Positions 1 through 64,000 of a stretch of DNA of 64,000 nt are shown piece by piece. Numbering within the stretch: the first letter of the stretch is position 1; each line of letters opens with the position of its first letter. The DNA lies in contig NZ_JAAMPU010000099.1 in the NCBI RefSeq assembly GCF_012911565.1, positions 1 through 64,000 on the forward strand. Direction: 5' to 3'. A program made the position numbers and the translations under genes. Under the pieces are notes generated by a model. That model had not been told where the DNA came from and ran no database searches. It was given only the letters and a program-made list of their open reading frames with translations. This DNA comes from Flavobacterium silvaticum. GTDB lineage: Bacteria > Bacteroidota > Bacteroidia > Flavobacteriales > Flavobacteriaceae.

Positions 1-340
1 AACTTGAGCAAGCCGTTTCCGTGATTGTTTCGGAAGTCGGTTGGTTGATGGTCAGATTCAGTGTCGTCGTGTGGACACAACCCGCAGCGTTAGTAGATGT
101 CTGTGTATATGTTCCGCTTGCCGTATATGTCTGTCCGCCGTAAGTATAACTTGAACAGGCCGTTTGGGTGATGGTTTCGGAAGTCGGTTGGTTGATCGTC
201 AGGTTCAGCGTCGTCGTGTGGACACAACCCGCAGCGTTCGTCGAGGTCTGTGTGTACGTTCCGCTTGCCGTATATGTCTGTCCGCCGTAAGTATAACTTG
301 AACAGGCCGTTTGGGTGATGGTTTCGGAAGTCGGTTGGTT
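1..340 (-). repeat. 147-bp coding tandem repeat, at least 2.2 copies
   Basis: The string cggaagtcggttggtt recurs at 31, 178 and 325, an exact 147-bp step. Sequence between copies is nearly identical at nucleotide level, with a few scattered differences. Each unit encodes 49 residues with the ACSSYTYGGQTYTASGTYTQ core and one further cysteine (AAGCVHTT). More copies may lie outside the window. Confidence 0.9.
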
Positions 341-1828
341 TACCGTTATCGTCATTGTAGCCGTCGTTGCATTTTGTCCCGCAGCCGGTGTAAATGTATA
401 CGTTGTGGTAGCCGTATTGTTGATTGCAGGCGACCATGTTCCGGTAATATTGTTTCCGGATGTGGTAGGAAGTGCGGCCAATGTTTCTCCTGAGCAAATG
501 GCAGCAACCTGAGTGAAAGTCGGCGTTGTAGCCGGAAGCATCGAATTGTTGCTGTATTTGAGGATGATTGAATTCTCCAGGTTTTTACCTGTGATATAAA
601 TCGAACTGAAATCCGGTGAAACGATCAAACCGGTCAGGACGTTGTTGTTGGCTGCTGTCGTCGGGTGATCTATATCGTGAAGTATATATCCGTTGTTACC
701 GAAAGTGGTATCCAATTCTCCGGTCGCAAGATAACGGGCCAGGATCAGGTCCGGATAGCTGTTTGCCATTCCGTTGGTACACGTCATTCCGGCAAGTATG
801 ATTTTTCCGTCCGGCTGGACTGCGATTCTGTGGAAACTCGCTTTTTTTCCACCAAGGTCAAGCGTAATATATTTAGTGGCGTTCGACGGTGCAAACGTCA
901 GGTCAAAATAGGCATTCGGCATATAGCGCGTCACCGTATTGACCGGGCTTGAAGATTCAGGGAACGTGTCATAGTCGCTTCCGGAAAGCAAATAAATTTT
1001 ATCAGCTGGCCCAACAGAAGATTGCGCCTTGACGTCGCGGTAATAATTGGTATATGGGCTCACGGCCGTGAAAGCACCATTGTTCGGAGTGGCTTTGGCA
1101 ATCACAATACCCGCCTTGTGGTCGTGTGTCGTGCTTCCGGTAAAGTTGGAATAGCTGGTAATTACTACATTGCCATTTGCCATCAGGTCTACGTCGTTAT
1201 CATAATCATCCGAGCTTTCACCGCTGTAATTCAACTGGTTTATGCCATAGCTGCTCAAGGAGTAATTCCATGACGGATCTTCGACTCCGTCAAACGAAAA
1301 TTTCTGCAGCAGGATGTTGTTCTTTGATCCATAAGCCGTGTCGCTGTTTCCGGCTATGAACAAAAAGTCGCCGTTGTGCGAAAGCGACGGTAGTATTCCC
1401 CGTTCTATGTCTTCAAGGTTCAGCCCGAGATAGCCAAGTCCGTTGGTTCCCATTGTAGTATCCGGCGTTCCGTCTGCATTATATCTGCCGAAGTAGTACA
1501 CCTCGAACATATCATATTTGGTAAAAGCCATGATCTTGTTCTGGGACTCGATATCGACAAGGCCCTGATGGACTCCGGGTTGTGTTATGGTAATTTGTCC
1601 GCCTGCGCCAAAAGACGTATCGGCAATCCCGTTTGAAGTCAGGTGACGGATGACGTTGAGGTCGCGGTACAGGATACTGCCGTCCGAGCGGAGTTTGTTG
1701 TGAAAGGAAACGGTCGGGGTGTTGATCAGGACGCTCCCGTTTGTCCCGAATGTCGCATCGCTGACACCATCCTGGGCAGAAGCAAAACTGGCAATAAGGG
1801 CAAAAAATGCAATCGTAATTTTGTTCAT
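1..1828 (-). CDS. Secreted delta-60-repeat protein with 49-residue tandem repeats (3' end outside window)
   Basis: Starts at 1828 with a signal peptide (MNKITIAFFALIASFASAQ) and stays open to the window edge, so at least 609 codons are present and the C-terminus is missing. The first 420 or so residues carry delta-60-type motifs such as DATFGTNGS, DTSFGAGGQ and LDTTFGNNGY, a repeat typical of large secreted Bacteroidota proteins and predicted to form a beta-propeller-like fold. From about residue 500 the protein changes to tandem 49-residue repeats beginning QPTSETITQTACSSYTYGGQ, each with two cysteines. The DNA period is exactly 147 bp. A T9SS sorting domain would be expected beyond the window. 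Surface adhesin or secreted structural protein is an inference; no enzymatic motif is visible. Confidence 0.85.
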   Translation of the reverse strand, partial: MNKITIAFFALIASFASAQDGVSDATFGTNGSVLINTPTVSFHNKLRSDGSILYRDLNVIRHLTSNGIADTSFGAGGQITITQPGVHQGLVDIESQNKIMAFTKYDMFEVYYFGRYNADGTPDTTMGTNGLGYLGLNLEDIERGILPSLSHNGDFLFIAGNSDTAYGSKNNILLQKFSFDGVEDPSWNYSLSSYGINQLNYSGESSDDYDNDVDLMANGNVVITSYSNFTGSTTHDHKAGIVIAKATPNNGAFTAVSPYTNYYRDVKAQSSVGPADKIYLLSGSDYDTFPESSSPVNTVTRYMPNAYFDLTFAPSNATKYITLDLGGKKASFHRIAVQPDGKIILAGMTCTNGMANSYPDLILARYLATGELDTTFGNNGYILHDIDHPTTAANNNVLTGLIVSPDFSSIYITGKNLENSIILKYSNNSMLPATTPTFTQVAAICSGETLAALPTTSGNNITGTWSPAINNTATTTYTFTPAAGQNATTATMTITVNQPTSETITQTACSSYTYGGQTYTASGTYTQTSTNAAGCVHTTTLNLTINQPTSETITQTACSSYTYGGQTYTASGTYTQTSTNAAGCVHTTTLNLTINQPTSETITETACSS

Positions 1829-2227
1829 TTGTTTGATTTTGATTTTATGGTATTTTAAGGTGAAGCCTGCTTTAAGATTTGCAGGAATTATCGCGCGCAA
1901 ACCTAACGGAATACTTCTTTCTTTCCAATCGATTTTATTGAAATCAAGATTGTTTTTTTGTAAAGTTTGTTGTAATGACGGGAACGTCGGCGCGATAGGA
2001 AATCGGCGACATGATTCGTGAAAAGGCTTAAAAAATCTTTCATTGGGATACGGCTTTTTACAGATACGGAAATGTGGTATCTGAAGCGCGAATCTAAATC
2101 AAACAATTGAGTGTGTTCCTGCCGATGAATGTACGTGGGTTTTCAAGCTACTAACGAGCGGTTTGGAAGGATTTCCGTCTTGAAAAAACAAGTAGTGCAA
2201 ATGGGTACGGTCGCAAAGTGATCGCCC
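1829..2227. other. Gene-free spacer
   Basis: About 400 bp between the delta-60 protein start and the stop of the upstream Crp/Fnr gene. Open frames here are short and have no recognisable protein features. No clear intrinsic terminator or exact TAnnTTTG box was found. It presumably holds the promoter of the delta-60 gene. Confidence 0.5.
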
Positions 2228-2911
2228 TTACTGATAGGCCCGACGCTCCAATCCGGCCTTATCGCAAATCCGTATCTTTTTTCCCTCAAGCGCAACCAGC
2301 CTTTCGTTCTTGAACTCAGACAGTAAACGGATACAGCTTTCAAGCACAGTCCCAATCATCCCAGCCATTTCTTCGCGTGACAATTGAAGCGAGATGTAGC
2401 CGTCCGCATCTGTGCCAAAAGTCTTTTCAAGATTAAGAAGCACTTCTGCGAGGCGTTGTTTTGCTGTTTTTTGGGCCATCCCGACGAGTATATTGTCAGC
2501 ATCTTTTAGGTCTTTGCTCAGCGTCTGCATCATCGATCTTGAGAATTGCGGATTTTGGTCGAGGAAAGCCGTGATGTCTTTTGAAGGAATAAAACACACT
2601 TCCATATCTTCCAAAGCAACGGCGCTGAGGTTTGCCGGTTCGCCACTTATAACCGAGCGCTGGCCGAGCAATTCGCCTTTCTTTGCGAGTTTCACAATCT
2701 GGCTGTTTCCGTTGGCGCTGAGTTTTGTGAGTTTGCACGCGCCGTCTTTGATACAGAAAATACCGTCAATGTGGTCGCCTTCTTCAAACAGGTTTTCCCC
2801 TTTGCGGACGGTGCTAGAGGTTTTGCAATCGGCCATACGCAGCAACTCTTCTTTGCCGAGAGCTTTGATTGCACTTAATTGCCGGACGATGCACTGTTCG
2901 CACTTTGACAT
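2228..2911 (-). CDS. Crp/Fnr family regulator with N-terminal CxxC
   Basis: A 227-residue regulator: a cyclic-nucleotide-binding-like beta-barrel (about 10-130, including FEEGDHIDGIFCIKDGACKL), a dimerisation helix, and a C-terminal winged helix (LSREEMAGMIGTVLESCIRLLSEF). A longer frame extends up to 3004, but I chose 2911 because the protein then begins MSKCEQC and a well-formed promoter lies just upstream at 2932-2961, inside the longer frame. Cysteines at 4, 7, 29 and in CIKDGAC could in principle hold an Fe-S cluster as in FNR, which is inference. It lies directly downstream of a small membrane protein gene on the same strand but has its own promoter. Confidence 0.88.
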   Translation of the reverse strand: MSKCEQCIVRQLSAIKALGKEELLRMADCKTSSTVRKGENLFEEGDHIDGIFCIKDGACKLTKLSANGNSQIVKLAKKGELLGQRSVISGEPANLSAVALEDMEVCFIPSKDITAFLDQNPQFSRSMMQTLSKDLKDADNILVGMAQKTAKQRLAEVLLNLEKTFGTDADGYISLQLSREEMAGMIGTVLESCIRLLSEFKNERLVALEGKKIRICDKAGLERRAYQ

Positions 2912-2931
2912 GGATGCCACTTTGGTTCGTG

Positions 2932-2961
2932 CAAATTTACAACTTTGGGCACAAGCGCCAA
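2932..2961 (-). promoter_or_regulatory. Bacteroidota-type promoter for the Crp/Fnr gene
   Basis: On the minus strand TTG (2959-2961), a 19-base spacer, then TAAATTTG (2932-2939), an exact match to the TTG / TAnnTTTG pattern. The ATG at 2911 follows 20 bases after the -7 box. This decides the start codon. Confidence 0.65.
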
Positions 2962-2966
2962 CCGTA

Positions 2967-3257
2967 TTACACAAACCGCACGAAATTGACGATTCCCAAA
3001 ACAATGCAGGTCAATTGACCGAGTAAAAGCAAATTAAAAACAGTCTTTGGCGGTTGGACGGAAATGATGGCGCCATTGACGGCAAGTGAAGAAGTGACAA
3101 CCAAAAAAAGCTGTATCATCTGCGGCAATGAATTTCCATTGTGGAGTACGGCCATCGCGCTGATCCCACCTACGCAACTCTGGAGTAAGACGGTAAGCGC
3201 ACAGCTTCCTAAAAATCCTTTTTCAAACTGACGGTAAACAATTTCATACATACTCAT
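2967..3257 (-). CDS. Small hydrophobic membrane protein
   Basis: A 96-residue protein with three likely membrane segments: FLGSCALTVLLQSCVGGISAMAVL, MIQLFLVVTSSLAVNGAII, and the C-terminal VFNLLLLGQLTCIVLGIVNFV. It resembles conserved small membrane proteins of unknown function in flavobacteria, from memory. The start may be the first or second Met (MSMYE). It lies between two Crp/Fnr regulators and is divergent from the one at 3381. A perfect inverted repeat sits in the shared upstream region, so control by one of the two regulators is plausible. Confidence 0.75.
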   Translation of the reverse strand: MSMYEIVYRQFEKGFLGSCALTVLLQSCVGGISAMAVLHNGNSLPQMIQLFLVVTSSLAVNGAIISVQPPKTVFNLLLLGQLTCIVLGIVNFVRFV

Positions 3258-3314
3258 GATTCCTGGTCTTTTAGAATGATGAGGTAAAATTACCGCCCGG
3301 ATTTTGGCAGAAAT

Positions 3315-3328
3315 ATGACAAATGTCAT
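3315..3328. promoter_or_regulatory. Perfect palindrome between divergent genes, candidate operator
   Basis: ATGACA-AA-TGTCAT is a perfect 6+2+6 inverted repeat between the small membrane protein gene (start 3257) and a Crp/Fnr gene (start 3381). A possible -33 TTG (3332-3334) and imperfect -7 TATCTTAA (3355-3362) follow on the plus strand, which would centre the palindrome near -45. Spacing and symmetry suit a Crp/Fnr-type dimer; the regulator is not identified. Confidence 0.45.
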
Positions 3329-3380
3329 GGTTTGGAAATTCATTTTAATTCCGGATATCTTAAACGTGTATCTTTAATTC

Positions 3381-3959
3381 ATGCAAAAAAGTAGTGCGTC
3401 CGATATTTTCAAAGGGATTGATTTTTCTCCGGGTCAATTGATTGCAGCCGAATCGAAATTCGATGAGATCGTAGTTAAAAAAGGTGATATGATTTTGAGC
3501 GCCGGCCAGCTCGTTCCGTACCAATATTACGTTGGCAGCGGTTGCCTCAGAACCTATTTCATTACCGAAGCCGGAAAAGACATCACGCTGCAATTCGCCA
3601 TCTGCGATTGGTGGATCAGCGATTATACGGCTTTTTTCACCGGAGGCACTTCGATATTGAATATAGAATGTGTGCAGGATGCGGTCATCTATCGCATATC
3701 AAAGGAAAGCATGGAGCAGTTGTATGTAGAAATTCCTGCCATCGAGAGTTTCTTCAGGATTAAGATGGAGCGTTTTTTTGCGAGTTTCCAAAGGCGTATC
3801 TTGTCAGATCTGGCGATGTCTGCAAAAGATAAATACAAGACGTTTCTCAAGACCTATCCGAATATCGAATCGAGCATCAAGAATTATCACCTGGCTTCTT
3901 ATTTAGGCATCACTCCGGAAAGTCTGAGCAGGGTCAGGGCAGAGCTCGCACACGAATAA
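3381..3959 (+). CDS. Crp/Fnr family transcriptional regulator
   Basis: A 192-residue regulator with a cyclic-nucleotide-binding-like domain (about 20-115: FDEIVVKKGDMILSAGQ, YYVGSGCLRTYFITEAGKDITLQF) and a C-terminal helix-turn-helix (YHLASYLGITPESLSRVRAEL). The form is typical of short Bacteroidota Crp-like regulators that lack obvious cAMP-binding residues. An ABM monooxygenase and a DJ-1/PfpI protein follow on the same strand, so it may control that redox or electrophile-stress pair, which is inference from order. The palindrome at 3315-3328 is a possible autoregulatory site. Confidence 0.88.
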   Translation: MQKSSASDIFKGIDFSPGQLIAAESKFDEIVVKKGDMILSAGQLVPYQYYVGSGCLRTYFITEAGKDITLQFAICDWWISDYTAFFTGGTSILNIECVQDAVIYRISKESMEQLYVEIPAIESFFRIKMERFFASFQRRILSDLAMSAKDKYKTFLKTYPNIESSIKNYHLASYLGITPESLSRVRAELAHE

Positions 3960-4120
3960 ATCACAATTGTTTTTTGGCAGATTATTGCTCCGACGAATGC
4001 ATCGGAACGAATTTGTCATGTCTTTAAATCAGCTGTCGAAATTACCATACATCAATTTTTAAGAGTGAAATCCGACGGAGATTTGTCATGTACTAATCAT
4101 CGAAATAAATACAACGAATC
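3960..4120. promoter_or_regulatory. Intergenic region with 11-bp direct repeat
   Basis: atttgtcatgt occurs at 4011-4021 and again at 4081-4091, exactly 70 bp apart. The same ATTTGTCAT string forms one arm and the centre of the palindrome at 3315-3328 read on the minus strand. The left arms do not match, so these would be half-sites at best. Confidence 0.3.
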
Positions 4121-4411
4121 ATGGAAAAAGAACTCATCGTAAAATGGAAAATCAAAGAATCTGGAACAGCCCGCGTCCTGGAACTGTTGCAGCAAATGGC
4201 AACCGAAACCAAAAAAGAAAAAGGAAATATCTTCTACAACATATATCAGTCGGAAGACAACCCGAACGAACTATTCCTTCACGAACGCTACACCAATCCG
4301 CAAGCGCTCGAAGACCATAAAAATTCAACCCATTACAACAAAATCGTGGCGGAACAAATCATCCCGCTTCTTGAAACCCGTGAAGTGGTCATGGTCAAAC
4401 AATTATTCTAA
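4121..4411 (+). CDS. Antibiotic-biosynthesis-monooxygenase (ABM) domain protein, putative quinol monooxygenase
   Basis: A 96-residue single-domain protein with the ABM ferredoxin-like fold pattern (LLQQMATETKKEKGNIFYNI, NELFLHERYTNPQALEDHKNS, HYNKI). Family members such as YgiN act on quinols or are small haem- or cofactor-free oxygenases; the substrate cannot be read from sequence. It begins 29 bp upstream of the DJ-1/PfpI gene and the two are probably cotranscribed. Cytoplasmic; no signal peptide. Confidence 0.85.
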   Translation: MEKELIVKWKIKESGTARVLELLQQMATETKKEKGNIFYNIYQSEDNPNELFLHERYTNPQALEDHKNSTHYNKIVAEQIIPLLETREVVMVKQLF

Positions 4412-4440
4412 TTAACAATACTATTTAATACCCGGAAATC

Positions 4441-5112
4441 ATGTCTAAAAAAATTCTAATCATCGTTTCAAACGCCAACACCATTGGCCCTAACAACAGA
4501 AGAACGGGAACATTCCTTCCTGAAGTAGCGCATCCGTATCACGAGTTTGCACAAGCGAATTACCAGATAGATTTTGCTAGCCTTAGCGGAGATACGCCAT
4601 ATCTCGATGCATTGAATCTGGCCGACGATCCGGCAAACCTGTCTTTCCTTACCGGAAAAGGCTGGGCCGACATGCAGAAAGCCGCGAAATTATCAACCGT
4701 CGACGTAAGCGGTTACGATGCCATTTTTGTTCCCGGCGGATTGGCCCCAATGGTCGATATGCCCGAAAATCCGGAACTAAAACAAGTGATCCGGGAAACC
4801 TATGAACGCAACGCCGTTGTGGGTGCTGTGTGTCATGGTCCGGTGTCTTTGCTCAATGTGAAACTGAGTGATGGAAGCTACATCGTCAATCAAAAAAACA
4901 TCGCATCGTTCACGAATGAAGAAGAAGACCATTATGCAAAAGCCGATGTTCCTTTCGAGCTTGAAACCGCTCTGACCCAACAAGGAGCGATATTCCACGC
5001 AGCCGCACCGTGGATCGCCAACAGTATCGCAGACGGGAATCTCGTCACCGGACAGAATCCTGCATCGGCCAAAGGAGTTGCTAAAAAAATGATCGGGCTA
5101 CTTGAAGCATAA
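4441..5112 (+). CDS. DJ-1/PfpI family protein (Hsp31-like, type 1 glutamine amidotransferase fold)
   Basis: A 223-residue protein of the DJ-1/PfpI superfamily. The nucleophile elbow GAVCHGP places the reactive cysteine at residue 131, and the TGTFLPEVAHPYHEF segment near residue 22 has the acidic residue and loop of the Hsp31/glyoxalase III branch. Members act as glyoxalases, deglycases or chaperones; the exact activity is not settled by sequence. With the neighbouring ABM monooxygenase it suggests detoxification of reactive aldehydes or quinones. A strong terminator follows at once. Confidence 0.88.
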   Translation: MSKKILIIVSNANTIGPNNRRTGTFLPEVAHPYHEFAQANYQIDFASLSGDTPYLDALNLADDPANLSFLTGKGWADMQKAAKLSTVDVSGYDAIFVPGGLAPMVDMPENPELKQVIRETYERNAVVGAVCHGPVSLLNVKLSDGSYIVNQKNIASFTNEEEDHYAKADVPFELETALTQQGAIFHAAAPWIANSIADGNLVTGQNPASAKGVAKKMIGLLEA

Positions 5113-5129
5113 ATCTAAAAGACGGTAAC

Positions 5130-5157
5130 AAAAGCCTCTGTGTTTGCAGGGGCTTTT
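5130..5157 (+). terminator. Intrinsic terminator, possibly bidirectional
   Basis: AAAAGCCTCTG and CAGGGGCTTTT form an 11-bp stem with one T-G pair and a 6-base loop, followed by Ts. It ends the DJ-1 transcript and also lies just beyond the stop of the minus-strand gene at 5163. Confidence 0.85.
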
Positions 5158-5162
5158 TTATT

Positions 5163-5558
5163 TCAGAATTTCGTCAGTGCTTCCAAGACACCGCGTCGCT
5201 TCACGATGTTTTTATAATCCCATTGTATATCGCGTGCTTTTTTGATCCATCGTACAAGGTCGTCCGTATTGATTTGATCAGCAGTTGTATATCGGGCTTC
5301 GGCGGCTTTGAACTTGCCTTCGTTTTGCAGGTTTTCTTCATGGAAAGACTGTCCGCTCCAAAACAACAACCGCACGCAGTTTTTTAATTTTCCGTATCCG
5401 ACTACAGGATTTCCATCGAGGAACCAAACCGGGCTTGCATGCCATATCTTGCTTTCGGCTTCAGGCAAATTTGCATCGATGATTCCAGAAAGCAAGTTGC
5501 AGATTTCCGAATCCGGATTCATCTGGGAATCGTTGTATAATTGAATGTCATTGTTCAT
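5163..5558 (-). CDS. DUF1801 domain protein
   Basis: A 131-residue protein with the DUF1801/YdhG-like core (ESKIWHASPVWFLDGNPVVG, then VRLLFWSGQSF). Members are small alpha/beta proteins, some proposed as frataxin-like iron-binding proteins in Bacillus; the function here is unknown. Its start overlaps the stop of the upstream GNAT gene by 4 bp, so the two are translationally coupled. A second, distinct DUF1801 gene lies at 6412. Confidence 0.82.
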   Translation of the reverse strand: MNNDIQLYNDSQMNPDSEICNLLSGIIDANLPEAESKIWHASPVWFLDGNPVVGYGKLKNCVRLLFWSGQSFHEENLQNEGKFKAAEARYTTADQINTDDLVRWIKKARDIQWDYKNIVKRRGVLEALTKF

Positions 5559-6109
5559 TTTGCATGGTGTTTTTCATGTTCCCATTTCAGGAGCGAATAA
5601 CATTGGGAGTCTTCGTTCTTCCCATCCACGACATAATCTTCGCGCATGGTTCCTTCAAAAGTAAAATTAAAATGGCCGAGTGTTCGTAAGGACGGAATAT
5701 TCCAGTGAGCCGTAAGTGCTTCTATACGATGCAATCCCAATTGGTTGAAACCAAAATCGAGAATCGGTTTGAGTGCTTCTGTCATAAATCCGTTGCGTTT
5801 GTCCGAATCCTGTCGAAGGCTGTAGAATAATTCGGCCCGATGGTGTGATTTGTTCAAAGTGTGAAAGCCGCATTCGCCAATAATCCTGTCGGTATTTTTT
5901 TCATGCAACAAAAAATAGAACAGGGATAGCCGATGGGTTTCCATGCCTTTTTCATACATATTTTTCAAATGGTCGAATCCGTTTTGATCGACACCGAAAA
6001 AAGCTTTGATTTCATCCTGTGAATTATTTTCAAAACAGGTCGTGATGATTGAGGGCGTGACACTTTTTAGCAGCAGGCGAGGGGTTTGTATTTCTATTCT
6101 GTCAGACAT
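5555..6109 (-). CDS. GNAT acetyltransferase, RimJ/RimL type
   Basis: A 184-residue N-acetyltransferase of the GNAT family: TPRLLLKSVTP at the N-terminus, IIGECGFHTLNKSHHRAELFY in the central strands, FMTEALKPILDFGFNQLGLHRIEALT around the acetyl-CoA site, and LGHFNFTFEGTMRED near the C-terminus. This layout matches RimJ/RimL enzymes that acetylate ribosomal proteins or small amines; the substrate is unknown. It overlaps the downstream DUF1801 gene by 4 bp. Confidence 0.88.
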   Translation of the reverse strand: MSDRIEIQTPRLLLKSVTPSIITTCFENNSQDEIKAFFGVDQNGFDHLKNMYEKGMETHRLSLFYFLLHEKNTDRIIGECGFHTLNKSHHRAELFYSLRQDSDKRNGFMTEALKPILDFGFNQLGLHRIEALTAHWNIPSLRTLGHFNFTFEGTMREDYVVDGKNEDSQCYSLLKWEHEKHHAK

Positions 6110-6150
6110 TGGTTGAGCAATTTATCAAGGTATCTCACACTTTTCTCAGG

Positions 6151-6360
6151 TCATTTGCCTTTTGATTTCAGATATAAAGTGGTTAACGTTCTTGCCCAAT
6201 ATCGGGGTACATTATATTCCGATTGCAACAGCGAAACGGAGTCATTCGATTTTTTTTCGGCGGCATTGAATTCATCGAGAATTGTTATCCAGTGTGAGAT
6301 AGCATTTCCTGTTTTTTCAATGACCTGAACATCATCGACATCCCAATATTCTTTTTTCAT
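6151..6360 (-). CDS. Small protein resembling DUF4287-type proteins
   Basis: A 69-residue soluble protein with VIEKTGNAISHWITILDEF followed by a charged segment and YWARTLTTLYLKSKGK. The pattern recalls DUF4287-like small proteins often found near DUF1801 genes, which fits the neighbours on both sides. No catalytic motif is visible and the function is unknown. The assignment is from memory of the family pattern. Confidence 0.7.
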   Translation of the reverse strand: MKKEYWDVDDVQVIEKTGNAISHWITILDEFNAAEKKSNDSVSLLQSEYNVPRYWARTLTTLYLKSKGK

Positions 6361-6411
6361 AGCTCGAATATTTAAAGCATTGAATCATTTCAGAAAACGC
6401 AATGTCTGGAA

Positions 6412-6831
6412 TCAATTGCTGTATTTCTCCTGAATTTGCCTAAAGGAATTGCTGATCATTTGTGACAACACATCCAAATCTACATCGCTTAATTTCTTGA
6501 TGTAGACACAAGCTTTTGCCGCCTTATGTTTCCCGAGTTTTGCCATAAGCTCGTCGCGGTTTTCATAGTCCCAGGAAAGGTATAGGGAAAAGGAATCGGC
6601 GCGTGGCGAAAAACCGGCCAGTGGTGCGTCGCCTTCATGTCCGCTGTCATATTTATAATGATAGGATCCAAACCCGACGATGCTCGGGCCCCACATTTTG
6701 GGTTCAAAACCCGTTTGTTTCTTGAATAATTCGACAAGGGCAAAACTGTCTTCGCGTTTCTGTCCCTGTGTTTTGGATTCGATGAATTCCGTCACCGATG
6801 CCGAGGTTTCAGCTGTTTTGTTCTGTGCCAT
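6412..6831 (-). CDS. DUF1801 domain protein (second copy type)
   Basis: A 139-residue protein. The motif KMWGPSIVGFGSYHYKYDSG followed by SFSLYLSWDYENRDELMAKLGKHKAAKACVYIKKLSDVD is the DUF1801 pattern. It differs from the 5163 copy in lacking the WHASPVW motif, so the two are from different subgroups and not a recent duplication. No signal peptide. Five bases separate it from the upstream secreted protein gene on the same strand. Confidence 0.85.
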   Translation of the reverse strand: MAQNKTAETSASVTEFIESKTQGQKREDSFALVELFKKQTGFEPKMWGPSIVGFGSYHYKYDSGHEGDAPLAGFSPRADSFSLYLSWDYENRDELMAKLGKHKAAKACVYIKKLSDVDLDVLSQMISNSFRQIQEKYSN

Positions 6832-6836
6832 AATTG

Positions 6837-7352
6837 TTATTTTGACGGAATGATGGAGTTGGTCCGAAGATCATATATGATTTCCTCCTGTTTATGTTCC
6901 GGAGCGAATTTACTGCCTTTAAAAGAAATCAGTACCAAGCGGCCAGTTACGTTATTGACAATCAGGTCTCTTCCGACTTCAGCGTCCAAAATGATGTTTT
7001 TTTCAAGCGTTCCATTTACCGAATAAACGCTTAACTGGCTTTGTCTTGTCCCTTTCACGATCACCGATTTGCCTTCGTTCTGGATGATGACGACGATTTT
7101 GTCAATGCCGAGCGATTCGATTTTCACGTGTTCGAGTCGGGCGACGTGATTGTCCTTTGGCAGTATGGCTTGCTTGATTTCTCCGGTTGCGGTATTTATG
7201 AACTTAATGCCGGATTCCGAATCGCCGGTTTTTTCCGTATCAAAATAGGGTATTGCAACGAATTCAGTTCCGGAGATTTCCACGGGTTCCAAACGCTGGG
7301 CATTAAGTAGAAGACCGTTGCATAAGATCAGCGATAAAATTATGTTTTTCAT
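6837..7352 (-). CDS. Secreted hypothetical protein
   Basis: A 171-residue protein with a signal peptide (MKNIILSLILCNGLLLNAQ). The mature part is beta-rich with no recognised domain. It contains repeated strand patterns (SVIVKGTRQSQLSVYSVNGT, GRLVLISFKGSKFAP), suggesting a small beta-structured periplasmic or exported protein. No lipobox and no T9SS tail. It is probably cotranscribed with the adjacent secreted protein at 7368. Confidence 0.7.
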   Translation of the reverse strand: MKNIILSLILCNGLLLNAQRLEPVEISGTEFVAIPYFDTEKTGDSESGIKFINTATGEIKQAILPKDNHVARLEHVKIESLGIDKIVVIIQNEGKSVIVKGTRQSQLSVYSVNGTLEKNIILDAEVGRDLIVNNVTGRLVLISFKGSKFAPEHKQEEIIYDLRTNSIIPSK

Positions 7353-7367
7353 GGTTTCGTCCTTGAT

Positions 7368-7748
7368 TTATTTGCGGCACATTTTCCCGTTCGGTACTTC
7401 GAAACCTTCCGGATGGAGCGAATTGAAAACCGTAAGTGAAAAGGTATAACACGAATCGTCGGTTTCCAGGATGGTCGCAACCATTTTGTCGCCAAGCTGA
7501 AACGGTGAATCATCTTTTAATCGCTTGGTACACACGAGTTCGTATTTACAATCGCTGAGCCATTTGACATTCCAGACCGCTTCGAGTTTGCCATCGTTGT
7601 AACTTTCCTGGGTCGTTTCTTTTCGCAGGCTTACTTTATTGGCGTTGTTCGGATATACGAATTCGCCGGTCTTGTAATCGGAGCAGCTTACTGTCTGGGC
7701 TGCTGAGAGCAATGGCAAAAGTGCCAGCAAAAAGAGCATGTTTTTCAT
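7368..7748 (-). CDS. Secreted hypothetical protein
   Basis: A 126-residue protein with a clear signal peptide (MKNMLFLLALLPLLSAAQ). The mature domain has cysteines in VSCSDY, SDCKYELVC, DDSCY and KMC, which could form disulfides in the periplasm. I do not recognise the family. It is 15 bp from the downstream secreted protein and both may form a two-gene unit. Confidence 0.72.
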   Translation of the reverse strand: MKNMLFLLALLPLLSAAQTVSCSDYKTGEFVYPNNANKVSLRKETTQESYNDGKLEAVWNVKWLSDCKYELVCTKRLKDDSPFQLGDKMVATILETDDSCYTFSLTVFNSLHPEGFEVPNGKMCRK

Positions 7749-7808
7749 AGCGTCCGGATATGATGAATAATCATAAAGAAATTACGGTTGTGGCTTAGGA
7801 AAAGAGCA

Positions 7809-9593
7809 TCAGTTTTTCGAACCTTTTATCCATCTGTCAATCTTCGCCTCAAGCAAATTCAATGGCATCAATCCACTTTCGAGAATTTGTTTATGGAATT
7901 CCCTGATGTCGAATTTAGCTCCCATTTCCGTTTCGGCTTTATGGCGTAATTCGAGTATTTTCAATTGCCCGATTTTGTAAGATAATGCCTGGCCCGGAAT
8001 AGCCATGTAGCGTTCGGTTTCCATCACAATACCATCGGCAGGTTCGGCCTCGTTGGCCATTTTGTATTCGATGACCTGTTCGCGCGTCCAGCCTTTCCAA
8101 TGCAATCCGGTATCTACCACAAGTCTTGTAGCACGTAACATTTCACCGCTGAGCATTCCAAAATACTGATACGGATCTGTGTATAGCCCGAGTTCTTTTC
8201 CGAGGCTTTCGGTATACAATGCCCAACCTTCACCTTCGGCACCAAGCCAGTTGAACTTGCGGAAATCCGGCAATTCCTTGTTTTCCTGCTGGAGCGAAAT
8301 CTGGAAATGATGGCCCGGGATCGCTTCGTGAAGGAACAAATCTTCGTCCGCGTAACAATTGTATTTTTTTACATCCGGAATAGGGACGTAGAAAATTCCC
8401 GGCCGTGTTCCGTCAGCGGAACCTTGCACGTATTCAGCGGATGCCGACGCTTCACGGAATGCTTCGGTACGACGGATTTCAAAAGGTGTCTTAGGTTGAA
8501 GCGAGAACAATTTATCGACGTTCGGCTTTATCGTAGCATGGATTTTCTTGAAATTGGCGATGACTTCTTCGGGTTTTTTAAACGGCTTGAGTTCCGGCTT
8601 ATCACGGACATAATCACAGAAAGATTTGATGTCGCCTTTATAGCCAACCTGATCCATGACTTTTTGCATTTCGGCCCTCAGACGCGCGACTTCTTTAAGG
8701 CCGAGTTCGTGGATTTCGTCCGGAGTCATGTCGGTCGTTGTCCATTGTTTGACATAAGTCTCGTAGGCTTCTTTCCCAAAAGACAAAGCTCCGTAACCGC
8801 TTGTGGAACGTGAAGCCTTCAGGTAATCGCCCTTTAAGAATGCGATCATTTCGCGGAATTTTGGAACCAGTTTTTCAGCTATGGTCTTTGCATAACCATC
8901 TGCAAGTTCTTTCTTGTCTTTTTCCGGAAAATCCGCAGGCATTTTTTTGATTACAGTGTAAAAGAAATTATCCTGTGGTTTGTCTGAAATCCAGGCTTCG
9001 AACTGAGGCGTAATTTTTACCGTCAATGCCTTTGGCAGCGTGGCTTTTTGTTCAATCCCTTTCTTCATGTAAACCATAGCCGAATCGACCCAGGCCGAAA
9101 ATTTATCCATGCGGGCCAGGAAATCCCGATAATCTTTTACCGTTTTGAATGGCTGTGCACTTTCACCGCTTGCGAATTGGCCAATTATTAAATGAGTGCT
9201 CGAAAACTGGTTGATCGGGATTAGATTGTTGGGGGATTTGAGCATCAAAAGGCCGGTTTTGGTTTCCCAGTTGATGATGCCGTACGAGATTTTTTCTTCT
9301 GCCGATAAAGCGGTAGTATCTATGTTTTTTAATTGCGATTGGTATTTGTCATAAAAGATACGCTGGGCCTTTCTGTGTGTATCGGTCATTTCAAAAGCCA
9401 GTTGGTCGTTATAGCCTTCCTGCCCATTGTATGTGGCATCAAGTGGGTTCAGCTTGTTCTTGTCGTCAAAATAAGCTTTTGTGATTTTGGCGAATTCGGC
9501 AGGCATGTCAATTGTTTTTTGTTCCGATTTTTTACACTGGACCAGTACCAGTGAAACGGCAGCGATTCCGGCTGCGAGAATTGATTTTTTCAT
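7809..9593 (-). CDS. DUF885 family lipoprotein (putative metallopeptidase-like)
   Basis: A 594-residue protein with a lipobox (VSLVLVQC, Cys20), so it is probably anchored in a membrane on the periplasmic side. The DUF885 hallmark HEAIPGHH is at residues 422-429, followed by EGEGWALYTESLG about 25 residues later; together these resemble a gluzincin-type zinc site (HExxH-like plus a downstream Glu). DUF885 proteins are widespread in Bacteroidota and are thought to be peptidases, though few have been assayed. It is 6 bp downstream of a SnoaL-like gene and likely in an operon with it. Confidence 0.9.
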   Translation of the reverse strand: MKKSILAAGIAAVSLVLVQCKKSEQKTIDMPAEFAKITKAYFDDKNKLNPLDATYNGQEGYNDQLAFEMTDTHRKAQRIFYDKYQSQLKNIDTTALSAEEKISYGIINWETKTGLLMLKSPNNLIPINQFSSTHLIIGQFASGESAQPFKTVKDYRDFLARMDKFSAWVDSAMVYMKKGIEQKATLPKALTVKITPQFEAWISDKPQDNFFYTVIKKMPADFPEKDKKELADGYAKTIAEKLVPKFREMIAFLKGDYLKASRSTSGYGALSFGKEAYETYVKQWTTTDMTPDEIHELGLKEVARLRAEMQKVMDQVGYKGDIKSFCDYVRDKPELKPFKKPEEVIANFKKIHATIKPNVDKLFSLQPKTPFEIRRTEAFREASASAEYVQGSADGTRPGIFYVPIPDVKKYNCYADEDLFLHEAIPGHHFQISLQQENKELPDFRKFNWLGAEGEGWALYTESLGKELGLYTDPYQYFGMLSGEMLRATRLVVDTGLHWKGWTREQVIEYKMANEAEPADGIVMETERYMAIPGQALSYKIGQLKILELRHKAETEMGAKFDIREFHKQILESGLMPLNLLEAKIDRWIKGSKN

Positions 9594-9599
9594 ATTGAT

Positions 9600-9953
9600 T
9601 TATCCGTGATACACACGTGATGCTGTGATTTTTCCATTTTCCACTTCGAGGACTTCGGCGACGAGCAAATCGTCATCGCCTTCAAGTTCGCGCACATATT
9701 CCATGAACACACGATTTTCATTTGCCGTAAGCGATATGACTTTGTAGAACAAGGTCGGCATATTGTCGAACGCGCCCTGCCACCAGTTCCTCATGGCGGT
9801 TTTTCCTATGATGAGACCGTTGGTTTGCGGTTCTCGGACTTTGAGTTTTGGGCTGTAATGTTGTGCGTTATCGTCATATAAAGACAGCAATGCCTCGATG
9901 TCTTTCGCGTTGAAAGCTTCCATCCAGGCAATGGCGACAGGTTCTGTGGACAT
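9600..9953 (-). CDS. SnoaL-like / NTF2-like protein
   Basis: A 117-residue NTF2-fold protein. The N-terminal helix WMEAFNAKDIEALLSLYDDNAQHYSP, the GKTAMRNWWQGAFDNMP segment and the final strands (VFMEYVRELEGD, VLEVENGKITASRVY) match the SnoaL-like domain. Catalytic or binding roles vary widely in this fold, so no specific function is assigned. It lies directly upstream of the DUF885 gene. Confidence 0.82.
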   Translation of the reverse strand: MSTEPVAIAWMEAFNAKDIEALLSLYDDNAQHYSPKLKVREPQTNGLIIGKTAMRNWWQGAFDNMPTLFYKVISLTANENRVFMEYVRELEGDDDLLVAEVLEVENGKITASRVYHG

Positions 9954-10018
9954 GGATTTGTTTTCCGATAAAAATAGCGAAAAATGTTGCTTCCACAGAT
10001 GGATTTGTCATTGTTTCA

Positions 10019-10327
10019 TCAACTCGTACACAATGCAGATTCGAAAATGGCATCGGTCACATCATTCATTTCACGCAAGTCCGGATTGCAGTTCATGATG
10101 TGCTGCCATTTCCATTTGCGGCGGCCGCGTCTGAATTGTTGCATGCGGAGTCGGGCCGAATCTGCATCACGCAACATTTCGAGATAGATAAGATGGTTGT
10201 GTTTTTTTGGAATTTTAGATGTCATTGCAGAATCGAGTTTATGCAAAGACGAACTCAAATCGGAAGTAAAACCAACATAGATTGAAGAGCGCAACGGATT
10301 GCTGAGAATGTAGACGAAAACGGACAT
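10019..10327 (-). CDS. GIY-YIG nuclease domain protein
   Basis: A 102-residue protein with the GIY-YIG core in its usual short bacterial form (VYILSNPLRSSIYVGFTSDL) and the following KHNHLIYLEMLRDADSARLRMQQF segment with the conserved Glu of the helix. This is the UPF0213-like single-domain type, usually 80-105 residues and of unknown biological role. The C-terminal region (RGRRKWKWQHIMNCNPDLRE) fits the family. A possible -7 box TAACTTTC lies at 10346-10353 on the minus strand. Confidence 0.85.
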   Translation of the reverse strand: MSVFVYILSNPLRSSIYVGFTSDLSSSLHKLDSAMTSKIPKKHNHLIYLEMLRDADSARLRMQQFRRGRRKWKWQHIMNCNPDLREMNDVTDAIFESALCTS

Positions 10328-10408
10328 GGCGTATAATTTATGCCCGAAAGTTACGTACGCTTATCGTTTGTCAGTTACAGAAAAAATGTAAAAAATGTTA
10401 AAAAAAAA

Positions 10409-11338
10409 TCAGGAGTTTTTGAGGTTGATGATTTCCTGTTCGGTCAGGAAGCGGTAATTGCCGCGTGGCAGGTTCTTTTTGGTTAGACCGGCAAAAGAAA
10501 CACGGTCGATTTTAGCCACGTCATATCCGAATTTCTCAAAAATCGCACGTACCACTTTTACGTTCGCTGTGCGTAATTTAAGCCCGACTTCAGATTTTGC
10601 CTCACCTTCTATGTAAGAGATTTCATCAACATACAAACGGTGTTCATCTAACGTTACTCCATTTGAAATAGATTCCAGATCTTCGAATTTGAAGTTTTTC
10701 CCGAGTGATACCTGATAGATTTTTGCCGATTTCTGGTTCGGTTGGGCAAACTTCCGGATCATGTCCGTATCGTTCGTGAACAACAACAATCCGGTAGTGT
10801 TTTTATCCATTCGGCCTATGGGTTTCAAATCTGCTTTGGAAGCACCGCGTACCAATTCAAGTACGTTACGCATATCGTTTTCTCCTTCGCCCGAAGTGGT
10901 GAAATTCTTCGGTTTATTGAGTAAAACATATTCCTTTTTCTCAGGAGTAATTACACTTCCGTCAAAATTGACTACATCGCCCGGCTTCACCTTGTAACCC
11001 ATTTCGGTCACGACTTCGCCATTTACTTTCACGTTGCCCGATTGGATGTAGATATCGGCATCACGGCGAGAAACGATCCCCGAATTGCCAATATATTTGT
11101 TCAGACGGATTTCATCTGGATTTGCCGTTTTTGGAGCCGCTGTTTTTTTAGGCCGTGTCGCACGTTTGTCGAATGCAGGTTTTTCAGTGGTGGCTTCCGG
11201 TTTTGCCTTTGGTTTTTGCGAACGTTTCGGCAAAGCGGGTTTGGAGCTTCCATCGCTTTTAGGCTTTCCGGGACGTGAAAAATTTACTCTTCCGTCTTTT
11301 CCGGATTTCTTCTCAAAACGATTGTTCGGCTTGTCCAT
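10409..11338 (-). CDS. rRNA pseudouridine synthase, RsuA/RluB/RluF family
   Basis: A 309-residue enzyme: a basic, low-complexity N-terminal extension (residues 1-75, rich in K, P and A), an S4 RNA-binding domain (RLNKYIGNSGIVSRRDADIYIQSGNVKVNG), and a catalytic domain with PIGRMDKNTTGLLLFTND, whose Asp is the family nucleophile. It converts uridine to pseudouridine in 16S or 23S rRNA; the exact site is not clear. A longer frame reaches 11422, but the ATG at 11338 is preferred because an exact TATCTTTG -7 box lies at 11353-11360. The charged extension is common in Bacteroidota homologues. Confidence 0.9.
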   Translation of the reverse strand: MDKPNNRFEKKSGKDGRVNFSRPGKPKSDGSSKPALPKRSQKPKAKPEATTEKPAFDKRATRPKKTAAPKTANPDEIRLNKYIGNSGIVSRRDADIYIQSGNVKVNGEVVTEMGYKVKPGDVVNFDGSVITPEKKEYVLLNKPKNFTTSGEGENDMRNVLELVRGASKADLKPIGRMDKNTTGLLLFTNDTDMIRKFAQPNQKSAKIYQVSLGKNFKFEDLESISNGVTLDEHRLYVDEISYIEGEAKSEVGLKLRTANVKVVRAIFEKFGYDVAKIDRVSFAGLTKKNLPRGNYRFLTEQEIINLKNS

Positions 11339-11352
11339 ATTGAATTTTTTTG

Positions 11353-11360
11353 CAAAGATA
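11353..11360 (-). promoter_or_regulatory. -7 promoter element TATCTTTG
   Basis: Exact TAnnTTTG box on the minus strand, 14 bases upstream of the ATG at 11338. No well-placed -33 TTG is visible. It argues against the longer reading frame. Confidence 0.5.
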
Positions 11361-11511
11361 GGTAATTTGGTTTTGTGGATTTTTTGGACAGCAAACACTA
11401 TCGTTTCCAACTGAACCCACATCTAAACGAAATACAATTGCCATAGGTGTTATAAATACATTTATTAGTTAACTTTATCTGAAATAACATCGGTTTACAA
11501 ACCAACGCAAT

Positions 11512-12849
11512 ATGAAGAAATATAGTTCGCTAATTTACTGCCTCATCCTGATTGTGTTTAACGGCGCAAAAAGCTTTGCCCAGAATAAAATCCCGCAAAG
11601 CTTCAATCAAAACCCGGATGTAAAATCCCTTGGCATCGATCCAAAAAAAATAGCAAGCGTCGATTCTGTGCTCCAATCTTTTGTGAAAGATAAAAAACTG
11701 AATTGTGTGGAAGCTTTCATTGCCAAACGAGGCAATGTCATTTACAAAAAAGCATTCGGGTTAAAAGATCCGGAGCATAATATTCCCGCTACGACCGATG
11801 ATTATTACGAGCTTTTTTCCCAAACGAAAGCCATCACTACAGTAGCTTTCATGACATTGGTAGACAAAGGCCTTGTTTCCATAAACGATCCGGTGTCAAA
11901 GTATTTCCCGGAAATCCCGAACCGTGTTGTCACAAAGGTCAATCCGGATGGAACGTACGAAACACGTCCGGTAAAAACACCAATGACGTTTGTTCATCTC
12001 ATGTCCCATACTTCGGGATTAAATGCAGGACTCGTAAAGCAAATCCGAATGGCAAAGGGAGAAAAAGATTTAGGTCCGCCCGGATATGGTGGCCCGATTC
12101 CTGAAAAAGTACCGAATGGACAATATACCTACGGCTTGAATCTGGACGCGAAATACATGAGTGAACAAATGACCGATCTGGTCAAATATCCGCTTGGATT
12201 CGATCCTGGTTCCGACTGGAATTACCATCCGAGTTCCAATATGCTGGCGTACCTGATCGAACGTATTTCAGGCAAGCCATTGAGACAATATGTAAAAGAA
12301 GCCGTTTTTGAGCCGCTGGGAATAAAAAATACGGACTGGTATTTTCCGGCCGATTCCAGGTCGCGTTTTGTCAAGCCATATACGTATATAGATGGCAAGC
12401 TACAGCCAGGGCCAACCCTGTATCTCGACGGCGCATTGAGCAGCAGCCAAACGTATGCGGAAGGCGGAATGGGCTTGAACGGAACCATTGAAGATTATGC
12501 TAAATTCTGCCAGATGTTGCTCAACAAAGGTGAGTTCAACGGGCATAGGATACTGAAACCCGAAACGGTGGAACTCATGACAACCATCAACAGGTTGCCG
12601 GCGGTAAATTCAGCCGAAAAAGGCTTTCAATTCGGGTTGGGCTTTGAGCTCTTCAATCCGCAGAAAAAAACAGTGCCGGCGGTGTCTGATTCAGCTTATG
12701 CGTGGGGCGGGATGTTGGGAACGGAATATATAATCGATCCCAAAAATGACCTGATCGTACTGTTTTACATGAATATGTTTCAGCGCGAACGCCTTTATCC
12801 CGAGTTTTTGACGAAGGCTTATGAACTGGCAACTGGTTTAAGAAAGTAA
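11512..12849 (+). CDS. Serine hydrolase, beta-lactamase class C-like
   Basis: A 445-residue exported enzyme with a signal peptide (MKKYSSLIYCLILIVFNGAKSFAQ). The SxxK motif is FSQTK (Ser103, Lys106), the second motif is in SDWNYHPSSNMLAYLIERISG, and the C-terminal part has AWGGMLGTEYIIDPKNDLIVLFYMN in place of the KTG box. This is the class C beta-lactamase/esterase/D-aminopeptidase fold; substrate unknown and antibiotic resistance is not implied. Its end overlaps by 12 bp the convergent UbiA-family gene. Confidence 0.9.
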   Translation: MKKYSSLIYCLILIVFNGAKSFAQNKIPQSFNQNPDVKSLGIDPKKIASVDSVLQSFVKDKKLNCVEAFIAKRGNVIYKKAFGLKDPEHNIPATTDDYYELFSQTKAITTVAFMTLVDKGLVSINDPVSKYFPEIPNRVVTKVNPDGTYETRPVKTPMTFVHLMSHTSGLNAGLVKQIRMAKGEKDLGPPGYGGPIPEKVPNGQYTYGLNLDAKYMSEQMTDLVKYPLGFDPGSDWNYHPSSNMLAYLIERISGKPLRQYVKEAVFEPLGIKNTDWYFPADSRSRFVKPYTYIDGKLQPGPTLYLDGALSSSQTYAEGGMGLNGTIEDYAKFCQMLLNKGEFNGHRILKPETVELMTTINRLPAVNSAEKGFQFGLGFELFNPQKKTVPAVSDSAYAWGGMLGTEYIIDPKNDLIVLFYMNMFQRERLYPEFLTKAYELATGLRK

Positions 12850-13788
12850 GACTCGCTTTCCATGGACCAACACGCTAGGATCGATCAGGATGATGCAGAA
12901 AATTCCGGCTACGATGACGAATTTCAAAGCGTTGTGCAGCCAAAGGAATTGCGTCCGGTTTTCTGACCGCCACAGGAACATGACAAAGAACATGAGGAAA
13001 CCGAGGCAGAAATAAAAATACAAATCCATATAGCCCACATCGTACAATTCAATAAGGATGTACACCGGAACAATGGTCAGAACGGCACAAATAGATATGG
13101 CTATCTTGGACACATTTTCCCCGTAGCGGACCGCGATTGTCTGGTAATTATTGGCTAAATCGCCGCGAAGGTTTTCAAGATCCTTTGTCATTTCCCGAAT
13201 CAGCAAAAGCAGGAAAAGAAAGCTTGCATGCGAAAAAATAATCTCCAATTGCATAGGTCTGAAAATGGTGTATTTATCCATTTTGGCGAAATACAGCAGG
13301 ATTCCGAAAAAGGGGGCGACAGCCAATAAGCAAGCTGAGATATTCCCCACAATCGGATATTTTTTGAGTTTGTGCGAATAGAACCAAATCACAAAAATAT
13401 ACAGTGCATAAAATAACGCGACACGCCACGAAACCAGCCATCCCAAACCGACGGCGATAAAATTCAGGGTGAAATACACATACAGTTTCGTCTTTTGGCT
13501 TACGAGCCGGTCGAGCATGGATTTGCGCGGACGATTGATCAGGTCTTTTTCGCTGTCGTAAAAATTGTTGATGATATAGCCTGAGGCGATGGCAACAGAC
13601 GATGCCAAAACGAGCAGAAAAACATTGACATCGAGGATCACATCCAGTGCAGGCATTTCCTGTGGTGCCAGGATGAAAATGGCCGAAAGATATTGGGCAA
13701 GCGCAATTACAGGAATATTGTATCCGCGGATGACCGAGAACAAACTCAGGATTTTCTTAAGGAAAAGCTTGTTCTTTCTGGATAGCAT
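12838..13788 (-). CDS. UbiA family prenyltransferase, probable geranylgeranylglycerol-phosphate geranylgeranyltransferase type
   Basis: A 316-residue integral membrane protein with about eight or nine membrane segments. The first aspartate-rich motif is NNFYDSEKDLINRP (about residues 71-84) and the second region is LIREMTKDLENLRGD. These bind the prenyl diphosphate through Mg2+. Flavobacterial homologues beside mevalonate genes are usually annotated as geranylgeranylglycerol-phosphate transferases; the acceptor is not proven by sequence. It follows mevalonate kinase on the same strand, which makes sense for isoprenoid-consuming chemistry. Confidence 0.85.
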   Translation of the reverse strand: MLSRKNKLFLKKILSLFSVIRGYNIPVIALAQYLSAIFILAPQEMPALDVILDVNVFLLVLASSVAIASGYIINNFYDSEKDLINRPRKSMLDRLVSQKTKLYVYFTLNFIAVGLGWLVSWRVALFYALYIFVIWFYSHKLKKYPIVGNISACLLAVAPFFGILLYFAKMDKYTIFRPMQLEIIFSHASFLFLLLLIREMTKDLENLRGDLANNYQTIAVRYGENVSKIAISICAVLTIVPVYILIELYDVGYMDLYFYFCLGFLMFFVMFLWRSENRTQFLWLHNALKFVIVAGIFCIILIDPSVLVHGKRVLLS

Positions 13789-13831
13789 TTGGTTTGGAGA
13801 ATGGGGCGCGTTAGGGATGCAAACGGAAATC

Positions 13832-13863
13832 CTTTTTCAAAACCTTGCAAAGTTTTGAAAAAG
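13832..13863. repeat. Inverted repeat downstream of mevalonate kinase
   Basis: CTTTTTCAAAAC (13832-13843) and GTTTTGAAAAAG (13852-13863) are a perfect 12-bp inverted repeat with an 8-base centre. It lies between the mevalonate kinase stop and the UbiA start. It lacks a long T-run after the stem, so it could be a REP-like palindrome or an RNA hairpin. Confidence 0.6.
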
Positions 13864-13904
13864 ATTGCAGTGGGACAGCCCGGGCTGAAAGCAACGCCAT
13901 AAAA

Positions 13905-14843
13905 TTAAAACTTGTAAACGACTTCCAATTTGTGACCTGACAACGCTTTTTGTGCTTTCTCGAAATCTTCCGTGAAGCCTAAAATGTATCCGCCGCCGCC
14001 GGATCCGCAGAGCTTAAGATAGTAATCATTAGTATCGAGGCCGTGTTGCCAGATGCCATGGAATTGCTCCGGAATCATCGGTTGGAAATTATTCAGCACC
14101 ACTTTGGACAGTTTTTTAGTGTTCGCGAACAATGATTTGATGTCACCTCCGAGGAAATTCTCGACGCACGCATCGGTGTATTTCACGAACTGATTCTTGA
14201 GCATCGCACGAAAACCTTTGTCCTTTAGATTTTCCATGAAAATATTGACCATTGGAGCTGTCTCGCCAACGATTCCCGAGTCGAGCAAAAACACCGCACC
14301 TTTACCTGTAGCGGCCTGTGCAGGAATTCCGGTAGCTTCTATATTGTCTTTGGAATTGATGAGGATTGGAATGCTGAGGTAGGAATTGAGCGGATCGAGT
14401 CCGGAACTTTTTCCGTGGAAAAACGATTCCATGTGCCCGAAAATAGTCTTGAGCTGAACCAATTTCTCACGTGTCAGGTTCTCCAAAACGGTAATTTTAT
14501 TCTTGGCGTATTTGTCGTAGATGGCTGCAACCAAGGCACCGCTGCTTCCGACTCCGTAACCTTGCGGGATGCTCGAGTCGAAATACATGCCTTCGGCTAT
14601 ATCGTGATGCATTTTTTCAAGGTCGAACTGAACCAGATCCGGATGATCCTGTTGCATCGTTTCCAGATAATACACATAGCGGCTCAGGCTGGCGTTGGAT
14701 TTAACCGCTTCCTCGTCAGGATTATCCGAAACCTTAAGTGCGCCTTTGTAAAAATTATAAGGGATGGAAAGTCCTTTGGAATCTTTGATGATACCGTATT
14801 CCCCGAAGAGGAGGATTTTGGAATAGAAAAGAGGTCCTTTCAT
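13905..14843 (-). CDS. Mevalonate kinase (GHMP kinase family)
   Basis: A 312-residue GHMP kinase: N-terminal SKILLFGEYGII (residues 8-19), the ATP-binding loop IPQGYGVGSSGALVAA (about 92-107), FHGKSSGLDPLNSYLS with the catalytic Asp region, and C-terminal LCGSGGGGYILGF. The pattern matches mevalonate kinase, which phosphorylates mevalonate at C5. The neighbours are diphosphomevalonate decarboxylase and a prenyltransferase, which supports the assignment. A heptamer repeat array (14851-14878) lies 7 bp upstream of the ATG, where the promoter or leader should be. Confidence 0.9.
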   Translation of the reverse strand: MKGPLFYSKILLFGEYGIIKDSKGLSIPYNFYKGALKVSDNPDEEAVKSNASLSRYVYYLETMQQDHPDLVQFDLEKMHHDIAEGMYFDSSIPQGYGVGSSGALVAAIYDKYAKNKITVLENLTREKLVQLKTIFGHMESFFHGKSSGLDPLNSYLSIPILINSKDNIEATGIPAQAATGKGAVFLLDSGIVGETAPMVNIFMENLKDKGFRAMLKNQFVKYTDACVENFLGGDIKSLFANTKKLSKVVLNNFQPMIPEQFHGIWQHGLDTNDYYLKLCGSGGGGYILGFTEDFEKAQKALSGHKLEVVYKF

Positions 14844-14850
14844 ATTGTGG

Positions 14851-14878
14851 GTTAACAGTTAACGGTTAACAGATAACG
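14851..14878 (+). repeat. Heptamer array A: GTTAACA GTTAACG GTTAACA GATAACG
   Basis: Four 7-bp units in the order A, G, A, then GATAACG, sitting directly 5' of mevalonate kinase. It supplies the last codons and the stop of the four-helix-bundle gene. It is inverted relative to array B, with the GATAAC unit innermost in both. Confidence 0.85.
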
Positions 14879-15232
14879 GGTTGCTTTTGAGAGTGGAATT
14901 TACAATCCGAATTAGAATCTTCAAAAGCAGTTTAATATTATTTTGTTGCCGAATATAGGTTTCTGGATCAATAAATTTAGATTCGGAAAGTAAATCCAGC
15001 CAGTATTCAGTTTCATTGGCTTCTTTTAAAGCAATTCTGATTTTATGAACAAAATCGGCTCGGCTTTCGGCATACTGCGCTTCACGAATATTCGCGCCAA
15101 TCGATGTTCCTGATTTAAGTAATTGTCTTGATAATACAAATTCTTTTTGTTCAATAGATATTTATAAATCTCAATAATTTCAAGAGCGAACAGGAAAGAC
15201 TTTTCCCGTATTAAACTTGGAGGTTTATTCAT
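14859..15232 (-). pseudogene. Four-helix-bundle protein (23S rRNA intervening-sequence type), frameshifted
   Basis: Begins ATG at 15232 (MNKPPSLIREKSFLFALEII) and then needs one change of frame. After YKYLLNKK the homologous sequence continues in the -1 frame as EFVLSRQLLKSGTSIGANIRE, then EAQYAESRADFVHKIRIALK and on to LSVNR-stop at 14859. Joined, it is about 124 residues, a normal length for this family of pentameric or RNA-associated four-helix-bundle proteins. The shift lies at an A-run (AAC AAA AAG on the coding strand; T5 at 15144-15148). A lost A, a sequencing error, or -1 slippage on C AAA AAG would each explain it. Without a shift the product stops after about 68 residues. The gene is bracketed by inverted heptamer arrays and interrupts an otherwise mevalonate-only gene run. 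Confidence 0.8.
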
Positions 15233-15281
15233 GATGGATGGCGTTGATGATGCAAAAGTAGTCAAATACATTCAACAGGCC

Positions 15282-15312
15282 TAACTGTTATCCGTTAACT
15301 GTTAACCGTTAA
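15282..15312 (-). repeat. Heptamer array B, inverted relative to A
   Basis: Read on the minus strand: GTTAACG GTTAACA GTTAACG GATAACA GTTAG. It has the same unit plan as array A but with the A/G alternation swapped. It supplies the final LTVNS codons and the stop (15295-15297) of diphosphomevalonate decarboxylase. Confidence 0.85.
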
Positions 15313-16386
15313 CAATTCAGAACCATTTCCAATTTTATCTTCAATATATTTTCCACCTTCACAAAACAGGGATAATACTCCATCTATAAATGTCTTGATT
15401 ACTCCTTTGTATTCATCTGGATATAACACATGCACATTCGCTCCCGCATCAAGCGTAAAACAAATCGGCACATTAGTATCACTGCGGAATTTCCGGATTT
15501 TTTCAATGATAGCCAAGGTATTCGGTTTCATCAATATGTAATACGGATTCGAGGTCAGCATCACGGCATGTAATGATAAAGCTTCCGATTCGACAAGAGC
15601 GACAAAAGACTTCAGGTCGCCGTCGATCAAAATCTGTTTTAAACGGGTAAGGTTCGTCCGTGCCTGTGCAAAACGCGCTTCGGAAAACGGGTTGCCGTTC
15701 ATTAAATCATGGCCGACGGTACTCGATACGGATTTCTGTCCTTCTTCCACAATCAGGATCGTATCACGATAGTTTTGAAATACCTCGTGTGCCTCGAATG
15801 GAAATTCAACCCCGAACAAATCCGAACTTTGCGGAATGTCTTCATGTTCGCCCCAAACCACCAGATTTCCTTTGATGCTGCGGCAGGCGCTTCCGGAACC
15901 GAGACGTGCCAAAAAAGATGCCTTCTGATAAAAGAAATCGTCGGTCATTTCTGGATTTAAAAGTCTTTCCACACTCATCAAAGTCATGGAAAGTGCCGCC
16001 ATTCCGGATGCAGATGAAGCAATGCCGGAAGAATGCGGAAACGTATTCCTCGTGTCGATCGTAAAATGGAAATCGGTCAAAAAAGGCAGGTAACTTTCAA
16101 TGCGCTCAAAAAATTTGAGGATTTTCGGTTTGAACGATTCCTTGGGTTGGCCTTCGAACAGTAAATCGAATGAAAAACCGCCGTGTCGTTTGCGCTCAAA
16201 AGACAAGGTCGTAATGGTCTTGCATTTGTTCAGCGTAAAACTGATGGACGGATTTGCAGGTATTTGCGGTTCGCGTTTTCCCCAGTATTTGACAAGGGCG
16301 ATGTTGCTCGGTGCACTCCAGGTAAAGTTGCCGGAATCAACGGAATTCGTATATGGTGTTGGAATGAATTGGTTCGGGTTGTTCAT
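15295..16386 (-). CDS. mvaD: Diphosphomevalonate decarboxylase
   Basis: A 363-residue GHMP enzyme with the signature SNIALVKYWGK (27-37), NPSIS (45-49), the phosphate loop FPHSSGIASSASGMAAL (about 116-132) and the SGSACRS segment (about 164-170). It uses ATP to decarboxylate mevalonate 5-diphosphate to isopentenyl diphosphate. The last codons (LTVNS) and stop come from heptamer array B, so the C-terminus has probably been remodelled. The start at 16386 lies only 4 bases below an exact -7 box (TACCTTTG, 16391-16398), implying a leaderless or nearly leaderless mRNA. Confidence 0.93.
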   Translation of the reverse strand: MNNPNQFIPTPYTNSVDSGNFTWSAPSNIALVKYWGKREPQIPANPSISFTLNKCKTITTLSFERKRHGGFSFDLLFEGQPKESFKPKILKFFERIESYLPFLTDFHFTIDTRNTFPHSSGIASSASGMAALSMTLMSVERLLNPEMTDDFFYQKASFLARLGSGSACRSIKGNLVVWGEHEDIPQSSDLFGVEFPFEAHEVFQNYRDTILIVEEGQKSVSSTVGHDLMNGNPFSEARFAQARTNLTRLKQILIDGDLKSFVALVESEALSLHAVMLTSNPYYILMKPNTLAIIEKIRKFRSDTNVPICFTLDAGANVHVLYPDEYKGVIKTFIDGVLSLFCEGGKYIEDKIGNGSELLTVNS

Positions 16387-16390
16387 GGGG

Positions 16391-16398
16391 CAAAGGTA
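16391..16398 (-). promoter_or_regulatory. -7 promoter element TACCTTTG, leaderless start
   Basis: Exact TAnnTTTG box on the minus strand, followed by CCCC and the ATG at 16386. Its upstream half overlaps heptamer array C, so the array forms the promoter spacer. No TTG was seen at the -33 position. Confidence 0.5.
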
Positions 16399-16425
16399 AC
16401 GGTTAACGGTTAATGGTTGACAGTT
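16395..16425 (+). repeat. Heptamer array C (degenerate)
   Basis: Units GGTAACG, GTTAACG, GTTAATG, GTTGACA, GTTGGG. Same heptamer as arrays A and B but more diverged. Located between mvaD and tspO. Confidence 0.7.
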
Positions 16426-16495
16426 GGGCGATGGAAAGTATCGGGCGATCTAAGCCTTTGTTTGCCATAAACCCTGTAATCCAATACTGTCTTCC

Positions 16496-16503
16496 TATCT
16501 TCG
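16496..16503 (+). promoter_or_regulatory. -7-like element TATCTTCG for tspO
   Basis: One mismatch to TAnnTTTG, 24 bases upstream of the tspO ATG at 16528. It directly precedes the heptamer-like tract at 16508-16524. Confidence 0.4.
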
Positions 16504-16507
16504 CAAA

Positions 16508-16524
16508 ACAGTTATCCGTTAGCC
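16508..16524 (-). repeat. Heptamer-like tract D
   Basis: Plus strand CAGTTATCCGTTAGCCC; on the minus strand this reads GGGCTAACGGATAACTG, related to the inner end of array B. It is inverted relative to array C. C and D together could mark a second, now empty, element. Confidence 0.45.
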
Positions 16525-16527
16525 CAA

Positions 16528-17004
16528 ATGAACAAATACATAAAAATCCTGATAATGCTCGCCACCTGCCTGGGTGTTGGTTATATTTCCAGTGTCGCTA
16601 CCCAAACCAGCGTCCATACGTGGTTTCCGACTTTAATAAAGCCATCGTTCAATCCACCGAATTACCTGTTTATGCCGGTATGGACAACACTTTATGTTTT
16701 TATGGGAGTTGCGGCCGGTTTGGTCTGGGCACGAATCGATTTCCAACGCGAAGATGTCAAAAAAGCACTGTTGTATTTCTTTATCCAGCTCGCCTTGAAT
16801 GCGGGTTGGTCGTTGCTTTTCTTCGGTCTCAAAAATCCGTTTCTGGCACTCGTGGAAATCGTCCTGTTGTGGCTCATGATCTATGAAACCTTCTACAAAT
16901 TTGTCCGGATCAGTAAATATGCGGGTTGGTTGTTTGTACCTTACATTTTATGGGTCAGTTTTGCCTTGATACTCAATGCGTCACTTTGGTATCTGAATAC
17001 ATAA
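16528..17004 (+). CDS. tspO: TspO/MBR family protein
   Basis: A 158-residue membrane protein with five predicted transmembrane helices, the standard TspO plan. The conserved aromatic-rich stretches are present: WFPTLIKPSFNPPNYLFMPVWTTLYVFMGVAAGLVW, then ALNAGWSLLFFGLKNP and the final WVSFALILNASLWYLN. TspO proteins bind porphyrins and are linked to tetrapyrrole homeostasis and oxidative stress. The gene is divergent from mvaD, with heptamer arrays C and D between them. Confidence 0.93.
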   Translation: MNKYIKILIMLATCLGVGYISSVATQTSVHTWFPTLIKPSFNPPNYLFMPVWTTLYVFMGVAAGLVWARIDFQREDVKKALLYFFIQLALNAGWSLLFFGLKNPFLALVEIVLLWLMIYETFYKFVRISKYAGWLFVPYILWVSFALILNASLWYLNT

Positions 17005-17062
17005 TACCATAAACACTGATAATTTCGACGATTGCCTTTGGAAAACACATATTACCTAAAAC

Positions 17063-17099
17063 AAAAAATCCGCTCCGGAATTACCAGAACGGATTTTTT
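17063..17099. terminator. Bidirectional intrinsic terminator
   Basis: AAAAAATCCG (17063-17072) pairs with CGGATTTTTT (17090-17099); the 17-base centre has further partial pairing. It lies between convergent tspO and the T9SS protein gene and works on both strands. Confidence 0.85.
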
Positions 17100-17117
17100 A
17101 TTTGAAGATCGTTCAAA

Positions 17118-19178
17118 TTACTGTACAATCAGTTTCTTAATTGTTTTCAGGTTCATGTCTGCCGATATTTCCATCAGATAAACTCCTTTTGAAAGTTTCG
17201 AAATGTCGAGGTTCAGTTGTGAAGAGCCATTTCCGTCAGATGACATTACAGATTTTCCAACCATATCGATGATGTTCAACTTCCGGATTATGGTATTGTT
17301 CGATGTCTTGACTGATACATATTGAGAAGCCGGATTCGGATATAACAAAACATTTTCGGAATTCAAATCCGCAGTGCTTAATTGCTCCACGAATTCCGTT
17401 TCAAAGGTATTGGTCACGATCTCCGGGTTCGTGTCGAAGTAAATTTCGGCTACATTCGGGATGATGTCACCCACTGTAAAACCCGGATTCAGTTTGACTT
17501 TATACGTTACAAAACCGTGGCTTAACGGATCGTTCTGGCTTTCATAGGGCAAATTGATGTGGTCGAACCGGAATGTCAGCTGATTCCCGATTCGCTCCGC
17601 CTGATAGTCATGGCTTGCCGAAACAACACGTAAACTTTCGGGATCAATCTGTGCGTCGAGCGTATTCTCAAGACGAACATCCATAGCCTGTGCATTTCCG
17701 GTATTCTGGAAGCGGATGGTATAATACAGGTAATCGTCTGCAGTGAAATCATCGATGTCTATCTGAGGCCCGTGCGCTTCGGCAATATCGTTCGGGTCAT
17801 AAGACGCAACGATCGACTGGGTTACGGAATACACATTGTCGTTTGGCATGTCATCAGATGATGCAAGAGAAACACTGTACTGTACAGGCTGCCCGATAGA
17901 AACGGTCGGAATAGAAGGCACATTCAGGTAAACATCCACATCATGCTGCTGGAACGGATCCAAATCATAGTCGATGCTGAAACCTCCGCCGGGCAACGGA
18001 TAAGGAGGAACCGTATAAGTCACGTTCAAGGCGGGATCTGAAGTAAAATGTAGCGTACCGCTCATTTGCGTATTCCCTGTGTTGGCATAATGTACGATAA
18101 TACGTTTGCTTGTTCCGGCATTCGGATAGGCTCCGGCGTAAATCGATACTTCCATGTTGGAAAGCGGGTTGGCGGCAACAATAGGAAAATAAACCGGAGT
18201 GACACCTGTTATGGCAATATTGGTCTGTGTAGACGGAGCGGTGAAATTCGGAGCGAATTCGGGATCTATGGTAAATGAAACGTTGTAGGTTTCAAACGGA
18301 TTTGCCGCAGTTACCGCATAGCCGTTACCGGAATAAAAAGGAAAAACCTCGTTACCGCTGGCCGAAGTGATTTCGTAGGTTCCTTTGGTGAAGAATTCTT
18401 CAGAAGCATCCTTCGTGCCGTTGGCGTTGGCATCAAAATAGGCGAACAGCTCCAGTGAATTCAATGGCGGTCCACAAGTTACATTAGCAATCCAGCCTGA
18501 AGCGGTAGTATTTGAAAAGTCGCTGCGGAACCTGAAGGTAAGGCAGCCATCTATAGAACTTGATGAGAATGGCCCCGGAATTACGTTACCCCAAAATCCG
18601 CCTGAAAGTCCGCCAGGAACATTGCCTGCCACGTTATCACTGGCAATCTGTGGGGCAGAAACCGTGTTGCCGTCGAATACATAAAGTGCATCGAAATACG
18701 TTTCCACATTAAATTCATTGAACGTTACGGTAACAACATCTCCGGGAGATTCAGGACAAATAGTTATGGTCTCGTCTGAATTTGGCGCATAGTTTCCCAT
18801 AGGCCCGCCAGAGTCAGCATATGTCCCGCCGCAACCCGCGTAAGATAAGGTACAAGCTGAACCACATGAAACCCAGGGAGTAGATTCTGAGCCACAAATT
18901 CCTTTGACATAAAAATCGTAACAGGTATTCCAGTTGAGATCTGCAATAGTAAAGACTGTTGTGGTGCTGAAATAACCCGGAACGGTAGCTTCATCTGGCG
19001 AAGGAGATCCAGCCAGAACAACATAGATGCCCCATTGGTCAGACGCGCCTTCAGAAGCCCAAGACAGTGTCGCAGTGAATTGGGTATAATTGACGACAGA
19101 TCCTGCGGTAGGCGGCAAGCACTGCGAATATCCCAGAATTGAAAATAGCGATATAAGTAACAATAATTTCTTCTTCAT
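17118..19178 (-). CDS. T9SS-exported protein with fibronectin III, CUB-like and conserved C-terminal domains
   Basis: A 686-residue secreted protein with a signal peptide (MKKKLLLLISLFSILGYSQ). An FN3-like domain (about 20-110) is followed by a CUB-like domain (GGTYADSGGPMGNYAPNSDE, then DALYVFDGN). A long central beta region leads to the SYDPNDIAEAHGP segment with YLYYTIRFQNTGNA, a DUF7619-type block common before T9SS tails. The C-terminus (LYPNPASQYVSV...KGVYLMEIS...KLIVQ) is a type A sorting domain, so it should be secreted by the type IX system and fixed to the cell surface or released. Its upstream neighbour at 19188 shares the last two domains. Confidence 0.88.
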   Translation of the reverse strand: MKKKLLLLISLFSILGYSQCLPPTAGSVVNYTQFTATLSWASEGASDQWGIYVVLAGSPSPDEATVPGYFSTTTVFTIADLNWNTCYDFYVKGICGSESTPWVSCGSACTLSYAGCGGTYADSGGPMGNYAPNSDETITICPESPGDVVTVTFNEFNVETYFDALYVFDGNTVSAPQIASDNVAGNVPGGLSGGFWGNVIPGPFSSSSIDGCLTFRFRSDFSNTTASGWIANVTCGPPLNSLELFAYFDANANGTKDASEEFFTKGTYEITSASGNEVFPFYSGNGYAVTAANPFETYNVSFTIDPEFAPNFTAPSTQTNIAITGVTPVYFPIVAANPLSNMEVSIYAGAYPNAGTSKRIIVHYANTGNTQMSGTLHFTSDPALNVTYTVPPYPLPGGGFSIDYDLDPFQQHDVDVYLNVPSIPTVSIGQPVQYSVSLASSDDMPNDNVYSVTQSIVASYDPNDIAEAHGPQIDIDDFTADDYLYYTIRFQNTGNAQAMDVRLENTLDAQIDPESLRVVSASHDYQAERIGNQLTFRFDHINLPYESQNDPLSHGFVTYKVKLNPGFTVGDIIPNVAEIYFDTNPEIVTNTFETEFVEQLSTADLNSENVLLYPNPASQYVSVKTSNNTIIRKLNIIDMVGKSVMSSDGNGSSQLNLDISKLSKGVYLMEISADMNLKTIKKLIVQ

Positions 19179-19187
19179 AGCATGTTT

Positions 19188-21722
19188 TTACTGGATAATC
19201 AGTTTTTGTGAAGATATTTTTTTGCCTTGATTTGATAATTCAATCATATATAATCCGACGGATAATTTAGAAACATCTATGGTGAAATTATCCGAAGCGG
19301 AATTTTGGAGTTGCAAGACCTTTTTTCCGACAATATCGTAAATGGAAACTTCATCAATCTGGTTATTTCCGATGTTGACGTTGACTACTGATTTTGCCGG
19401 GTTCGGATAGATTTTCACGGTTGAATTTTGAGAGTCGGCCACAGATAAATCGACCGTGAATTCCGTGTTCCAGGTGTTCGTGTCAATTGCCGCATTCGTG
19501 TCAAAATAAATGGCAGCATTAGCCGGAATGATGTCATTTGCTTCGATTCCGGGTTTTGTCCGGATACGATACGTGACATAACCCTTGCTCGCATCTTCAC
19601 TTTCGAATACGCCCGGCAAATAAATAGGGTTAAAAATAAAGGTCAGTGAAGCACCGTTCCGGATCAGTTCGAAATTGTGGCTTGAGCCGATAAGTTCTAT
19701 GGACGATGAATCCAATTTTCCATCAAGAATAGATTCTACACGAACTTTATTCGCATGTGCCGTTCCGAGGTTCTGGAAATGGATTGTGTAATACAGATAG
19801 CTTTCCTGCACAAAACCGGCAATCGGGATTTCCGGTCCATGCGTTTCTTCGATTGAGTTCGGGTCGAAGGAATTCACGACCACATCATTTCCGGTGAATG
19901 TGTCGTTGGCCAAAGTATTGTCGCCAGAAACACTTATCGAAGCCGTTGCTGACAGGACATCGCCCATATCTACCGCAGGTACATCGGCAACCAATAAACC
20001 TACCGGAATTTGTATCGATGCCAAAGGCGCCAGATCAGATACCGTATAGGTGAAACCTGTTGCGGTTTGGGTTCCGAAAGGCAAATCTGTTAGGGTAGTC
20101 AATGCATCTTTTGTAAAAGTGACTGTTCCCGATGCCGTGGTTTGCCCGAAATTGGTCACCGTAATCAGTTTGGTATATTCCAAAGCAGGTTTAGCCGGAG
20201 AAAACGGACTAGTCATGAAAATACCAAAATCGGTAACGTTCGATACCGGAGTGATCGGATAAAGCAATGTTGTGGTTCCGCTGCCGGAAACAATATTTAC
20301 GTCGTTAAAAAGTACCGGAGTTGCAGTGTAATAACCGGCGACAGATGGATTCATGACATACCCAAAATCATAGGTATTGGAAGGATTACTTTCATAGAGC
20401 GTATACGTTCCTGTCGGAGCATAGACCTGGTCAACAATTCCGCTATTATTTTGTTCTACCGAAAAAGAACCCTGGTTGAAATACGGTTCGTCTTCTTCTT
20501 TTGATCCATTGCTGTTGGTGTCAACAAAAGCCTGTATTTTGATACGGTCGTTGCATTCGGGCAAACCGGACTGGAAACTTCCTTCTTCTATGAACACAGC
20601 CGAATCCATGATAGTGTCGCCATAATCCGCAATAGCCAGCTTAATGCGATATACATGTCCCGGAATTACCGAAGATGAAGCCGTCATTTTGGTTGTCAAT
20701 CCGTTGAAATTAGTAGCTGACAATTGACCCTCAGGAGAGGCATTAGCCGTGTACGATCCAAAGAAATCAGGGTTTGAACTGGGGCAGCCCGGGTTGTTAT
20801 CGGAATTCCTGATAGTAAGTACAGATACCGGAGTCATCGTTCCCGGAACTACCGCCAGGTTAACCGTAGGATCTGCGGTGGTAAGGTCTTTCAGGAAAAA
20901 ACCGAAAATGTCTCCATAATTACATTGGTATGTTCCATATTCTTCCGAAGCAAAAATGAAATTGAATGAAAACGAATCGGATTGGCTCACGAAATCAAAG
21001 CTGAGTGTCGCCGCATCATGTAGTGATTGCATAGCGCCGGAATTGCTTGCAAGTTCATCCAGATCCGGATCAGATCCCAAGCCAGAAGAATTCCATTGCT
21101 CTGTAGTATTAGGTCCAGTTGCCGTCGTGACTTTTCCGGTGCTTATGATAATTCCGGAAGTCATGTCGAAATTACTGCCCGCATTCGTGAAATATCCTAT
21201 ACTCGAATTCGCATTTGGAGAGAATCCATTCGCTGTTACGTTGCTGGTCACGAAACACGGATTGTTGATCAGTATGTCGCTTACCAATTGCTGGGGCGTA
21301 AAAGTGGTGGTATTGGTACTGATGAAATTGGATGATGGTGTAGCCGGAGTATTGAAGGTTACCGGGGCCGACCAGTCGCTTTCCTCGGCGGGCATACAAA
21401 CAGATTTGACACGAACAGATACATTGCTGTTCGGAGCAACATTACTTACCGTAAAGTCGGTCTGGGTTGAGGAATACGTCGAGATATTTGTATTTCCCAA
21501 TGCATCGGTCACAATTACTTCAATATACCATTGGGTCGCCGACCCGTTCTCCTGCCAGCTTATCTGGGCGTTCGTGCCATCCGGAAGGAGTAAAGCCGAT
21601 ACATTAGTCGGTTCCGGGCAAAGCAGTGTGAGGGCAAAATGAGTGTCTTCCTTGGAATTTGCTGCAATTACAGCCAGTGTCTGAAAAGCCGTTAGGACCA
21701 GCAACAACGTAATTTTTTTCAT
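19188..21722 (-). CDS. T9SS-exported protein with FN3 and choice-of-anchor L domains
   Basis: An 844-residue secreted protein. After a signal peptide (MKKITLLLVLTAFQTLAVIAA) comes an FN3-like domain (about 36-125), then a choice-of-anchor L domain (LVSDILINNPCFVTSNVTANG through ASEEYGTYQCNYGDIFGFFL, about 145-385), a prealbumin-like stretch, the SFDPNSIEETHGP/YLYYTIHFQNLGTA block, and a type A sorting tail (IYPNPAKSVVNVN...QKLIIQ). It shares plan and C-terminal sequence with the gene 9 bp downstream, suggesting old duplication with exchange of the middle domain. Likely surface or matrix protein; ligand unknown. Confidence 0.88.
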   Translation of the reverse strand: MKKITLLLVLTAFQTLAVIAANSKEDTHFALTLLCPEPTNVSALLLPDGTNAQISWQENGSATQWYIEVIVTDALGNTNISTYSSTQTDFTVSNVAPNSNVSVRVKSVCMPAEESDWSAPVTFNTPATPSSNFISTNTTTFTPQQLVSDILINNPCFVTSNVTANGFSPNANSSIGYFTNAGSNFDMTSGIIISTGKVTTATGPNTTEQWNSSGLGSDPDLDELASNSGAMQSLHDAATLSFDFVSQSDSFSFNFIFASEEYGTYQCNYGDIFGFFLKDLTTADPTVNLAVVPGTMTPVSVLTIRNSDNNPGCPSSNPDFFGSYTANASPEGQLSATNFNGLTTKMTASSSVIPGHVYRIKLAIADYGDTIMDSAVFIEEGSFQSGLPECNDRIKIQAFVDTNSNGSKEEDEPYFNQGSFSVEQNNSGIVDQVYAPTGTYTLYESNPSNTYDFGYVMNPSVAGYYTATPVLFNDVNIVSGSGTTTLLYPITPVSNVTDFGIFMTSPFSPAKPALEYTKLITVTNFGQTTASGTVTFTKDALTTLTDLPFGTQTATGFTYTVSDLAPLASIQIPVGLLVADVPAVDMGDVLSATASISVSGDNTLANDTFTGNDVVVNSFDPNSIEETHGPEIPIAGFVQESYLYYTIHFQNLGTAHANKVRVESILDGKLDSSSIELIGSSHNFELIRNGASLTFIFNPIYLPGVFESEDASKGYVTYRIRTKPGIEANDIIPANAAIYFDTNAAIDTNTWNTEFTVDLSVADSQNSTVKIYPNPAKSVVNVNIGNNQIDEVSIYDIVGKKVLQLQNSASDNFTIDVSKLSVGLYMIELSNQGKKISSQKLIIQ

Positions 21723-21759
21723 CGGTACGGATTTGTATTGGAGTTAGGTGCCTGAAACT

Positions 21760-21767
21760 CAAATATA
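21760..21767 (-). promoter_or_regulatory. -7 promoter element TATATTTG
   Basis: Exact TAnnTTTG box on the minus strand, 37 bases upstream of the ATG at 21722. A TTG lies 15 bases further up, a little close. It probably drives both T9SS genes. Confidence 0.45.
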
Positions 21768-21793
21768 CATAAATCCTGTTTCCAAAAGAAATG

Positions 21794-23005
21794 TTAAATC
21801 GACAGGGATTTGGCCGCGATGAATCCGCCAGTCCACGCATTCTGGAAGTTGAATCCGCCCGTAATCGCATCGATATCAAGTATTTCACCGGCAAAGAAAA
21901 TCCCGGGAAGCAGCTTGCTTTCCATCGTCTTGAAATTGACTTCCTTTAGATCGATTCCGCCTGCGGTCACAAATTCTTCCTTGAACGTACTTTTGCCATT
22001 TACGCTGAATTTGGCCGATGTCAATGCCGTTGCAAGTGCCTGCAATTGTGCTTTATTCATATCGGCCCATTTCAATTCAGATGAGATCTGTGCCGATTTC
22101 ACGATGCTTTCCCACAACCGGTTCGGAAACCCAAACGGAGATTTTGAACCTACCGATTTTTTGGGCTGATCTGATTTTATCGACTTCAAAATCGTTTCGG
22201 CTTCTTCTGAATCCGCATGGTCTAACCAGTTGACGGTAATCCCGAACTGATAGTTTTTATCGGCCAGTATCCGCGCACCCCAAGCCGATAATTTCAATAT
22301 CGCCGGGCCGCTCATTCCCCAATGTGTAATCAGCAATGGGCCGCTCGCTTCGAGTTTTGTTCCGTTCACCATAACTGATGCCTGGGCAGAAACGCCGGGT
22401 AAATCCTTGATTCGAGTATCGTTTATGTTGAATGTAAAAAGAGATGGAACGGCAGGCACAATCGTGTGTCCGAGTTCGTGCAGCATGTCCCAGATTTTTG
22501 GGTTGCTTCCGGCTGCGATAAGGATTTTGGATGCTTTGAACTGGTCTTGCGGGGTTTCGATTTTCCATCCGTCAGTAGCATGAAAAAGGGATTGCACGCT
22601 TTGTCCGGTCAACACTTCGATACCGTATTTTTGGGTTTCAGTTATAAAGCAATCTATTATGGTTTGGGATGAATCGGTGACCGGAAACATACGTCCATCT
22701 TCTTCGATTTTCAGGTTGACGCCCCGTTTTTCGAACCACTCGATCGTATCGCCTGAGCAAAAAGTGTGGAACGGGCCGCGCAGTTCTTTTTCGCCTCTTG
22801 GGTAGAATTTGACAAGTTCGTTCGGTTCAAAACAGGCATGGGTCACATTACAGCGTCCGCCGCCAGAAATACGCACTTTGGTCAGTACTTCCCTTCCGCG
22901 TTCAAAGATTGCGATTTTGAGTTTTGGGTTGATTTGAGCCGTGTTTATCGCCGTGAAAAAACCCGCAGCGCCGCCCCCGATTATGATGACATCGTACTGT
23001 TTCAT
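21794..23005 (-). CDS. NAD(P)/FAD-dependent oxidoreductase, HI0933/BaiN type
   Basis: A 403-residue flavoprotein. The N-terminal Rossmann motif VIIIGGGAAGFFTAINTA binds FAD, followed by VRISGGGRCNVTHACFEPNE, the hallmark of the HI0933 family, and C-terminal TAGGIDLKEVNFKTMESKLLPGIFFAGEILD with AITGGFNFQNAWTGGFIA. Related proteins include BaiN, proposed to reduce bile-acid dehydro-intermediates; the substrate in environmental bacteria is unknown. Its start overlaps the stop of the phosphodiesterase gene by 4 bp. Confidence 0.9.
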   Translation of the reverse strand: MKQYDVIIIGGGAAGFFTAINTAQINPKLKIAIFERGREVLTKVRISGGGRCNVTHACFEPNELVKFYPRGEKELRGPFHTFCSGDTIEWFEKRGVNLKIEEDGRMFPVTDSSQTIIDCFITETQKYGIEVLTGQSVQSLFHATDGWKIETPQDQFKASKILIAAGSNPKIWDMLHELGHTIVPAVPSLFTFNINDTRIKDLPGVSAQASVMVNGTKLEASGPLLITHWGMSGPAILKLSAWGARILADKNYQFGITVNWLDHADSEEAETILKSIKSDQPKKSVGSKSPFGFPNRLWESIVKSAQISSELKWADMNKAQLQALATALTSAKFSVNGKSTFKEEFVTAGGIDLKEVNFKTMESKLLPGIFFAGEILDIDAITGGFNFQNAWTGGFIAAKSLSI

Positions 23006-23676
23006 AATCTGTCGGGAAAATCGGTTATGATGCCATCGACTCCAAAAGATTTCATTCGTTCCAAATCCTCAAATTCATTGACGGTCCACGTGTAAACCTT
23101 GAAGCCGAGTTGTTGCATATTGGTGACATTCTCTCTTGTAAGCAGATGAAAATACGGATGGATTGCAGTCGCTTTTATGGTTTTGGCAAAGCCGATGGCG
23201 AGATCCAGGTCGGTTTCCGTAAGCACGCCGAGCGGAATCTGTGGCATTTTATCGTGAATGTACTGAAGTGCGCTCCAATCGAAACAGGAAACCAGGTATT
23301 GATTGTAATCGGCTCCGTTTGAAACCAGATCTGTCAGTAATTCAATGACAGGTACGACTGTTTTTTCGGTCTTCAATTCAATGTTTATAAAACAGTTGGT
23401 TCCGATGAAATCGAGTGCCTCCCGAAGCGTCGGAATAGGATGGAGGCCGTCTACATTCAATGCTGCAATCGCTTTGGAATCGAAACTTTCGATGTGTCCG
23501 GATTGTCCTGTGAGCCTGTCGGTCGTTTCGTCGTGGAATACAATCAGTTCGCCATCTGACGATAAATGGACGTCCAGTTCGATGCCATCGGAACCCATAT
23601 CGATAGCCATTCCAAACGCCGCGATTGTGTTTTCAGAAGTGTGGCCTTTTGCGCCGCGATGTGCGATTTTTTTCAC
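23002..23676 (-). CDS. Glycerophosphodiester phosphodiesterase family protein
   Basis: A 224-residue cytoplasmic-type GDPD. The N-terminal HRGAKGHTSENTIAAF motif with SDGIELDVHLSSDGELIVFHD contains the metal and catalytic residues (HRG, E/D pairs, final HD). It hydrolyses glycerophosphodiesters to glycerol-3-phosphate and an alcohol. The start is GTG at 23676, because an upstream ATG is out of frame and the HRG motif begins only six residues in. An exact TATCTTTG box at 23682-23689 leaves 5 bases before the GTG, so the message is probably leaderless. Confidence 0.9.
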   Translation of the reverse strand: MKKIAHRGAKGHTSENTIAAFGMAIDMGSDGIELDVHLSSDGELIVFHDETTDRLTGQSGHIESFDSKAIAALNVDGLHPIPTLREALDFIGTNCFINIELKTEKTVVPVIELLTDLVSNGADYNQYLVSCFDWSALQYIHDKMPQIPLGVLTETDLDLAIGFAKTIKATAIHPYFHLLTRENVTNMQQLGFKVYTWTVNEFEDLERMKSFGVDGIITDFPDRL

Positions 23677-23681
23677 ATCGG

Positions 23682-23689
23682 CAAAGATA
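23682..23689 (-). promoter_or_regulatory. -7 promoter element TATCTTTG, leaderless start
   Basis: Exact TAnnTTTG on the minus strand, 5 bases from the GTG start at 23676. Transcription should begin at or next to the start codon. Confidence 0.5.
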
Positions 23690-23697
23690 ATCGTTAA

Positions 23698-25353
23698 TTA
23701 TTTGAGTTCGAGAAGTACGAAGTTGAATTCAGAATCGATGGTCGCATACCCATATTTCACAGTAGATTGTTTCCCTGAATAGGCATCGCGCAAAACAGTC
23801 CCATCTTTGAAAACAGAGGAAACCTTGAGTTTTTTGACACCCATTGGCATGTCCAATCCCATTACGACCCGATCTTTTACCTTGCCATTGTCAAAGCCAC
23901 GGCTGAAAACATAAGGAGCATCGGCGATTTTGTGATGCACGCCCGCTCCGATAGCAACGTGTTTTTTTCTGAAATTCCCTAGTTTTTGCCAATGTGCCAG
24001 GACTTCGGCTTTTTTAGGATCGGCTTTGATTTCGTCCCAATTCATGTTGGAACGCAATGTCGCGTCTCCAATCGTTCTTTCTACGACCAGGCTTCTGTCG
24101 GTTTCATCACCGTAATAAATCTGGGAAATCCCGGGGCTTAACAATAACTTGGTTCCGGCTTCAATACCCTTTTCGCGTTTGGCATCGAACGGTTCACCAT
24201 CATCATGTGAAGAAATATAGTTGAGCACGCTTTTGCCTTCGAGTTCGTTGTTGAGCTTGTCCGAGTATTTTGCAAAAATGGTTTCGTAGTCGTTCTTAGC
24301 ATCCCATTTGAACTGGAAATTGATGAGATTGTTGAAGCCGTTCTCGAAATAATTGACCTTCCTGTCTCCAAAATCATAAAATTTTCCGCCATCGATCCCG
24401 TAGCCATAAACTTCTCCTATGGTGTAGAAATCATTGTCGTCGAGTACTTTTTCAGGATTTCTTTTTTTCCAATCGGCGAATGCGATATTGCATTGTGTCT
24501 TGAATTCGGCCCACACGCTTTCGCCAATGTGCTTGGCTGTATCACAACGATAGCCATCGATTCCATATTTGCGGATGTAATCCGTAAGCCATTTGATGAG
24601 GTAATACCTCGGGGCACGCGGATAACCTGTCATTTTGAAAAAGTCATCAAGCTCTTTCATTTGCTGGTCATACCGGCCTTCTTTTTTCCATTTTTCGATA
24701 AGGAAATCCGGCAGTTTGACTTCGTTATTACTTTCGGTCAATACATCAGGCAAGTTGGTTACGAGTGTACATGCTGTAGTATTATCGTAGGTCTTGTAAT
24801 CGCAATTTGGTCCTGTCCGAACCCAATCATCCGGCCACACGGTATCTGTCGGAGTGACCGGGCCGGTATGGTTCATGACGCCGTCGAGCAAAACCCGTAT
24901 GCCGTGTGCGTGTGCCATTTCAATCATTTCGACGAGGTCTTTTTCCGTGCCGAAATTCGGGTCGAGTTGTGACCAGTCGCGTGTCCAGTATCCGTGGAAA
25001 CCATAGGTAAATCCGGAACCTTCGTCGACTCCGTCATGTATCTGCTCCACAATCGGGCTCAGCCAAATGGCATTGATGCCGAGTTTGTCAAAATAGCCTT
25101 CGTGTATTTTCGCTGTGATTCCTTTAATGTCGCCACCTTCAAAACCACGCAGTTTTCCGGTAGGTTTGTTTCGGTCGAAATGGACATCGTTGGATAGATT
25201 TCCGTTGTTGAATCTGTCAGTAAGTAAAAAATAGAGATTGGCTCCTTCCCAGATAAACGCTGATTTTTCAGGTTTTGGTTGTGCCTTGGTTTGTGCGATC
25301 GTTGCGGTGCTCATGGTAAGTAAAGCGGCAAATGCGGCGATATGTCTTTTCAT
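23698..25353 (-). CDS. Alpha-amylase family glycoside hydrolase (GH13), exported
   Basis: A 551-residue GH13 enzyme. A longer frame opens at 25428, but the ATG at 25353 gives a good signal peptide (MKRHIAAFAALLTMSTATIAQ). The (beta/alpha)8 barrel shows DGVMNHTGP (region I), DGYRCDTAKH with nucleophile Asp271, GEVYGYG with Glu314, and SSHDDGEP with Asp384. It acts on alpha-1,4 glucans or maltodextrins. No lipobox or T9SS tail, so a periplasmic role is likely. It is the last gene of the maltodextrin locus on this strand. Confidence 0.9.
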   Translation of the reverse strand: MKRHIAAFAALLTMSTATIAQTKAQPKPEKSAFIWEGANLYFLLTDRFNNGNLSNDVHFDRNKPTGKLRGFEGGDIKGITAKIHEGYFDKLGINAIWLSPIVEQIHDGVDEGSGFTYGFHGYWTRDWSQLDPNFGTEKDLVEMIEMAHAHGIRVLLDGVMNHTGPVTPTDTVWPDDWVRTGPNCDYKTYDNTTACTLVTNLPDVLTESNNEVKLPDFLIEKWKKEGRYDQQMKELDDFFKMTGYPRAPRYYLIKWLTDYIRKYGIDGYRCDTAKHIGESVWAEFKTQCNIAFADWKKRNPEKVLDDNDFYTIGEVYGYGIDGGKFYDFGDRKVNYFENGFNNLINFQFKWDAKNDYETIFAKYSDKLNNELEGKSVLNYISSHDDGEPFDAKREKGIEAGTKLLLSPGISQIYYGDETDRSLVVERTIGDATLRSNMNWDEIKADPKKAEVLAHWQKLGNFRKKHVAIGAGVHHKIADAPYVFSRGFDNGKVKDRVVMGLDMPMGVKKLKVSSVFKDGTVLRDAYSGKQSTVKYGYATIDSEFNFVLLELK

Positions 25354-25484
25354 TGATTCAAAAAAATTTACGCCGTCTGTCGGAAGCGAAAGGTACGAAA
25401 TTTCGGTCGTTTGATTTTTAACCGACACATTTCATTTTGTACGATTTCCATCAGGTACGGCCTCCGAAAATAAGGATTTTTGTC

Positions 25485-27410
25485 CTATTTCAATTCTAGG
25501 ATCAAAGCTGTTTTTGGAGCGATGGTTATGTTTTGGTTCAGTTCGATGCTTTTTCCAGTGATGATATTGGTTCCGGTTTTGGACGATTTGATGCTTTCGG
25601 CGAACCGCTCTGTCTTGGTGGTTTGTTCCGATGCACTGTTGTTGATGATGACCATTATAGTATCGAAATCGTCGTATCTGAAATACACATACACATTGTT
25701 TTCCGGAATGTAATGTTTGGTCTTTCCGGAATGGATTACTGATTTTGCTTTCCTCCAGTTGAATAATTTCGACGTGTAATCGAAGAATTCCTTTTGTGTG
25801 GCATCGCGTCCGGAATCTGAAAAAGCATTTTGGGAGTCGCCAATCCATCCGCCCGGAAAATCCCGTCGGATATCGCCGTCGCCTTTTTTGTCCTTATCGC
25901 CCGCCATGCCAATTTCACTTCCGTAATACAGTTGTGGAATGCCTCGGACTGTTGCAATTAGTGCCATCGCCATTTTATAATTGGCAAGATTATTTTTGTA
26001 AATGTGGTTGAACCGTTGGGTGTCGTGGTTTTCGGCAAATACCAAAATCGAATTGATGTCGGGATATAAAAAGTCATTCGTGAAATTCTCGTAAATCCGG
26101 ATCATGCCTTTGTCCCAGCTCGGATTGTCTTCTGAAAAAGCCTGGGAAATGGCATCGTGCAGCGTAAAGTCCATCAAGGTCGGCAAATGGGAATTGTAAT
26201 TTTCTATCGCCCCGATTTTACTGTCGCGCTGCCAGTACGCCATTTGCGCCTGGTCGTGCATCCAGACTTCGCCGGCGATGTTGAAGTACGGATACTCGTC
26301 GAGTATCGCCTTAGTCCATTTCGATATGCCTTCTTTGTCGTTGTAGGAATAAGTGTCGACGCGAAATCCATCTAAATCTGCATATTCGATCCACCAGATG
26401 GCGTTTTGTATGAGATAATTCAGAACTAATGGATTCGATTGATTCAAATCAGGCATTGACTTTACGAACCAACCGTCGACGCAATATTTCGTGTCGATGT
26501 CAGATGCATTCGTATCGAATTGGGTCGTCATGCGATAGTTGCTTTGGGCATATCCCGGAAACTGATGGATCCAGTCGTATGAAGGCAAATCCTTGATCAT
26601 CCAATGCTCGGCGCCCCAATGGTTCGTGACGTAATCGAGCACCAGTTTCATTTTTCGCTTATGTAGTTCCGATGAAAGTTTGAGATAATCCTCATTCGTC
26701 CCATAGCGGGGATCGATCTTATATAAATCAGATTGTGCATAGCCGTGATAGGAACCGCGCGGGTCATTGTCTTCGCAAAGCGGCGTATTCCAGACTGTAG
26801 TTATGCCCAGTGATTCCAAGTAATCGAGATGGTTGATGATTCCCTGGATGTCGCCTCCGTGACGGCCGTGATCATTGGTTCGGTTTGATTTCTCAGATGT
26901 ATCAGATGTGTTGTCGTTTGCCGGATTTCCGTTTGAGAAACGGTCGGGCATGATAAGGTAAAGTGCATCGGATGAATCATATCCTTTTCGCAACGCGGAA
27001 TCTTTGCGGCGGGCCTTGAGTTCGTATTTTTGGGTGAATCCTGTCTTCTTACCGTCGATGAAAGAAAATATCAGCTGTGATGGCGGGACATTTTTGGTGT
27101 CGATAGTGACGAAAATATAATTTGGATTTTCTGTCTTTGCTATTGATGTGATTGGGATGTTGTTCGAAACCGTGACGTTGTATTTGGAAATGTTTGGCCC
27201 GTAGAACATGATTTGGAGTTCGGGGTTATGCATTTGGGAGAACCAGAATGGGGGTTCGGTTTTGAGGGGTTGGGCGGAGGATGAGTTGAGAAAGGTGAGA
27301 CAAATGAATAGTGTTAAAAACCTTCCAGGATTAATAATCGCGGCAGGTTTTATAATTCTGGAAGGTTTATTAAACCTGGAAGGTCTATGGTAATGAAAAA
27401 AACGTTTCAT
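25485..27410 (-). CDS. GH13 alpha-glucan hydrolase, neopullulanase/SusA-like, with repeat-derived signal-peptide region
   Basis: A 641-residue enzyme with a neopullulanase-type N-terminal beta domain (PFWFSQMHNPELQIMFYGPN) and a GH13 barrel: LDYVTNHWG, DGFRVDTYSY (nucleophile Asp352), IAGEVWM (Glu381) and AENHDTQR (Asp463). It should cleave maltodextrins or pullulan in the periplasm. The N-terminus is odd: between the ATG and the hydrophobic core FLTLFICLTFL lies a 6-residue periodic segment (PSRFNK, PSRIIK, PAAIIN, PGRFLT) encoded by a REP-like 18-bp repeat. The signal peptide n-region is therefore much longer than usual. No later Met is available as a start. Confidence 0.9.
   Translation of the reverse strand: MKRFFHYHRPSRFNKPSRIIKPAAIINPGRFLTLFICLTFLNSSSAQPLKTEPPFWFSQMHNPELQIMFYGPNISKYNVTVSNNIPITSIAKTENPNYIFVTIDTKNVPPSQLIFSFIDGKKTGFTQKYELKARRKDSALRKGYDSSDALYLIMPDRFSNGNPANDNTSDTSEKSNRTNDHGRHGGDIQGIINHLDYLESLGITTVWNTPLCEDNDPRGSYHGYAQSDLYKIDPRYGTNEDYLKLSSELHKRKMKLVLDYVTNHWGAEHWMIKDLPSYDWIHQFPGYAQSNYRMTTQFDTNASDIDTKYCVDGWFVKSMPDLNQSNPLVLNYLIQNAIWWIEYADLDGFRVDTYSYNDKEGISKWTKAILDEYPYFNIAGEVWMHDQAQMAYWQRDSKIGAIENYNSHLPTLMDFTLHDAISQAFSEDNPSWDKGMIRIYENFTNDFLYPDINSILVFAENHDTQRFNHIYKNNLANYKMAMALIATVRGIPQLYYGSEIGMAGDKDKKGDGDIRRDFPGGWIGDSQNAFSDSGRDATQKEFFDYTSKLFNWRKAKSVIHSGKTKHYIPENNVYVYFRYDDFDTIMVIINNSASEQTTKTERFAESIKSSKTGTNIITGKSIELNQNITIAPKTALILELK
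27312..27386 (-). repeat. REP-like palindrome with 18-bp periodicity inside a coding region
   Basis: On the minus strand four 18-base units begin CCT (27383, 27365, 27347, 27329). The outer arms are inverted: ACCTTCCAGGATTAATAA (27320-27337) against the complement of 27367-27384 matches at 17 of 18 positions. The unit length keeps the reading frame of the GH13 gene. Confidence 0.85.
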
Positions 27411-27435
27411 GGATGTTAAATTTTGACAGGCGCAA

Positions 27436-27861
27436 TTATTTTTTTCTCGACAATTTTTTCTTGCTCATTTTTGCTGAATAAATTTTTTCCACTTCAATTT
27501 CCAATTGTTCAGAGGTCCATATAGTCCTTCTTTCAAAATTTTTCACAAAAAGACTTCCTGATCTGCCGGTATATTTATTTAATGCTTTGGTATAAGCATT
27601 AAAAAGATTAGAGATTGGTTGATGAATTCTTTTTCGATACTGTTCAGGGATTTCACTCTCAGGTTTGATCCTTATGATTAGTCTGACTCTGTTCGATTTT
27701 AAATCGTAATGTAAAATATTCCCGATTTTCTGAATATGATATTCCATCAACCTGATAAAATAGCTTTCATTTTCCGTCTTTGGAAAAATCAATTCCTCGT
27801 TATTTCCACTTTGGGAAATAAAATATATTTTCTCAGCTCCTAAAGTATTCCGTTTCTCCAT
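27436..27861 (-). CDS. REP-associated tyrosine transposase-like protein without HUH motif
   Basis: A 141-residue protein resembling the Y1 transposase (RAYT/IS200-like) fold. The stretch ISNLFNAYTKALNKYTGRSGSLFVKNFERR matches the conserved central part of Bacteroidota REP transposases. The position where they have LMPNHFHLL reads LKSNRVRLI, so the metal-binding HxH is replaced by RxR. The usual C-terminal YIHNNPVKHG segment is also missing. It is therefore probably inactive as a nuclease, either a decayed copy or a repurposed DNA-binding protein. A terminator lies just upstream and the GH13 gene with the REP-like repeat starts 25 bp downstream. Confidence 0.7.
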   Translation of the reverse strand: MEKRNTLGAEKIYFISQSGNNEELIFPKTENESYFIRLMEYHIQKIGNILHYDLKSNRVRLIIRIKPESEIPEQYRKRIHQPISNLFNAYTKALNKYTGRSGSLFVKNFERRTIWTSEQLEIEVEKIYSAKMSKKKLSRKK

Positions 27862-27868
27862 GAAACAA

Positions 27869-27905
27869 AAAAAGTGTAAAACGTTCTATGGCTTTTACAC
27901 TTTTT
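27869..27905 (-). terminator. Intrinsic terminator after maltose phosphorylase
   Basis: AAAAAGTGTAAAA and TTTTACACTTTTT form a 13-bp stem with an 11-base centre. It is 12 bp past the phosphorylase stop. It separates that transcript from the transposase-like and GH13 genes. Confidence 0.85.
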
Positions 27906-27917
27906 CTGCCGAAAATG

Positions 27918-30230
27918 TTAAATTACAACCACCCCATCAGGTTCAACAGTAACAGCATTTCCATTCATGAAAACGGTTATCTGTTCCGAATTATCGCCGC
28001 TTTCGAGTGCAAAACTCGTCTGGTTTTTGGCTACGGAAACCTTCAGTATCTGTCCGCGGAAATTAATCTTAAAGCTATAGCCGTCCCATTCCCCCGGAAT
28101 TCTCGGAGTGAAGTGAAGCTGGCCATCCTTGACACGCATTCCGCCGAAACCTTCCACAATACTCATCCACGTTCCGGCCATCGAAGTGATGTGACAGCCT
28201 TCTTTAACCTCTTTGTTATAATCGTCAAGATCGAGTCGGGAAGTACGTAAATAAAACGTGTAAGCCATATCCATTTTGCCTAAAACTGCGGCTTGAATGC
28301 TGTGTACACAAGGCGATAACGAACTTTCATGGACCGTGAAAGGCTCATAAAAATCAAAGTGACGTTCGAGTTCTTCGGTTGAAAAATGGTCTTCGAAGAA
28401 ATAAAATCCCTGTAATGTATCGGCCTGTTTGATGTAGGGTGAACGAAGGATTCTGTCCCACGACCATTTCTGGTTTATCGGGCGCTGGCTTTTGTCGAGA
28501 TCGTGAACCTTAATCAGTTCCTTGTCGAGAAAACCATCTTGCTGCAGATACACATTGTGCTCTTCCGAAAACGGAAAATACATCTTATCGGCGACCTGTT
28601 TCCACTTAGCAATTTCAACCTCGTCGAGATTTACTTTGGAAAGGATCCGATTGTGGTCAGATGCAAATTCGTCCTTCACTTTCTCAAGTTGTTCTACACA
28701 ATAATCGATGCACCATTTGGCCAGATAGTTCGTGTAGAAGTTATTGTTGACGTTGTTCTCGTATTCGTTCGGGCCGGTCACGCCAAGGATTACATATTGA
28801 TTCCTCGCAGTCGACCACGTAGCCCGCTGATGCCAGAAACGCGCAATCCCAATCAAAACCTCAAGCCCTTTTTCCGGAACATAACTGTAATCGCCGGTGT
28901 ATCGTACGTAATTGAAAATGGCAAAAGCAATCGCGCCGTTACGGTGGATTTCCTCGAACGTGATTTCCCATTCGTTGTGGCATTCTTCACCGTTCATGGT
29001 TACCATCGGATACAAAGCCGCACCATTGTTGAATCCAAGCTTTGCCGCATTTTCTATCGCTTTGTCGAGCTGATTGTAACGATAAGTCAGCAGGTTTCTT
29101 GCCACTTGCTGATCCTTTGTCGCCATGTAAAACGGAATGCAATAAGCCTCCGTATCCCAATAGGTCGAGCCGCCGTATTTTTCTCCGGTAAATCCTTTAG
29201 GCCCGATGTTAAGACGTGAATCTTTTCCTGAATACGTCTGGTTGAGCTGGAAGATATTGAATCGGATGCCTTGCTGGGCTTTCACGTCACCATCAATGGT
29301 AATGTCGCTCATTTCCCAGATTTTTGCCCATGCATTTTTCTGGTCAGACAACAATCCGTTAAAGCCTTTTGCATTCGCAGATTTGACTACTTCAGCTGCA
29401 GCAGTTACCGTATCGGAATGATTCATGGACGAGGTGTATCCGCCGATTTTTTCGATGGATGCCGATTGTCCTTTAGTCACATCGACCGTATACGTAAACT
29501 GTATTTTATCTCCGGATTTCTGGATGTCGGACGGAACCATTTGCTGTAAATTCCCGTCAACGAAAACCGCATTCTGCATGAACGTCGTCGCCGTAAAATG
29601 TGTCTTGAAAGTACGCGCGGTCACAAAAGCGGAATTGGCATCTGAAGCAACCGAGATCGGCTCCCAGAATTTCTCTTCCCAATTCGCATCCATATTTTGT
29701 ACGCCGGCATCTACATAAGGCCTGAAGGTGATCTGGGCGTTACCATTCACAGGTATGATATCGAATTTGATCGCTCCGGCTTCGTCAAGATCCATACTTA
29801 AGAAACGAAGTACGTTAACCGATACTTCGAGTCCGTTTTGGAGCGTGGCAGAAAAGCTTCGGTTGTACCAGCCTTCTTTCATATTCAGTTCACGTCGAAA
29901 ATTGCGGACGTCCCTGACCGAATTCAAATCAAGGCTTTCCCCGTTTATCTCAACGTCGATCCCAATCCAGTTCGGGGCGTTCAATACCTTGGCGAAATAT
30001 TCCGGATATCCGTTTTTCCACCAGCCCACTTTGGTTTTGTCCGGGTAATAAACACCGCCAATGTAGCTTCCCTGAAACGTGTGGCCGCTGTATTTTTCTT
30101 CGAAATTAGCGCGTTGGCCCATAGCTCCGTTTCCTATGCTGAACAAGCTTTCGCTGGACTCGACCCGGTCGCGGTCAAACCCTTCTTCTATGATGGACCA
30201 GTTATCTGGTTTTATATAATCCTGATGCAT
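27918..30230 (-). CDS. Glycoside hydrolase family 65, maltose phosphorylase type
   Basis: A 770-residue cytoplasmic enzyme without signal peptide. The N-terminal beta-sandwich (ESLFSIGNGAMGQRANFEE) and the (alpha/alpha)6 barrel are present. The catalytic acid segment MNGEECHNEWEITFEEIHRNG lies near residue 420, and the C-terminal part has EGCHITSMAGTWMSIVEGF. GH65 phosphorylases convert maltose and phosphate to glucose and beta-glucose-1-phosphate. The beta-phosphoglucomutase gene directly upstream handles that product, which strongly supports maltose phosphorylase over trehalose or kojibiose phosphorylase, though these cannot be excluded from sequence alone. Confidence 0.9.
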   Translation of the reverse strand: MHQDYIKPDNWSIIEEGFDRDRVESSESLFSIGNGAMGQRANFEEKYSGHTFQGSYIGGVYYPDKTKVGWWKNGYPEYFAKVLNAPNWIGIDVEINGESLDLNSVRDVRNFRRELNMKEGWYNRSFSATLQNGLEVSVNVLRFLSMDLDEAGAIKFDIIPVNGNAQITFRPYVDAGVQNMDANWEEKFWEPISVASDANSAFVTARTFKTHFTATTFMQNAVFVDGNLQQMVPSDIQKSGDKIQFTYTVDVTKGQSASIEKIGGYTSSMNHSDTVTAAAEVVKSANAKGFNGLLSDQKNAWAKIWEMSDITIDGDVKAQQGIRFNIFQLNQTYSGKDSRLNIGPKGFTGEKYGGSTYWDTEAYCIPFYMATKDQQVARNLLTYRYNQLDKAIENAAKLGFNNGAALYPMVTMNGEECHNEWEITFEEIHRNGAIAFAIFNYVRYTGDYSYVPEKGLEVLIGIARFWHQRATWSTARNQYVILGVTGPNEYENNVNNNFYTNYLAKWCIDYCVEQLEKVKDEFASDHNRILSKVNLDEVEIAKWKQVADKMYFPFSEEHNVYLQQDGFLDKELIKVHDLDKSQRPINQKWSWDRILRSPYIKQADTLQGFYFFEDHFSTEELERHFDFYEPFTVHESSLSPCVHSIQAAVLGKMDMAYTFYLRTSRLDLDDYNKEVKEGCHITSMAGTWMSIVEGFGGMRVKDGQLHFTPRIPGEWDGYSFKINFRGQILKVSVAKNQTSFALESGDNSEQITVFMNGNAVTVEPDGVVVI

Positions 30231-30384
30231 TGTCTTAAAATTTTTTTCAAAGGTCAGATGCCGGGCGAGAGGTGGCGCTGCATCTTACTTTTTGAGGTTA
30301 CAGATGATTTTGATTGATGATGATTTCGTTTCGGTTTCCCGAAGGACTTTAGTTTAGTATTACAGTTACAGAGTCACTGACGGA

Positions 30385-31044
30385 TTATTTTTTAATCAGC
30401 ATATCGATAAAGCTTAAATCGATATGGACAAAATCGGGGAAAATATACTGTGCCTTATTCAGTATCTTTTCATCGCCGATTCCAATACTCGTCATTCCGC
30501 CAATGTTCGCGGCTTCGATTCCCGCAACTGAATCTTCGAACACGATGGAATCGGCCGGATCGATAGTCAGATTTTTTGCTGCCAATAGAAAAACTTCCGG
30601 ATCCGGTTTGGCGTTCGTCACATCGTTTCCATCGATAATCACATCGAAATACGATAAGATTCCGGTCTTTTCAAGAATCGGGCGTGCATTCTTGCTCGCT
30701 GAACCCAATGCAATTGGTTGATTCTGTTCTTTCAGATGCTTCAGGACATGCATGACTCCCGGAAGTATCTCATTGCGGTCCATGTTTTCTATGTACGACA
30801 GATAATCGTCATTCTTTTCTTTAAGCCATCTGTCTTTGTCCGCCTGTGAAGCCGTGGCATGGCCTAATTCAAGGATGATATCAAGCGAACGGACTCGGCT
30901 TACACCTTTAAGCAACTCGTTGTGTTCCGGTGTAAAAGCAATCCCGAGTTCATCTGCAATTTTCTGCCACGCCAGGAAATGATACTTGGCCGTGTCTACG
31001 ATGACTCCGTCGAGATCGAAAATAAATGCTTTCTTTTTCATCAA
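30385..31044 (-). CDS. pgmB: Beta-phosphoglucomutase
   Basis: A 219-residue HAD hydrolase-superfamily enzyme: FDLDGVIVDTAKYHFLAWQ with the nucleophile Asp and acid/base Asp, LLKGVSRVRSLDIIL in the cap domain typical of beta-PGM, IALGSASKNARPILEKTG, and VFEDSVAGIEAANIGGMTSIGIG. It turns beta-glucose-1-phosphate into glucose-6-phosphate through a phospho-aspartate. It overlaps the upstream transporter stop by 4 bp and feeds from the maltose phosphorylase gene that follows. Confidence 0.94.
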   Translation of the reverse strand: MMKKKAFIFDLDGVIVDTAKYHFLAWQKIADELGIAFTPEHNELLKGVSRVRSLDIILELGHATASQADKDRWLKEKNDDYLSYIENMDRNEILPGVMHVLKHLKEQNQPIALGSASKNARPILEKTGILSYFDVIIDGNDVTNAKPDPEVFLLAAKNLTIDPADSIVFEDSVAGIEAANIGGMTSIGIGDEKILNKAQYIFPDFVHIDLSFIDMLIKK

Positions 31045-32570
31045 ACAGTTTTTTTGTTATCGCCATCATCTTTTACAATCAGTGTGAGTGCGGCGGCAAG
31101 AATCATCGAGCAGCCACCCAAGACAATTGTCAATAAGGTATCGGCGTTGAAAATGTGGATTGTGAAATAGCCAAGTATACTGGCAGCCACAATTTGAGGT
31201 ATTACGATAAAGAAATTAAATACGCCCATGTAATAACCCATTTTATTTGCCGGAAGTGCGTTGGATAACATGGCATAAGGCATTGACAAAATACTGGCCC
31301 ATGCCACACCAACCATTCCCATTGATACTACAATAAGTGTCGGATTGGTTATGAAATAAATCGACAGCAGTCCTAAACCTCCTATAACAAGGCAAATAGC
31401 ATGAGTGATCTTGCGGTTGGTACGGAATGCTATAAGTGGAATAATGAATGCGAATAAAGCTGCCACACCGTTACGTACCGAAGAACACACATTAAGCCAG
31501 TCCGCTCCATCGTTATATTCTTGTTGGACACGTTTGAATTCGGCCTTGCTTTGTGTAAATTCCTTAAAATTCCCGTCGGCAAAATAATTTGCGATGTTTA
31601 CTGAAATCACCGGATTGCTAAGGTTCCCGAATTTTCGGATTTCCTCAAAATCTTTTTGAAGCGATTTTAATTGCTTGCTGTCTTTTATGTTGTCGGCTTT
31701 TTTCTCTTTAGCAAAAGATTCGGCCTTGGCGAACAGCTCCGGACTGATGTGCATATTATATTTGGTAGATGTAACCGCATTGGTAGCATATATCCACATG
31801 GAGAAAAGTGCAAACCAGGTAAAAAACTGCACAAAAGCAAGCTGTTTCATGGTCTTTGGCATTTTGAAGATGCCGCCGAAGGTTTCTTTAAGCGCTTGGG
31901 AAAATGTGGTTTCCTTGCGTTCCTTTCTCAATGCTTCAATACTTTCAGGAGGGAATTCCTTAGTGGTGAAAACAGTATACATTACTGCGGACAGAAATGC
32001 AAAACCGCCAACATAGAAGGACCATTTTACCGATTCCGGGATTTCACCTGCGGGCGCTGTATTACTGAAATGGAGCCAATTTGTGAAGACCCACGGAAGG
32101 ATTGCCGCAATTACAGATCCTATTCCAATGAAAAAACTTTGCATTGCAAACCCTGATGTCCGTTGCTCCGGCGGTAATTTGTCACCTACGAACGCACGAA
32201 AAGGTTCCATTGAAATATTGATGGACGCATCCAAAATCCAGAGCATTCCGCCAGCTATCCACAGCGTTGGTGAATTCGGGACTATAAATAATGCGATGCT
32301 TGCCAAAACAGCCCCCATAAAGAAAAACGGACGCCGACGACCCCAGTAATGGTGCCATGTTCTATCGCTAAGATAGCCAATGATTGGTTGTACAACAAGA
32401 CCTGTAAAAGGAGCTGCAATCCACAGGATAGGGATTTCGTCTTTATTTGCGCCAAGCGTCTCGAAGATGCGGCTGATGTTTGAATTCTGTAATTCGAACC
32501 CAAACTGGATTCCCAAAAAACCGAAACTCATGTTCCAGATTTCCCAGAAACTTAATCTACGCTTTTCCAT
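31041..32570 (-). CDS. MFS-type sugar transporter, probable maltose/maltodextrin importer
   Basis: A 509-residue inner-membrane protein of the MFS/GPH type with about 12 helices (GFLGIQFGFELQNSNISRIFETLG, PIIGYLSDRTWHHYWGRRRPFFF). The family motif between helices 2 and 3 (GYLSDRTW...GRRRP) is clear. A soluble, charged insertion of about 85 residues (ELFAKAESFAKEKKADNIKD onward) sits in the middle. It lies in the locus with maltose phosphorylase and pgmB, so maltose is the likely substrate. The 5' leader is about 85 bases and contains an inverted repeat. Confidence 0.88.
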   Translation of the reverse strand: MEKRRLSFWEIWNMSFGFLGIQFGFELQNSNISRIFETLGANKDEIPILWIAAPFTGLVVQPIIGYLSDRTWHHYWGRRRPFFFMGAVLASIALFIVPNSPTLWIAGGMLWILDASINISMEPFRAFVGDKLPPEQRTSGFAMQSFFIGIGSVIAAILPWVFTNWLHFSNTAPAGEIPESVKWSFYVGGFAFLSAVMYTVFTTKEFPPESIEALRKERKETTFSQALKETFGGIFKMPKTMKQLAFVQFFTWFALFSMWIYATNAVTSTKYNMHISPELFAKAESFAKEKKADNIKDSKQLKSLQKDFEEIRKFGNLSNPVISVNIANYFADGNFKEFTQSKAEFKRVQQEYNDGADWLNVCSSVRNGVAALFAFIIPLIAFRTNRKITHAICLVIGGLGLLSIYFITNPTLIVVSMGMVGVAWASILSMPYAMLSNALPANKMGYYMGVFNFFIVIPQIVAASILGYFTIHIFNADTLLTIVLGGCSMILAAALTLIVKDDGDNKKTV

Positions 32571-32590
32571 TATCGTAAGTTAAAGGATAC

Positions 32591-32609
32591 GATAAGCGCT
32601 GTGCTTATC
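32591..32609. promoter_or_regulatory. Inverted repeat in the transporter leader
   Basis: GATAAGC-GCTGT-GCTTATC, a perfect 7-bp inverted repeat 21 bp upstream of the transporter ATG. It may be an RNA hairpin or an operator; it differs from the AAACGTTT-type site near the LacI gene. Confidence 0.4.
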
Positions 32610-32657
32610 AAAACTCGTCTGGTTTTCGAAGTCAGGAACTTGCCTTGATAATTGGGG

Positions 32658-32665
32658 CAAATGTA
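32658..32665 (-). promoter_or_regulatory. -7 promoter element TACATTTG for the transporter operon
   Basis: Exact TAnnTTTG box on the minus strand, 87 bases upstream of the transporter ATG. It would drive transporter, pgmB and maltose phosphorylase. No -33 TTG in good position. Confidence 0.4.
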
Positions 32666-32777
32666 GTATTTTTTATTTTCATTATTATTTTTTATTCAAT
32701 TCGGCCTGATAATAATAGCACTTGAGGCATAGCCGAACTGTATGAAGCGCAGCGAATAAATAAAAACAAATAATCCA

Positions 32778-33815
32778 CTATTTCGTGGAATCTCGTTTTA
32801 TGAGATGCGTCTCAATGACTTCCGTGCGATAGTGCTCTTCGTGTTCTTCATGTTCTTCCTCGGCTTCTTCTTTTTGGAGGCGGTCAATAAGCATGGCTGC
32901 GGCTTTGCGCCCCATCTTGATTCCGTCCTGGCTGACGGTCGTAATGGTAGGAGTTGAGAATTGGGAGATGATGCCGTCTGTAAATGCAACGACAGATAAG
33001 TCTTCCGGTACATTAAGCCCCATTTTGTGGGCCGCTTTTATGGCGATGACGGCAAAGAGTTCGTTGACGGCGAAAACAGCATCGATGGCCCGGTCCAGCA
33101 ATAATTTTTCAATCGCTTCCCCGCAATGATCCATGTCTTCCACTTTAATAATGAGATTCTTGTTAAACGGAATGTCATTGTCCAAAAGTGCCTTTTCATA
33201 GCCGTCTGTACGCAACTTGCCCACGCTCACATAATCTACGGTCGAGACAAGGGCGATTTTCTTCATGCCTTTGTCTATAAGATCCTGAACGGCATCGTAA
33301 GCGGCTTTTTTGTCGTCGATGATGACTTTGTCACACAGGATGTCGTTGGTAACACGGTCGAACATCACCACGGGCATTCCTTGATTGATGGCTTCGGTAA
33401 TGTGATGATAATCGGCCTTTAACTGGGTTTCCTTTGAAAGTGACATGATAAAGCCGTCGATGCTTCCGTTTGCCAGCATTTCCATGTTGATGACTTCCTT
33501 GTCGAAAGATTCGTCTGAAAGACAAATGATTACATTGTATCCGTTTTCATTCGCGACCTGTTCGATTCCGCTGATGACTGTTGCGAAAAAATGGTGAACA
33601 ATCTCAGGGATGATGATTCCAATAGTCTTTGTCTTACGGTTTTTAAGGCTTAAAGCAATATTGTTCGGCTTGTAGTTATACATGCGTGCGAAAGCCTGGA
33701 TTTTAAGCTTGGTGTCTTCGCTGATTTCCGGACTGTCCTTGAGTGATTTGGAAACTGTGGAAATGGAAACATCAAGTTCTTTAGCGATTTGTTTTAAAGT
33801 GATTTTTCTCTTCAT
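32778..33815 (-). CDS. LacI family transcriptional regulator
   Basis: A 345-residue regulator with an N-terminal helix-turn-helix (ITLKQIAKELDVSISTVSKSL), hinge helix (NNIALSLKNRKT) and periplasmic-binding-like core (TIGIIIPEIVHHFFATVISG through VVAFTDGIISQFSTPTITTV). The C-terminal tail is rich in Glu and His (EEEAEEEHEEHEEHY-like, about residues 322-334), an unusual low-complexity stretch. Being divergent from susC and next to the transporter operon, it is the likely maltodextrin-locus regulator. A LacI-type palindrome is in the divergent region at 33917-33930. Confidence 0.92.
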   Translation of the reverse strand: MKRKITLKQIAKELDVSISTVSKSLKDSPEISEDTKLKIQAFARMYNYKPNNIALSLKNRKTKTIGIIIPEIVHHFFATVISGIEQVANENGYNVIICLSDESFDKEVINMEMLANGSIDGFIMSLSKETQLKADYHHITEAINQGMPVVMFDRVTNDILCDKVIIDDKKAAYDAVQDLIDKGMKKIALVSTVDYVSVGKLRTDGYEKALLDNDIPFNKNLIIKVEDMDHCGEAIEKLLLDRAIDAVFAVNELFAVIAIKAAHKMGLNVPEDLSVVAFTDGIISQFSTPTITTVSQDGIKMGRKAAAMLIDRLQKEEAEEEHEEHEEHYRTEVIETHLIKRDSTK

Positions 33816-33916
33816 TAAATAAGGAAAATTGACAGATAGATAATTTAGGTAAGAAATATTGGGAAAATGCTAATTTAACTATGTGGTAACGTGTAAATAC
33901 TGGAAAGTTTTCAACA

Positions 33917-33930
33917 CGAAAACGTTTGCG
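33917..33930. promoter_or_regulatory. LacI-family operator candidate
   Basis: CGAAAACGTTTGCG: an almost perfect palindrome centred on CG (12 of 14 positions symmetric), of the AAACGTTT form bound by many LacI-family proteins. It lies between the LacI gene (start 33815) and susC (start 34041). A related core (AAACGTTT, 27400-27407) overlaps the start codon of the GH13 gene at 27410. Confidence 0.55.
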
Positions 33931-34040
33931 CGACCCTTGTAGAAAGCCGTTTAAGAAATCGTTTGAAATTTTAATTAGTTTTAACACTTCGAAGTCAGGA
34001 ATACGCTAACTAATCCAAGTTTCTAATCTAAACAAAATGT

Positions 34041-37034
34041 ATGAAAACAATTTACAAAAAGTTGTTATTTATTTTACTGCTGATGCCTTTTGCGGCACTC
34101 GCGCAGGGAACTTTATCCGGTACCGTACTGGAAAAAGGTTCCAATCTGCCGCTGCCAGGGGTTAATGTAGTTGTCAAAGGTACCACCAACGGTACTTCTA
34201 CCGATATAGACGGAAAATTCCAATTACGCGGCCTCACGAATGGCAACGTTTTGGTCTTCAGTTATATCGGATTTGCCGATCAGGATATTACCTATACTGG
34301 TCAAACTACGCTTTCCGTGACCATGTCAGAAGGCTCCAACCAACTTCAGGAAGTCGTGGTCCAGGTCGGTTACGGCGGTGTTCGTAAAAAGGACATTACC
34401 GGAGCTGTTTCCAAGGTATCTGCTGAGAATTTGAATCAGGGGACGCTGACAGATCCGATCCAGGCTTTGCAGGGAAAGGCTGCAGGTGTAACCATCACTA
34501 AACAAGGAGGTAATCCGAATGACGGATTTAATGTTCGGATTCGTGGAGCAGCGGGGTTTGCGGCAAATGGAGGGCCATTATTTGTTGTTGATGGTGTTCG
34601 CGGGGTTGACCCGACGACAATCGCTCCTGAAGATATCTTGTCTTACGATGTTCTTAAGGATGCCGCATCTACCGCAATCTATGGTGCCGATGGGGCTAAC
34701 GGTGTTATTTTTATAACAACCAAAAAAGGAAAGGCTGGTAAAACTACTATAGAGTACAATACATACCTTGCGGTTGATAAAGTCGCCAATCGGCTGAAAT
34801 TGGCTTCATCTGACCAATACCGGAATTTTGCTACCGATCACGGAATCGCTTTTACCGATAACGGTGGTAATACGAACTGGCAGGATGAGTTATACAGAAC
34901 AGGAACAAGCAACAATCATAACTTAAGCATTTCCGGAGGAACAGAAAACACTAATTATCGTGCTTCCGTTTCCCATATGGATTTGGAAGGTGTCATTCGC
35001 GGTTCCCAAAAGGGGCGTACAATAGGAAGGATGAATGTTACTCAGAAAAGCTTTGATAACAGATTAACTATAGATATGGGTTTATCTGCTACTGTTGAGC
35101 ATAACAACTATGTAAACTATGGTTCGAATAATGCCACAGACGTTCTGTTTCAATCGTTCCAGCGACTTCCAACCGATCCTGTATATAATGAAGACGGAAC
35201 TTTTTTTGAAACCAATAGTACCTTCAACTATTACAATCCGGTAGCATCACGTTCACAAGTAGAGAATACGCGAGATGCAAAGCGATTCAACGGTAATTTG
35301 AACGTTGATTATGAATTGTTTAAAGGGCTAAATGCTAAAGTGGCGCTAAGTTACATACGAAACGATAGCGAATCAACGTATTTCGAGCCGAGATATTCTA
35401 ACTTTTATGGCCAAGACGAAGCTTTAATCCGTCGTGGTTACGGACGGCGTAACTATGATAACTATGAGCAAAAGCTTATTGAAACCACACTTACATACAA
35501 AAAAACTTTTGGTGAAAATCATAATCTGACCGCTTTAATCGGACATTCTTATCGCGCAAGTATGTCAGACGGATTCCGGGCGCAAGGCAATGATCCCGTA
35601 TCAAATAGTTTAGGCGCTGACAACCTTCAGAATTTCGAGACACTTTTATTGGGAGACATTACATCTTATAAGAATGAAAGAAAAGACGTAGGCTATTTTG
35701 CAAGAATCATGTATGATTACGCATCTAAATATTATATTACGGGAATGATCCGTAGAGATGGTTCTTCAGTATTCGGAGCTAATAACCGTTATGGAAACTT
35801 CCCTTCTGTTCAGGTTGCATGGAACGTAGCCAACGAAAACTTCGTAAAAAACAATATTCCGGCATTAAACCTGTTTAAGCTTCGTGCAAGTTGGGGCTTA
35901 TCGGGTAATAGTAATGTCGAAGCTAATCGTTCGATATATAGAATCGGGCCTAGTGGAACGTTAATAGATCCAGATACGCAAGCACCAATAGTCAATTTGG
36001 CTTATCAAAGCGAGCTAAATCCAGATTTTCAATGGGATGAAAATGAGGAAATAAACCTTGGGGCTGATTTTGGCCTGTTCGACAATCGGATTACTGGGTC
36101 GTTCGAATACTATCGTAAAGACTTGAAAGACTTGCTTTCGGTTTATCCGACACCATCGAATGGTACTTATCTTTCTCCGATTATTTATGTTAATGGTGGA
36201 CGCATAAAAAATGAAGGTATAGAAGCAACTTTAAATGCGGAAATCGTAAAAGGAGGTAATTTTTCATGGAATACTACTGTTACGTATTCTTCAAATAAGC
36301 AAAAAGTTGAAACGCTTGACAGTTCGGGAGGATTCAATTTGACTGAAGGTATTCGCACAGGATATATCAGTGGACCTGGCTTGGTAGGGGTAAGTACTCA
36401 ATTATTAAAAGCAGGTTATGAACTTGGTACATTTTACGGATATGAATATGCGGGAGTGTCTGATGGGCGTTGGCTTGTGAGAGGTGCTGATAATCAATTA
36501 CACTTCTTCGATGAAGTAAACCAAGATTTGAGCCAACGTAAAGTTATTGGAAATGCACTTCCTGATTTTGAAATGGGGTGGAGTAATTACTTCAAATATA
36601 AAAATTGGGATTTGAGTATGGCTTTTCGTGCGGTTGTAGGCCACGATATATATAATGCTACAAATCAGGTCTTCGGAAATCCAGATAACATCGGATCTCG
36701 TAATGTTAATGATGAAGCTTTTATCCTTTCAGGTAATGTCAACGGAGCGTATCAGGCGTTGTCATATTATATTGAAGATGGCAGTTTTATAAAAATGGAT
36801 AATGTGAATCTTGGTTATAATTTTAAAAATCCTTCTTTTTCTAAATATATAAGCAATCTGCGGGTTTATGCTTCAATGAATAATGTCTTCACGCTTACGA
36901 ATTATGGAGGAATTGATCCCGAGGTAAACTTTTCAGGTGGAAACGGAACTAATGAGATATATTTTGGAATAGATCAGTATAACATTTATCCAAAAACACG
37001 GACCGTGACATTTGGATTGAACGTTACATTTTAA
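34041..37034 (+). CDS. SusC/RagA family TonB-dependent outer-membrane transporter
   Basis: A 997-residue protein: signal peptide (MKTIYKKLLFILLLMPFAALAQ), carboxypeptidase-regulatory-like domain (GTVLEKGSNLPLPGVNVVVK, about 24-100), TonB box region and plug (VVVQVGYGGVRKKDITGAVS, then IRGAAGFAANGGPLFVVDGV), and a 22-strand barrel to the C-terminal Phe (TVTFGLNVTF). It imports maltodextrins across the outer membrane with the SusD partner encoded 10 bp downstream. Substrate is inferred from the locus. Confidence 0.95.
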   Translation: MKTIYKKLLFILLLMPFAALAQGTLSGTVLEKGSNLPLPGVNVVVKGTTNGTSTDIDGKFQLRGLTNGNVLVFSYIGFADQDITYTGQTTLSVTMSEGSNQLQEVVVQVGYGGVRKKDITGAVSKVSAENLNQGTLTDPIQALQGKAAGVTITKQGGNPNDGFNVRIRGAAGFAANGGPLFVVDGVRGVDPTTIAPEDILSYDVLKDAASTAIYGADGANGVIFITTKKGKAGKTTIEYNTYLAVDKVANRLKLASSDQYRNFATDHGIAFTDNGGNTNWQDELYRTGTSNNHNLSISGGTENTNYRASVSHMDLEGVIRGSQKGRTIGRMNVTQKSFDNRLTIDMGLSATVEHNNYVNYGSNNATDVLFQSFQRLPTDPVYNEDGTFFETNSTFNYYNPVASRSQVENTRDAKRFNGNLNVDYELFKGLNAKVALSYIRNDSESTYFEPRYSNFYGQDEALIRRGYGRRNYDNYEQKLIETTLTYKKTFGENHNLTALIGHSYRASMSDGFRAQGNDPVSNSLGADNLQNFETLLLGDITSYKNERKDVGYFARIMYDYASKYYITGMIRRDGSSVFGANNRYGNFPSVQVAWNVANENFVKNNIPALNLFKLRASWGLSGNSNVEANRSIYRIGPSGTLIDPDTQAPIVNLAYQSELNPDFQWDENEEINLGADFGLFDNRITGSFEYYRKDLKDLLSVYPTPSNGTYLSPIIYVNGGRIKNEGIEATLNAEIVKGGNFSWNTTVTYSSNKQKVETLDSSGGFNLTEGIRTGYISGPGLVGVSTQLLKAGYELGTFYGYEYAGVSDGRWLVRGADNQLHFFDEVNQDLSQRKVIGNALPDFEMGWSNYFKYKNWDLSMAFRAVVGHDIYNATNQVFGNPDNIGSRNVNDEAFILSGNVNGAYQALSYYIEDGSFIKMDNVNLGYNFKNPSFSKYISNLRVYASMNNVFTLTNYGGIDPEVNFSGGNGTNEIYFGIDQYNIYPKTRTVTFGLNVTF

Positions 37035-37044
37035 AAAAAAAGTT

Positions 37045-38565
37045 ATGAAATTTAAAAAGACATTTTTAACATTAGGCCTTGCTTTATCAGCATTCGCATG
37101 CTCTGATATAAACACAGAGGCCTATGACTTCATTTCGAGTGACCAGTATCCCGAAAATGAAGTTCAGGCGATTCGCGTGGCAAATCCTGCTCTTGCAAGG
37201 GTACAAGGTTTGGCCGATTGGGGCGGATGGTGGTTTCTTCAGGAAATCACGACAGATGAAGCAGCTGCGCCAACACGAGGTGGAGACTGGGATGATGGCG
37301 GTAAGTGGCGCGTCCTTCACCAACATTCTTGGGGTAATGGTACCGAAGCAGTCGAACAGTTATGGCGACTGATTTTTGAAGAAAAAGGGTTGCCGGCTGC
37401 TAATCTCGCAATTGACCAGTTGACACCTGGCGCCGAGGGTTCACCCGAAGTAGCAACTGTACTCGCTCAGGTTAAGGTTTTACGTGCTTATTGGTTCTAT
37501 TTGGGCATCGATAATTTTGGTGATATTCCTTTTCCGAGATCTTATATAAATAATCCTGATCGTACTCCGTCGCGTACTCCAAAAGCCGAAGTTTTCGCGA
37601 CAATTGTTCAGGATATTCAGGAAAGTATTGAATTTCTTCCTGATCCGGTTCCAGGTTCTAAGGCGTCTTCTATAAATAAAGCTACGGCATATGCGCTGTT
37701 AGCAAAATTGTATCTGAATGCCCAGGTATATACAGGTACTGCAATGTGGAGCGAAGCTAATCAGGCTTGTGACAATGTTTTACAATATGGTTATGTACTT
37801 GAATCTGATCCAAGTCTTCCTTTCAAGGCTAATAACACGGCTTCTAAAGAGCTTATTTGGACTGTTCCTTACGATAAGGATAATTTTACGGGATTCAATT
37901 TGCATATGCGTACGCTGAATTATCTCAATCAGCTTACTTTTGGTATGGACGTGCAGCCTTGGAACGGATTTGCAATGGTAGAAGATCATTTTAACACATT
38001 TGCTGCTAATGACTTACGTCAATATGCATTGTTGAAAGGGCAACAATATACCTTGGATGGAAATCCAATATTGGATGCAGATGCCAATGGCGCCCCACTT
38101 GTACTTACGCCTCATATTCCAGCATTGTTTATGGACGCGGCAAGCTATACGAAAGAGCAAATTCGGATGTCAGGAGTTCGTGTTGTTAAATGGGAGATAC
38201 CACAGGGAATTAAAGAAAACCTCAGTACCGACTATCCTATTTTTCGTCTTGCAGATATTATTCTGATGAAGGCTGAAGTAATGGTGCGTCTAAATGGTGC
38301 GGGTAGTGGAGATTCTTATGTCAATCAAATTAAAGCTCGTGCAGGTATTCCGCAATTGGGAGGATACACACTTGATGACATTTTGGCCGAAAGAGGTCGA
38401 GAAATGACATGGGAAGGTCACAGAAGACAAGATCTGATTCGCTTTGGAAAATTCCAGAATACATGGTGGGAAAAAACCAATACAGATCCTAACCGCAAAT
38501 TATTTCCAATCCCGCAATTTGCAATCAACGCAAATCCAAACCTAACTCAAAACCCTGGTTACTAA
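37045..38565 (+). CDS. SusD/RagB family glycan-binding lipoprotein
   Basis: A 506-residue surface lipoprotein with signal and lipobox (MKFKKTFLTLGLALSAFAC, Cys19) and the SusD helical core (VKVLRAYWFYLGIDNFGDIPF; AYALLAKLYLNAQVYTGTAMW), ending in the RGREMTWEGHRRQDLIRFG motif usual near the C-terminus. It binds the polysaccharide and closes the SusC barrel like a lid. The pair is the core of the maltodextrin uptake system. Confidence 0.95.
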   Translation: MKFKKTFLTLGLALSAFACSDINTEAYDFISSDQYPENEVQAIRVANPALARVQGLADWGGWWFLQEITTDEAAAPTRGGDWDDGGKWRVLHQHSWGNGTEAVEQLWRLIFEEKGLPAANLAIDQLTPGAEGSPEVATVLAQVKVLRAYWFYLGIDNFGDIPFPRSYINNPDRTPSRTPKAEVFATIVQDIQESIEFLPDPVPGSKASSINKATAYALLAKLYLNAQVYTGTAMWSEANQACDNVLQYGYVLESDPSLPFKANNTASKELIWTVPYDKDNFTGFNLHMRTLNYLNQLTFGMDVQPWNGFAMVEDHFNTFAANDLRQYALLKGQQYTLDGNPILDADANGAPLVLTPHIPALFMDAASYTKEQIRMSGVRVVKWEIPQGIKENLSTDYPIFRLADIILMKAEVMVRLNGAGSGDSYVNQIKARAGIPQLGGYTLDDILAERGREMTWEGHRRQDLIRFGKFQNTWWEKTNTDPNRKLFPIPQFAINANPNLTQNPGY

Positions 38566-38585
38566 TAAAATAAACATTCGATAAA

Positions 38586-39734
38586 ATGAAAAAATTATCT
38601 TTCTTATTAATGGGATTGTTGGTCTTCGGACTTAACTCGTGTAGCGATGATGATCCCGCGATCAATATTTATGGTGATGAACAAATTGACGTGGCTCCCG
38701 TACTTGAGGTTCCGACACCAACAGATTATGTGGTAGTTGAAGATACCAATGAAGCCGAACAGGCCGGTACATTCAACTGGAGTGCTGCAGAATTGACTTA
38801 TAATGGAGCCGTTTCTTATTATGTTCAGTTGGCTCCAGCAGGTTCTGATTTTGTCAATGCAACGCTTTTGTCTACATCTGCAGTTACAGATCTAACCAAA
38901 TCGTTCACTTTTCTGGATCTGAATGTCGCTTTGAATAACATCAATTCTAATATTGTGGCTGCTGGTGGCGATCCTATCGATTTTACCATGCCATATTCAG
39001 TAGATGTTCGTGTTATGGCCATTAGTGGCGCATCTGAGGCTACGGCTTACTCTAACCTGGAAACAATTACTATTGCAGGATACGAAGATGTATTTGTACC
39101 GACGCCACAACTTTTCCTTGTAGGTGCAGTTCAGTCTTATTATGGTCTTGGCGGTTGGGACAACACTACTGCAATGCCAATGCGCTACATAGGAGACGGA
39201 ACCACACAGGTTTTCGAAGCGTATGTGAAAGTTGCTGCGGGAGACGGATTTAAATTCATCGGTCAGCAAGGTTCTTGGGATAACGGAAACTACGGTACAA
39301 TCGGCGGAGCTCAGGACGGAAATCTTGAAAATTCAGGTGGAAGTGGCGATATCAAAGTTGCTGCTACAGATGGTGATGGATTCTACTATGTACAGGTTGA
39401 CATCGATAACCTTACTTACAAAGCTGTAAAAATGAATTGGGGCATCATTGGAGCCGCAACTGCAGGTGGTTGGACAGATGAAACAGCGATGAATTATGAC
39501 TTCGCTTCCAATACATACAGCCTGACAGCTACGGTTACAGATGGAGAAATGAAACTGCGTTCTAAAAATACAGGACAATACATTTATTCGGATGATTGGA
39601 AATTCAACGTCGGAAACAGTGATCCTATGGTGACATATAATCCAGCTGCACCTAACTTCACCGTGACCGGTGGCTCACACGATTTTACACTTTCATTAGA
39701 TATCCAAGGTACTGCTACCGTTGGTGGTATGTAA
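38586..39734 (+). CDS. SusE/SusF-like surface starch-binding lipoprotein
   Basis: A 382-residue lipoprotein (lipobox LLVFGLNSC, Cys19, followed by an acidic SDDDPA stretch that favours surface export). An N-terminal SusE domain (GTFNWSAAELTYNGAVSYYVQL) precedes two related C-terminal starch-binding modules (LFLVGAVQSYYGLGGWDNTT; MNWGIIGAATAGGWTDETAMN), with the aromatic residues expected for malto-oligosaccharide contact. It lies last in the susC-susD-susE transcript, closed by a strong terminator. Confidence 0.9.
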   Translation: MKKLSFLLMGLLVFGLNSCSDDDPAINIYGDEQIDVAPVLEVPTPTDYVVVEDTNEAEQAGTFNWSAAELTYNGAVSYYVQLAPAGSDFVNATLLSTSAVTDLTKSFTFLDLNVALNNINSNIVAAGGDPIDFTMPYSVDVRVMAISGASEATAYSNLETITIAGYEDVFVPTPQLFLVGAVQSYYGLGGWDNTTAMPMRYIGDGTTQVFEAYVKVAAGDGFKFIGQQGSWDNGNYGTIGGAQDGNLENSGGSGDIKVAATDGDGFYYVQVDIDNLTYKAVKMNWGIIGAATAGGWTDETAMNYDFASNTYSLTATVTDGEMKLRSKNTGQYIYSDDWKFNVGNSDPMVTYNPAAPNFTVTGGSHDFTLSLDIQGTATVGGM

Positions 39735-39750
39735 GAAAATATAATTATCC

Positions 39751-39778
39751 AAAGGGGCTGAATCAACAGCCCCTTTTT
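39751..39778 (+). terminator. Intrinsic terminator after susE
   Basis: AAAGGGGCTG (39751-39760) pairs with CAGCCCCTTT (39767-39776), 10-bp stem, 6-base loop, then Ts. It separates susCDE from the amylase gene. Confidence 0.88.
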
Positions 39779-39792
39779 CCATTTAATACCAC

Positions 39793-42636
39793 ATGAGAAA
39801 AATCTTATTATTATTCATCGGCCTTTGTCTCGGATTCACATCTGCAGCCCAGGTAACGCCCGTGCCGAACCCTTTCGAGGCGACACAATCTGTTACGCTG
39901 AACTTCAACAAGGCCGGAACTCCGTTGGCATCTTATTCGGGAACCATCTACGCCCATATTGGGGTTACGGTTAATGGCAATACCTGGCAAAATGTCATCG
40001 GCCAATGGGGACAGACGAACCAGCCTGCCCTTACATTGGTTTCAGGAACGACTTATAAACTGGATATCACGCCGGATTTATTCACCTATTTTGGTGTGGC
40101 TGCAGGAAGCAACATCACCCAGATTTGTGTGGTCTTCCGCAACGCTGCGGGAAGTTCACAGACAAGCGATATTTTCATCAATGTCGGGTCATTCCAGGCA
40201 AGCCTGAGCGCTCCTGTACTCAACAGTACAACCTTGGTGAATTCGGGTGGAAGTCTTTTCATAGCAGGTTCGAATACAGGCGGAACGGCTAACTACAATC
40301 TCTTGGCGAACGGGACATCGATTACTACATCTAGCGGAACATCGTTTTCATATACCGATACCAATATTACGGTAAACAAGAATTACGAATTGCAGATTTC
40401 TCAGGGAACAGTGACGTTTTCCAGAAGATTTGCCGTGCTTGTAAATCCAGGTACAGTAACGGAAAGTGTCCCTGCCGGAATGGTCGACGGAATCAATTAT
40501 AATTCGGCAGATACATCAAAAGCGACACTTGTCCTTACGGCGCCTGGAAAAGAATATGTATACGTTGCCGGAAGCTTCAATAATTACACTCCTACGGCGG
40601 CATATGCCATGAAAAAGGATGGGGACAAATTCTGGATCGAGCTTACAGGTCTTACGCCGAATGTTGATTATAACTACCAATATTGGGTTGTTGATACGAC
40701 TCCGTCTTCGGGTTCTCCGGCTTTGGTCAAAACAGCCGATCCATATTCTACTTTGGTGCTTTCACCATACGACGATCCATACATTCCCGCGGGCAACTAT
40801 CCGAACCTTCCGGCTTACCCGATTGAGCAAAGCCGTGAAGTTACCGTGTTGAAAACAGGTGTAGCTCCTTACAACTGGCAGGTTACGAATTTTGAAAAGC
40901 CGGCAAAGGAAAAGCTTGTAGTTTATGAAGCTCTTGTTCGTGATTTCGATTCAAACCGCAGTTTCCAGAACCTGATCGACAAAATCGATTATTTCAGGAA
41001 TCTTCATGTAAACGCCATTGAACTGATGCCGGTCATGGAATTCGAAGGAACGGAATCCTGGGGTTACAATACTTCATTCCACATGGCTTTGGATAAGGCG
41101 TACGGAACCGAAGATAAATTGCGTGAATTCATCGACCTGTGTCACCAAAATGGAATCGCTGTCATTCTCGACGTTGCCCTGAACCATGCTTTCGGGCGCA
41201 ACCCAATGGTGCGTATGTGGATGAAGGATCCTGACGGTGACGGATGGGGAGATGCGGCTGCAGACAATCCGTATTTCAATGAATTCGCAAAACACGCTTA
41301 CAGTGTAGGAAACGATTTCAACCATACATCTGCATATACAAAAGTCTATGTGAAACGCGTCATCAAACATTGGATCGAAGATTTCCATATCGATGGTTTC
41401 CGTTGGGATCTGACCAAAGGCTTTACACAGGCTTGTTCGGCTTCGAACGAAACCTGTACCAATCAATATCAGCAGGACCGTGTCGACATTCTTAAGGAAT
41501 ATGCAGGCTATTCATGGGATCTGGATCCGACTCATTACACGATCTTCGAACACCTCGGAACCGATAACGAAGAAAAGGAATGGGCTAACTTCCGTCTCAA
41601 TGAAACACCTTCAAAAGGGGTCATGATGTGGGGTAAGGTTACAGATCCGTACAACCAACTTTCGATGGGTTATAACAGCAGTAATGATATTTCCGATATC
41701 GGTCATGAAGGTCATGCCGGTTTCAATGGTAAACGCGTCATGGGATATGCCGAAAGCCACGATGAAGAGCGCCTGATGTATAAAAACCTGACGTATGGAA
41801 ACAGTGCCAATTCAGCCCACGATGTAAAAACATTGCCGGTCGCGTTGTCACGCATGTCTGCCATCGGAGCCATTTCAATCCTGGTTCCGGGTCCAAAAAT
41901 GATTTGGCATTTTGGCGAACTCGGATGGGAATATTCCATCTACACCTGTAATAATGGAACCGTGAATACGCCATCTGATGCTACTTCCGGCGATTGTAAA
42001 CTCGATACCAAGCCACAGCCGCAATGGACCAACAACTGGCTTGGGCAAACCAATCGTTCCACTATTTACAACGACTGGTCGCGTATGATCCAGATGAAAG
42101 AAACACTTCCTGTTTTCAGCGGGGATTATGATTTGAATTCCGGAACGACACTGCAACCTAAATTGTATGTTTACGACACGAGTTTGCCCGACAGCCAGCT
42201 AAAGAATGTGGTTGTCCTGACAAATTTCGATGTGACGGCACAAGCTGTAGTTGCCAATTTCCCATACACCGGAAACTGGTATAACCTTATGGACGATTCT
42301 CCTGTGAGTGTTTCAAATACAGCGATGAGCTTTACGATCCAGCCGGGACAATTCTTAATCTTCGGGAACCAGCAAGCCAATTTGAGTACAGATGCATTTG
42401 ATACCTTGTATGATGTCGCTCTTGCTCCGAACCCGAGCCGCGATCAGTTCATGGTCAACCATGCGCTGAAGCAACTCGAGATTTTCTCGCTCAACGGACA
42501 AAAAGTGAAAAGCTTCAAAGGAGATTTCAATGAGTCTTTCAGTTATGGAATAGGCGATTTGCCAACTGGATTGTATCTGGTCAAAGTAACCGATGCCAAC
42601 AACAGGGAAAAAACCCTGAAGCTGGTAAAACATTAA
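39793..42636 (+). CDS. Alpha-amylase (GH13) with T9SS sorting domain
   Basis: A 947-residue exported enzyme: signal peptide (MRKILLLFIGLCLGFTSAAQ), an unassigned N-terminal beta domain (about 20-130), a second Ig-like domain, an E-set/CBM48-like domain (YVYVAGSFNNYTPTAAYAM), then the GH13 barrel with DGFRWDLTKGF (nucleophile Asp539), FEHLG (Glu586) and ESHDEER (Asp657). It ends in a type A sorting tail (LAPNPSRDQFMV...TGLYLVKV). It therefore acts outside the cell, cutting starch into oligosaccharides for SusC/SusD. It begins 14 bp after the terminator at 39751-39778, so it depends on read-through or a promoter inside the terminator region. Confidence 0.92.
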   Translation: MRKILLLFIGLCLGFTSAAQVTPVPNPFEATQSVTLNFNKAGTPLASYSGTIYAHIGVTVNGNTWQNVIGQWGQTNQPALTLVSGTTYKLDITPDLFTYFGVAAGSNITQICVVFRNAAGSSQTSDIFINVGSFQASLSAPVLNSTTLVNSGGSLFIAGSNTGGTANYNLLANGTSITTSSGTSFSYTDTNITVNKNYELQISQGTVTFSRRFAVLVNPGTVTESVPAGMVDGINYNSADTSKATLVLTAPGKEYVYVAGSFNNYTPTAAYAMKKDGDKFWIELTGLTPNVDYNYQYWVVDTTPSSGSPALVKTADPYSTLVLSPYDDPYIPAGNYPNLPAYPIEQSREVTVLKTGVAPYNWQVTNFEKPAKEKLVVYEALVRDFDSNRSFQNLIDKIDYFRNLHVNAIELMPVMEFEGTESWGYNTSFHMALDKAYGTEDKLREFIDLCHQNGIAVILDVALNHAFGRNPMVRMWMKDPDGDGWGDAAADNPYFNEFAKHAYSVGNDFNHTSAYTKVYVKRVIKHWIEDFHIDGFRWDLTKGFTQACSASNETCTNQYQQDRVDILKEYAGYSWDLDPTHYTIFEHLGTDNEEKEWANFRLNETPSKGVMMWGKVTDPYNQLSMGYNSSNDISDIGHEGHAGFNGKRVMGYAESHDEERLMYKNLTYGNSANSAHDVKTLPVALSRMSAIGAISILVPGPKMIWHFGELGWEYSIYTCNNGTVNTPSDATSGDCKLDTKPQPQWTNNWLGQTNRSTIYNDWSRMIQMKETLPVFSGDYDLNSGTTLQPKLYVYDTSLPDSQLKNVVVLTNFDVTAQAVVANFPYTGNWYNLMDDSPVSVSNTAMSFTIQPGQFLIFGNQQANLSTDAFDTLYDVALAPNPSRDQFMVNHALKQLEIFSLNGQKVKSFKGDFNESFSYGIGDLPTGLYLVKVTDANNREKTLKLVKH

Positions 42637-42651
42637 AGTTTGAGTTAGTTT

Positions 42652-42822
42652 TTATTTGGAACGCCTTTCGGGATCATCCGGGAGGCGTTCTTTTTTTGTG
42701 TCGTCAGAAGTCTTATTCTCTTCGTATTTCCTGATGTCTTCCTGCGCTTTCCGGCCATATTTGCGTGCATATCCGGCTCCGATTGCAATCACGATCATAA
42801 ATAAAATGTACTGATACGTCAT
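42652..42822 (-). CDS. 56-residue single-pass membrane protein, coupled to AsmA-like gene
   Basis: Starts at 42822 within ATGA, a 4-bp overlap with the stop of the AsmA-like gene, so translation is probably coupled. The product begins MTYQYILFMIVIAIGAGYAR (one membrane helix) and continues with a charged tail (KYGRKAQEDIRKYEENK and more). It ends at 42652, so the last 13 or so codons run through the amylase terminator hairpin on the opposite strand. I do not recognise the family. The membrane helix plus the coupling make it a likely real gene. Confidence 0.65.
   Translation of the reverse strand: MTYQYILFMIVIAIGAGYARKYGRKAQEDIRKYEENKTSDDTKKERLPDDPERRSK
42659..42697 (+). terminator. Intrinsic terminator after amylase
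   Basis: GAACGCCT (42659-42666) pairs with AGGCGTTC (42683-42690), followed by seven Ts. The hairpin DNA also encodes the C-terminus of the small minus-strand protein at 42652-42822. Confidence 0.88.
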
Positions 42823-44390
42823 ATGATCAACAGCGTTTTTTTAAGTCCGTCCTGCATGCATTTCCAAAACATATTGTAGAACGATTTGTCCTTTTCGCGA
42901 ACCACCGAAACATCGGCGTGTTTTAATTGCTCCTTCGAATCGTTTTTGACTAACAGGTTGGCGACGGCAGTCAGCACTTTGTTTTTCTTTTTGGGATCAT
43001 CTTTTTTGAAAGCCTTGAACTTGAGATCGTCATATTCCACAGCGAATTTTCCGTGTGCGCCGTCATCATTGCCTGAATAATCAAAAATGACTTTATCCAG
43101 ATCGCCGCTTCCTTCAAAATTAAGGTAAGGCTTCATGAATTGTTGCAATCTTTCTACAGGGAATTTCGTAATACTGCCACGGATACGGAAACCATCGGTT
43201 TTGTCAAGCGTATTGAACGACCACGCGACAACAAGAGGGGAAACGTCCATGAATTTAGCATTGATGGAAATATTGACTGCTGGCAGTTTGCTTTGTCCGA
43301 AACCGCTGCGTAGGTTCGTCGCACGCAAATTGAATGGACTGAACCTGAGTTTTCCCGGGCCGCGTTCCGAAATTTTTTCTTCGTATTCCAAAGTCGAATT
43401 GACTAGCCTGAGTTCTTTGAGGTCCAAATCGAATTTGAGTTCGCGCAACAATTGGCTGTATAATTTCTTTTTACGCAAATCGTCGGTAATGGTTTTGTTG
43501 CGGTAGATATTGGCGTTGGCACGATCAATAACCAAAGATTTTCCAATGACGGACAATCTTTCGTTTTTCCCGAATTTCCAATCAAGCCCATTCAGCGTCA
43601 CTCTTTTTGCCTTGATGTTGTACAGGTCACGCTCGGTTTTGAGGTTGTGGTCAAATGTGGTTCTGTCCGCATCGCATAAAAATTCAAAATCATCGGCCAT
43701 GAAATTTTCGTTCGTGCAGGCGATGGTGCCTGTGGAAATATTATAAAATCCTTTGGTTTTGTAGTATAGTTTGCCAATCGTGATTGCGTAATCTTCGAAC
43801 TTGAATGGAATTTTTTTCTTCATCTGGACAGAATCGACAATAATTCCGTCAATGGAAACAGAAACATCCTCGGCTTTCAAAACCGTTTTATCATTTCTGA
43901 GGTCAATCATTTTTATATTGGCATTTTTGACGATCAGTTCAGATACTGCCACGACTTTGTCAAACGGCTTCACGACATCGTCACTTAGATTCCGTGGTTT
44001 TTTGGGTTGACTTTTCTGGCCCTTGTATAATGTAACTTCAGGTTTGATTACGGTGAGGCTTCCGGCTTTTATGCGGTCGCGGAACAAAACATCTGTAATG
44101 CTGAAATTGTCCAGTGAGACCGATTGGATTTTTGCAAAAACACCGGCCGTGTTTTCTTTATCGGTCAATGCTTCTTTTGGGATAAGGATGATATCCTTGA
44201 TGCCGATGCTTCGTCTCCAAACCGATAAATCCAGCTTCTTGTAGGTAATGGAATAGCCGGATTTATTCTTTTCGCTAATCAGTTGCGGAAGTTTTTCATT
44301 GAGCCACCAATTCGTCAATAGCTGGATTACACCAACAATAACTAGGGTGATTATAACAACATACAATGCAATTTTTACTTTACGGGACAT
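42819..44390 (-). CDS. AsmA/DUF748-like protein
   Basis: A 523-residue protein with one N-terminal membrane helix (KVKIALYVVIITLVIVGVIQLL) and a long beta-rich periplasmic part typical of AsmA/DUF748 proteins, which are thought to help move lipids between membranes. Repeated strands such as YKKLDLSVWRRSIGIKDIIL and VKNANIKMIDLRNDKTVLKA fit the bridge-like fold. A longer frame begins at 44426, but the ATG at 44390 is preferred because a -7-like box (TATCTTTA, 44405-44412) lies between the two. The 56-residue protein overlaps its stop. Confidence 0.75.
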   Translation of the reverse strand: MSRKVKIALYVVIITLVIVGVIQLLTNWWLNEKLPQLISEKNKSGYSITYKKLDLSVWRRSIGIKDIILIPKEALTDKENTAGVFAKIQSVSLDNFSITDVLFRDRIKAGSLTVIKPEVTLYKGQKSQPKKPRNLSDDVVKPFDKVVAVSELIVKNANIKMIDLRNDKTVLKAEDVSVSIDGIIVDSVQMKKKIPFKFEDYAITIGKLYYKTKGFYNISTGTIACTNENFMADDFEFLCDADRTTFDHNLKTERDLYNIKAKRVTLNGLDWKFGKNERLSVIGKSLVIDRANANIYRNKTITDDLRKKKLYSQLLRELKFDLDLKELRLVNSTLEYEEKISERGPGKLRFSPFNLRATNLRSGFGQSKLPAVNISINAKFMDVSPLVVAWSFNTLDKTDGFRIRGSITKFPVERLQQFMKPYLNFEGSGDLDKVIFDYSGNDDGAHGKFAVEYDDLKFKAFKKDDPKKKNKVLTAVANLLVKNDSKEQLKHADVSVVREKDKSFYNMFWKCMQDGLKKTLLII

Positions 44391-44404
44391 TAGATGCTTT
44401 TTTC

Positions 44405-44412
44405 TAAAGATA
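44405..44412 (-). promoter_or_regulatory. -7-like element TATCTTTA
   Basis: One mismatch to TAnnTTTG on the minus strand, 14 bases upstream of the ATG at 44390. Confidence 0.4.
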
Positions 44413-44555
44413 AGTATAGTTTTCAAAATTAATTGTAAGATTTTATCATCATTATTTGCTTAAAAAGTGCATTTTGTCGATAAAAAAATATATTTCATCT
44501 ATTATGTTAAATAACAAAATAAATTCATTACTTATTAATTAAAAACCTACTGATT

Positions 44556-45491
44556 ATGAAACAAATTTATGCCCCTACTTTTGTTTTGGTAATGCTTTGG
44601 TTTTCTGCTGCTGTGTGTCAGCGTGGAGACAGAGTATTGATTTGTCATGTGCCTCCGGGAAATCCATCTGGTGCCTATACAACTTCTTTAACCCCTTTTC
44701 AGCTTACCCTTCATACCGGAGTGCTGCATCACGATTTCCCGGGTGATTGTTGGCAAGGGTGTACGGCGTCTGAGGTCGTATCGTTTACACAGGGCTTGCA
44801 GAGTAACGGGACGCCCGTGGCTGTAAGCAGGTCGAATCCTGACAAGGCACTCGGTTCGCCAGATAGTGTAAATGAGGTCGGCGGATTCTACTCCTTAGGC
44901 TTCGGTGGATCGATCATATTGAAAATGGACGGCGGCATTTTGAACAGGCCTGGCAATGACCTTCTTATTTCGGAAACGTCATACCATCAGCCGTCATGTG
45001 AATCCTATCCGGAAAAGGCGGAAGTTTTTGTTTCGGAAGATAATGTTTCATGGACTTCATTAGGTGTAATCTGTCAGGATGCCGAAGTTGATATTGCCCC
45101 GCTTGACTGGATTTTGTATGTAAAAATTGTAGATGTTTCCGATGCGTCATCGTTTTCCGGAGTGGTCGATGGTTTTGATGTAGATGGCATACAATGTTTG
45201 AATGCGCCGCAACAAAGACAAATGGCAATTGAAGAAAATCCGCAGTTCAGTCTGTTTCCCAATCCTGCAAAGGAAATGCTGAATATACGTTATTCGGGTT
45301 TTATGGATGATGATGTAATCCAGATTGAAGTGCTTGACCTTAACGGGCGCAGTGAATTAAAGACCGAAGCCAAAGTCCATGATAAAGAAGGAGTCGTCCA
45401 GGTTTCAGCTTCAGCAATAAAGCCCGGTTCTCATATTCTCAGCATTATTGCAAGCAGCGGAAAGCAAGTGATACGGTTTGAAAAAAGATGA
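44556..45491 (+). CDS. T9SS-exported protein of unknown function
   Basis: A 311-residue secreted protein: signal peptide (MKQIYAPTFVLVMLWFSAAVCQ), then LICHVPPGNPSGAYTTSLTPFQLTLHTGVLHHDFPGDCWQG, a cysteine-containing CHxPPGNP motif seen in some surface proteins. A jelly-roll-like part (KAEVFVSEDNVSWTSLGVICQD) follows, and the tail is a type A sorting domain (SLFPNPAKEMLNIRYSG, KPGSHILSIIASSG). Ligand and role unknown. A near-perfect terminator follows. Confidence 0.82.
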   Translation: MKQIYAPTFVLVMLWFSAAVCQRGDRVLICHVPPGNPSGAYTTSLTPFQLTLHTGVLHHDFPGDCWQGCTASEVVSFTQGLQSNGTPVAVSRSNPDKALGSPDSVNEVGGFYSLGFGGSIILKMDGGILNRPGNDLLISETSYHQPSCESYPEKAEVFVSEDNVSWTSLGVICQDAEVDIAPLDWILYVKIVDVSDASSFSGVVDGFDVDGIQCLNAPQQRQMAIEENPQFSLFPNPAKEMLNIRYSGFMDDDVIQIEVLDLNGRSELKTEAKVHDKEGVVQVSASAIKPGSHILSIIASSGKQVIRFEKR

Positions 45492-45511
45492 TGAGAAACA
45501 GACATAAAAAT

Positions 45512-45542
45512 AAAAGCCCCAATCATTGATTGGGGCTTTTTT
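45512..45542 (+). terminator. Intrinsic terminator
   Basis: AAAAGCCCCAATCA and TGATTGGGGCTTTT make a 14-bp stem with a one-base formal centre (so in practice a 3-5 base loop), then TT. It stands between the T9SS gene and the convergent tRNA-Phe. Confidence 0.9.
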
Positions 45543-45543
45543 G

Positions 45544-45616
45544 TGGTATCTCCAGGAATCGAACCAGGGACACATGGATTTTCAGTCCATTGCTCTACCA
45601 ACTGAGCTAAGATACC
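45544..45616 (-). tRNA. tRNA-Phe (GAA)
   Basis: A 73-base tRNA without encoded CCA. On the minus strand it runs from GGTATCTTAGCTCAGTTGG to the matching GATACC plus discriminator A. The anticodon stem ATGGA/TCCAT encloses loop CTGAAAA, anticodon GAA. The T-loop is GGTTCGATTCC. Confidence 0.96.
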
Positions 45617-45712
45617 GTTGCTGATGCGGGTGCAAATATAGAATGATTTTTAATGTATGCAAAACAAAAGCGCAAAAAATATGGACGTATTTTAGCGGGC
45701 AAATTTGACGAT

Positions 45713-46444
45713 ATGTTACTGGTAATCGATATTGGAAATACGCGTATCAAAGCGGCTGTTTTTGAGGATGATAGACTTATTGAAAATTTTGTCTCGTCAG
45801 CTGATTCAATCGTCGGATTGATAAAAAAATGGCTGGAAATATATCCGGAGATTAAAAAAATCATCACGGCATCTGTCGGAAATCCGGAATTGGAAGGTCA
45901 GATTGCATTTGCAAATATTTCTTTATATCGTTTTGGCCCCGATTCGAATTATCCAATCAAAAATGCCTACTCAACACCAAAGACAGTTGGGATTGACCGG
46001 CTGATCCTGGCTTCTGGCAGTGTTTTGTCTCATCCCAAAAAAAACAGGCTTGTCATTGATGCCGGAACCTGTATTACCTATGATTTTGTAGATGAGTCCG
46101 ATGTGTATCACGGAGGCGCCATTTCTCCCGGAATCGGGTTGCGGTATAGATCTTTGAATCAGTATACGGCGAGGCTTCCGTTGCTCGAAAAAGAAATGCC
46201 TGTTGATTTTATCGGTGATTCCACGTCGGCTTCGATTCATTCCGGCGTGGTTCAGGGAGTGCTCAATGAGATTGACGGTTTCATTGATCTGTACCGCGCC
46301 CGCTATTCAAACTTTATCATAATTTTAACTGGGGGCGACACCTTATTTTTGGCTAACCGATTAAAAAATACCATATTTGCCAATCCAAATTTTCTGCTTG
46401 AAAGTTTGAACCAAACATATCAATTCGTGCTTAATGATGAATAA
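45713..46444 (+). CDS. coaX: Type III pantothenate kinase
   Basis: A 243-residue enzyme of the ASKHA fold: MLLVIDIGNTRIKAAVFEDD (phosphate-1), VGIDRLILA, IDAGTCITYDF (phosphate-2) and GGAISPGIGLRYRSLNQYTARLP, with FIIILTGGD near the C-terminus. It phosphorylates pantothenate, the first step to coenzyme A. A longer frame opens at 45653, but family members start at the M of MLLVIDIGNT, so 45713 is preferred. The next gene overlaps its end by 11 bp. Confidence 0.94.
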   Translation: MLLVIDIGNTRIKAAVFEDDRLIENFVSSADSIVGLIKKWLEIYPEIKKIITASVGNPELEGQIAFANISLYRFGPDSNYPIKNAYSTPKTVGIDRLILASGSVLSHPKKNRLVIDAGTCITYDFVDESDVYHGGAISPGIGLRYRSLNQYTARLPLLEKEMPVDFIGDSTSASIHSGVVQGVLNEIDGFIDLYRARYSNFIIILTGGDTLFLANRLKNTIFANPNFLLESLNQTYQFVLNDE

Positions 46445-47687
46445 ATTCCTGGCAGGCGTTTGCTTGCTTATCTCTGCATTTGCGATGGCACAGCAAAGCA
46501 GCTATTCCCCATACTCTTATTACGGTTTAGGTGAACAGCGGTTTAAAGGTACGGCCGAATACCGCGCCATGGGAGGCATTTCCTTTTTTGCCGACAGTAT
46601 CCACGTAAATCTTCAGAATCCCGCAGCTTTTTCGGCATTGAAACTTACGACTTTCTCTGTTGGCGGAACTACATCCTTTGCCGATTTGTCTACAGAAGAT
46701 ATGTCGCAAAAAGCCAAGCGTACAACACTTGATTATCTTGCTGTAGGATTGCCGTTCAAGAAAGGTGGGGCCGTTTTCGGACTGATGCCATATGCTTCTA
46801 CCGGATATAACCTGGTGAATTACTCCGCGATGCCTTCCGGAGATTCTACCAGGACTTATTATGAAGGAAAAGGTGGCATCAATAGAGTATTTGCAGGTGC
46901 TGGATATGAAATAACAAAAAATTTCCGGTTTGGGTTGAGTTTCAACTATAATTTCGGTACGGTAGATACAGAGTCGCGTGAATATATTTACGGTGTACAA
47001 TACGGGACAAGGGAAAGTACCAGTTCAAGATTGAGCGGCTTCAGTATGGATGCGGGAATTACATACGAAGGGAAAATTGGCAAAAAACTGCGTGTCTACG
47101 GCGGTTTGACATATACGCCGGAAACAAAAATGACCGTAAAGAATCAAAGATACATCTCGCTCATCGAAGAATCGAACGGAGGTTATTCCACTATTCAGAT
47201 CGATACGGCCAACGTTGCGAACATAAAGGTCAAAATGCCATCGGCTTTCAGTGTCGGCGGAGGTATAGGCAAGCCGAGGAAATGGCTGGTCGGAGCCGAG
47301 GTGACGTTCCGGAATACAGCCGGACAGCAAAGCCGTTTTGGAAGTTACGGAAACGTGCAATTTGAAAATGCAATAAAGTACGGAATCGGGGGTTATTATA
47401 TCCCGAACTACAATTCGTTCACAAGCTACCTGAGCCGCATCACGTACCGCGCAGGTGCCAAGTATGAAAAAACAGGTCTTATGCTGAATTCAAAATCAAT
47501 TGAAGATGCAAGCGGAACAGTTGGCTTAGGGTTTCCTGTTCCCGGACTGTTCTCAAACATCAACCTTGGCGTGGAATACGGAAAAAGAGGAACGGTTTAC
47601 AGTGGACTTGTCCAGGAACAGTATGTGAACGTTTCCATCGGATTGTCTTTCAACGACCGTTGGTTCCTGAGACGCAAATACGAATAA
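46434..47687 (+). CDS. Outer-membrane beta-barrel protein
   Basis: A 417-residue exported protein (signal peptide MMNKFLAGVCLLISAFAMAQ, or one residue shorter). Short alternating strands through the sequence (FRFGLSFNYNFGTVDTESREY, LRVYGGLTYTPETKMTVKN) and the C-terminal NVSIGLSFNDRWFLRRKYE fit an outer-membrane barrel, resembling flavobacterial FadL/PorV-like proteins. No specific substrate is evident. It overlaps coaX by 11 bp and precedes a TPR protein and lptC in one operon. Confidence 0.82.
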   Translation: MMNKFLAGVCLLISAFAMAQQSSYSPYSYYGLGEQRFKGTAEYRAMGGISFFADSIHVNLQNPAAFSALKLTTFSVGGTTSFADLSTEDMSQKAKRTTLDYLAVGLPFKKGGAVFGLMPYASTGYNLVNYSAMPSGDSTRTYYEGKGGINRVFAGAGYEITKNFRFGLSFNYNFGTVDTESREYIYGVQYGTRESTSSRLSGFSMDAGITYEGKIGKKLRVYGGLTYTPETKMTVKNQRYISLIEESNGGYSTIQIDTANVANIKVKMPSAFSVGGGIGKPRKWLVGAEVTFRNTAGQQSRFGSYGNVQFENAIKYGIGGYYIPNYNSFTSYLSRITYRAGAKYEKTGLMLNSKSIEDASGTVGLGFPVPGLFSNINLGVEYGKRGTVYSGLVQEQYVNVSIGLSFNDRWFLRRKYE

Positions 47688-47702
47688 TTAACTTTTTATA
47701 CT

Positions 47703-49004
47703 ATGCCGCTACCCGTGAAAAAACAGTTTTCCTTATTACTACTGATGCTTCTTACGGGAGCAATCTACGCTCAAAAATCAGTCGATCCGTGCCAGAAAAA
47801 AGTTGTGGCGCTCGATAGTATTTTTCGTCTGTCGGAATACGAAACAGCGCTGTCGCTATTCGACGATTTACGCAAAAACTGCAACTCCCAACGCGAGTCT
47901 TTCCAATATCAGGGAGTCGATTTGCTCAAATATAGGATCAGTACCCAAAAGGAACCTGCTGCTCGCGAAAAAAGCATCCGGGATTTACTGGCTTATTACG
48001 ACGAATATGCAAAAGTAGTTCCTTCAAAAGCCAAATCCGTAGGCGTTAAAAAGGCTATGGTTCTTAGTGACTATGAAATCGGCACTCCGGATGAAATCTA
48101 TGCAATGCTTGACAAATCGTTCATAACGGACCGCGATTCTTTTGATGATCCAAAAGCTATCATGCAGTATTTCAAGCTGTATTACGACAAATTTAAAAAA
48201 GGGGACAAAGACATAACGGTTGTTTCATTATTTTCAAAACAGGACGATATAGATCAGCTTATTGCATCCAAAATTTCAAAACTGAACGATAAAGAAGCGC
48301 GTCCGTTTAACCAGGTCTCAAAATCCATAGGAAATCTCGTAAAGAAAGAGGCCGATTGCAAAAGCCTTTCCTCTTATTACAATACGTCATTTGAGCAAAA
48401 AAAGACCGATACCTTGTGGTTGCAGGTTGCTTCAGAACGATTGCTTGCAAGTTCCTGCACGGCAGATCCCGTATTCCTTTCAATCGCCCAGCAATCTTTT
48501 AAATTAAAGCCGACTTCAAAAACCGCTTTCGGATTGGGAATCGCCTATCAGCGTCAGGGAAAGATTGATGAATCTGCCAGGTATTTTGAACAATCTGCCG
48601 AACTTGAATCCAAACCGCTCGAAAAAGCCAACCGATATTTCATCCTCGCTTCTTCCATATACAGAAATAGGGACAATGCAAAAGCCAAGGCATCGGCATT
48701 GAAAGCGTTGCAATTTGATCCGGCCATGGGCAAAGCGTGGCTGCTCCTTGCCCAAATGTATGCAAGTGGGAGTAAAGGCTGTACGAATTCCGGATTCGAG
48801 AAAAGAGCGCTCAATCTGCTGGCATCAGAAACGGCTTTGAAGGCGGGTGTCGCCAATCCTAAAATGAAGAATACGGCAGAGGATGCTTCTAAAAAATATC
48901 TTGCAGATGCTCCGACTTCACAGGAAATCAAAGAGGCAGGAATGGCAGGAAAAACCATTACTTTTGGATGTTGGATCAATGAAAAAGTCAACATTCCAAA
49001 ATGA
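47703..49004 (+). CDS. TPR-repeat exported protein
   Basis: A 433-residue protein with a signal peptide (MPLPVKKQFSLLLLMLLTGAIYAQ). Tetratricopeptide-like repeats are clearest in the C-terminal half (TAFGLGIAYQRQGKIDESARYFEQSAEL; YRNRDNAKAKASALKALQFDPAMGKAWLLLAQMYA). It should be a periplasmic scaffold. The position between an outer-membrane barrel and lptC suggests a role in envelope biogenesis, which is inference. Seven bases separate it from lptC. Confidence 0.85.
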   Translation: MPLPVKKQFSLLLLMLLTGAIYAQKSVDPCQKKVVALDSIFRLSEYETALSLFDDLRKNCNSQRESFQYQGVDLLKYRISTQKEPAAREKSIRDLLAYYDEYAKVVPSKAKSVGVKKAMVLSDYEIGTPDEIYAMLDKSFITDRDSFDDPKAIMQYFKLYYDKFKKGDKDITVVSLFSKQDDIDQLIASKISKLNDKEARPFNQVSKSIGNLVKKEADCKSLSSYYNTSFEQKKTDTLWLQVASERLLASSCTADPVFLSIAQQSFKLKPTSKTAFGLGIAYQRQGKIDESARYFEQSAELESKPLEKANRYFILASSIYRNRDNAKAKASALKALQFDPAMGKAWLLLAQMYASGSKGCTNSGFEKRALNLLASETALKAGVANPKMKNTAEDASKKYLADAPTSQEIKEAGMAGKTITFGCWINEKVNIPK

Positions 49005-49011
49005 TAACCCA

Positions 49012-49572
49012 ATGTCAGGAATGATAAAGACCGTATTTACCATAACCTCGGTATTTTTACTCATGGTTTTGTCCATGTCCTGCGAAAGCAATTTCAAGGA
49101 GGTACAGCGTTTGGGTTTCTCAGAATTCACTCCGAGTTTCCAGGCCGAGGATTTTGATTTGAAGTATACAGATTCGGGTCGCATAACCTCGATACTCAAA
49201 AGTCCGCAGATGCTGGATTTTTCTTCAGTCAAATATCCGTTCATAGAATTTCCAAAAGGAGTCAATGTCACTTTTTTTGACAAAGCAGGAAAAAAGACCT
49301 ATGTCAAATCTGATTACGGTGTACAATATAAAGGTACAAGCATCATAGATTTACAGGGCAATGTACGTATCTGGACAGATGCCGGTCAGCTTCTCGAAAC
49401 CGAACAGCTATACTTTGACCAGAAAAACAACTGGTTCTTTACCGAGAAAAAATTTAAATTTACAGACCCGAAAGGCGTTTCGTTTGGAGAAGGCATAGAT
49501 TTCTCGCGCGATTTCAAGATCGTGAATTCCCAGCGAATCAATGGCGAGGTCGACAAATCGGGTGAAATGTAA
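49012..49572 (+). CDS. lptC: LPS export periplasmic protein LptC
   Basis: A 186-residue lipoprotein or single-pass protein: MSGMIKTVFTITSVFLLMVLSMSC (lipobox-like LSMSC), then LptC-fold strands (KSDYGVQYKGTSIIDLQGNVRIWTDAGQLLETEQLYFDQKNNWFFTEKKF). LptC carries lipopolysaccharide from the LptBFG transporter to LptA. A longer frame begins at 48883 inside the previous gene, but the ATG at 49012 gives a proper signal sequence. The downstream partner is a small membrane protein. Confidence 0.85.
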   Translation: MSGMIKTVFTITSVFLLMVLSMSCESNFKEVQRLGFSEFTPSFQAEDFDLKYTDSGRITSILKSPQMLDFSSVKYPFIEFPKGVNVTFFDKAGKKTYVKSDYGVQYKGTSIIDLQGNVRIWTDAGQLLETEQLYFDQKNNWFFTEKKFKFTDPKGVSFGEGIDFSRDFKIVNSQRINGEVDKSGEM

Positions 49573-49589
49573 TCCCGAAATCATTTGTT

Positions 49590-49790
49590 ATGAACTATCT
49601 TAAATATACCCAATACGTTTACCTGATTGCCTGTCTGTTCTTTATCTACGAGGGAATTACAAAATTTCAGGAAAGAAGTGAAGATTACTGGCTTTGGCTT
49701 ACCATAGCGGCTTTGTGTTTCTTTATGTTCCTTTTCCGCAGGCGCTTTGGTAAAAAATTCGAAAAACACGGCGATAAAAAGAAAGAATAG
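49590..49790 (+). CDS. Small membrane protein (66 residues)
   Basis: Two membrane segments (YLKYTQYVYLIACLFFIYEG; YWLWLTIAALCFFMFLFRR) joined by a short charged loop and ended by a strongly basic tail (RRRFGKKFEKHGDKKKE). It follows lptC by 17 bp and closes the operon before a terminator. The function is not known; small proteins of this type recur in this position in flavobacteria, from memory. Confidence 0.75.
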   Translation: MNYLKYTQYVYLIACLFFIYEGITKFQERSEDYWLWLTIAALCFFMFLFRRRFGKKFEKHGDKKKE

Positions 49791-49811
49791 GCTTTCATTT
49801 TTATAGATTTC

Positions 49812-49838
49812 AAAGGGCATTTCGACGCCCTTTTTTTT
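49812..49838 (+). terminator. Intrinsic terminator of the coaX-lptC operon
   Basis: AAAGGGC (49812-49818) pairs with GCCCTTT (49827-49833), then a run of Ts. Confidence 0.85.
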
Positions 49839-49934
49839 GTATCCTCAATTTTAGGCGAAATTATTTACTGCGGCTATGGTTATTACACAGATAATTGTAT
49901 TTTCGCAGACTGAATTAAAAACCAACAATATAAA

Positions 49935-52034
49935 ATGGCAGTTTTATCTAAGATTCGGCAGCGTTCCTTGCTGTTGATACTTGTAATCGGATTCTGTTTG
50001 CTGGCGTTCGTCATTCAAGACCTTGTTACGGGCAAGAATGGTATAACGACTTCAAAAGACGTAGGAAGCATTAATGGAAAAGATATCACCTTTGAAGATT
50101 TTCGTCTAAAGGTCGGTAACATGGAAAAAAGCGGGCAGGGAATGACCTCGACCCAGGCTTCAAATCGTGTTTGGGAACAAGAAGTGGCTGTAACGCTGCT
50201 TGGCGACGAATTCGAGAAACTAGGTTTGCGTGTTGGTGAGCAGAATATTCTTGAATCTTTCAAAAACGACCAGAATTTCGCACAGAACCCCATGTTCAAA
50301 AACGAAAAAGGTGAATTCGACATGGAAAAAGTGCGCGAGTTTGCCAAGACAGGTGCCGAACAAAAGCAATTCATAGAAGAAAAGGAAAAAGATGCTGCGC
50401 TGAATGCAAAGTATGTTGTCTATAACTCACTTATCCGCGGTGGTCTGTATGCTACGGATCTCGAAGGTAAATTCAAATACGAAGCAGAAACTACAAAAGC
50501 TACTTTCGATTATGTTCCGGTGCTTTTCTCATCGATTAAAGACAGTGATGTCAAGGTTACAGATGCCGAATTGACCGAATACATGAAAAAGAACGAGAAG
50601 AAATATAAAGCAGACGAGAACCGCGAGCTTGAATACATTCTTGTCCCTGAAAAACCGTCTGCTGCAGACGAAGCGGAGGTTAAAAAGAAAGTAAACGACC
50701 TTTTGAACGGAGGTGTCGTTTACAATGAGGAGACGAAGCTCAGCGATACGCTACCTTCTTTTCGTACTATTTCAGCATCACAGATTGGTGATTTCGTAAA
50801 CCGCAACTCAGATCAGCCTTATGATTCGACCTTTGTCGCTAAAAAAGACTTGCCAACCCAATATGCAGATGCATTGTTCAATTTGCCTGTGGGTGCTATT
50901 TACGGACCTTATGTTTTGGGCGATTATTACTGTGTAAGCCGTGGAATGGGGCGTGAAGCCGGTGCGAATGCCAAAGCGAGCCACATCCTTATTTCTTACG
51001 AAGGCACACAGGTTCCGAATAAACGTGAAAAGCGTACCAAAGAACAAGCAAAGGCCAAAGCGGAAGAATTGCTTGCCCAGGCTAAAGCGAATCCACAGAG
51101 TTTTATGATGCTTGCCCTTACGAATTCAGATGATTCATCTGCTCAGCAAGGTGGCGATTTGGGTTATTTCTCAAAAGGAAGAATGGTGAAGCCATTCAAC
51201 GATTTTGTTTTCAACAATCCAATCGGAACAATTGGTCTTGTTGAGACAGATTTTGGATACCACATCATCAATGTAACTGATAAGCAGGATGCCGTTAAAT
51301 TGGCAACCATCGCTCAAAAAATCGAGCCTTCAGAAGCTACTTCCGACGCTATTTACCAACAATCGGTAAAAGTGGAAATGGAAGCTAACGAGAAAGATTT
51401 CGCTTCTGTCGCCAAATCTGAAAAACTTGCCGTTGTTCCGGCCAAAGTAAAAGGAACCGATGAACTGATCGGAGCTTTGGGCAACCAACGCCAGATAGTA
51501 CTTTGGGCGTTTAATAAAGACACTGAGGTTGGAGACGTGAAACGTTTCGAAGTATCGAAAATCGGAAACGTAGTAGTCCGCTTGAAAAAAGTAAATCCGG
51601 AAGGGTTGCTTTCACTTGACGAAGCCCGTATTGCCGTTGAGCCAATCCTGAAGAACAAAAAGAAAGCAGACATGATCAAGGCTAAAATGACTGGTGCTTC
51701 TCTGGCTGCAATCGCCCAGGCAAACAAAGCTACGGTTCAAACGGCTACAGATTTGACCATTGAATCGTCAATGATCCCGAACGCAGGCCCGGAACCTGCA
51801 GTCGTTGCGGCTGCCGAAGTTACCGCAATAGGAAAAATTTCAAAACCTGTAGTTGGTAAATCAGGTGTTTACGTAGTCCAGCCAAAAGTTGTGACAAAAG
51901 CTCCGGCTTTGAAAATGCATACGGATTATGTGACTAAGCTTAAGCAGATGAACGGCCAACAAAGTTCAAGAGTGCTTCCGGCGCTTAAAAGCGAAGCAAA
52001 AATTGAAGACAACAGACTTAAGTTCAATATGTAA
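49935..52034 (+). CDS. PpiD/SurA-like peptidylprolyl isomerase
   Basis: A 699-residue protein anchored by one N-terminal helix (SLLLILVIGFCLLAFVIQDLV). A SurA-N-like chaperone domain (about 40-190: SINGKDITFEDFRLKVGNME; KYVVYNSLIRGGLYATDLEG) precedes a parvulin domain (about 345-455: ASHILISYEG, then SDDSSAQQGGDLGYFSKGRMVKPFND, GLVETDFGYHIINVTDK). It folds exported outer-membrane proteins in the periplasm. It has its own transcript, after the lptC-operon terminator. Length is normal for Bacteroidota PpiD. Confidence 0.92.
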   Translation: MAVLSKIRQRSLLLILVIGFCLLAFVIQDLVTGKNGITTSKDVGSINGKDITFEDFRLKVGNMEKSGQGMTSTQASNRVWEQEVAVTLLGDEFEKLGLRVGEQNILESFKNDQNFAQNPMFKNEKGEFDMEKVREFAKTGAEQKQFIEEKEKDAALNAKYVVYNSLIRGGLYATDLEGKFKYEAETTKATFDYVPVLFSSIKDSDVKVTDAELTEYMKKNEKKYKADENRELEYILVPEKPSAADEAEVKKKVNDLLNGGVVYNEETKLSDTLPSFRTISASQIGDFVNRNSDQPYDSTFVAKKDLPTQYADALFNLPVGAIYGPYVLGDYYCVSRGMGREAGANAKASHILISYEGTQVPNKREKRTKEQAKAKAEELLAQAKANPQSFMMLALTNSDDSSAQQGGDLGYFSKGRMVKPFNDFVFNNPIGTIGLVETDFGYHIINVTDKQDAVKLATIAQKIEPSEATSDAIYQQSVKVEMEANEKDFASVAKSEKLAVVPAKVKGTDELIGALGNQRQIVLWAFNKDTEVGDVKRFEVSKIGNVVVRLKKVNPEGLLSLDEARIAVEPILKNKKKADMIKAKMTGASLAAIAQANKATVQTATDLTIESSMIPNAGPEPAVVAAAEVTAIGKISKPVVGKSGVYVVQPKVVTKAPALKMHTDYVTKLKQMNGQQSSRVLPALKSEAKIEDNRLKFNM

Positions 52035-52056
52035 TTGAACTTCATGATAGAGAATT

Positions 52057-52085
52057 AAATCCCGGCATTGTCCGGGATTTTTCTT
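52057..52085 (+). terminator. Intrinsic terminator
   Basis: AAATCCCGG (52057-52065) pairs with CCGGGATTT (52072-52080), 6-base loop, then TTCTTTTT. Confidence 0.85.
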
Positions 52086-52094
52086 TTTGAAGCG

Positions 52095-52102
52095 TATCTT
52101 CG
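52095..52102 (+). promoter_or_regulatory. -7-like element TATCTTCG for methyltransferase
   Basis: One mismatch to TAnnTTTG, 14 bases upstream of the ATG at 52117 and downstream of an alternative ATG at 52087; it supports the shorter protein. Confidence 0.45.
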
Positions 52103-52116
52103 GGAAAATACTTTTT

Positions 52117-52776
52117 ATGACCGAAGCCGAATTACGCGAAATGGCCCGTCAGCTATCAAATCCTGTTGGTGAAAACGGAAAAAAGGTTGCCGCAATGATG
52201 AATGATGGCAACCATGAAATGATCCTCAAGGGAATCGAAGCGCTTGAAATTCGAAATCGCGAAAGAATACTCGAACCGGGTCATGCAGGCGGCGGTCATT
52301 TGAAGGCGCTCCTCGATTCGGCAGATGATATCCATTATACTGGTCTTGAAATATCGAAAGATATGAGACAGATGGCGGAACAAACGTATAAAGATTTACG
52401 GCATAAAAATCCGGCCGATTTTTTAGTGTTCGATGGATTAACCATTCCACTTCCGGATACAATCTATGATAAAATCCTGACTGTAAATACCATCTATTTT
52501 TGGACTGAACCTCAAAATTTCGCCTCTGAATTATTAAGAGTTCTCAGATCCGGAGGCAGTTTGGTTCTTGTTTTTGCCCCGAAGCATTTTATGGAGAGGC
52601 TTCCTTTTACGTCACATATATTCAAATTGTATGAGCCGGATGAAGTTGTCAGATTACTTAAATCTTCAGGTTTTGAAAACATAGATATCAGTAGCCATAT
52701 TGATTGGCCCATTTCAAAATCCGGCGATAAAGTAGAACGACCCTTTCAAATAATAAGGGCGTTCAAACCAATTTAA
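52117..52776 (+). CDS. Class I SAM-dependent methyltransferase
   Basis: A 219-residue enzyme with the Rossmann methyltransferase core: RILEPGHAGGGHLKALLDS (motif I), HYTGLEISKDMRQMAEQTY (motif II), YDKILTVNTIYFWTEPQNFA (motif IV) and ELLRVLRSGGSLVLVFAPKHFM. The N-terminus MTEAELREMARQLSNPVGENGKKVAAMMN is typical of a Bacteroidota subgroup. Substrate unknown. It ends 4 bp into the convergent GHMP kinase gene. Confidence 0.85.
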   Translation: MTEAELREMARQLSNPVGENGKKVAAMMNDGNHEMILKGIEALEIRNRERILEPGHAGGGHLKALLDSADDIHYTGLEISKDMRQMAEQTYKDLRHKNPADFLVFDGLTIPLPDTIYDKILTVNTIYFWTEPQNFASELLRVLRSGGSLVLVFAPKHFMERLPFTSHIFKLYEPDEVVRLLKSSGFENIDISSHIDWPISKSGDKVERPFQIIRAFKPI

Positions 52777-53687
52777 AGAATCATGTCGTCAAACGGAATG
52801 ACCGTATCGAAGCCTTTTGCTGAAAAATAGTCTACAGGATTTTCTTTTGAAACCGCGAGTACAAAATCACCGCCCCAACCGCCAAGACTTTTTACGACTC
52901 CATTGAAATCCGGGAACAAAGCTTCTTTCACCGTATGCATTTCGAGCAGCCCGCTTACGAGGCTTTCGTGTTTTTCGAGTTGGTAGGCAAAACTTTTTAA
53001 ATCGGGTGCCAGAAGAACCGCTTCAGTAATTTTGTTGATTTGCTGGATGACGCGTTCCGGATTGAAAATACGGTTTTTGTAGTACGATGCGATTGCGGCT
53101 TTACTGCTCTGTTTTTTATTCAGGTAGACAAAATACAGGTGGTTTTTGAAGTCCGGCCGGAAAGCAACTTCTGTGACCACGGGTTTCTCATCGACAAGTT
53201 GATAGGTGATTGGCGAATCGTGTTGGGCGCACGCAATATCATAGCCGCTACCGCCAAAACTGTCACGCAACAGTTGGAATGCATCTATCTGTAGCCATGC
53301 CGCAATATTACTTATTAAAGTAGACGATGTTCCGAGGCCCCAATGCCGGTCGAAAGTGAGGTGTGTCTCAACCGATAATCCCGGTGCAGCAAGGAAACCG
53401 GGATTTTTGAGATAGCCTTCGTGCAGGATTTCAAGAAGCCTTTGACGAACATTGTCTTCTTTCTCGACATAGTCCGGGGTGCAGATTTCGTCGAATGTAA
53501 AGCGGTCTTCGAACCAGATAGTCCCATCGTGCTCAAAACTGCGCCAACGGATTTCTTTTCCGGTTCCGGAAGAAACGGTGAGGTGTTGTCCTTTTTTGGT
53601 AGGAAATGCGAGGGCTTTTGCTCCGTCGAGCACTACATATTCGGCGGTAATGAGCAGTTTCCCGTTGGCATAAAAATGTTGTTCCAT
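52773..53687 (-). CDS. GHMP kinase of the GYDIA type, probable phosphomevalonate kinase role
   Basis: A 304-residue GHMP kinase with FYANGKLLITAEYVVLDGA at the N-terminus, GLGTSS (117-122) in the ATP loop and GSGYDIACAQ (about 147-156), the GYDIA signature. The start at 53687 (MEQHFYANGK) is chosen over the longer frame at 53735, which would lack conserved sequence. Because the mevalonate pathway otherwise lacks phosphomevalonate kinase in this window and the gene follows HMG-CoA reductase, it probably phosphorylates mevalonate-5-phosphate. This role is inferred from context. Confidence 0.85.
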   Translation of the reverse strand: MEQHFYANGKLLITAEYVVLDGAKALAFPTKKGQHLTVSSGTGKEIRWRSFEHDGTIWFEDRFTFDEICTPDYVEKEDNVRQRLLEILHEGYLKNPGFLAAPGLSVETHLTFDRHWGLGTSSTLISNIAAWLQIDAFQLLRDSFGGSGYDIACAQHDSPITYQLVDEKPVVTEVAFRPDFKNHLYFVYLNKKQSSKAAIASYYKNRIFNPERVIQQINKITEAVLLAPDLKSFAYQLEKHESLVSGLLEMHTVKEALFPDFNGVVKSLGGWGGDFVLAVSKENPVDYFSAKGFDTVIPFDDMIL

Positions 53688-53749
53688 AAATGTTTGGGGA
53701 AAGCCGTACCCGAGCGAAGCGAACTGGCACAGCAATCGGCTCCTGAAAT

Positions 53750-55066
53750 TTATTTTCGTAATTCTTCTATATAGCTTACCGCCGCGGCGTGCGATATGGC
53801 ATGTTTTTTAAAATGGCGACGTACTTTTTCGCGCTCTTCATCGGTGGCATTGTATTGGTTCAGGATGTTGTTCAGGTGCATTTTCATATGGCCTTCCTGG
53901 ATTCCGGTTGTGGTCAACGATCTTAATGCGGCGAAATTCTGGGCCAATCCGGCGGCGGCGACAATCTGCATGAGTTCCTGTGCCGATGGTTTCCCGAGCA
54001 GCTCCAACGCAAATTTTACAAGCGGATGTAAAGATGTCAAACCACCGACCGTACCCAAAGCCAAAGGAACTTCGAGCCAGAAATACAGTTTTCCATCGCG
54101 GATAGCTGCCCTTGAAAGGCTTCGGTATTTTCCGTCGCGTGCAGCATAAGCGTGAACCGCAGCTTCTATGGCGCGGAAATCATTGCCTGTCGCAAGCACC
54201 ACGGCGTCGATTCCATTCATGATGCCTTTGTTGTGGGTTACGGCGCGGAAGGTTTCGGCATGTGCGATTTCGGTAGCGAGGACAAATTTTTCGGCGAAGG
54301 CTCTTGGATCGGGAATGTTTTTTTCGGCCAAATCTTCTATAAGGCATGAGACTTCGGCACGTACGATACAATCCGGGACATAATTGGAAAGAATGCTCAT
54401 AACGACTTTTATGTCGCGCTCTTTCTCGTTGAAATCCAGCCATGTTTCGGCTTCACCTATTAGTGTTTTGGCGAATTGCTCCAAACAGGAATTGATGAAA
54501 TTCGCGCCCATTGAATCGGCTGTTTCAAATGTGGCGTGAAGTTGGAAATAATGAGGGATTTCAGCCGTTTTGTCGCGGAGTTCGATGGTTCTGATTCCGC
54601 CACCGCGTTTCTCCATATTCTGGGTCAGGAAAGCTGAATTCTCACGGAATTTTTGTTGAATGTCAGAGACGAATCGTATCAGTTTTGTAGTATCGCCTTC
54701 AAACAGGAAATGCACCTGTCCGATTTTTTCGGTATCGATGACTTCGGTTGCAAAACCACCTCGGCTTGCCCAGAATTTGGCTGCCTTGGAAGCGGCGGCT
54801 ACAACCGAACTTTCTTCAATGACCATAGGAACCGAATAGGTGCGCCCGTTGATGACGAAATTCGGGGCGATTCCCATTGGCAAATAGAAATTCGTGATGG
54901 TGTTTTCTATGAAATCGTCGTGGAGCTGCTGGAGTTTTTCATCGGAATTCCAGTAACTGCGCAATAGACTTTCAGCTGCATCGGCATTGGCAAAATAGGT
55001 GGAAGCGATCCATTTGATTTTTTCGATTTTGCTCAGTTTGGAGAATCCGGAAATGGCTTGGTTCAT
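53750..55066 (-). CDS. mvaA: Hydroxymethylglutaryl-CoA reductase (class II type)
   Basis: A 438-residue class II HMG-CoA reductase: PMVIEESSVVAAASKAAKFW (catalytic Glu84/85), DSMGAN (184-189), THNKGIMNGIDAVV (Lys280) and the substrate-binding C-terminal part EGHMKMHLNNIL. It reduces HMG-CoA to mevalonate, the committed step of the pathway; direction is assumed biosynthetic from the nearby GHMP kinase. An exact TATCTTTG box is at 55086-55093. It likely forms a two-gene unit with the downstream kinase (62-bp gap). Confidence 0.93.
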   Translation of the reverse strand: MNQAISGFSKLSKIEKIKWIASTYFANADAAESLLRSYWNSDEKLQQLHDDFIENTITNFYLPMGIAPNFVINGRTYSVPMVIEESSVVAAASKAAKFWASRGGFATEVIDTEKIGQVHFLFEGDTTKLIRFVSDIQQKFRENSAFLTQNMEKRGGGIRTIELRDKTAEIPHYFQLHATFETADSMGANFINSCLEQFAKTLIGEAETWLDFNEKERDIKVVMSILSNYVPDCIVRAEVSCLIEDLAEKNIPDPRAFAEKFVLATEIAHAETFRAVTHNKGIMNGIDAVVLATGNDFRAIEAAVHAYAARDGKYRSLSRAAIRDGKLYFWLEVPLALGTVGGLTSLHPLVKFALELLGKPSAQELMQIVAAAGLAQNFAALRSLTTTGIQEGHMKMHLNNILNQYNATDEEREKVRRHFKKHAISHAAAVSYIEELRK

Positions 55067-55085
55067 CGAGTCAATTTTCTTGATA

Positions 55086-55093
55086 CAAAGATA
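55086..55093 (-). promoter_or_regulatory. -7 promoter element TATCTTTG for HMG-CoA reductase
   Basis: Exact TAnnTTTG on the minus strand, 19 bases upstream of the ATG at 55066. Confidence 0.5.
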
Positions 55094-55185
55094 CTTTTTG
55101 ACTGTATGGAAATTATTGGAAAATGTCCTAAAATTTAACTCGGAAAATTTCCGTGTCGATAATTGGATTTTTAACTTGCAGCATT

Positions 55186-56265
55186 ATGAAGGAGCAGAGT
55201 GACGATTACATCAGAGGCCGGGGCGCGCAGAAAAATGTTCACAACAGGTTTTTTGCGGAGTCGTATCATATGGAAGATGAATTCCTCAATTATTGCCATT
55301 CCGAAGGCGATAATCCAGATGATAACAAGACACAGTTCCTCGAAGTCTATCCAAAAACCATCGTCAATAAAGTAGAAAGCCCCGATGTTGGGATGGCGCA
55401 TTCGATGAATTCCTACCAAGGTTGCGAACATGGCTGTATCTATTGCTACGCCCGCAACAGCCATGAATATTGGGGTTATAGTGCCGGATTGGATTTCGAA
55501 CGCAAGATTCTTGTCAAGAAGAATGCTCCCGAATTGTTAACTGAAAAATTGCAGAACAAGAATTGGAAAGCACAAACGATTGTCATGTCCGGAAACACGG
55601 ATTGCTACCAGCCGGCCGAGAAAAAGTTCGGGATTACAAGGAAATGCCTGGAGGTTTTTCTCAGGTACAAACATCCGGTAGGCATTATTACAAAGAATGC
55701 ATTAATCATGCGGGATGCCGATTTGCTTCAGGAATTAGCGAAGGATAATTTGGTTGGTGTCAATGTTTCTATTACTTCCCTGTCTGAAAAAACAAGGGCG
55801 CTTGTCGAGCCTCGGACAGCAACCATAAAAAAGAGGCTGGAAACCGTGAAGGCTTTATCGGAAAAAGGAATTCCGGTGAATGTGATGCTCGCCCCGATTA
55901 TTCCGGGAATCAACAGCCATGAGATTTTACCTTTGGCGAAGGCGGCTTCGGATGCAGGCGCGTTGTCGATCGCACACACCATTGTCCGCTTAAATGGCGC
56001 CATTGCAGAAATCTTCACCGACTGGATCCATAAAGCAATGCCTGACAGAGCCGAAAAAGTCCTCAATCACATCAAAGCCTGCCATGACGGGAAACTCAAT
56101 GATTCGCGATGGGGGCAACGGATGAGAGGTGAAGGTGAATTCGCGGAACAGGTTTCGGCCCAGATGCGGCTGGCACGCAGGAAATTTTTTGAAGGCAAGT
56201 CTTTTCCGGGGATGAATTATGATTTGTATGAAGAGATGCGGGACGGGCAGTATCGGTTGTTTTGA
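55186..56265 (+). CDS. PA0069-type radical SAM protein
   Basis: A 359-residue radical SAM enzyme with CEHGCIYCYAR (the 4Fe-4S-binding CxxxCxxC), MSGNTDCYQPAEKKFGITR and IIPGINSHEILPLAKAASDAGA. The start MKEQSDDYIRGRGAQKN at 55186 is chosen over a longer frame at 55153. The C-terminal RWGQRMRGEGEFAEQVSAQMRLARRKF is typical of the PA0069 family. The reaction is not known; a role in nucleic-acid or photolyase-like chemistry has been suggested for relatives, so it is left open. Confidence 0.88.
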   Translation: MKEQSDDYIRGRGAQKNVHNRFFAESYHMEDEFLNYCHSEGDNPDDNKTQFLEVYPKTIVNKVESPDVGMAHSMNSYQGCEHGCIYCYARNSHEYWGYSAGLDFERKILVKKNAPELLTEKLQNKNWKAQTIVMSGNTDCYQPAEKKFGITRKCLEVFLRYKHPVGIITKNALIMRDADLLQELAKDNLVGVNVSITSLSEKTRALVEPRTATIKKRLETVKALSEKGIPVNVMLAPIIPGINSHEILPLAKAASDAGALSIAHTIVRLNGAIAEIFTDWIHKAMPDRAEKVLNHIKACHDGKLNDSRWGQRMRGEGEFAEQVSAQMRLARRKFFEGKSFPGMNYDLYEEMRDGQYRLF

Positions 56266-56577
56266 AACGATTTCATTTGTTGGAAAGGTGGGTTGCAACA
56301 TCCGTTTTCAATTGAACCGTTTTTGTGTGAAATGGCCTTTGAAAAATCGTTTCACACGTTTATTGTGTTAAACCTATTTTGAAAATCTGTTTCACACACT
56401 TTTTGTGTTAATTCGCGATTATCGATCGTTTTAACACAAAAGCCAATCGGATACTATAATAAAAAAGTAAATTTTTAGCGGGGACAAACACTGTCTCATC
56501 GCTTTTTTTTCGTGCCCAAAAGTGGCATTGTTTCCGATTTTTTCACTAAACTTGACGGTTTTTAGACAAAACTTTAA
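56266..56577. repeat. Repeat-rich spacer: 40-bp tandem pair and inverted repeats
   Basis: A 40-bp direct repeat: TTTCACAC recurs at 56350 and 56390, and TTGTGTTA at 56363 and 56403. TTTTGTGTTAA (56401-56411) and TTAACACAAAA (56431-56441) form a perfect 11-bp inverted repeat with a 19-base loop. The piece TTTTTGTGTGAAATGG near 56320-56335 is the inverted form of the TTTCACAC arm. No gene is visible. The promoter of the DPP-IV gene must lie at its 3' end. Confidence 0.65.
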
Positions 56578-58746
56578 ATGGGGAAATTTTTAAAGACCGG
56601 CTTGCTGTTCCTGCTGATCGGTTTATCCAGTGTTGCACAAAAAAAGATTACGGTAGACGAGATTTACCGCGGCCAGTTCCGCACCAAAGGCATGGATGAA
56701 CTCAATGCCATGAAAAATACAGATCAATACACCGTATTGAACTTTGACAAACCATCTGAAAGTGCACGGATCGATCTTTTTGATTTTGCGACTTTAAAGA
56801 AAACAGCTACACTTTTTGACGGGAAGGATTTTTCGGAACTCAAAACTTTTGACAGTTATTCTTTCGATCCATCCGAAAAGAAAATCCTCATAGCCGTTAA
56901 CTCAAACCAGATTTATCGCCATTCTTTTACTGCGGACTATTTCCTCTACGAAATCGGAACCAAAAAACTCGAAAAATTATTTACCGGTGTCCAGGAACCG
57001 ACATTTTCTCCGGATGGGAATAAGATTGCCTATGCGTCCGGGAACAATCTTTTTGTTTACGATATAGCTTCAAAAAAGACAACCCAAATCACGTCTGACG
57101 GAAAGAAGAACAGCATCATCAACGGAATTTCAGATTGGGTCTATGAAGAGGAATTCGCCGTGGTCCGCATGTTCGACTGGAGTGCCGATTCAAAGAAATT
57201 GGCTTATGTACGCTTCGACGAAACGGAAGTTCCGGAATTTTCGATGACCGTTTTTGAAAAAGAATTGTATCCGAAAACCGAAACGTTCAAGTATCCGAAA
57301 GCAGGAGAAAAAAATGCATTGGTGTCGCTCCATTTGTTCGATGTGTCAAGCGCTAAGGACCAATCGGTCAATCTGTCAAAATACAATGACTTCTATATCC
57401 CGCGTCTCAAATGGACGAATGATGCCAATGTACTGAGTGCGCAAATCATCAACCGCCATCAGGATAATCTGGATATTTTATTCATCGATGGGAATTCCGC
57501 TGCCTCGAAAGTCATCCTCAATGAAAAGGATGCGGCTTACGTCGATATCACGGATAACCTGACTTTCCTCAAAGACAACAGTTTTATCTGGACGAGTGAA
57601 AAAGACGGTTTCAACCACATTTACTATTACGACAAGACCGGGAAATTGCAGAACCAGGTCACGAAAGGAAATTGGGAAGTCACGGCTTATTACGGTTTTG
57701 ACGACAAGACGGGGAACATTTTCTACCAGTCGGTTGAAAACGGGTCGACGGTACGCGATGTCTATCGTATCAGCCTCAACGGGAAGAACAAGAAAAAACT
57801 GTCGTCCCAAAACGGAACAAACGCGGCGACCTTCAGCCCAAAGTTCGATTATTACATCAACAATTTCTCAAGTTCCACGGTTCCGCCTACATTCACATTA
57901 CGTGCGGCAAAAGACGGAAAGGAGCTTCAGACCATCGTCGAAAATTCGGCCCTTCTCGAAAAAATGAAGGGGTACGATTTACCCACAAAGGAATTCTTTA
58001 CGCTTAAAACCATCAAAGGAAACGAACTCAATGCCTGGATGATCAAGCCGAAAGATTTCGATCCGGCTAAAAAATATCCGGTCTTCATGTTCCAATATTC
58101 GGGGCCGGGATCGCAGCAGGTTGCGAATGATTGGCTCGACTATAACGATTTGTGGTTCTTGTCATTGACGCAACAAGGTTATATCATTGCCTGTGTGGAT
58201 GGACGCGGGACCGGTTTCAAAGGTGCGGCTTTCAAGAAAATGACGCAAAAGGAATTAGGTAAATTTGAAGTCGAGGACCAGATCGATGCCGCAAAAGTCA
58301 TTGGAAATTATCCGTATGTAGATGCTTCGCGTATTGGGATTTTCGGTTGGTCTTACGGCGGATTCATGGCCTCGAACTGTATTCTTAAAGGTGCCGATGT
58401 TTTCAAAATGGCAATCGCCGTGGCACCAGTAACTAACTGGCGTTTTTACGATTCGATCTACACCGAAAGATACATGCAGACGCCTCAGGAAAACGCGTCG
58501 GGTTACGATGATAATTCGCCTATCAATTTTGCATCACAACTCAAAGGAAAATATCTGCTCATCCACGGATCGGCAGATGACAACGTCCATGTCCAGAACT
58601 CCATGCAGATGATTGAATCACTGGTTCAGGCAAACAAGCAATTCGACTGGGCAATCTATCCCGATAAAAACCACGGCATTTATGGTGGCATGACGCGAAT
58701 CCAACTTTTTGATAAAATGACCGATTTCGTTCTCAAAAATTTATAA
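56578..58746 (+). CDS. Dipeptidyl peptidase IV (S9 family)
   Basis: A 722-residue secreted peptidase: signal peptide (MGKFLKTGLLFLLIGLSSVAQ), an eight-bladed propeller domain (VQEPTFSPDGNKIAYASGNNLFVYD and similar blades), and an alpha/beta-hydrolase domain with GWSYGGFMA (Ser592), GSADDNVHVQ (Asp667/668) and NHGIYGG (His699). It removes X-Pro dipeptides in the periplasm. It leads a cluster with three di/tripeptide transporters, 27 bp upstream of the first, so the unit recovers peptides as nutrients. Confidence 0.94.
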   Translation: MGKFLKTGLLFLLIGLSSVAQKKITVDEIYRGQFRTKGMDELNAMKNTDQYTVLNFDKPSESARIDLFDFATLKKTATLFDGKDFSELKTFDSYSFDPSEKKILIAVNSNQIYRHSFTADYFLYEIGTKKLEKLFTGVQEPTFSPDGNKIAYASGNNLFVYDIASKKTTQITSDGKKNSIINGISDWVYEEEFAVVRMFDWSADSKKLAYVRFDETEVPEFSMTVFEKELYPKTETFKYPKAGEKNALVSLHLFDVSSAKDQSVNLSKYNDFYIPRLKWTNDANVLSAQIINRHQDNLDILFIDGNSAASKVILNEKDAAYVDITDNLTFLKDNSFIWTSEKDGFNHIYYYDKTGKLQNQVTKGNWEVTAYYGFDDKTGNIFYQSVENGSTVRDVYRISLNGKNKKKLSSQNGTNAATFSPKFDYYINNFSSSTVPPTFTLRAAKDGKELQTIVENSALLEKMKGYDLPTKEFFTLKTIKGNELNAWMIKPKDFDPAKKYPVFMFQYSGPGSQQVANDWLDYNDLWFLSLTQQGYIIACVDGRGTGFKGAAFKKMTQKELGKFEVEDQIDAAKVIGNYPYVDASRIGIFGWSYGGFMASNCILKGADVFKMAIAVAPVTNWRFYDSIYTERYMQTPQENASGYDDNSPINFASQLKGKYLLIHGSADDNVHVQNSMQMIESLVQANKQFDWAIYPDKNHGIYGGMTRIQLFDKMTDFVLKNL

Positions 58747-58773
58747 TTCAAAACTAAACTACACTATTATATT

Positions 58774-60306
58774 ATGTCAGAAACTCAGGTAAAAACCAGT
58801 CACCCTAAAGGATTGTATGTTCTGTTCGGAACGGAATTCTGGGAACGATTCAGCTATTATGGGATGCGGGCTATTTTTATGCTCTACATGACCAAAATGC
58901 TTTTATTGGATAAATCGGCGGCGAGTAATATTTATGGAAGCTACACCGGTCTTGTTTACCTGACACCACTTATCGGAGGTTACGTGGCTGACCGATACTG
59001 GGGTAACCGCAAATCGATTTTTGTTGGCGGCATCCTGATGGCGATCGGACAATTCCTAATGTTTTTCTCGGCGACCCTCGCGCATAATACAGATAAAGGA
59101 TTGGCCATCACATTAATGTGGTCCGGACTTGGGCTTTTGATATTCGGAAACGGATTTTTCAAGCCGAACATCTCAACAATGGTCGGCCAATTATACGTCG
59201 ACGGTGATGATCGTAAAGATGCGGCATACACTATCTTTTACATGGGAATCAACGCCGGGGCCTTTTTCGCTCCTTTGGTGTGCGGTTACCTGGGAGAAAA
59301 CATAGATTTCCGTTGGGGCTTTCTTGCAGCCGGTATCGGTATGCTGATTTCGATGGTGCTTTTCTATTACACCAAAGACAAATATGTAATTGCTCCCGAT
59401 GGAAGACAATTAGGGGTCGGCCCTAATAAAAGTTCCGATTCGGTTTCAGAAGCTGGAAATGAAGGTAATTTCAATTCGACCCAAATCGGGATTCTTGTCG
59501 GAGGTATCGTTGTGACCTTTTGCGCTTTGTTTTATGGTTTTGATGTCGATTTCTGGGGTTCGCTGATTTATGGGATGACGTTGGTAGGTCCATTCGTTAT
59601 TATTACTGATAAATCGCTTACCAAAATCGAAAAAGACAGGTTGTGGGTCATCATCCTGATCATGGTGTTCGTGATTTTCTTCTGGATGTGTTTCGAACAG
59701 GCAGGTGCTTCGCTTACGTTCTTCGCCGAGGAGCAAACGAACCGCAGTGTTTTTGGATGGACCATGCCTGCCAGCTATTTCCAGAGTTTCAATGCGGCAT
59801 TCATCATCTTGCTTGCTCCGATAATAAGTGCAGTATGGCTCAAACTTGCTAAGAAAGGAATCAATCCGGCGGCTCCATACAAGCAGTCTTTCGGTTTGGC
59901 GTTCCTTGCTCTAGGTTTCCTTTTCATCGCTTTCGGGTCAAAAGAAATTCCGGTTAGCGGCGCAAGCATCATGTTTTTGACTGGCTTGTATTTTCTTCAT
60001 ACGATTGGGGAATTGTGCCTTAGTCCAATCGGATTGTCCATGGTAAACAAACTTACCCCGGCACGTTTTACTTCGCTTATGATGGGAATCTATTTCCTGG
60101 CTATTGCAACAGGGAACAAATTGGCCGGGACAATGAGTTCGCTTTATCCCGATGCCAAAGCGACTACGCATCCGAATGTCCTGGGATTTGAAATTACCGA
60201 TCTTTATTCTTACTTCATACTTTTCGTGATTTTCTCAGGCGTAGCTTCGATCATACTTTTCCTTTTAAGCCGCAGACTTTCTAAAATGATGCATGGCGTC
60301 AAATAA
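58774..60306 (+). CDS. POT/PTR family peptide transporter 1
   Basis: A 510-residue proton-coupled oligopeptide symporter with about 14 helices. The ExxER motif is E21-F-W-E24-R25 (TEFWERFSYYGMRA), and the loop between helices 2 and 3 reads GGYVADRYWGNRKSIFVGG. ANGFFKPNIS-type NGFFKPNISTMVG and a helix-7 FEQAGASLTFF are also present. It imports di- and tripeptides. It is followed by two more paralogues with 2-bp and 1-bp junctions, so the three are one transcript. Confidence 0.94.
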   Translation: MSETQVKTSHPKGLYVLFGTEFWERFSYYGMRAIFMLYMTKMLLLDKSAASNIYGSYTGLVYLTPLIGGYVADRYWGNRKSIFVGGILMAIGQFLMFFSATLAHNTDKGLAITLMWSGLGLLIFGNGFFKPNISTMVGQLYVDGDDRKDAAYTIFYMGINAGAFFAPLVCGYLGENIDFRWGFLAAGIGMLISMVLFYYTKDKYVIAPDGRQLGVGPNKSSDSVSEAGNEGNFNSTQIGILVGGIVVTFCALFYGFDVDFWGSLIYGMTLVGPFVIITDKSLTKIEKDRLWVIILIMVFVIFFWMCFEQAGASLTFFAEEQTNRSVFGWTMPASYFQSFNAAFIILLAPIISAVWLKLAKKGINPAAPYKQSFGLAFLALGFLFIAFGSKEIPVSGASIMFLTGLYFLHTIGELCLSPIGLSMVNKLTPARFTSLMMGIYFLAIATGNKLAGTMSSLYPDAKATTHPNVLGFEITDLYSYFILFVIFSGVASIILFLLSRRLSKMMHGVK

Positions 60307-60308
60307 TC

Positions 60309-61967
60309 ATGTGGCATAAACATCCAAAAGCGCTCCCATATTTGTTCCTTTCAGAAATGTGGGAGCGTTTCGGTTATTACCTCATGATTGGAATTTTCAC
60401 GTTGTATCTCAAAGATGTGGAAGCCGGTTTTGCCATGACCGAAAAAGAGGCTTCAGATTTATACGGAACCTTTATCGCCCTTGTTTTCCTCACGCCATTC
60501 ATAGGCGGATTGATTGCCGACAGGTATCTGGGTTACCGCAATTCGATCATCGTCGGCGGGATTTTGATGGGAATCGGATATTTCCTCATGGGCGTGCATT
60601 CGCTTCCGGTTTTATATGCAGCTATGACTTTGGTGATTCTCGGAAACGGATTCTTCAAACCCAATATTTCCACGCTTCTTGGAAACTTTTACACTAATGA
60701 CGAATACCGCGACAAGAAAGACGAGGGTTACAATATTTTCTATATGGGAATCAACGTGGGTGGTTTTATCTGCAACTTTTTTGGGGCGGTTTTGTACAAT
60801 CTTTTCGGTTGGCAGTATGCATTTATGGCGGCGGGAGTCGGAATGTTCATTGGTGTAGCCACCTTTATCTTCGGGATAAAGCACTACGGGAACCACGACC
60901 AGAAAAAAGGTGTTCAGGAAGGCGATATGCCGTTCAGTAAAATTTTGCTGTTTATTTTGTTGCCATCGGTGGTTTTTGGAATCATTGGCTGGCTGGTCAA
61001 AGGAACGACTTCCGATACGAATCCTGACAGTTATATTTTTGGTTCAGACAGTACCGATGCCTTTATTTTTGCCTGTGTGCCCGTCGTTTTCTTTTATGCC
61101 TCGCTGTATTTCCGCGCACGGACAGAAGACAAACGCCCAATCGGTGCCTTGCTGACCATTTTTGCCGTCGTCATTTTGTTCTGGGCTGTCTTCAAACTCA
61201 ATGGCTCGGCACTGAATACCTGGGGCGACAGATATACCGACCGCGAAATCACGGGAACGACCGAAGCCGTATTTTCATCGCTTAAATTATCGGATAAACT
61301 CGCCTATAAAAAAGATTCGGTAGGTAAATACGACGCACAATTCCGTTTGCAAAAGGTGGAGGGAACAGTAGTGAAGGAAGTCAATTATCCAGTCTATTTC
61401 AGAAATGTCAAACCTGATAAATTACCTGCCCAAAACACCGAAGTTTCGCTTTGGTCGCCTAATTTAAGTCAATCGATAAATCCGGGTTGGGTCATTATCC
61501 TTACGCCGCTCGTCATTGCTTTTTTCACCTTTTTAAGACGAAAAGGCAAGGAACCGACAACTCCGACCAAAATTGCTTTCGGGTTATTGATATCAGCATT
61601 GTCCGTTCTGGTCATGGTTGCCGCCGTAAAAGCAGGAAGCAACGGCACAGAGAAAGTCAGCGTGTGGTGGCTTGTCGCCAATTACGGTGTCATTACCATA
61701 GGCGAATTGTTTTTGAGCCCGATGGGATTATCGGTCGTGTCCAAACTCAGTCCGGCAAAAATCACTTCGCTAATGATGGGCGGCTGGTTTCTGGCTACAT
61801 CAATCGGAAATAAACTAAGTGGCGTCCTGGCCAGCATGTGGGATTCGTATGAAGACAAGACCAATTTCTTCTGGCTCAACTTCTGTCTGCTGCTATCGGC
61901 TACAGCCCTGATGTTTTTGCTGCTCAAACGACTCAATAAAGTAATGCTCGAAAAAGGAATCCGATAA
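60309..61967 (+). CDS. POT/PTR family peptide transporter 2, with extra-long loop
   Basis: A 552-residue paralogue of the adjacent transporters. ExxER is E16-M-W-E19-R20 and GGLIADRYLGYRNSIIVGG matches the signature. Unlike the other two it has an added hydrophilic segment of roughly 80-90 residues after FWAVFKLNGSALNTWGDR (about residues 300-390, strongly charged, predicted exposed). This loop replaces the FEQ motif of helix 7 (FKLNG here), so the peptide-binding Glu may be lost or moved and its specificity may differ from that of its neighbours. Confidence 0.9.
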   Translation: MWHKHPKALPYLFLSEMWERFGYYLMIGIFTLYLKDVEAGFAMTEKEASDLYGTFIALVFLTPFIGGLIADRYLGYRNSIIVGGILMGIGYFLMGVHSLPVLYAAMTLVILGNGFFKPNISTLLGNFYTNDEYRDKKDEGYNIFYMGINVGGFICNFFGAVLYNLFGWQYAFMAAGVGMFIGVATFIFGIKHYGNHDQKKGVQEGDMPFSKILLFILLPSVVFGIIGWLVKGTTSDTNPDSYIFGSDSTDAFIFACVPVVFFYASLYFRARTEDKRPIGALLTIFAVVILFWAVFKLNGSALNTWGDRYTDREITGTTEAVFSSLKLSDKLAYKKDSVGKYDAQFRLQKVEGTVVKEVNYPVYFRNVKPDKLPAQNTEVSLWSPNLSQSINPGWVIILTPLVIAFFTFLRRKGKEPTTPTKIAFGLLISALSVLVMVAAVKAGSNGTEKVSVWWLVANYGVITIGELFLSPMGLSVVSKLSPAKITSLMMGGWFLATSIGNKLSGVLASMWDSYEDKTNFFWLNFCLLLSATALMFLLLKRLNKVMLEKGIR

Positions 61968-63484
61968 TGGAACAAGTACCTGTAAGTGATTTAGAACAAA
62001 TTCAAAACTTCAAAGGCAAATATCCAAGGCAACTCTGGTATTTGTTTTTCAGTGAAATGTGGGAGCGTTTTTCGTTTTACGGGATGCGCGGCATGCTGTA
62101 TTTTTTCATGGTGCATCAGTTGTTGATGAATAAGGAAGAAGCCAATTTGCAGTATGGTGCGACACAGGCCTGGGTTTATGCATTCACTTTTATAGGTGGT
62201 TTTTTTGCCGATAAAATCTTCGGATTCCGCCGCTCGTTATTCTGGGGTGGATTGCTGATGATTGTCGGAAGCATTATTCTCGCTGTCGATCCGAAACAAT
62301 TCTTTTTTCTAGGAGTCAGCTTCACGATTGTGGGAACCGGGTTTTTCAAGCCGAATATTTCCTCGATGGTCGGAAAACTCTATAAGGACGATGACAATAG
62401 AAGAGATGCCGGTTTTTCATTGTTTTATGCCGGGGTGAATCTGGGCGCAATTCTCGGAGGATATTTTTGTATCGCTATTGGTAAGCGTGAAATGTTTTCG
62501 ACACTGATTCCTGAAGGACTCGAATGGAACGTAGCCTTCAGTTTGGCATCAGTGGTTATGATAATCAGCCTTTTGACTTTTGTACGGACACAAAAAAGCC
62601 TTGGTTCTATTGGTTTATCCCCGTTGACAACCGTGACTAAAAGTAAAAGGCAAATGCTGGAATGGTCAACCTATCTGGGTTCGCTTGTTCTGGTTCCGAT
62701 AATAATGATCATGGTTTCCAATACGGTCTACACCGATTATTTCATGTATATCATTGGGCCGGTTTCGATTATATATTTATTGTACGAAATGCGTGGATTC
62801 AGTCCTTCCCAGAATAAGAAATTGTTTGCTGCCTTGATATTCATGTTGTTCTCGATTGTATTTTGGGCATTTTTTGAACAGAGCGGCGGATCGTTAAGTG
62901 ATTTTGCAGCAGAAAACCTGAATAATTCCGTTTTGGGATTTAAGTTAGATCCTAATGGTGTCAACAATTCCGCGAACTCTGTGTTTGTCGTAGCTTTTGC
63001 AGCACTCGTAGGTATTGTATGGCTGTGGTTGGGCAAGAAAAAAGCGGAACCCAATACTGTAGTTAAATTCGGATTGGCATTCCTGTTTCTTGCCGGGGGC
63101 TTTTACCTGTTCTATTACACTAAATTTTTCGCAGACCTTCAGGGTGTGACCTCACTCAATATATTTACATTAGGGTGGTTGGTCATTACGTTCGGGGAAT
63201 TATGTCTTTCACCAATTGGAATGTCTGCCATGACTAAATTATCACCTCAAAAGACACAGGCTGTTATCATGGGAATGTGGTTTCTGGCGAGCGCCTACGG
63301 ACAATATTTTGCCGGATTGCTTGGAGCCAATATAGCACAAGCATCTGCCAATTCATCCAACTTCGATAAATTGATCGTATATGCCGACGGATACAAACAG
63401 CTCGCTATTTACGCGCTTGTAGCCGGAGTTGTATTGATTGTAATTTCGCCCGTAGTCCGTAAGTTGATGCAAGAAGTAAAATAA
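61967..63484 (+). CDS. POT/PTR family peptide transporter 3
   Basis: A 505-residue transporter with ExxER at E30-M-W-E33-R34 (SEMWERFSFYGMRG) and FFEQSGGSLSDFAAEN in helix 7, so closer to transporter 1 in that motif. GFFADKIFGFRRSLFWGG is the loop 2-3 signature and FGELCLSPIGMSAMTKLSP the usual helix-10 motif. It starts within the stop of the previous gene (TAATG, 1-bp overlap). Imports di/tripeptides; specificity unknown. Confidence 0.93.
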   Translation: MEQVPVSDLEQIQNFKGKYPRQLWYLFFSEMWERFSFYGMRGMLYFFMVHQLLMNKEEANLQYGATQAWVYAFTFIGGFFADKIFGFRRSLFWGGLLMIVGSIILAVDPKQFFFLGVSFTIVGTGFFKPNISSMVGKLYKDDDNRRDAGFSLFYAGVNLGAILGGYFCIAIGKREMFSTLIPEGLEWNVAFSLASVVMIISLLTFVRTQKSLGSIGLSPLTTVTKSKRQMLEWSTYLGSLVLVPIIMIMVSNTVYTDYFMYIIGPVSIIYLLYEMRGFSPSQNKKLFAALIFMLFSIVFWAFFEQSGGSLSDFAAENLNNSVLGFKLDPNGVNNSANSVFVVAFAALVGIVWLWLGKKKAEPNTVVKFGLAFLFLAGGFYLFYYTKFFADLQGVTSLNIFTLGWLVITFGELCLSPIGMSAMTKLSPQKTQAVIMGMWFLASAYGQYFAGLLGANIAQASANSSNFDKLIVYADGYKQLAIYALVAGVVLIVISPVVRKLMQEVK

Positions 63485-63514
63485 TTACCTTAGCAACGTT
63501 TTAATGAAAAGAAA

Positions 63515-63982
63515 ATGAAAAAGATACTGTTGATTTTATTGTTTATCGTTTCCCCAATGCTGATCCAGGCACAGGAACTTAAATGGTACACCAATCTTGA
63601 TGAAGCTGTAAAGGTTTCTGAAAAATCCAAAAAGCCGCTTTTGTTGTTTTTTACCGGAAGCGATTGGTGTGGCTGGTGCATCCGTCTGCAAAATGAAGTG
63701 CTTAAAACCCCGGAATTTACGGCATGGGCCAAAGAGAATGTCGTTCTTGTAGAACTTGATTTCCCTCGCCGCACACCGCAACCGGATGCAATCCGTAACC
63801 AGAATGCCCAATTGCAGCAATTCTTTGGCGTACGCGGTTATCCGACGGTTTGGTTCGCGAAGGCCAATTTCGACAAGACGGCAAACAAGATGAATTTCGA
63901 GCAATTGGGTAAAACAGGTTATGTTGCCGGCGGTCCGGCTGCATGGCTTCAAGGCGCGAACCAAATCATCAAAAAAACCTGA
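63515..63982 (+). CDS. Thioredoxin-family exported protein
   Basis: A 155-residue protein with a signal peptide (MKKILLILLFIVSPMLIQAQ) and a thioredoxin fold of the DUF255/TlpA-like type. The active site is SDWCGWCIRLQNEV, a CGWC redox pair, followed by VRGYPTVWFAK with the cis-Pro. It should act as a periplasmic thiol-disulfide oxidoreductase. A weak -7-like TACCTTAG lies at 63486-63493. It follows the peptide-transporter operon by 30 bp. Confidence 0.9.
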   Translation: MKKILLILLFIVSPMLIQAQELKWYTNLDEAVKVSEKSKKPLLLFFTGSDWCGWCIRLQNEVLKTPEFTAWAKENVVLVELDFPRRTPQPDAIRNQNAQLQQFFGVRGYPTVWFAKANFDKTANKMNFEQLGKTGYVAGGPAAWLQGANQIIKKT

Positions 63983-64000
63983 TTTAAAAAGATAGCATAA

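Follow-up and report, generated by a model that had tools for sequence, protein, structure and literature searches.

Genes of the S23 family (23S_rRNA_IVP, PF05635), to which no function is assigned, are carried by the intervening sequences (IVSs) of 23S rRNA, which are thought to be remnants of transposition or of mobile elements, with the open reading frame (ORF) serving mobility (PMC4990558). In Coxiella, the IVS has a 28-bp terminal stem and is cleaved by RNase III in vitro (PMC4990558), and the four-helix-bundle S23 protein of Xanthomonas forms a homopentamer (Lin 2006, quoted in PMC4990558). Other places in which S23 genes have turned up are cas loci (PMC3936711) and the rRNA insertions of CPR bacteria (PMC11270868), and PF05635 resembles Avd, the accessory protein family of diversity-generating retroelements (PMC10053308). 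Two described kinds of dispersed repeats are likewise close to the locus presented here. REPINs, which are inverted doublets outside genes, form clusters that adjoin RAYT genes (PMC3116915), while TAACTGA heptamers, described as direct repeats of one unit, are known from Beggiatoaceae, cyanobacteria, and a few Bacteroidetes (PMC4679880). The text of the latter paper mentions neither S23 nor IVS and contains neither "four helix" nor "intervening", and our search of open-licence papers returned no account of S23 genes flanked by tandem inverted arrays or accompanied by dispersed doublets.

The Element between mvaD and the Mevalonate Kinase Gene

The window is the whole 64,000-nucleotide stretch of DNA analyzed, from Flavobacterium silvaticum, whose genome (3.77 Mb) is designated G000. 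Its relevant features are the following, gene calls made by our scripts being simple ORFs and not annotation:

14851-14878, + strand: array A, four tandem heptamers, GTTAACA GTTAACG GTTAACA GATAACG
15281-15313, - strand: array B, GTTAACG GTTAACA GTTAACG GATAACA (15313-15286) and a partial GTTAG (15285-15281)
14859-15232, - strand: S23 / 23S_rRNA_IVP (PF05635) gene, frameshifted
13905-14843, - strand: mevalonate kinase (GHMP kinase), the element's downstream neighbor
15295-16386, - strand: mvaD, diphosphomevalonate decarboxylase-like, the element's upstream neighbor
16395-16422, + strand: third GTTAACR array, degenerate (four units, three mismatches), in the tspO-mvaD gap, without S23
16508-16523, - strand: poor inverted partner of the third array, found by eye, preceding the tspO start
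16528-17004, + strand: tspO

Arrays A and B are mutually inverted with the GATAAC unit innermost in both, and the gene that they enclose is frameshifted, exactly as an earlier, sequence-only reading of this DNA had it. Array A lies 8 bp from the start of the mevalonate kinase gene (mvk) and contains the stop codon of S23, and array B contains the stop codon of mvaD. With up to two mismatches and overlaps counted, the window holds 13 matches to GTTAACRGTTAACR, when 100 dinucleotide shuffles averaged 1.39 matches and never gave more than 5. The same reading had proposed a 23S-IVS-type protein in a mevalonate-pathway setting, and both proposals held: the longer open part of the gene (14862-15155, - strand) matches PF05635 with an E-value of 9.8e-22, and profile matches identify the neighbors as an MVD-like decarboxylase and a GHMP kinase, the latter being, by context, mevalonate kinase. 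The window copy is split over two frames, with the frameshift within its first third, and open copies stand at the mvaD-mvk junction of relatives such as G264 (PF05635 E-value 2.1e-28), G234, and G088. The element lies outside rRNA genes, the sole Rfam match in the window being a tRNA (45544-45616).

In the neighboring tspO-mvaD gap (16387-16527), the third array touches TACCTTTG, which we take to be the promoter-like box (TAnnTTTG) of mvaD; the same gap in G264 (L211) shows, by eye, a GAAAGTC-type pair and an array of CACTTCAG. The window also holds a 147-bp tandem repeat of 2.3 copies at its edge (1-340), as well as 18-bp and 40-bp tandem repeats (27327-27384 and 56318-56408) whose consensus units are unlike the heptamers.

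Dispersed Array Doublets in the Same Genome

Across G000, GTTAACRGTTAACR has 56 exact matches (28 + 28) against 0 for the reversed pattern, which is the control of our pattern searches; overlapping matches inside one array are all counted, so that such matches are not independent, and Fisher values for pattern counts, which assume independence, overstate significance. Twenty-six GTTAACR loci were read, namely the window and 25 others. Of the pairs of adjacent arrays at most 500 bp apart, 13 face inward, two point the same way, and none faces outward. All 41 arrays lie outside ORFs, and on the outer side 33 of the 41 stand within 30 bp of a CDS end, which on the inner side is true of a single array, owing to the S23 stop in the window. 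The nearest outer CDS end is a stop for 23 arrays and a start for 18. From this inward polarity and the position at CDS ends it follows that the doublets frame intergenic gaps. The interiors of the 13 inward pairs measure 20-407 bp and have no common core, their best mutual local score being 25 and the median 16.5 (no null was run for these scores); the idea that the doublets are copies with a common core was rejected on this ground.

A second family, GAAAGWCSG, has 82 matches in G000 with up to one mismatch (31 + 51) against a control of 0. Among its 24 loci read, three of which have no callable array, four pairs of arrays face inward, none outward, and six the same way. S23 elements account for one of the 13 inward GTTAACR pairs and for one of the four inward GAAAGWCSG pairs, and the arms of the S23 genes themselves are included in the 56 and 82 matches.

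G000 has three S23 genes (E-values up to 0.01), which are armed with GTTAACR (the window copy), GAAAGWCSG (L031, open), and AGTGARA (L032, open). As the first two units are abundant in G000, two of the three S23 units are dispersed genome-wide. AGTGARA has seven matches against two in the control, all within about 1.2 kb of L032; one AGTGARA array (L232, G000:C106:69300-72900) lies about 1.2 kb from that S23 gene, possibly as a first step of dispersal. The sequence-only reading had named, as what would tell against it, heptamer arrays that are widespread and unlinked to genes of this kind. The first half of this describes G000, because GTTAACR arrays are found throughout a genome with only three S23 genes, and arrays specific to the S23 gene are thereby ruled out; the second half does not, S23 genes sharing the dispersed units in some genomes.

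Inverted Arms around S23 Genes of Other Sites and Lineages

S23 matches were found in 389 of 398 genomes of the genus sample. To compare the arms, the 200-bp upstream flank of each gene was aligned with its 200-bp downstream flank in reverse complement. For 77 genus loci at 14 genomic sites, taken from the best-scoring matches listed and 40 of them hand-picked, the median own-arm score was 34, against scores of about 18 for the direct orientation, for shuffles, and for the flanks of other loci. Relative to cross pairs from other sites, 66 of the 77 loci exceed the 95% level and 55 the 99% level (13 of 77 above the 95% level in direct orientation), and a majority of loci pass at 12 of the 14 sites. 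These clearer figures depend on omitting same-site cross pairs: with all cross pairs, including those between loci of the same site and unit, 30 of 77 loci exceed the 95% level and 7 the 99% level. Tandem periodicity alone surpasses the 99% level of shuffles in 32 of 77 upstream and 33 of 77 downstream flanks.

A broad scan gave a similar picture. Its set is the best 80 of at least 585 confirmed loci, 79 of them usable, and is mostly from Bacteroidota, with other labels including Ignavibacteriae, SAR324, Nitrospirae, Desulfobacteraceae, and Omnitrophota (labels that may be wrong for metagenome-assembled contigs); at least three of its loci (L242-L244), whose contigs match those of genus loci L144, L149, and L153 in length, probably duplicate these loci. 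Against the cross-locus levels, 57 of the 79 S23 loci exceed 95% and 33 exceed 99% (5 of 79 above 99% in direct orientation), versus 5 and 3 of 89 control ORFs in the same loci and none of 67 ORFs of the window at either level. As a background, 374 intergenic gaps from four genomes were scored against cross pairs among themselves; 26 pass the 99% level, and 13 do so in direct orientation. The sequence-only reading had suggested looking in relatives for such genes next to tandem heptamers, and S23 genes elsewhere do stand between inverted arrays.

The arms have a median length of 32 bp and a period of 7 at 40 of 55 sites, 8 at 12, and 9 at 3, with units that differ by site and lineage. The two arms of a locus vary together, as is plain at the mvk site, where the unit is GTTAACR in the window, ATTAATA/ATGAATA in G264, and ATTGATA in G088, G234, and G289. 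Over 67 loci from sites with at least three loci, the own-arm scores sum to 2500, versus 2029 +/- 57 when partners are permuted within the site (maximum 2241 in 2000 permutations). Two further ideas about the arrays were set aside. Five units per arm, matching a pentamer, is not claimed here, the median being 4.1 with a wide spread, and translation stops in all frames, as a purpose of the arrays, occur in 0.32 of arms against 0.18 expected, a weak effect. Some S23 genes lie inside 8-9-mer arrays longer than usual, such as GGTTTGCTC (L197 in G282, L196 in G291, L202 in G099), and tandem S23 pairs about 0.5 kb apart occur at L195 and L207 (G383) and at G170:C1:75743-76599.

Units Shared in Trans

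Genomes in which the mvk element or its remnant is present also carry its unit elsewhere. Matches to ATTRAYAATTRAYA (ATTRAYA) versus the reversed control number 220/44 in G264, 46/8 in G088, 39/6 in G234, 19/3 in G289, and 45/19 in G331, when they number 52/48 and 16/10 in G384 and G308, in which the mvk site is empty. The totals are thus 369 versus 80 for the five genomes with element or remnant and 68 versus 58 for the two without, a contrast drawn from seven genomes in which G264 alone supplies 220 of the 369 overlapping matches. G331 has kept its ATTRAYA arrays though no PF05635 match remains. Another S23 gene of G264, L137, has AAAGYRC arms. This unit is found seven times (control 1) in 383 kb of the genome, six of the matches falling in stretches that have no S23 ORF, and is absent from 395 kb of G384 and G308. 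Among five GTTAACR-rich genomes, GTTAACR-armed S23 genes were found in two, G000 and G081, the latter having S23 L194 between GTTAACR/GTTATCR runs (by eye); in the other three, G383, G282, and G291, S23 genes have other arrays and none is GTTAACR-armed.

For five array sites of G000, the same 383 kb of G264 contain the orthologous junction. By eye, four of these junctions bear different units in G264 and one bears no array. In one such comparison (L236 vs. L330), the two species share a conserved terminator-like stretch that ends only where the array begins. As a background for G264, tandem repeats of 6-10-mers exceed the 99% level of shuffles in 43 of 186 gaps.

Transcript, Fold, and Protein

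Both neighbors could be called at 87 sites, and at 82 of these they are co-directional with S23, compared with 314 of 601 control ORFs (Fisher 6e-16) and 54 of 104 small ORFs (Fisher 2e-11). This arrangement suggests that S23 is probably expressed from the host operon. In the predicted fold of the element RNA, the arms form a closing stem, with z-scores of -4.8 in the window and -5.5 in G264. However, arm mismatches display no excess of G-U over A-C (200 vs. 252; by site, 23 vs. 28 with 22 equal, p 0.58), in a test in which 127 of the 151 loci offered were kept (score of at least 28) and from which the window, L242-L244, and L255 were omitted as possible duplicates or for a frameshift. There is hence no sign that sense RNA pairing maintains the arms, and their maintenance as an RNA stem was rejected on this account. 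The two solved homologues that sequence comparison identified, 2rld and 2gsc, both contain five chains. One S23 protein of G000 gives a bAvd match below threshold (24.2 bits for a cut-off of 40).

History of the Element at the mvk Site

We collected the mvaD-mvk junctions of the 25 best kinase matches, our own genome included, 24 of which were readable. Six have S23 (open, broken, or remnant) with arrays, 16 have neither (by eye), and two have other small genes. The gene and its arrays are therefore not fixed at this place in all relatives, a possibility that the sequence-only reading had raised against itself. At the junctions L093, L094, and L102-L106, other small genes are present that look toxin-antitoxin-like by eye, with no arrays seen, and insertions of various kinds may generally occur at this junction. 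The end of mvaD at the empty sites read here resembles, again by eye, the unit ATTGATA. An unsystematic comparison by eye of empty and filled mvaD-mvk junctions revealed no target-site duplication at this site.

When the filled state is mapped on a tree of mevalonate kinase genes from 29 species, six changes are required, at least four of them on well-supported branches. The mvk-site S23 proteins nonetheless group together on the S23 tree, with G000 and G264 as sisters. An old insertion with repeated loss is the simplest account of proteins that group despite such patchy presence; accordingly, the mvk-site element is probably old and inherited, repeatedly lost, and replaced in its unit in both arms, although repeated gain is also possible. 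In the genus sample, each S23 lineage mostly keeps to one genomic site. The S23 tree has 93 of 94 rows (site 0 being thinned to 9 of 33 and the broad set to every second locus) and few columns, with 43 of its 88 inner branches unresolved; on it, six sites together need five changes, which is the minimum, and sites 1 and 3 taken alone need two; free movement of the S23 gene was rejected. No movement event was seen among the loci compared. The mobile unit envisaged in the sequence-only reading thus survives as an optional insert, filled at 6 of 24 junctions and absent from others, but not as a freely mobile gene. One locus of G020, L199 (G020:C98:85666-85983), stands at another genomic site and yet falls inside the mvk-site S23 group, with AATTACG-like repeats upstream (by eye); movement or a shared origin is possible there.

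Discussion

The element has partial likenesses to each of the systems described above. As in the 23S rRNA IVS, an S23 ORF is enclosed by complementary ends that are predicted to close a stem around it, and its presence is patchy. Unlike the IVS, however, it occupies an intergenic junction of protein operons outside rRNA genes, its arms are tandem 7-9-mers that turn over, and S23-less doublets of the same unit are dispersed in the genome, with no sign of selection for RNA pairing. The likeness to REPIN/RAYT lies in a gene flanked by a lineage-specific repeat that is also present elsewhere as extragenic inverted doublets, a description that fits the arrays of G000 (0 of 41 in ORFs; inward to outward polarity of 13:0 and 4:0). 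It differs in that the flanked genes scanned encode a PF05635 four-helix bundle and not a Y1 (HUH) transposase, the arms are tandem 7-9-mers and not a short imperfect REP palindrome, the doublet interiors have no common core, and S23, unlike a transposase gene, mostly keeps to its site. The lack of a conserved interior among the 13 doublets likewise sets them apart from TIR transposons and MITEs. With TAACTGA repeats the arrays share tandem heptamers, intergenic location next to CDS ends, and occurrence in Bacteroidetes, but GTTAACR/GATAACR stand in inverted pairs and the unit changes by lineage. Membership of a shared protein superfamily links S23 to the Avd/bAvd proteins of diversity-generating retroelements.

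Starting from the observed architecture and its recurrence, the co-variation of arms, the sharing of units in several genomes, the empty sites, and the differing units at orthologous junctions, we tentatively favor, at slightly short of an even chance, the reading of the locus as an intergenic S23 element whose gene supplies the coding core for a REPIN-like family of array doublets. On this reading, an S23 gene would be closed by two inverted arms of tandem 7-9-bp units at a junction of co-directional genes, and the other family members would be doublets without S23, which face inward at gap edges and in several genomes have the same unit as an S23 gene there. The working would be RAYT/REPIN-like, with a single gene bordered by a repeat that is dispersed in its genome and on which it probably acts. 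The S23 pentamer may bind the tandem units, and the hairpin-forming arms may be copied or homogenized at the DNA level through template switching and slippage, perhaps aided by S23, by which the arrays of one lineage would drift together to a new unit. The element would in this way be an intergenic cousin of the rRNA intervening sequences. In G000 itself, the window copy of S23 is already decaying while the array family persists.

On another account, S23 would be a mere passenger, surviving amid self-propagating, hypermutable arrays that arise by slippage and hairpin template switching at intergenic hot spots; template switching is sufficient by itself to render inverted arms similar. The array loci of G000, which far outnumber its three S23 genes, the 43 of 186 gaps of G264 with tandem repeats, and the GTTAACR-rich genomes without a GTTAACR-armed S23 all agree with this account; we still regard it as rather unlikely, considering that 57 of 79 S23 loci are bracketed by arrays versus 5 of 89 ORFs (95% level), that background gaps reach 26 of 374 (at the 99% level, in another comparison), and that ATTRAYA is clearly enriched in the five genomes with an mvk element but scarcely so in the two whose mvk site is empty. 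An intervening sequence acting only on RNA, in which the stem is cut in the mRNA by RNase III or insulates the S23 cistron and has no role in DNA, is unlikely too. It would fit the co-directionality of S23, the predicted closing stem, and the Coxiella precedent of RNase III cleavage (PMC4990558), but sense RNA pairing should give the G-U excess that the mismatches do not display, and neither the tandem units nor the S23-less doublets of the same unit, three of which sit at convergent gene pairs, are explained by it.

The S23-less doublets could also each be the relic of a lost S23 element, only whole S23 elements ever having inserted, as the broken mvk-site gene of G000 and the remnant in G331, with arms left behind, might suggest. 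This is very improbable: several doublets enclose 20-92 bp or sit at convergent genes, one array adjoins the terminator-like stretch conserved in both G000 and G264, and the 15 called S23-less doublets share two units, so that homogenization would be required anyway. Least probable of all, and hardly to be expected, is a regulatory or translational role for the heptamers, of the sort suggested for the TAACTGA repeats of Beggiatoaceae that precede start codons (PMC4679880). Although the nearest outer CDS end is a start for 18 of 41 arrays, it is a stop for the other 23; polarity follows the gap and not the gene, and the unit differs between related species at one and the same junction.

For the intergenic S23 element with its array doublets, the layout that recurs around most family genes examined suggests an unrecognized kind of small genomic element. 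A wider version, which is conceivable but doubtful, is that S23 is the sequence-specific partner of a widespread class of array doublets, in Bacteroidota and beyond, the pentamer of each lineage recognizing its own 7-9-mer, maintaining and dispersing the arrays, and driving the concerted replacement of units genome-wide. If this were true, S23 and its array doublets would be an analogue of RAYT/REPIN that works without a transposase. Genes of the S23/IVS kind are very common, and they now have a consistent partner in cis, a short inverted array of lineage-dependent sequence, which makes the function of S23 testable by one binding experiment with cognate versus foreign arrays. Finally, dispersed repeats whose units differ at the same positions in relatives pose a problem of concerted evolution within bacterial genomes.
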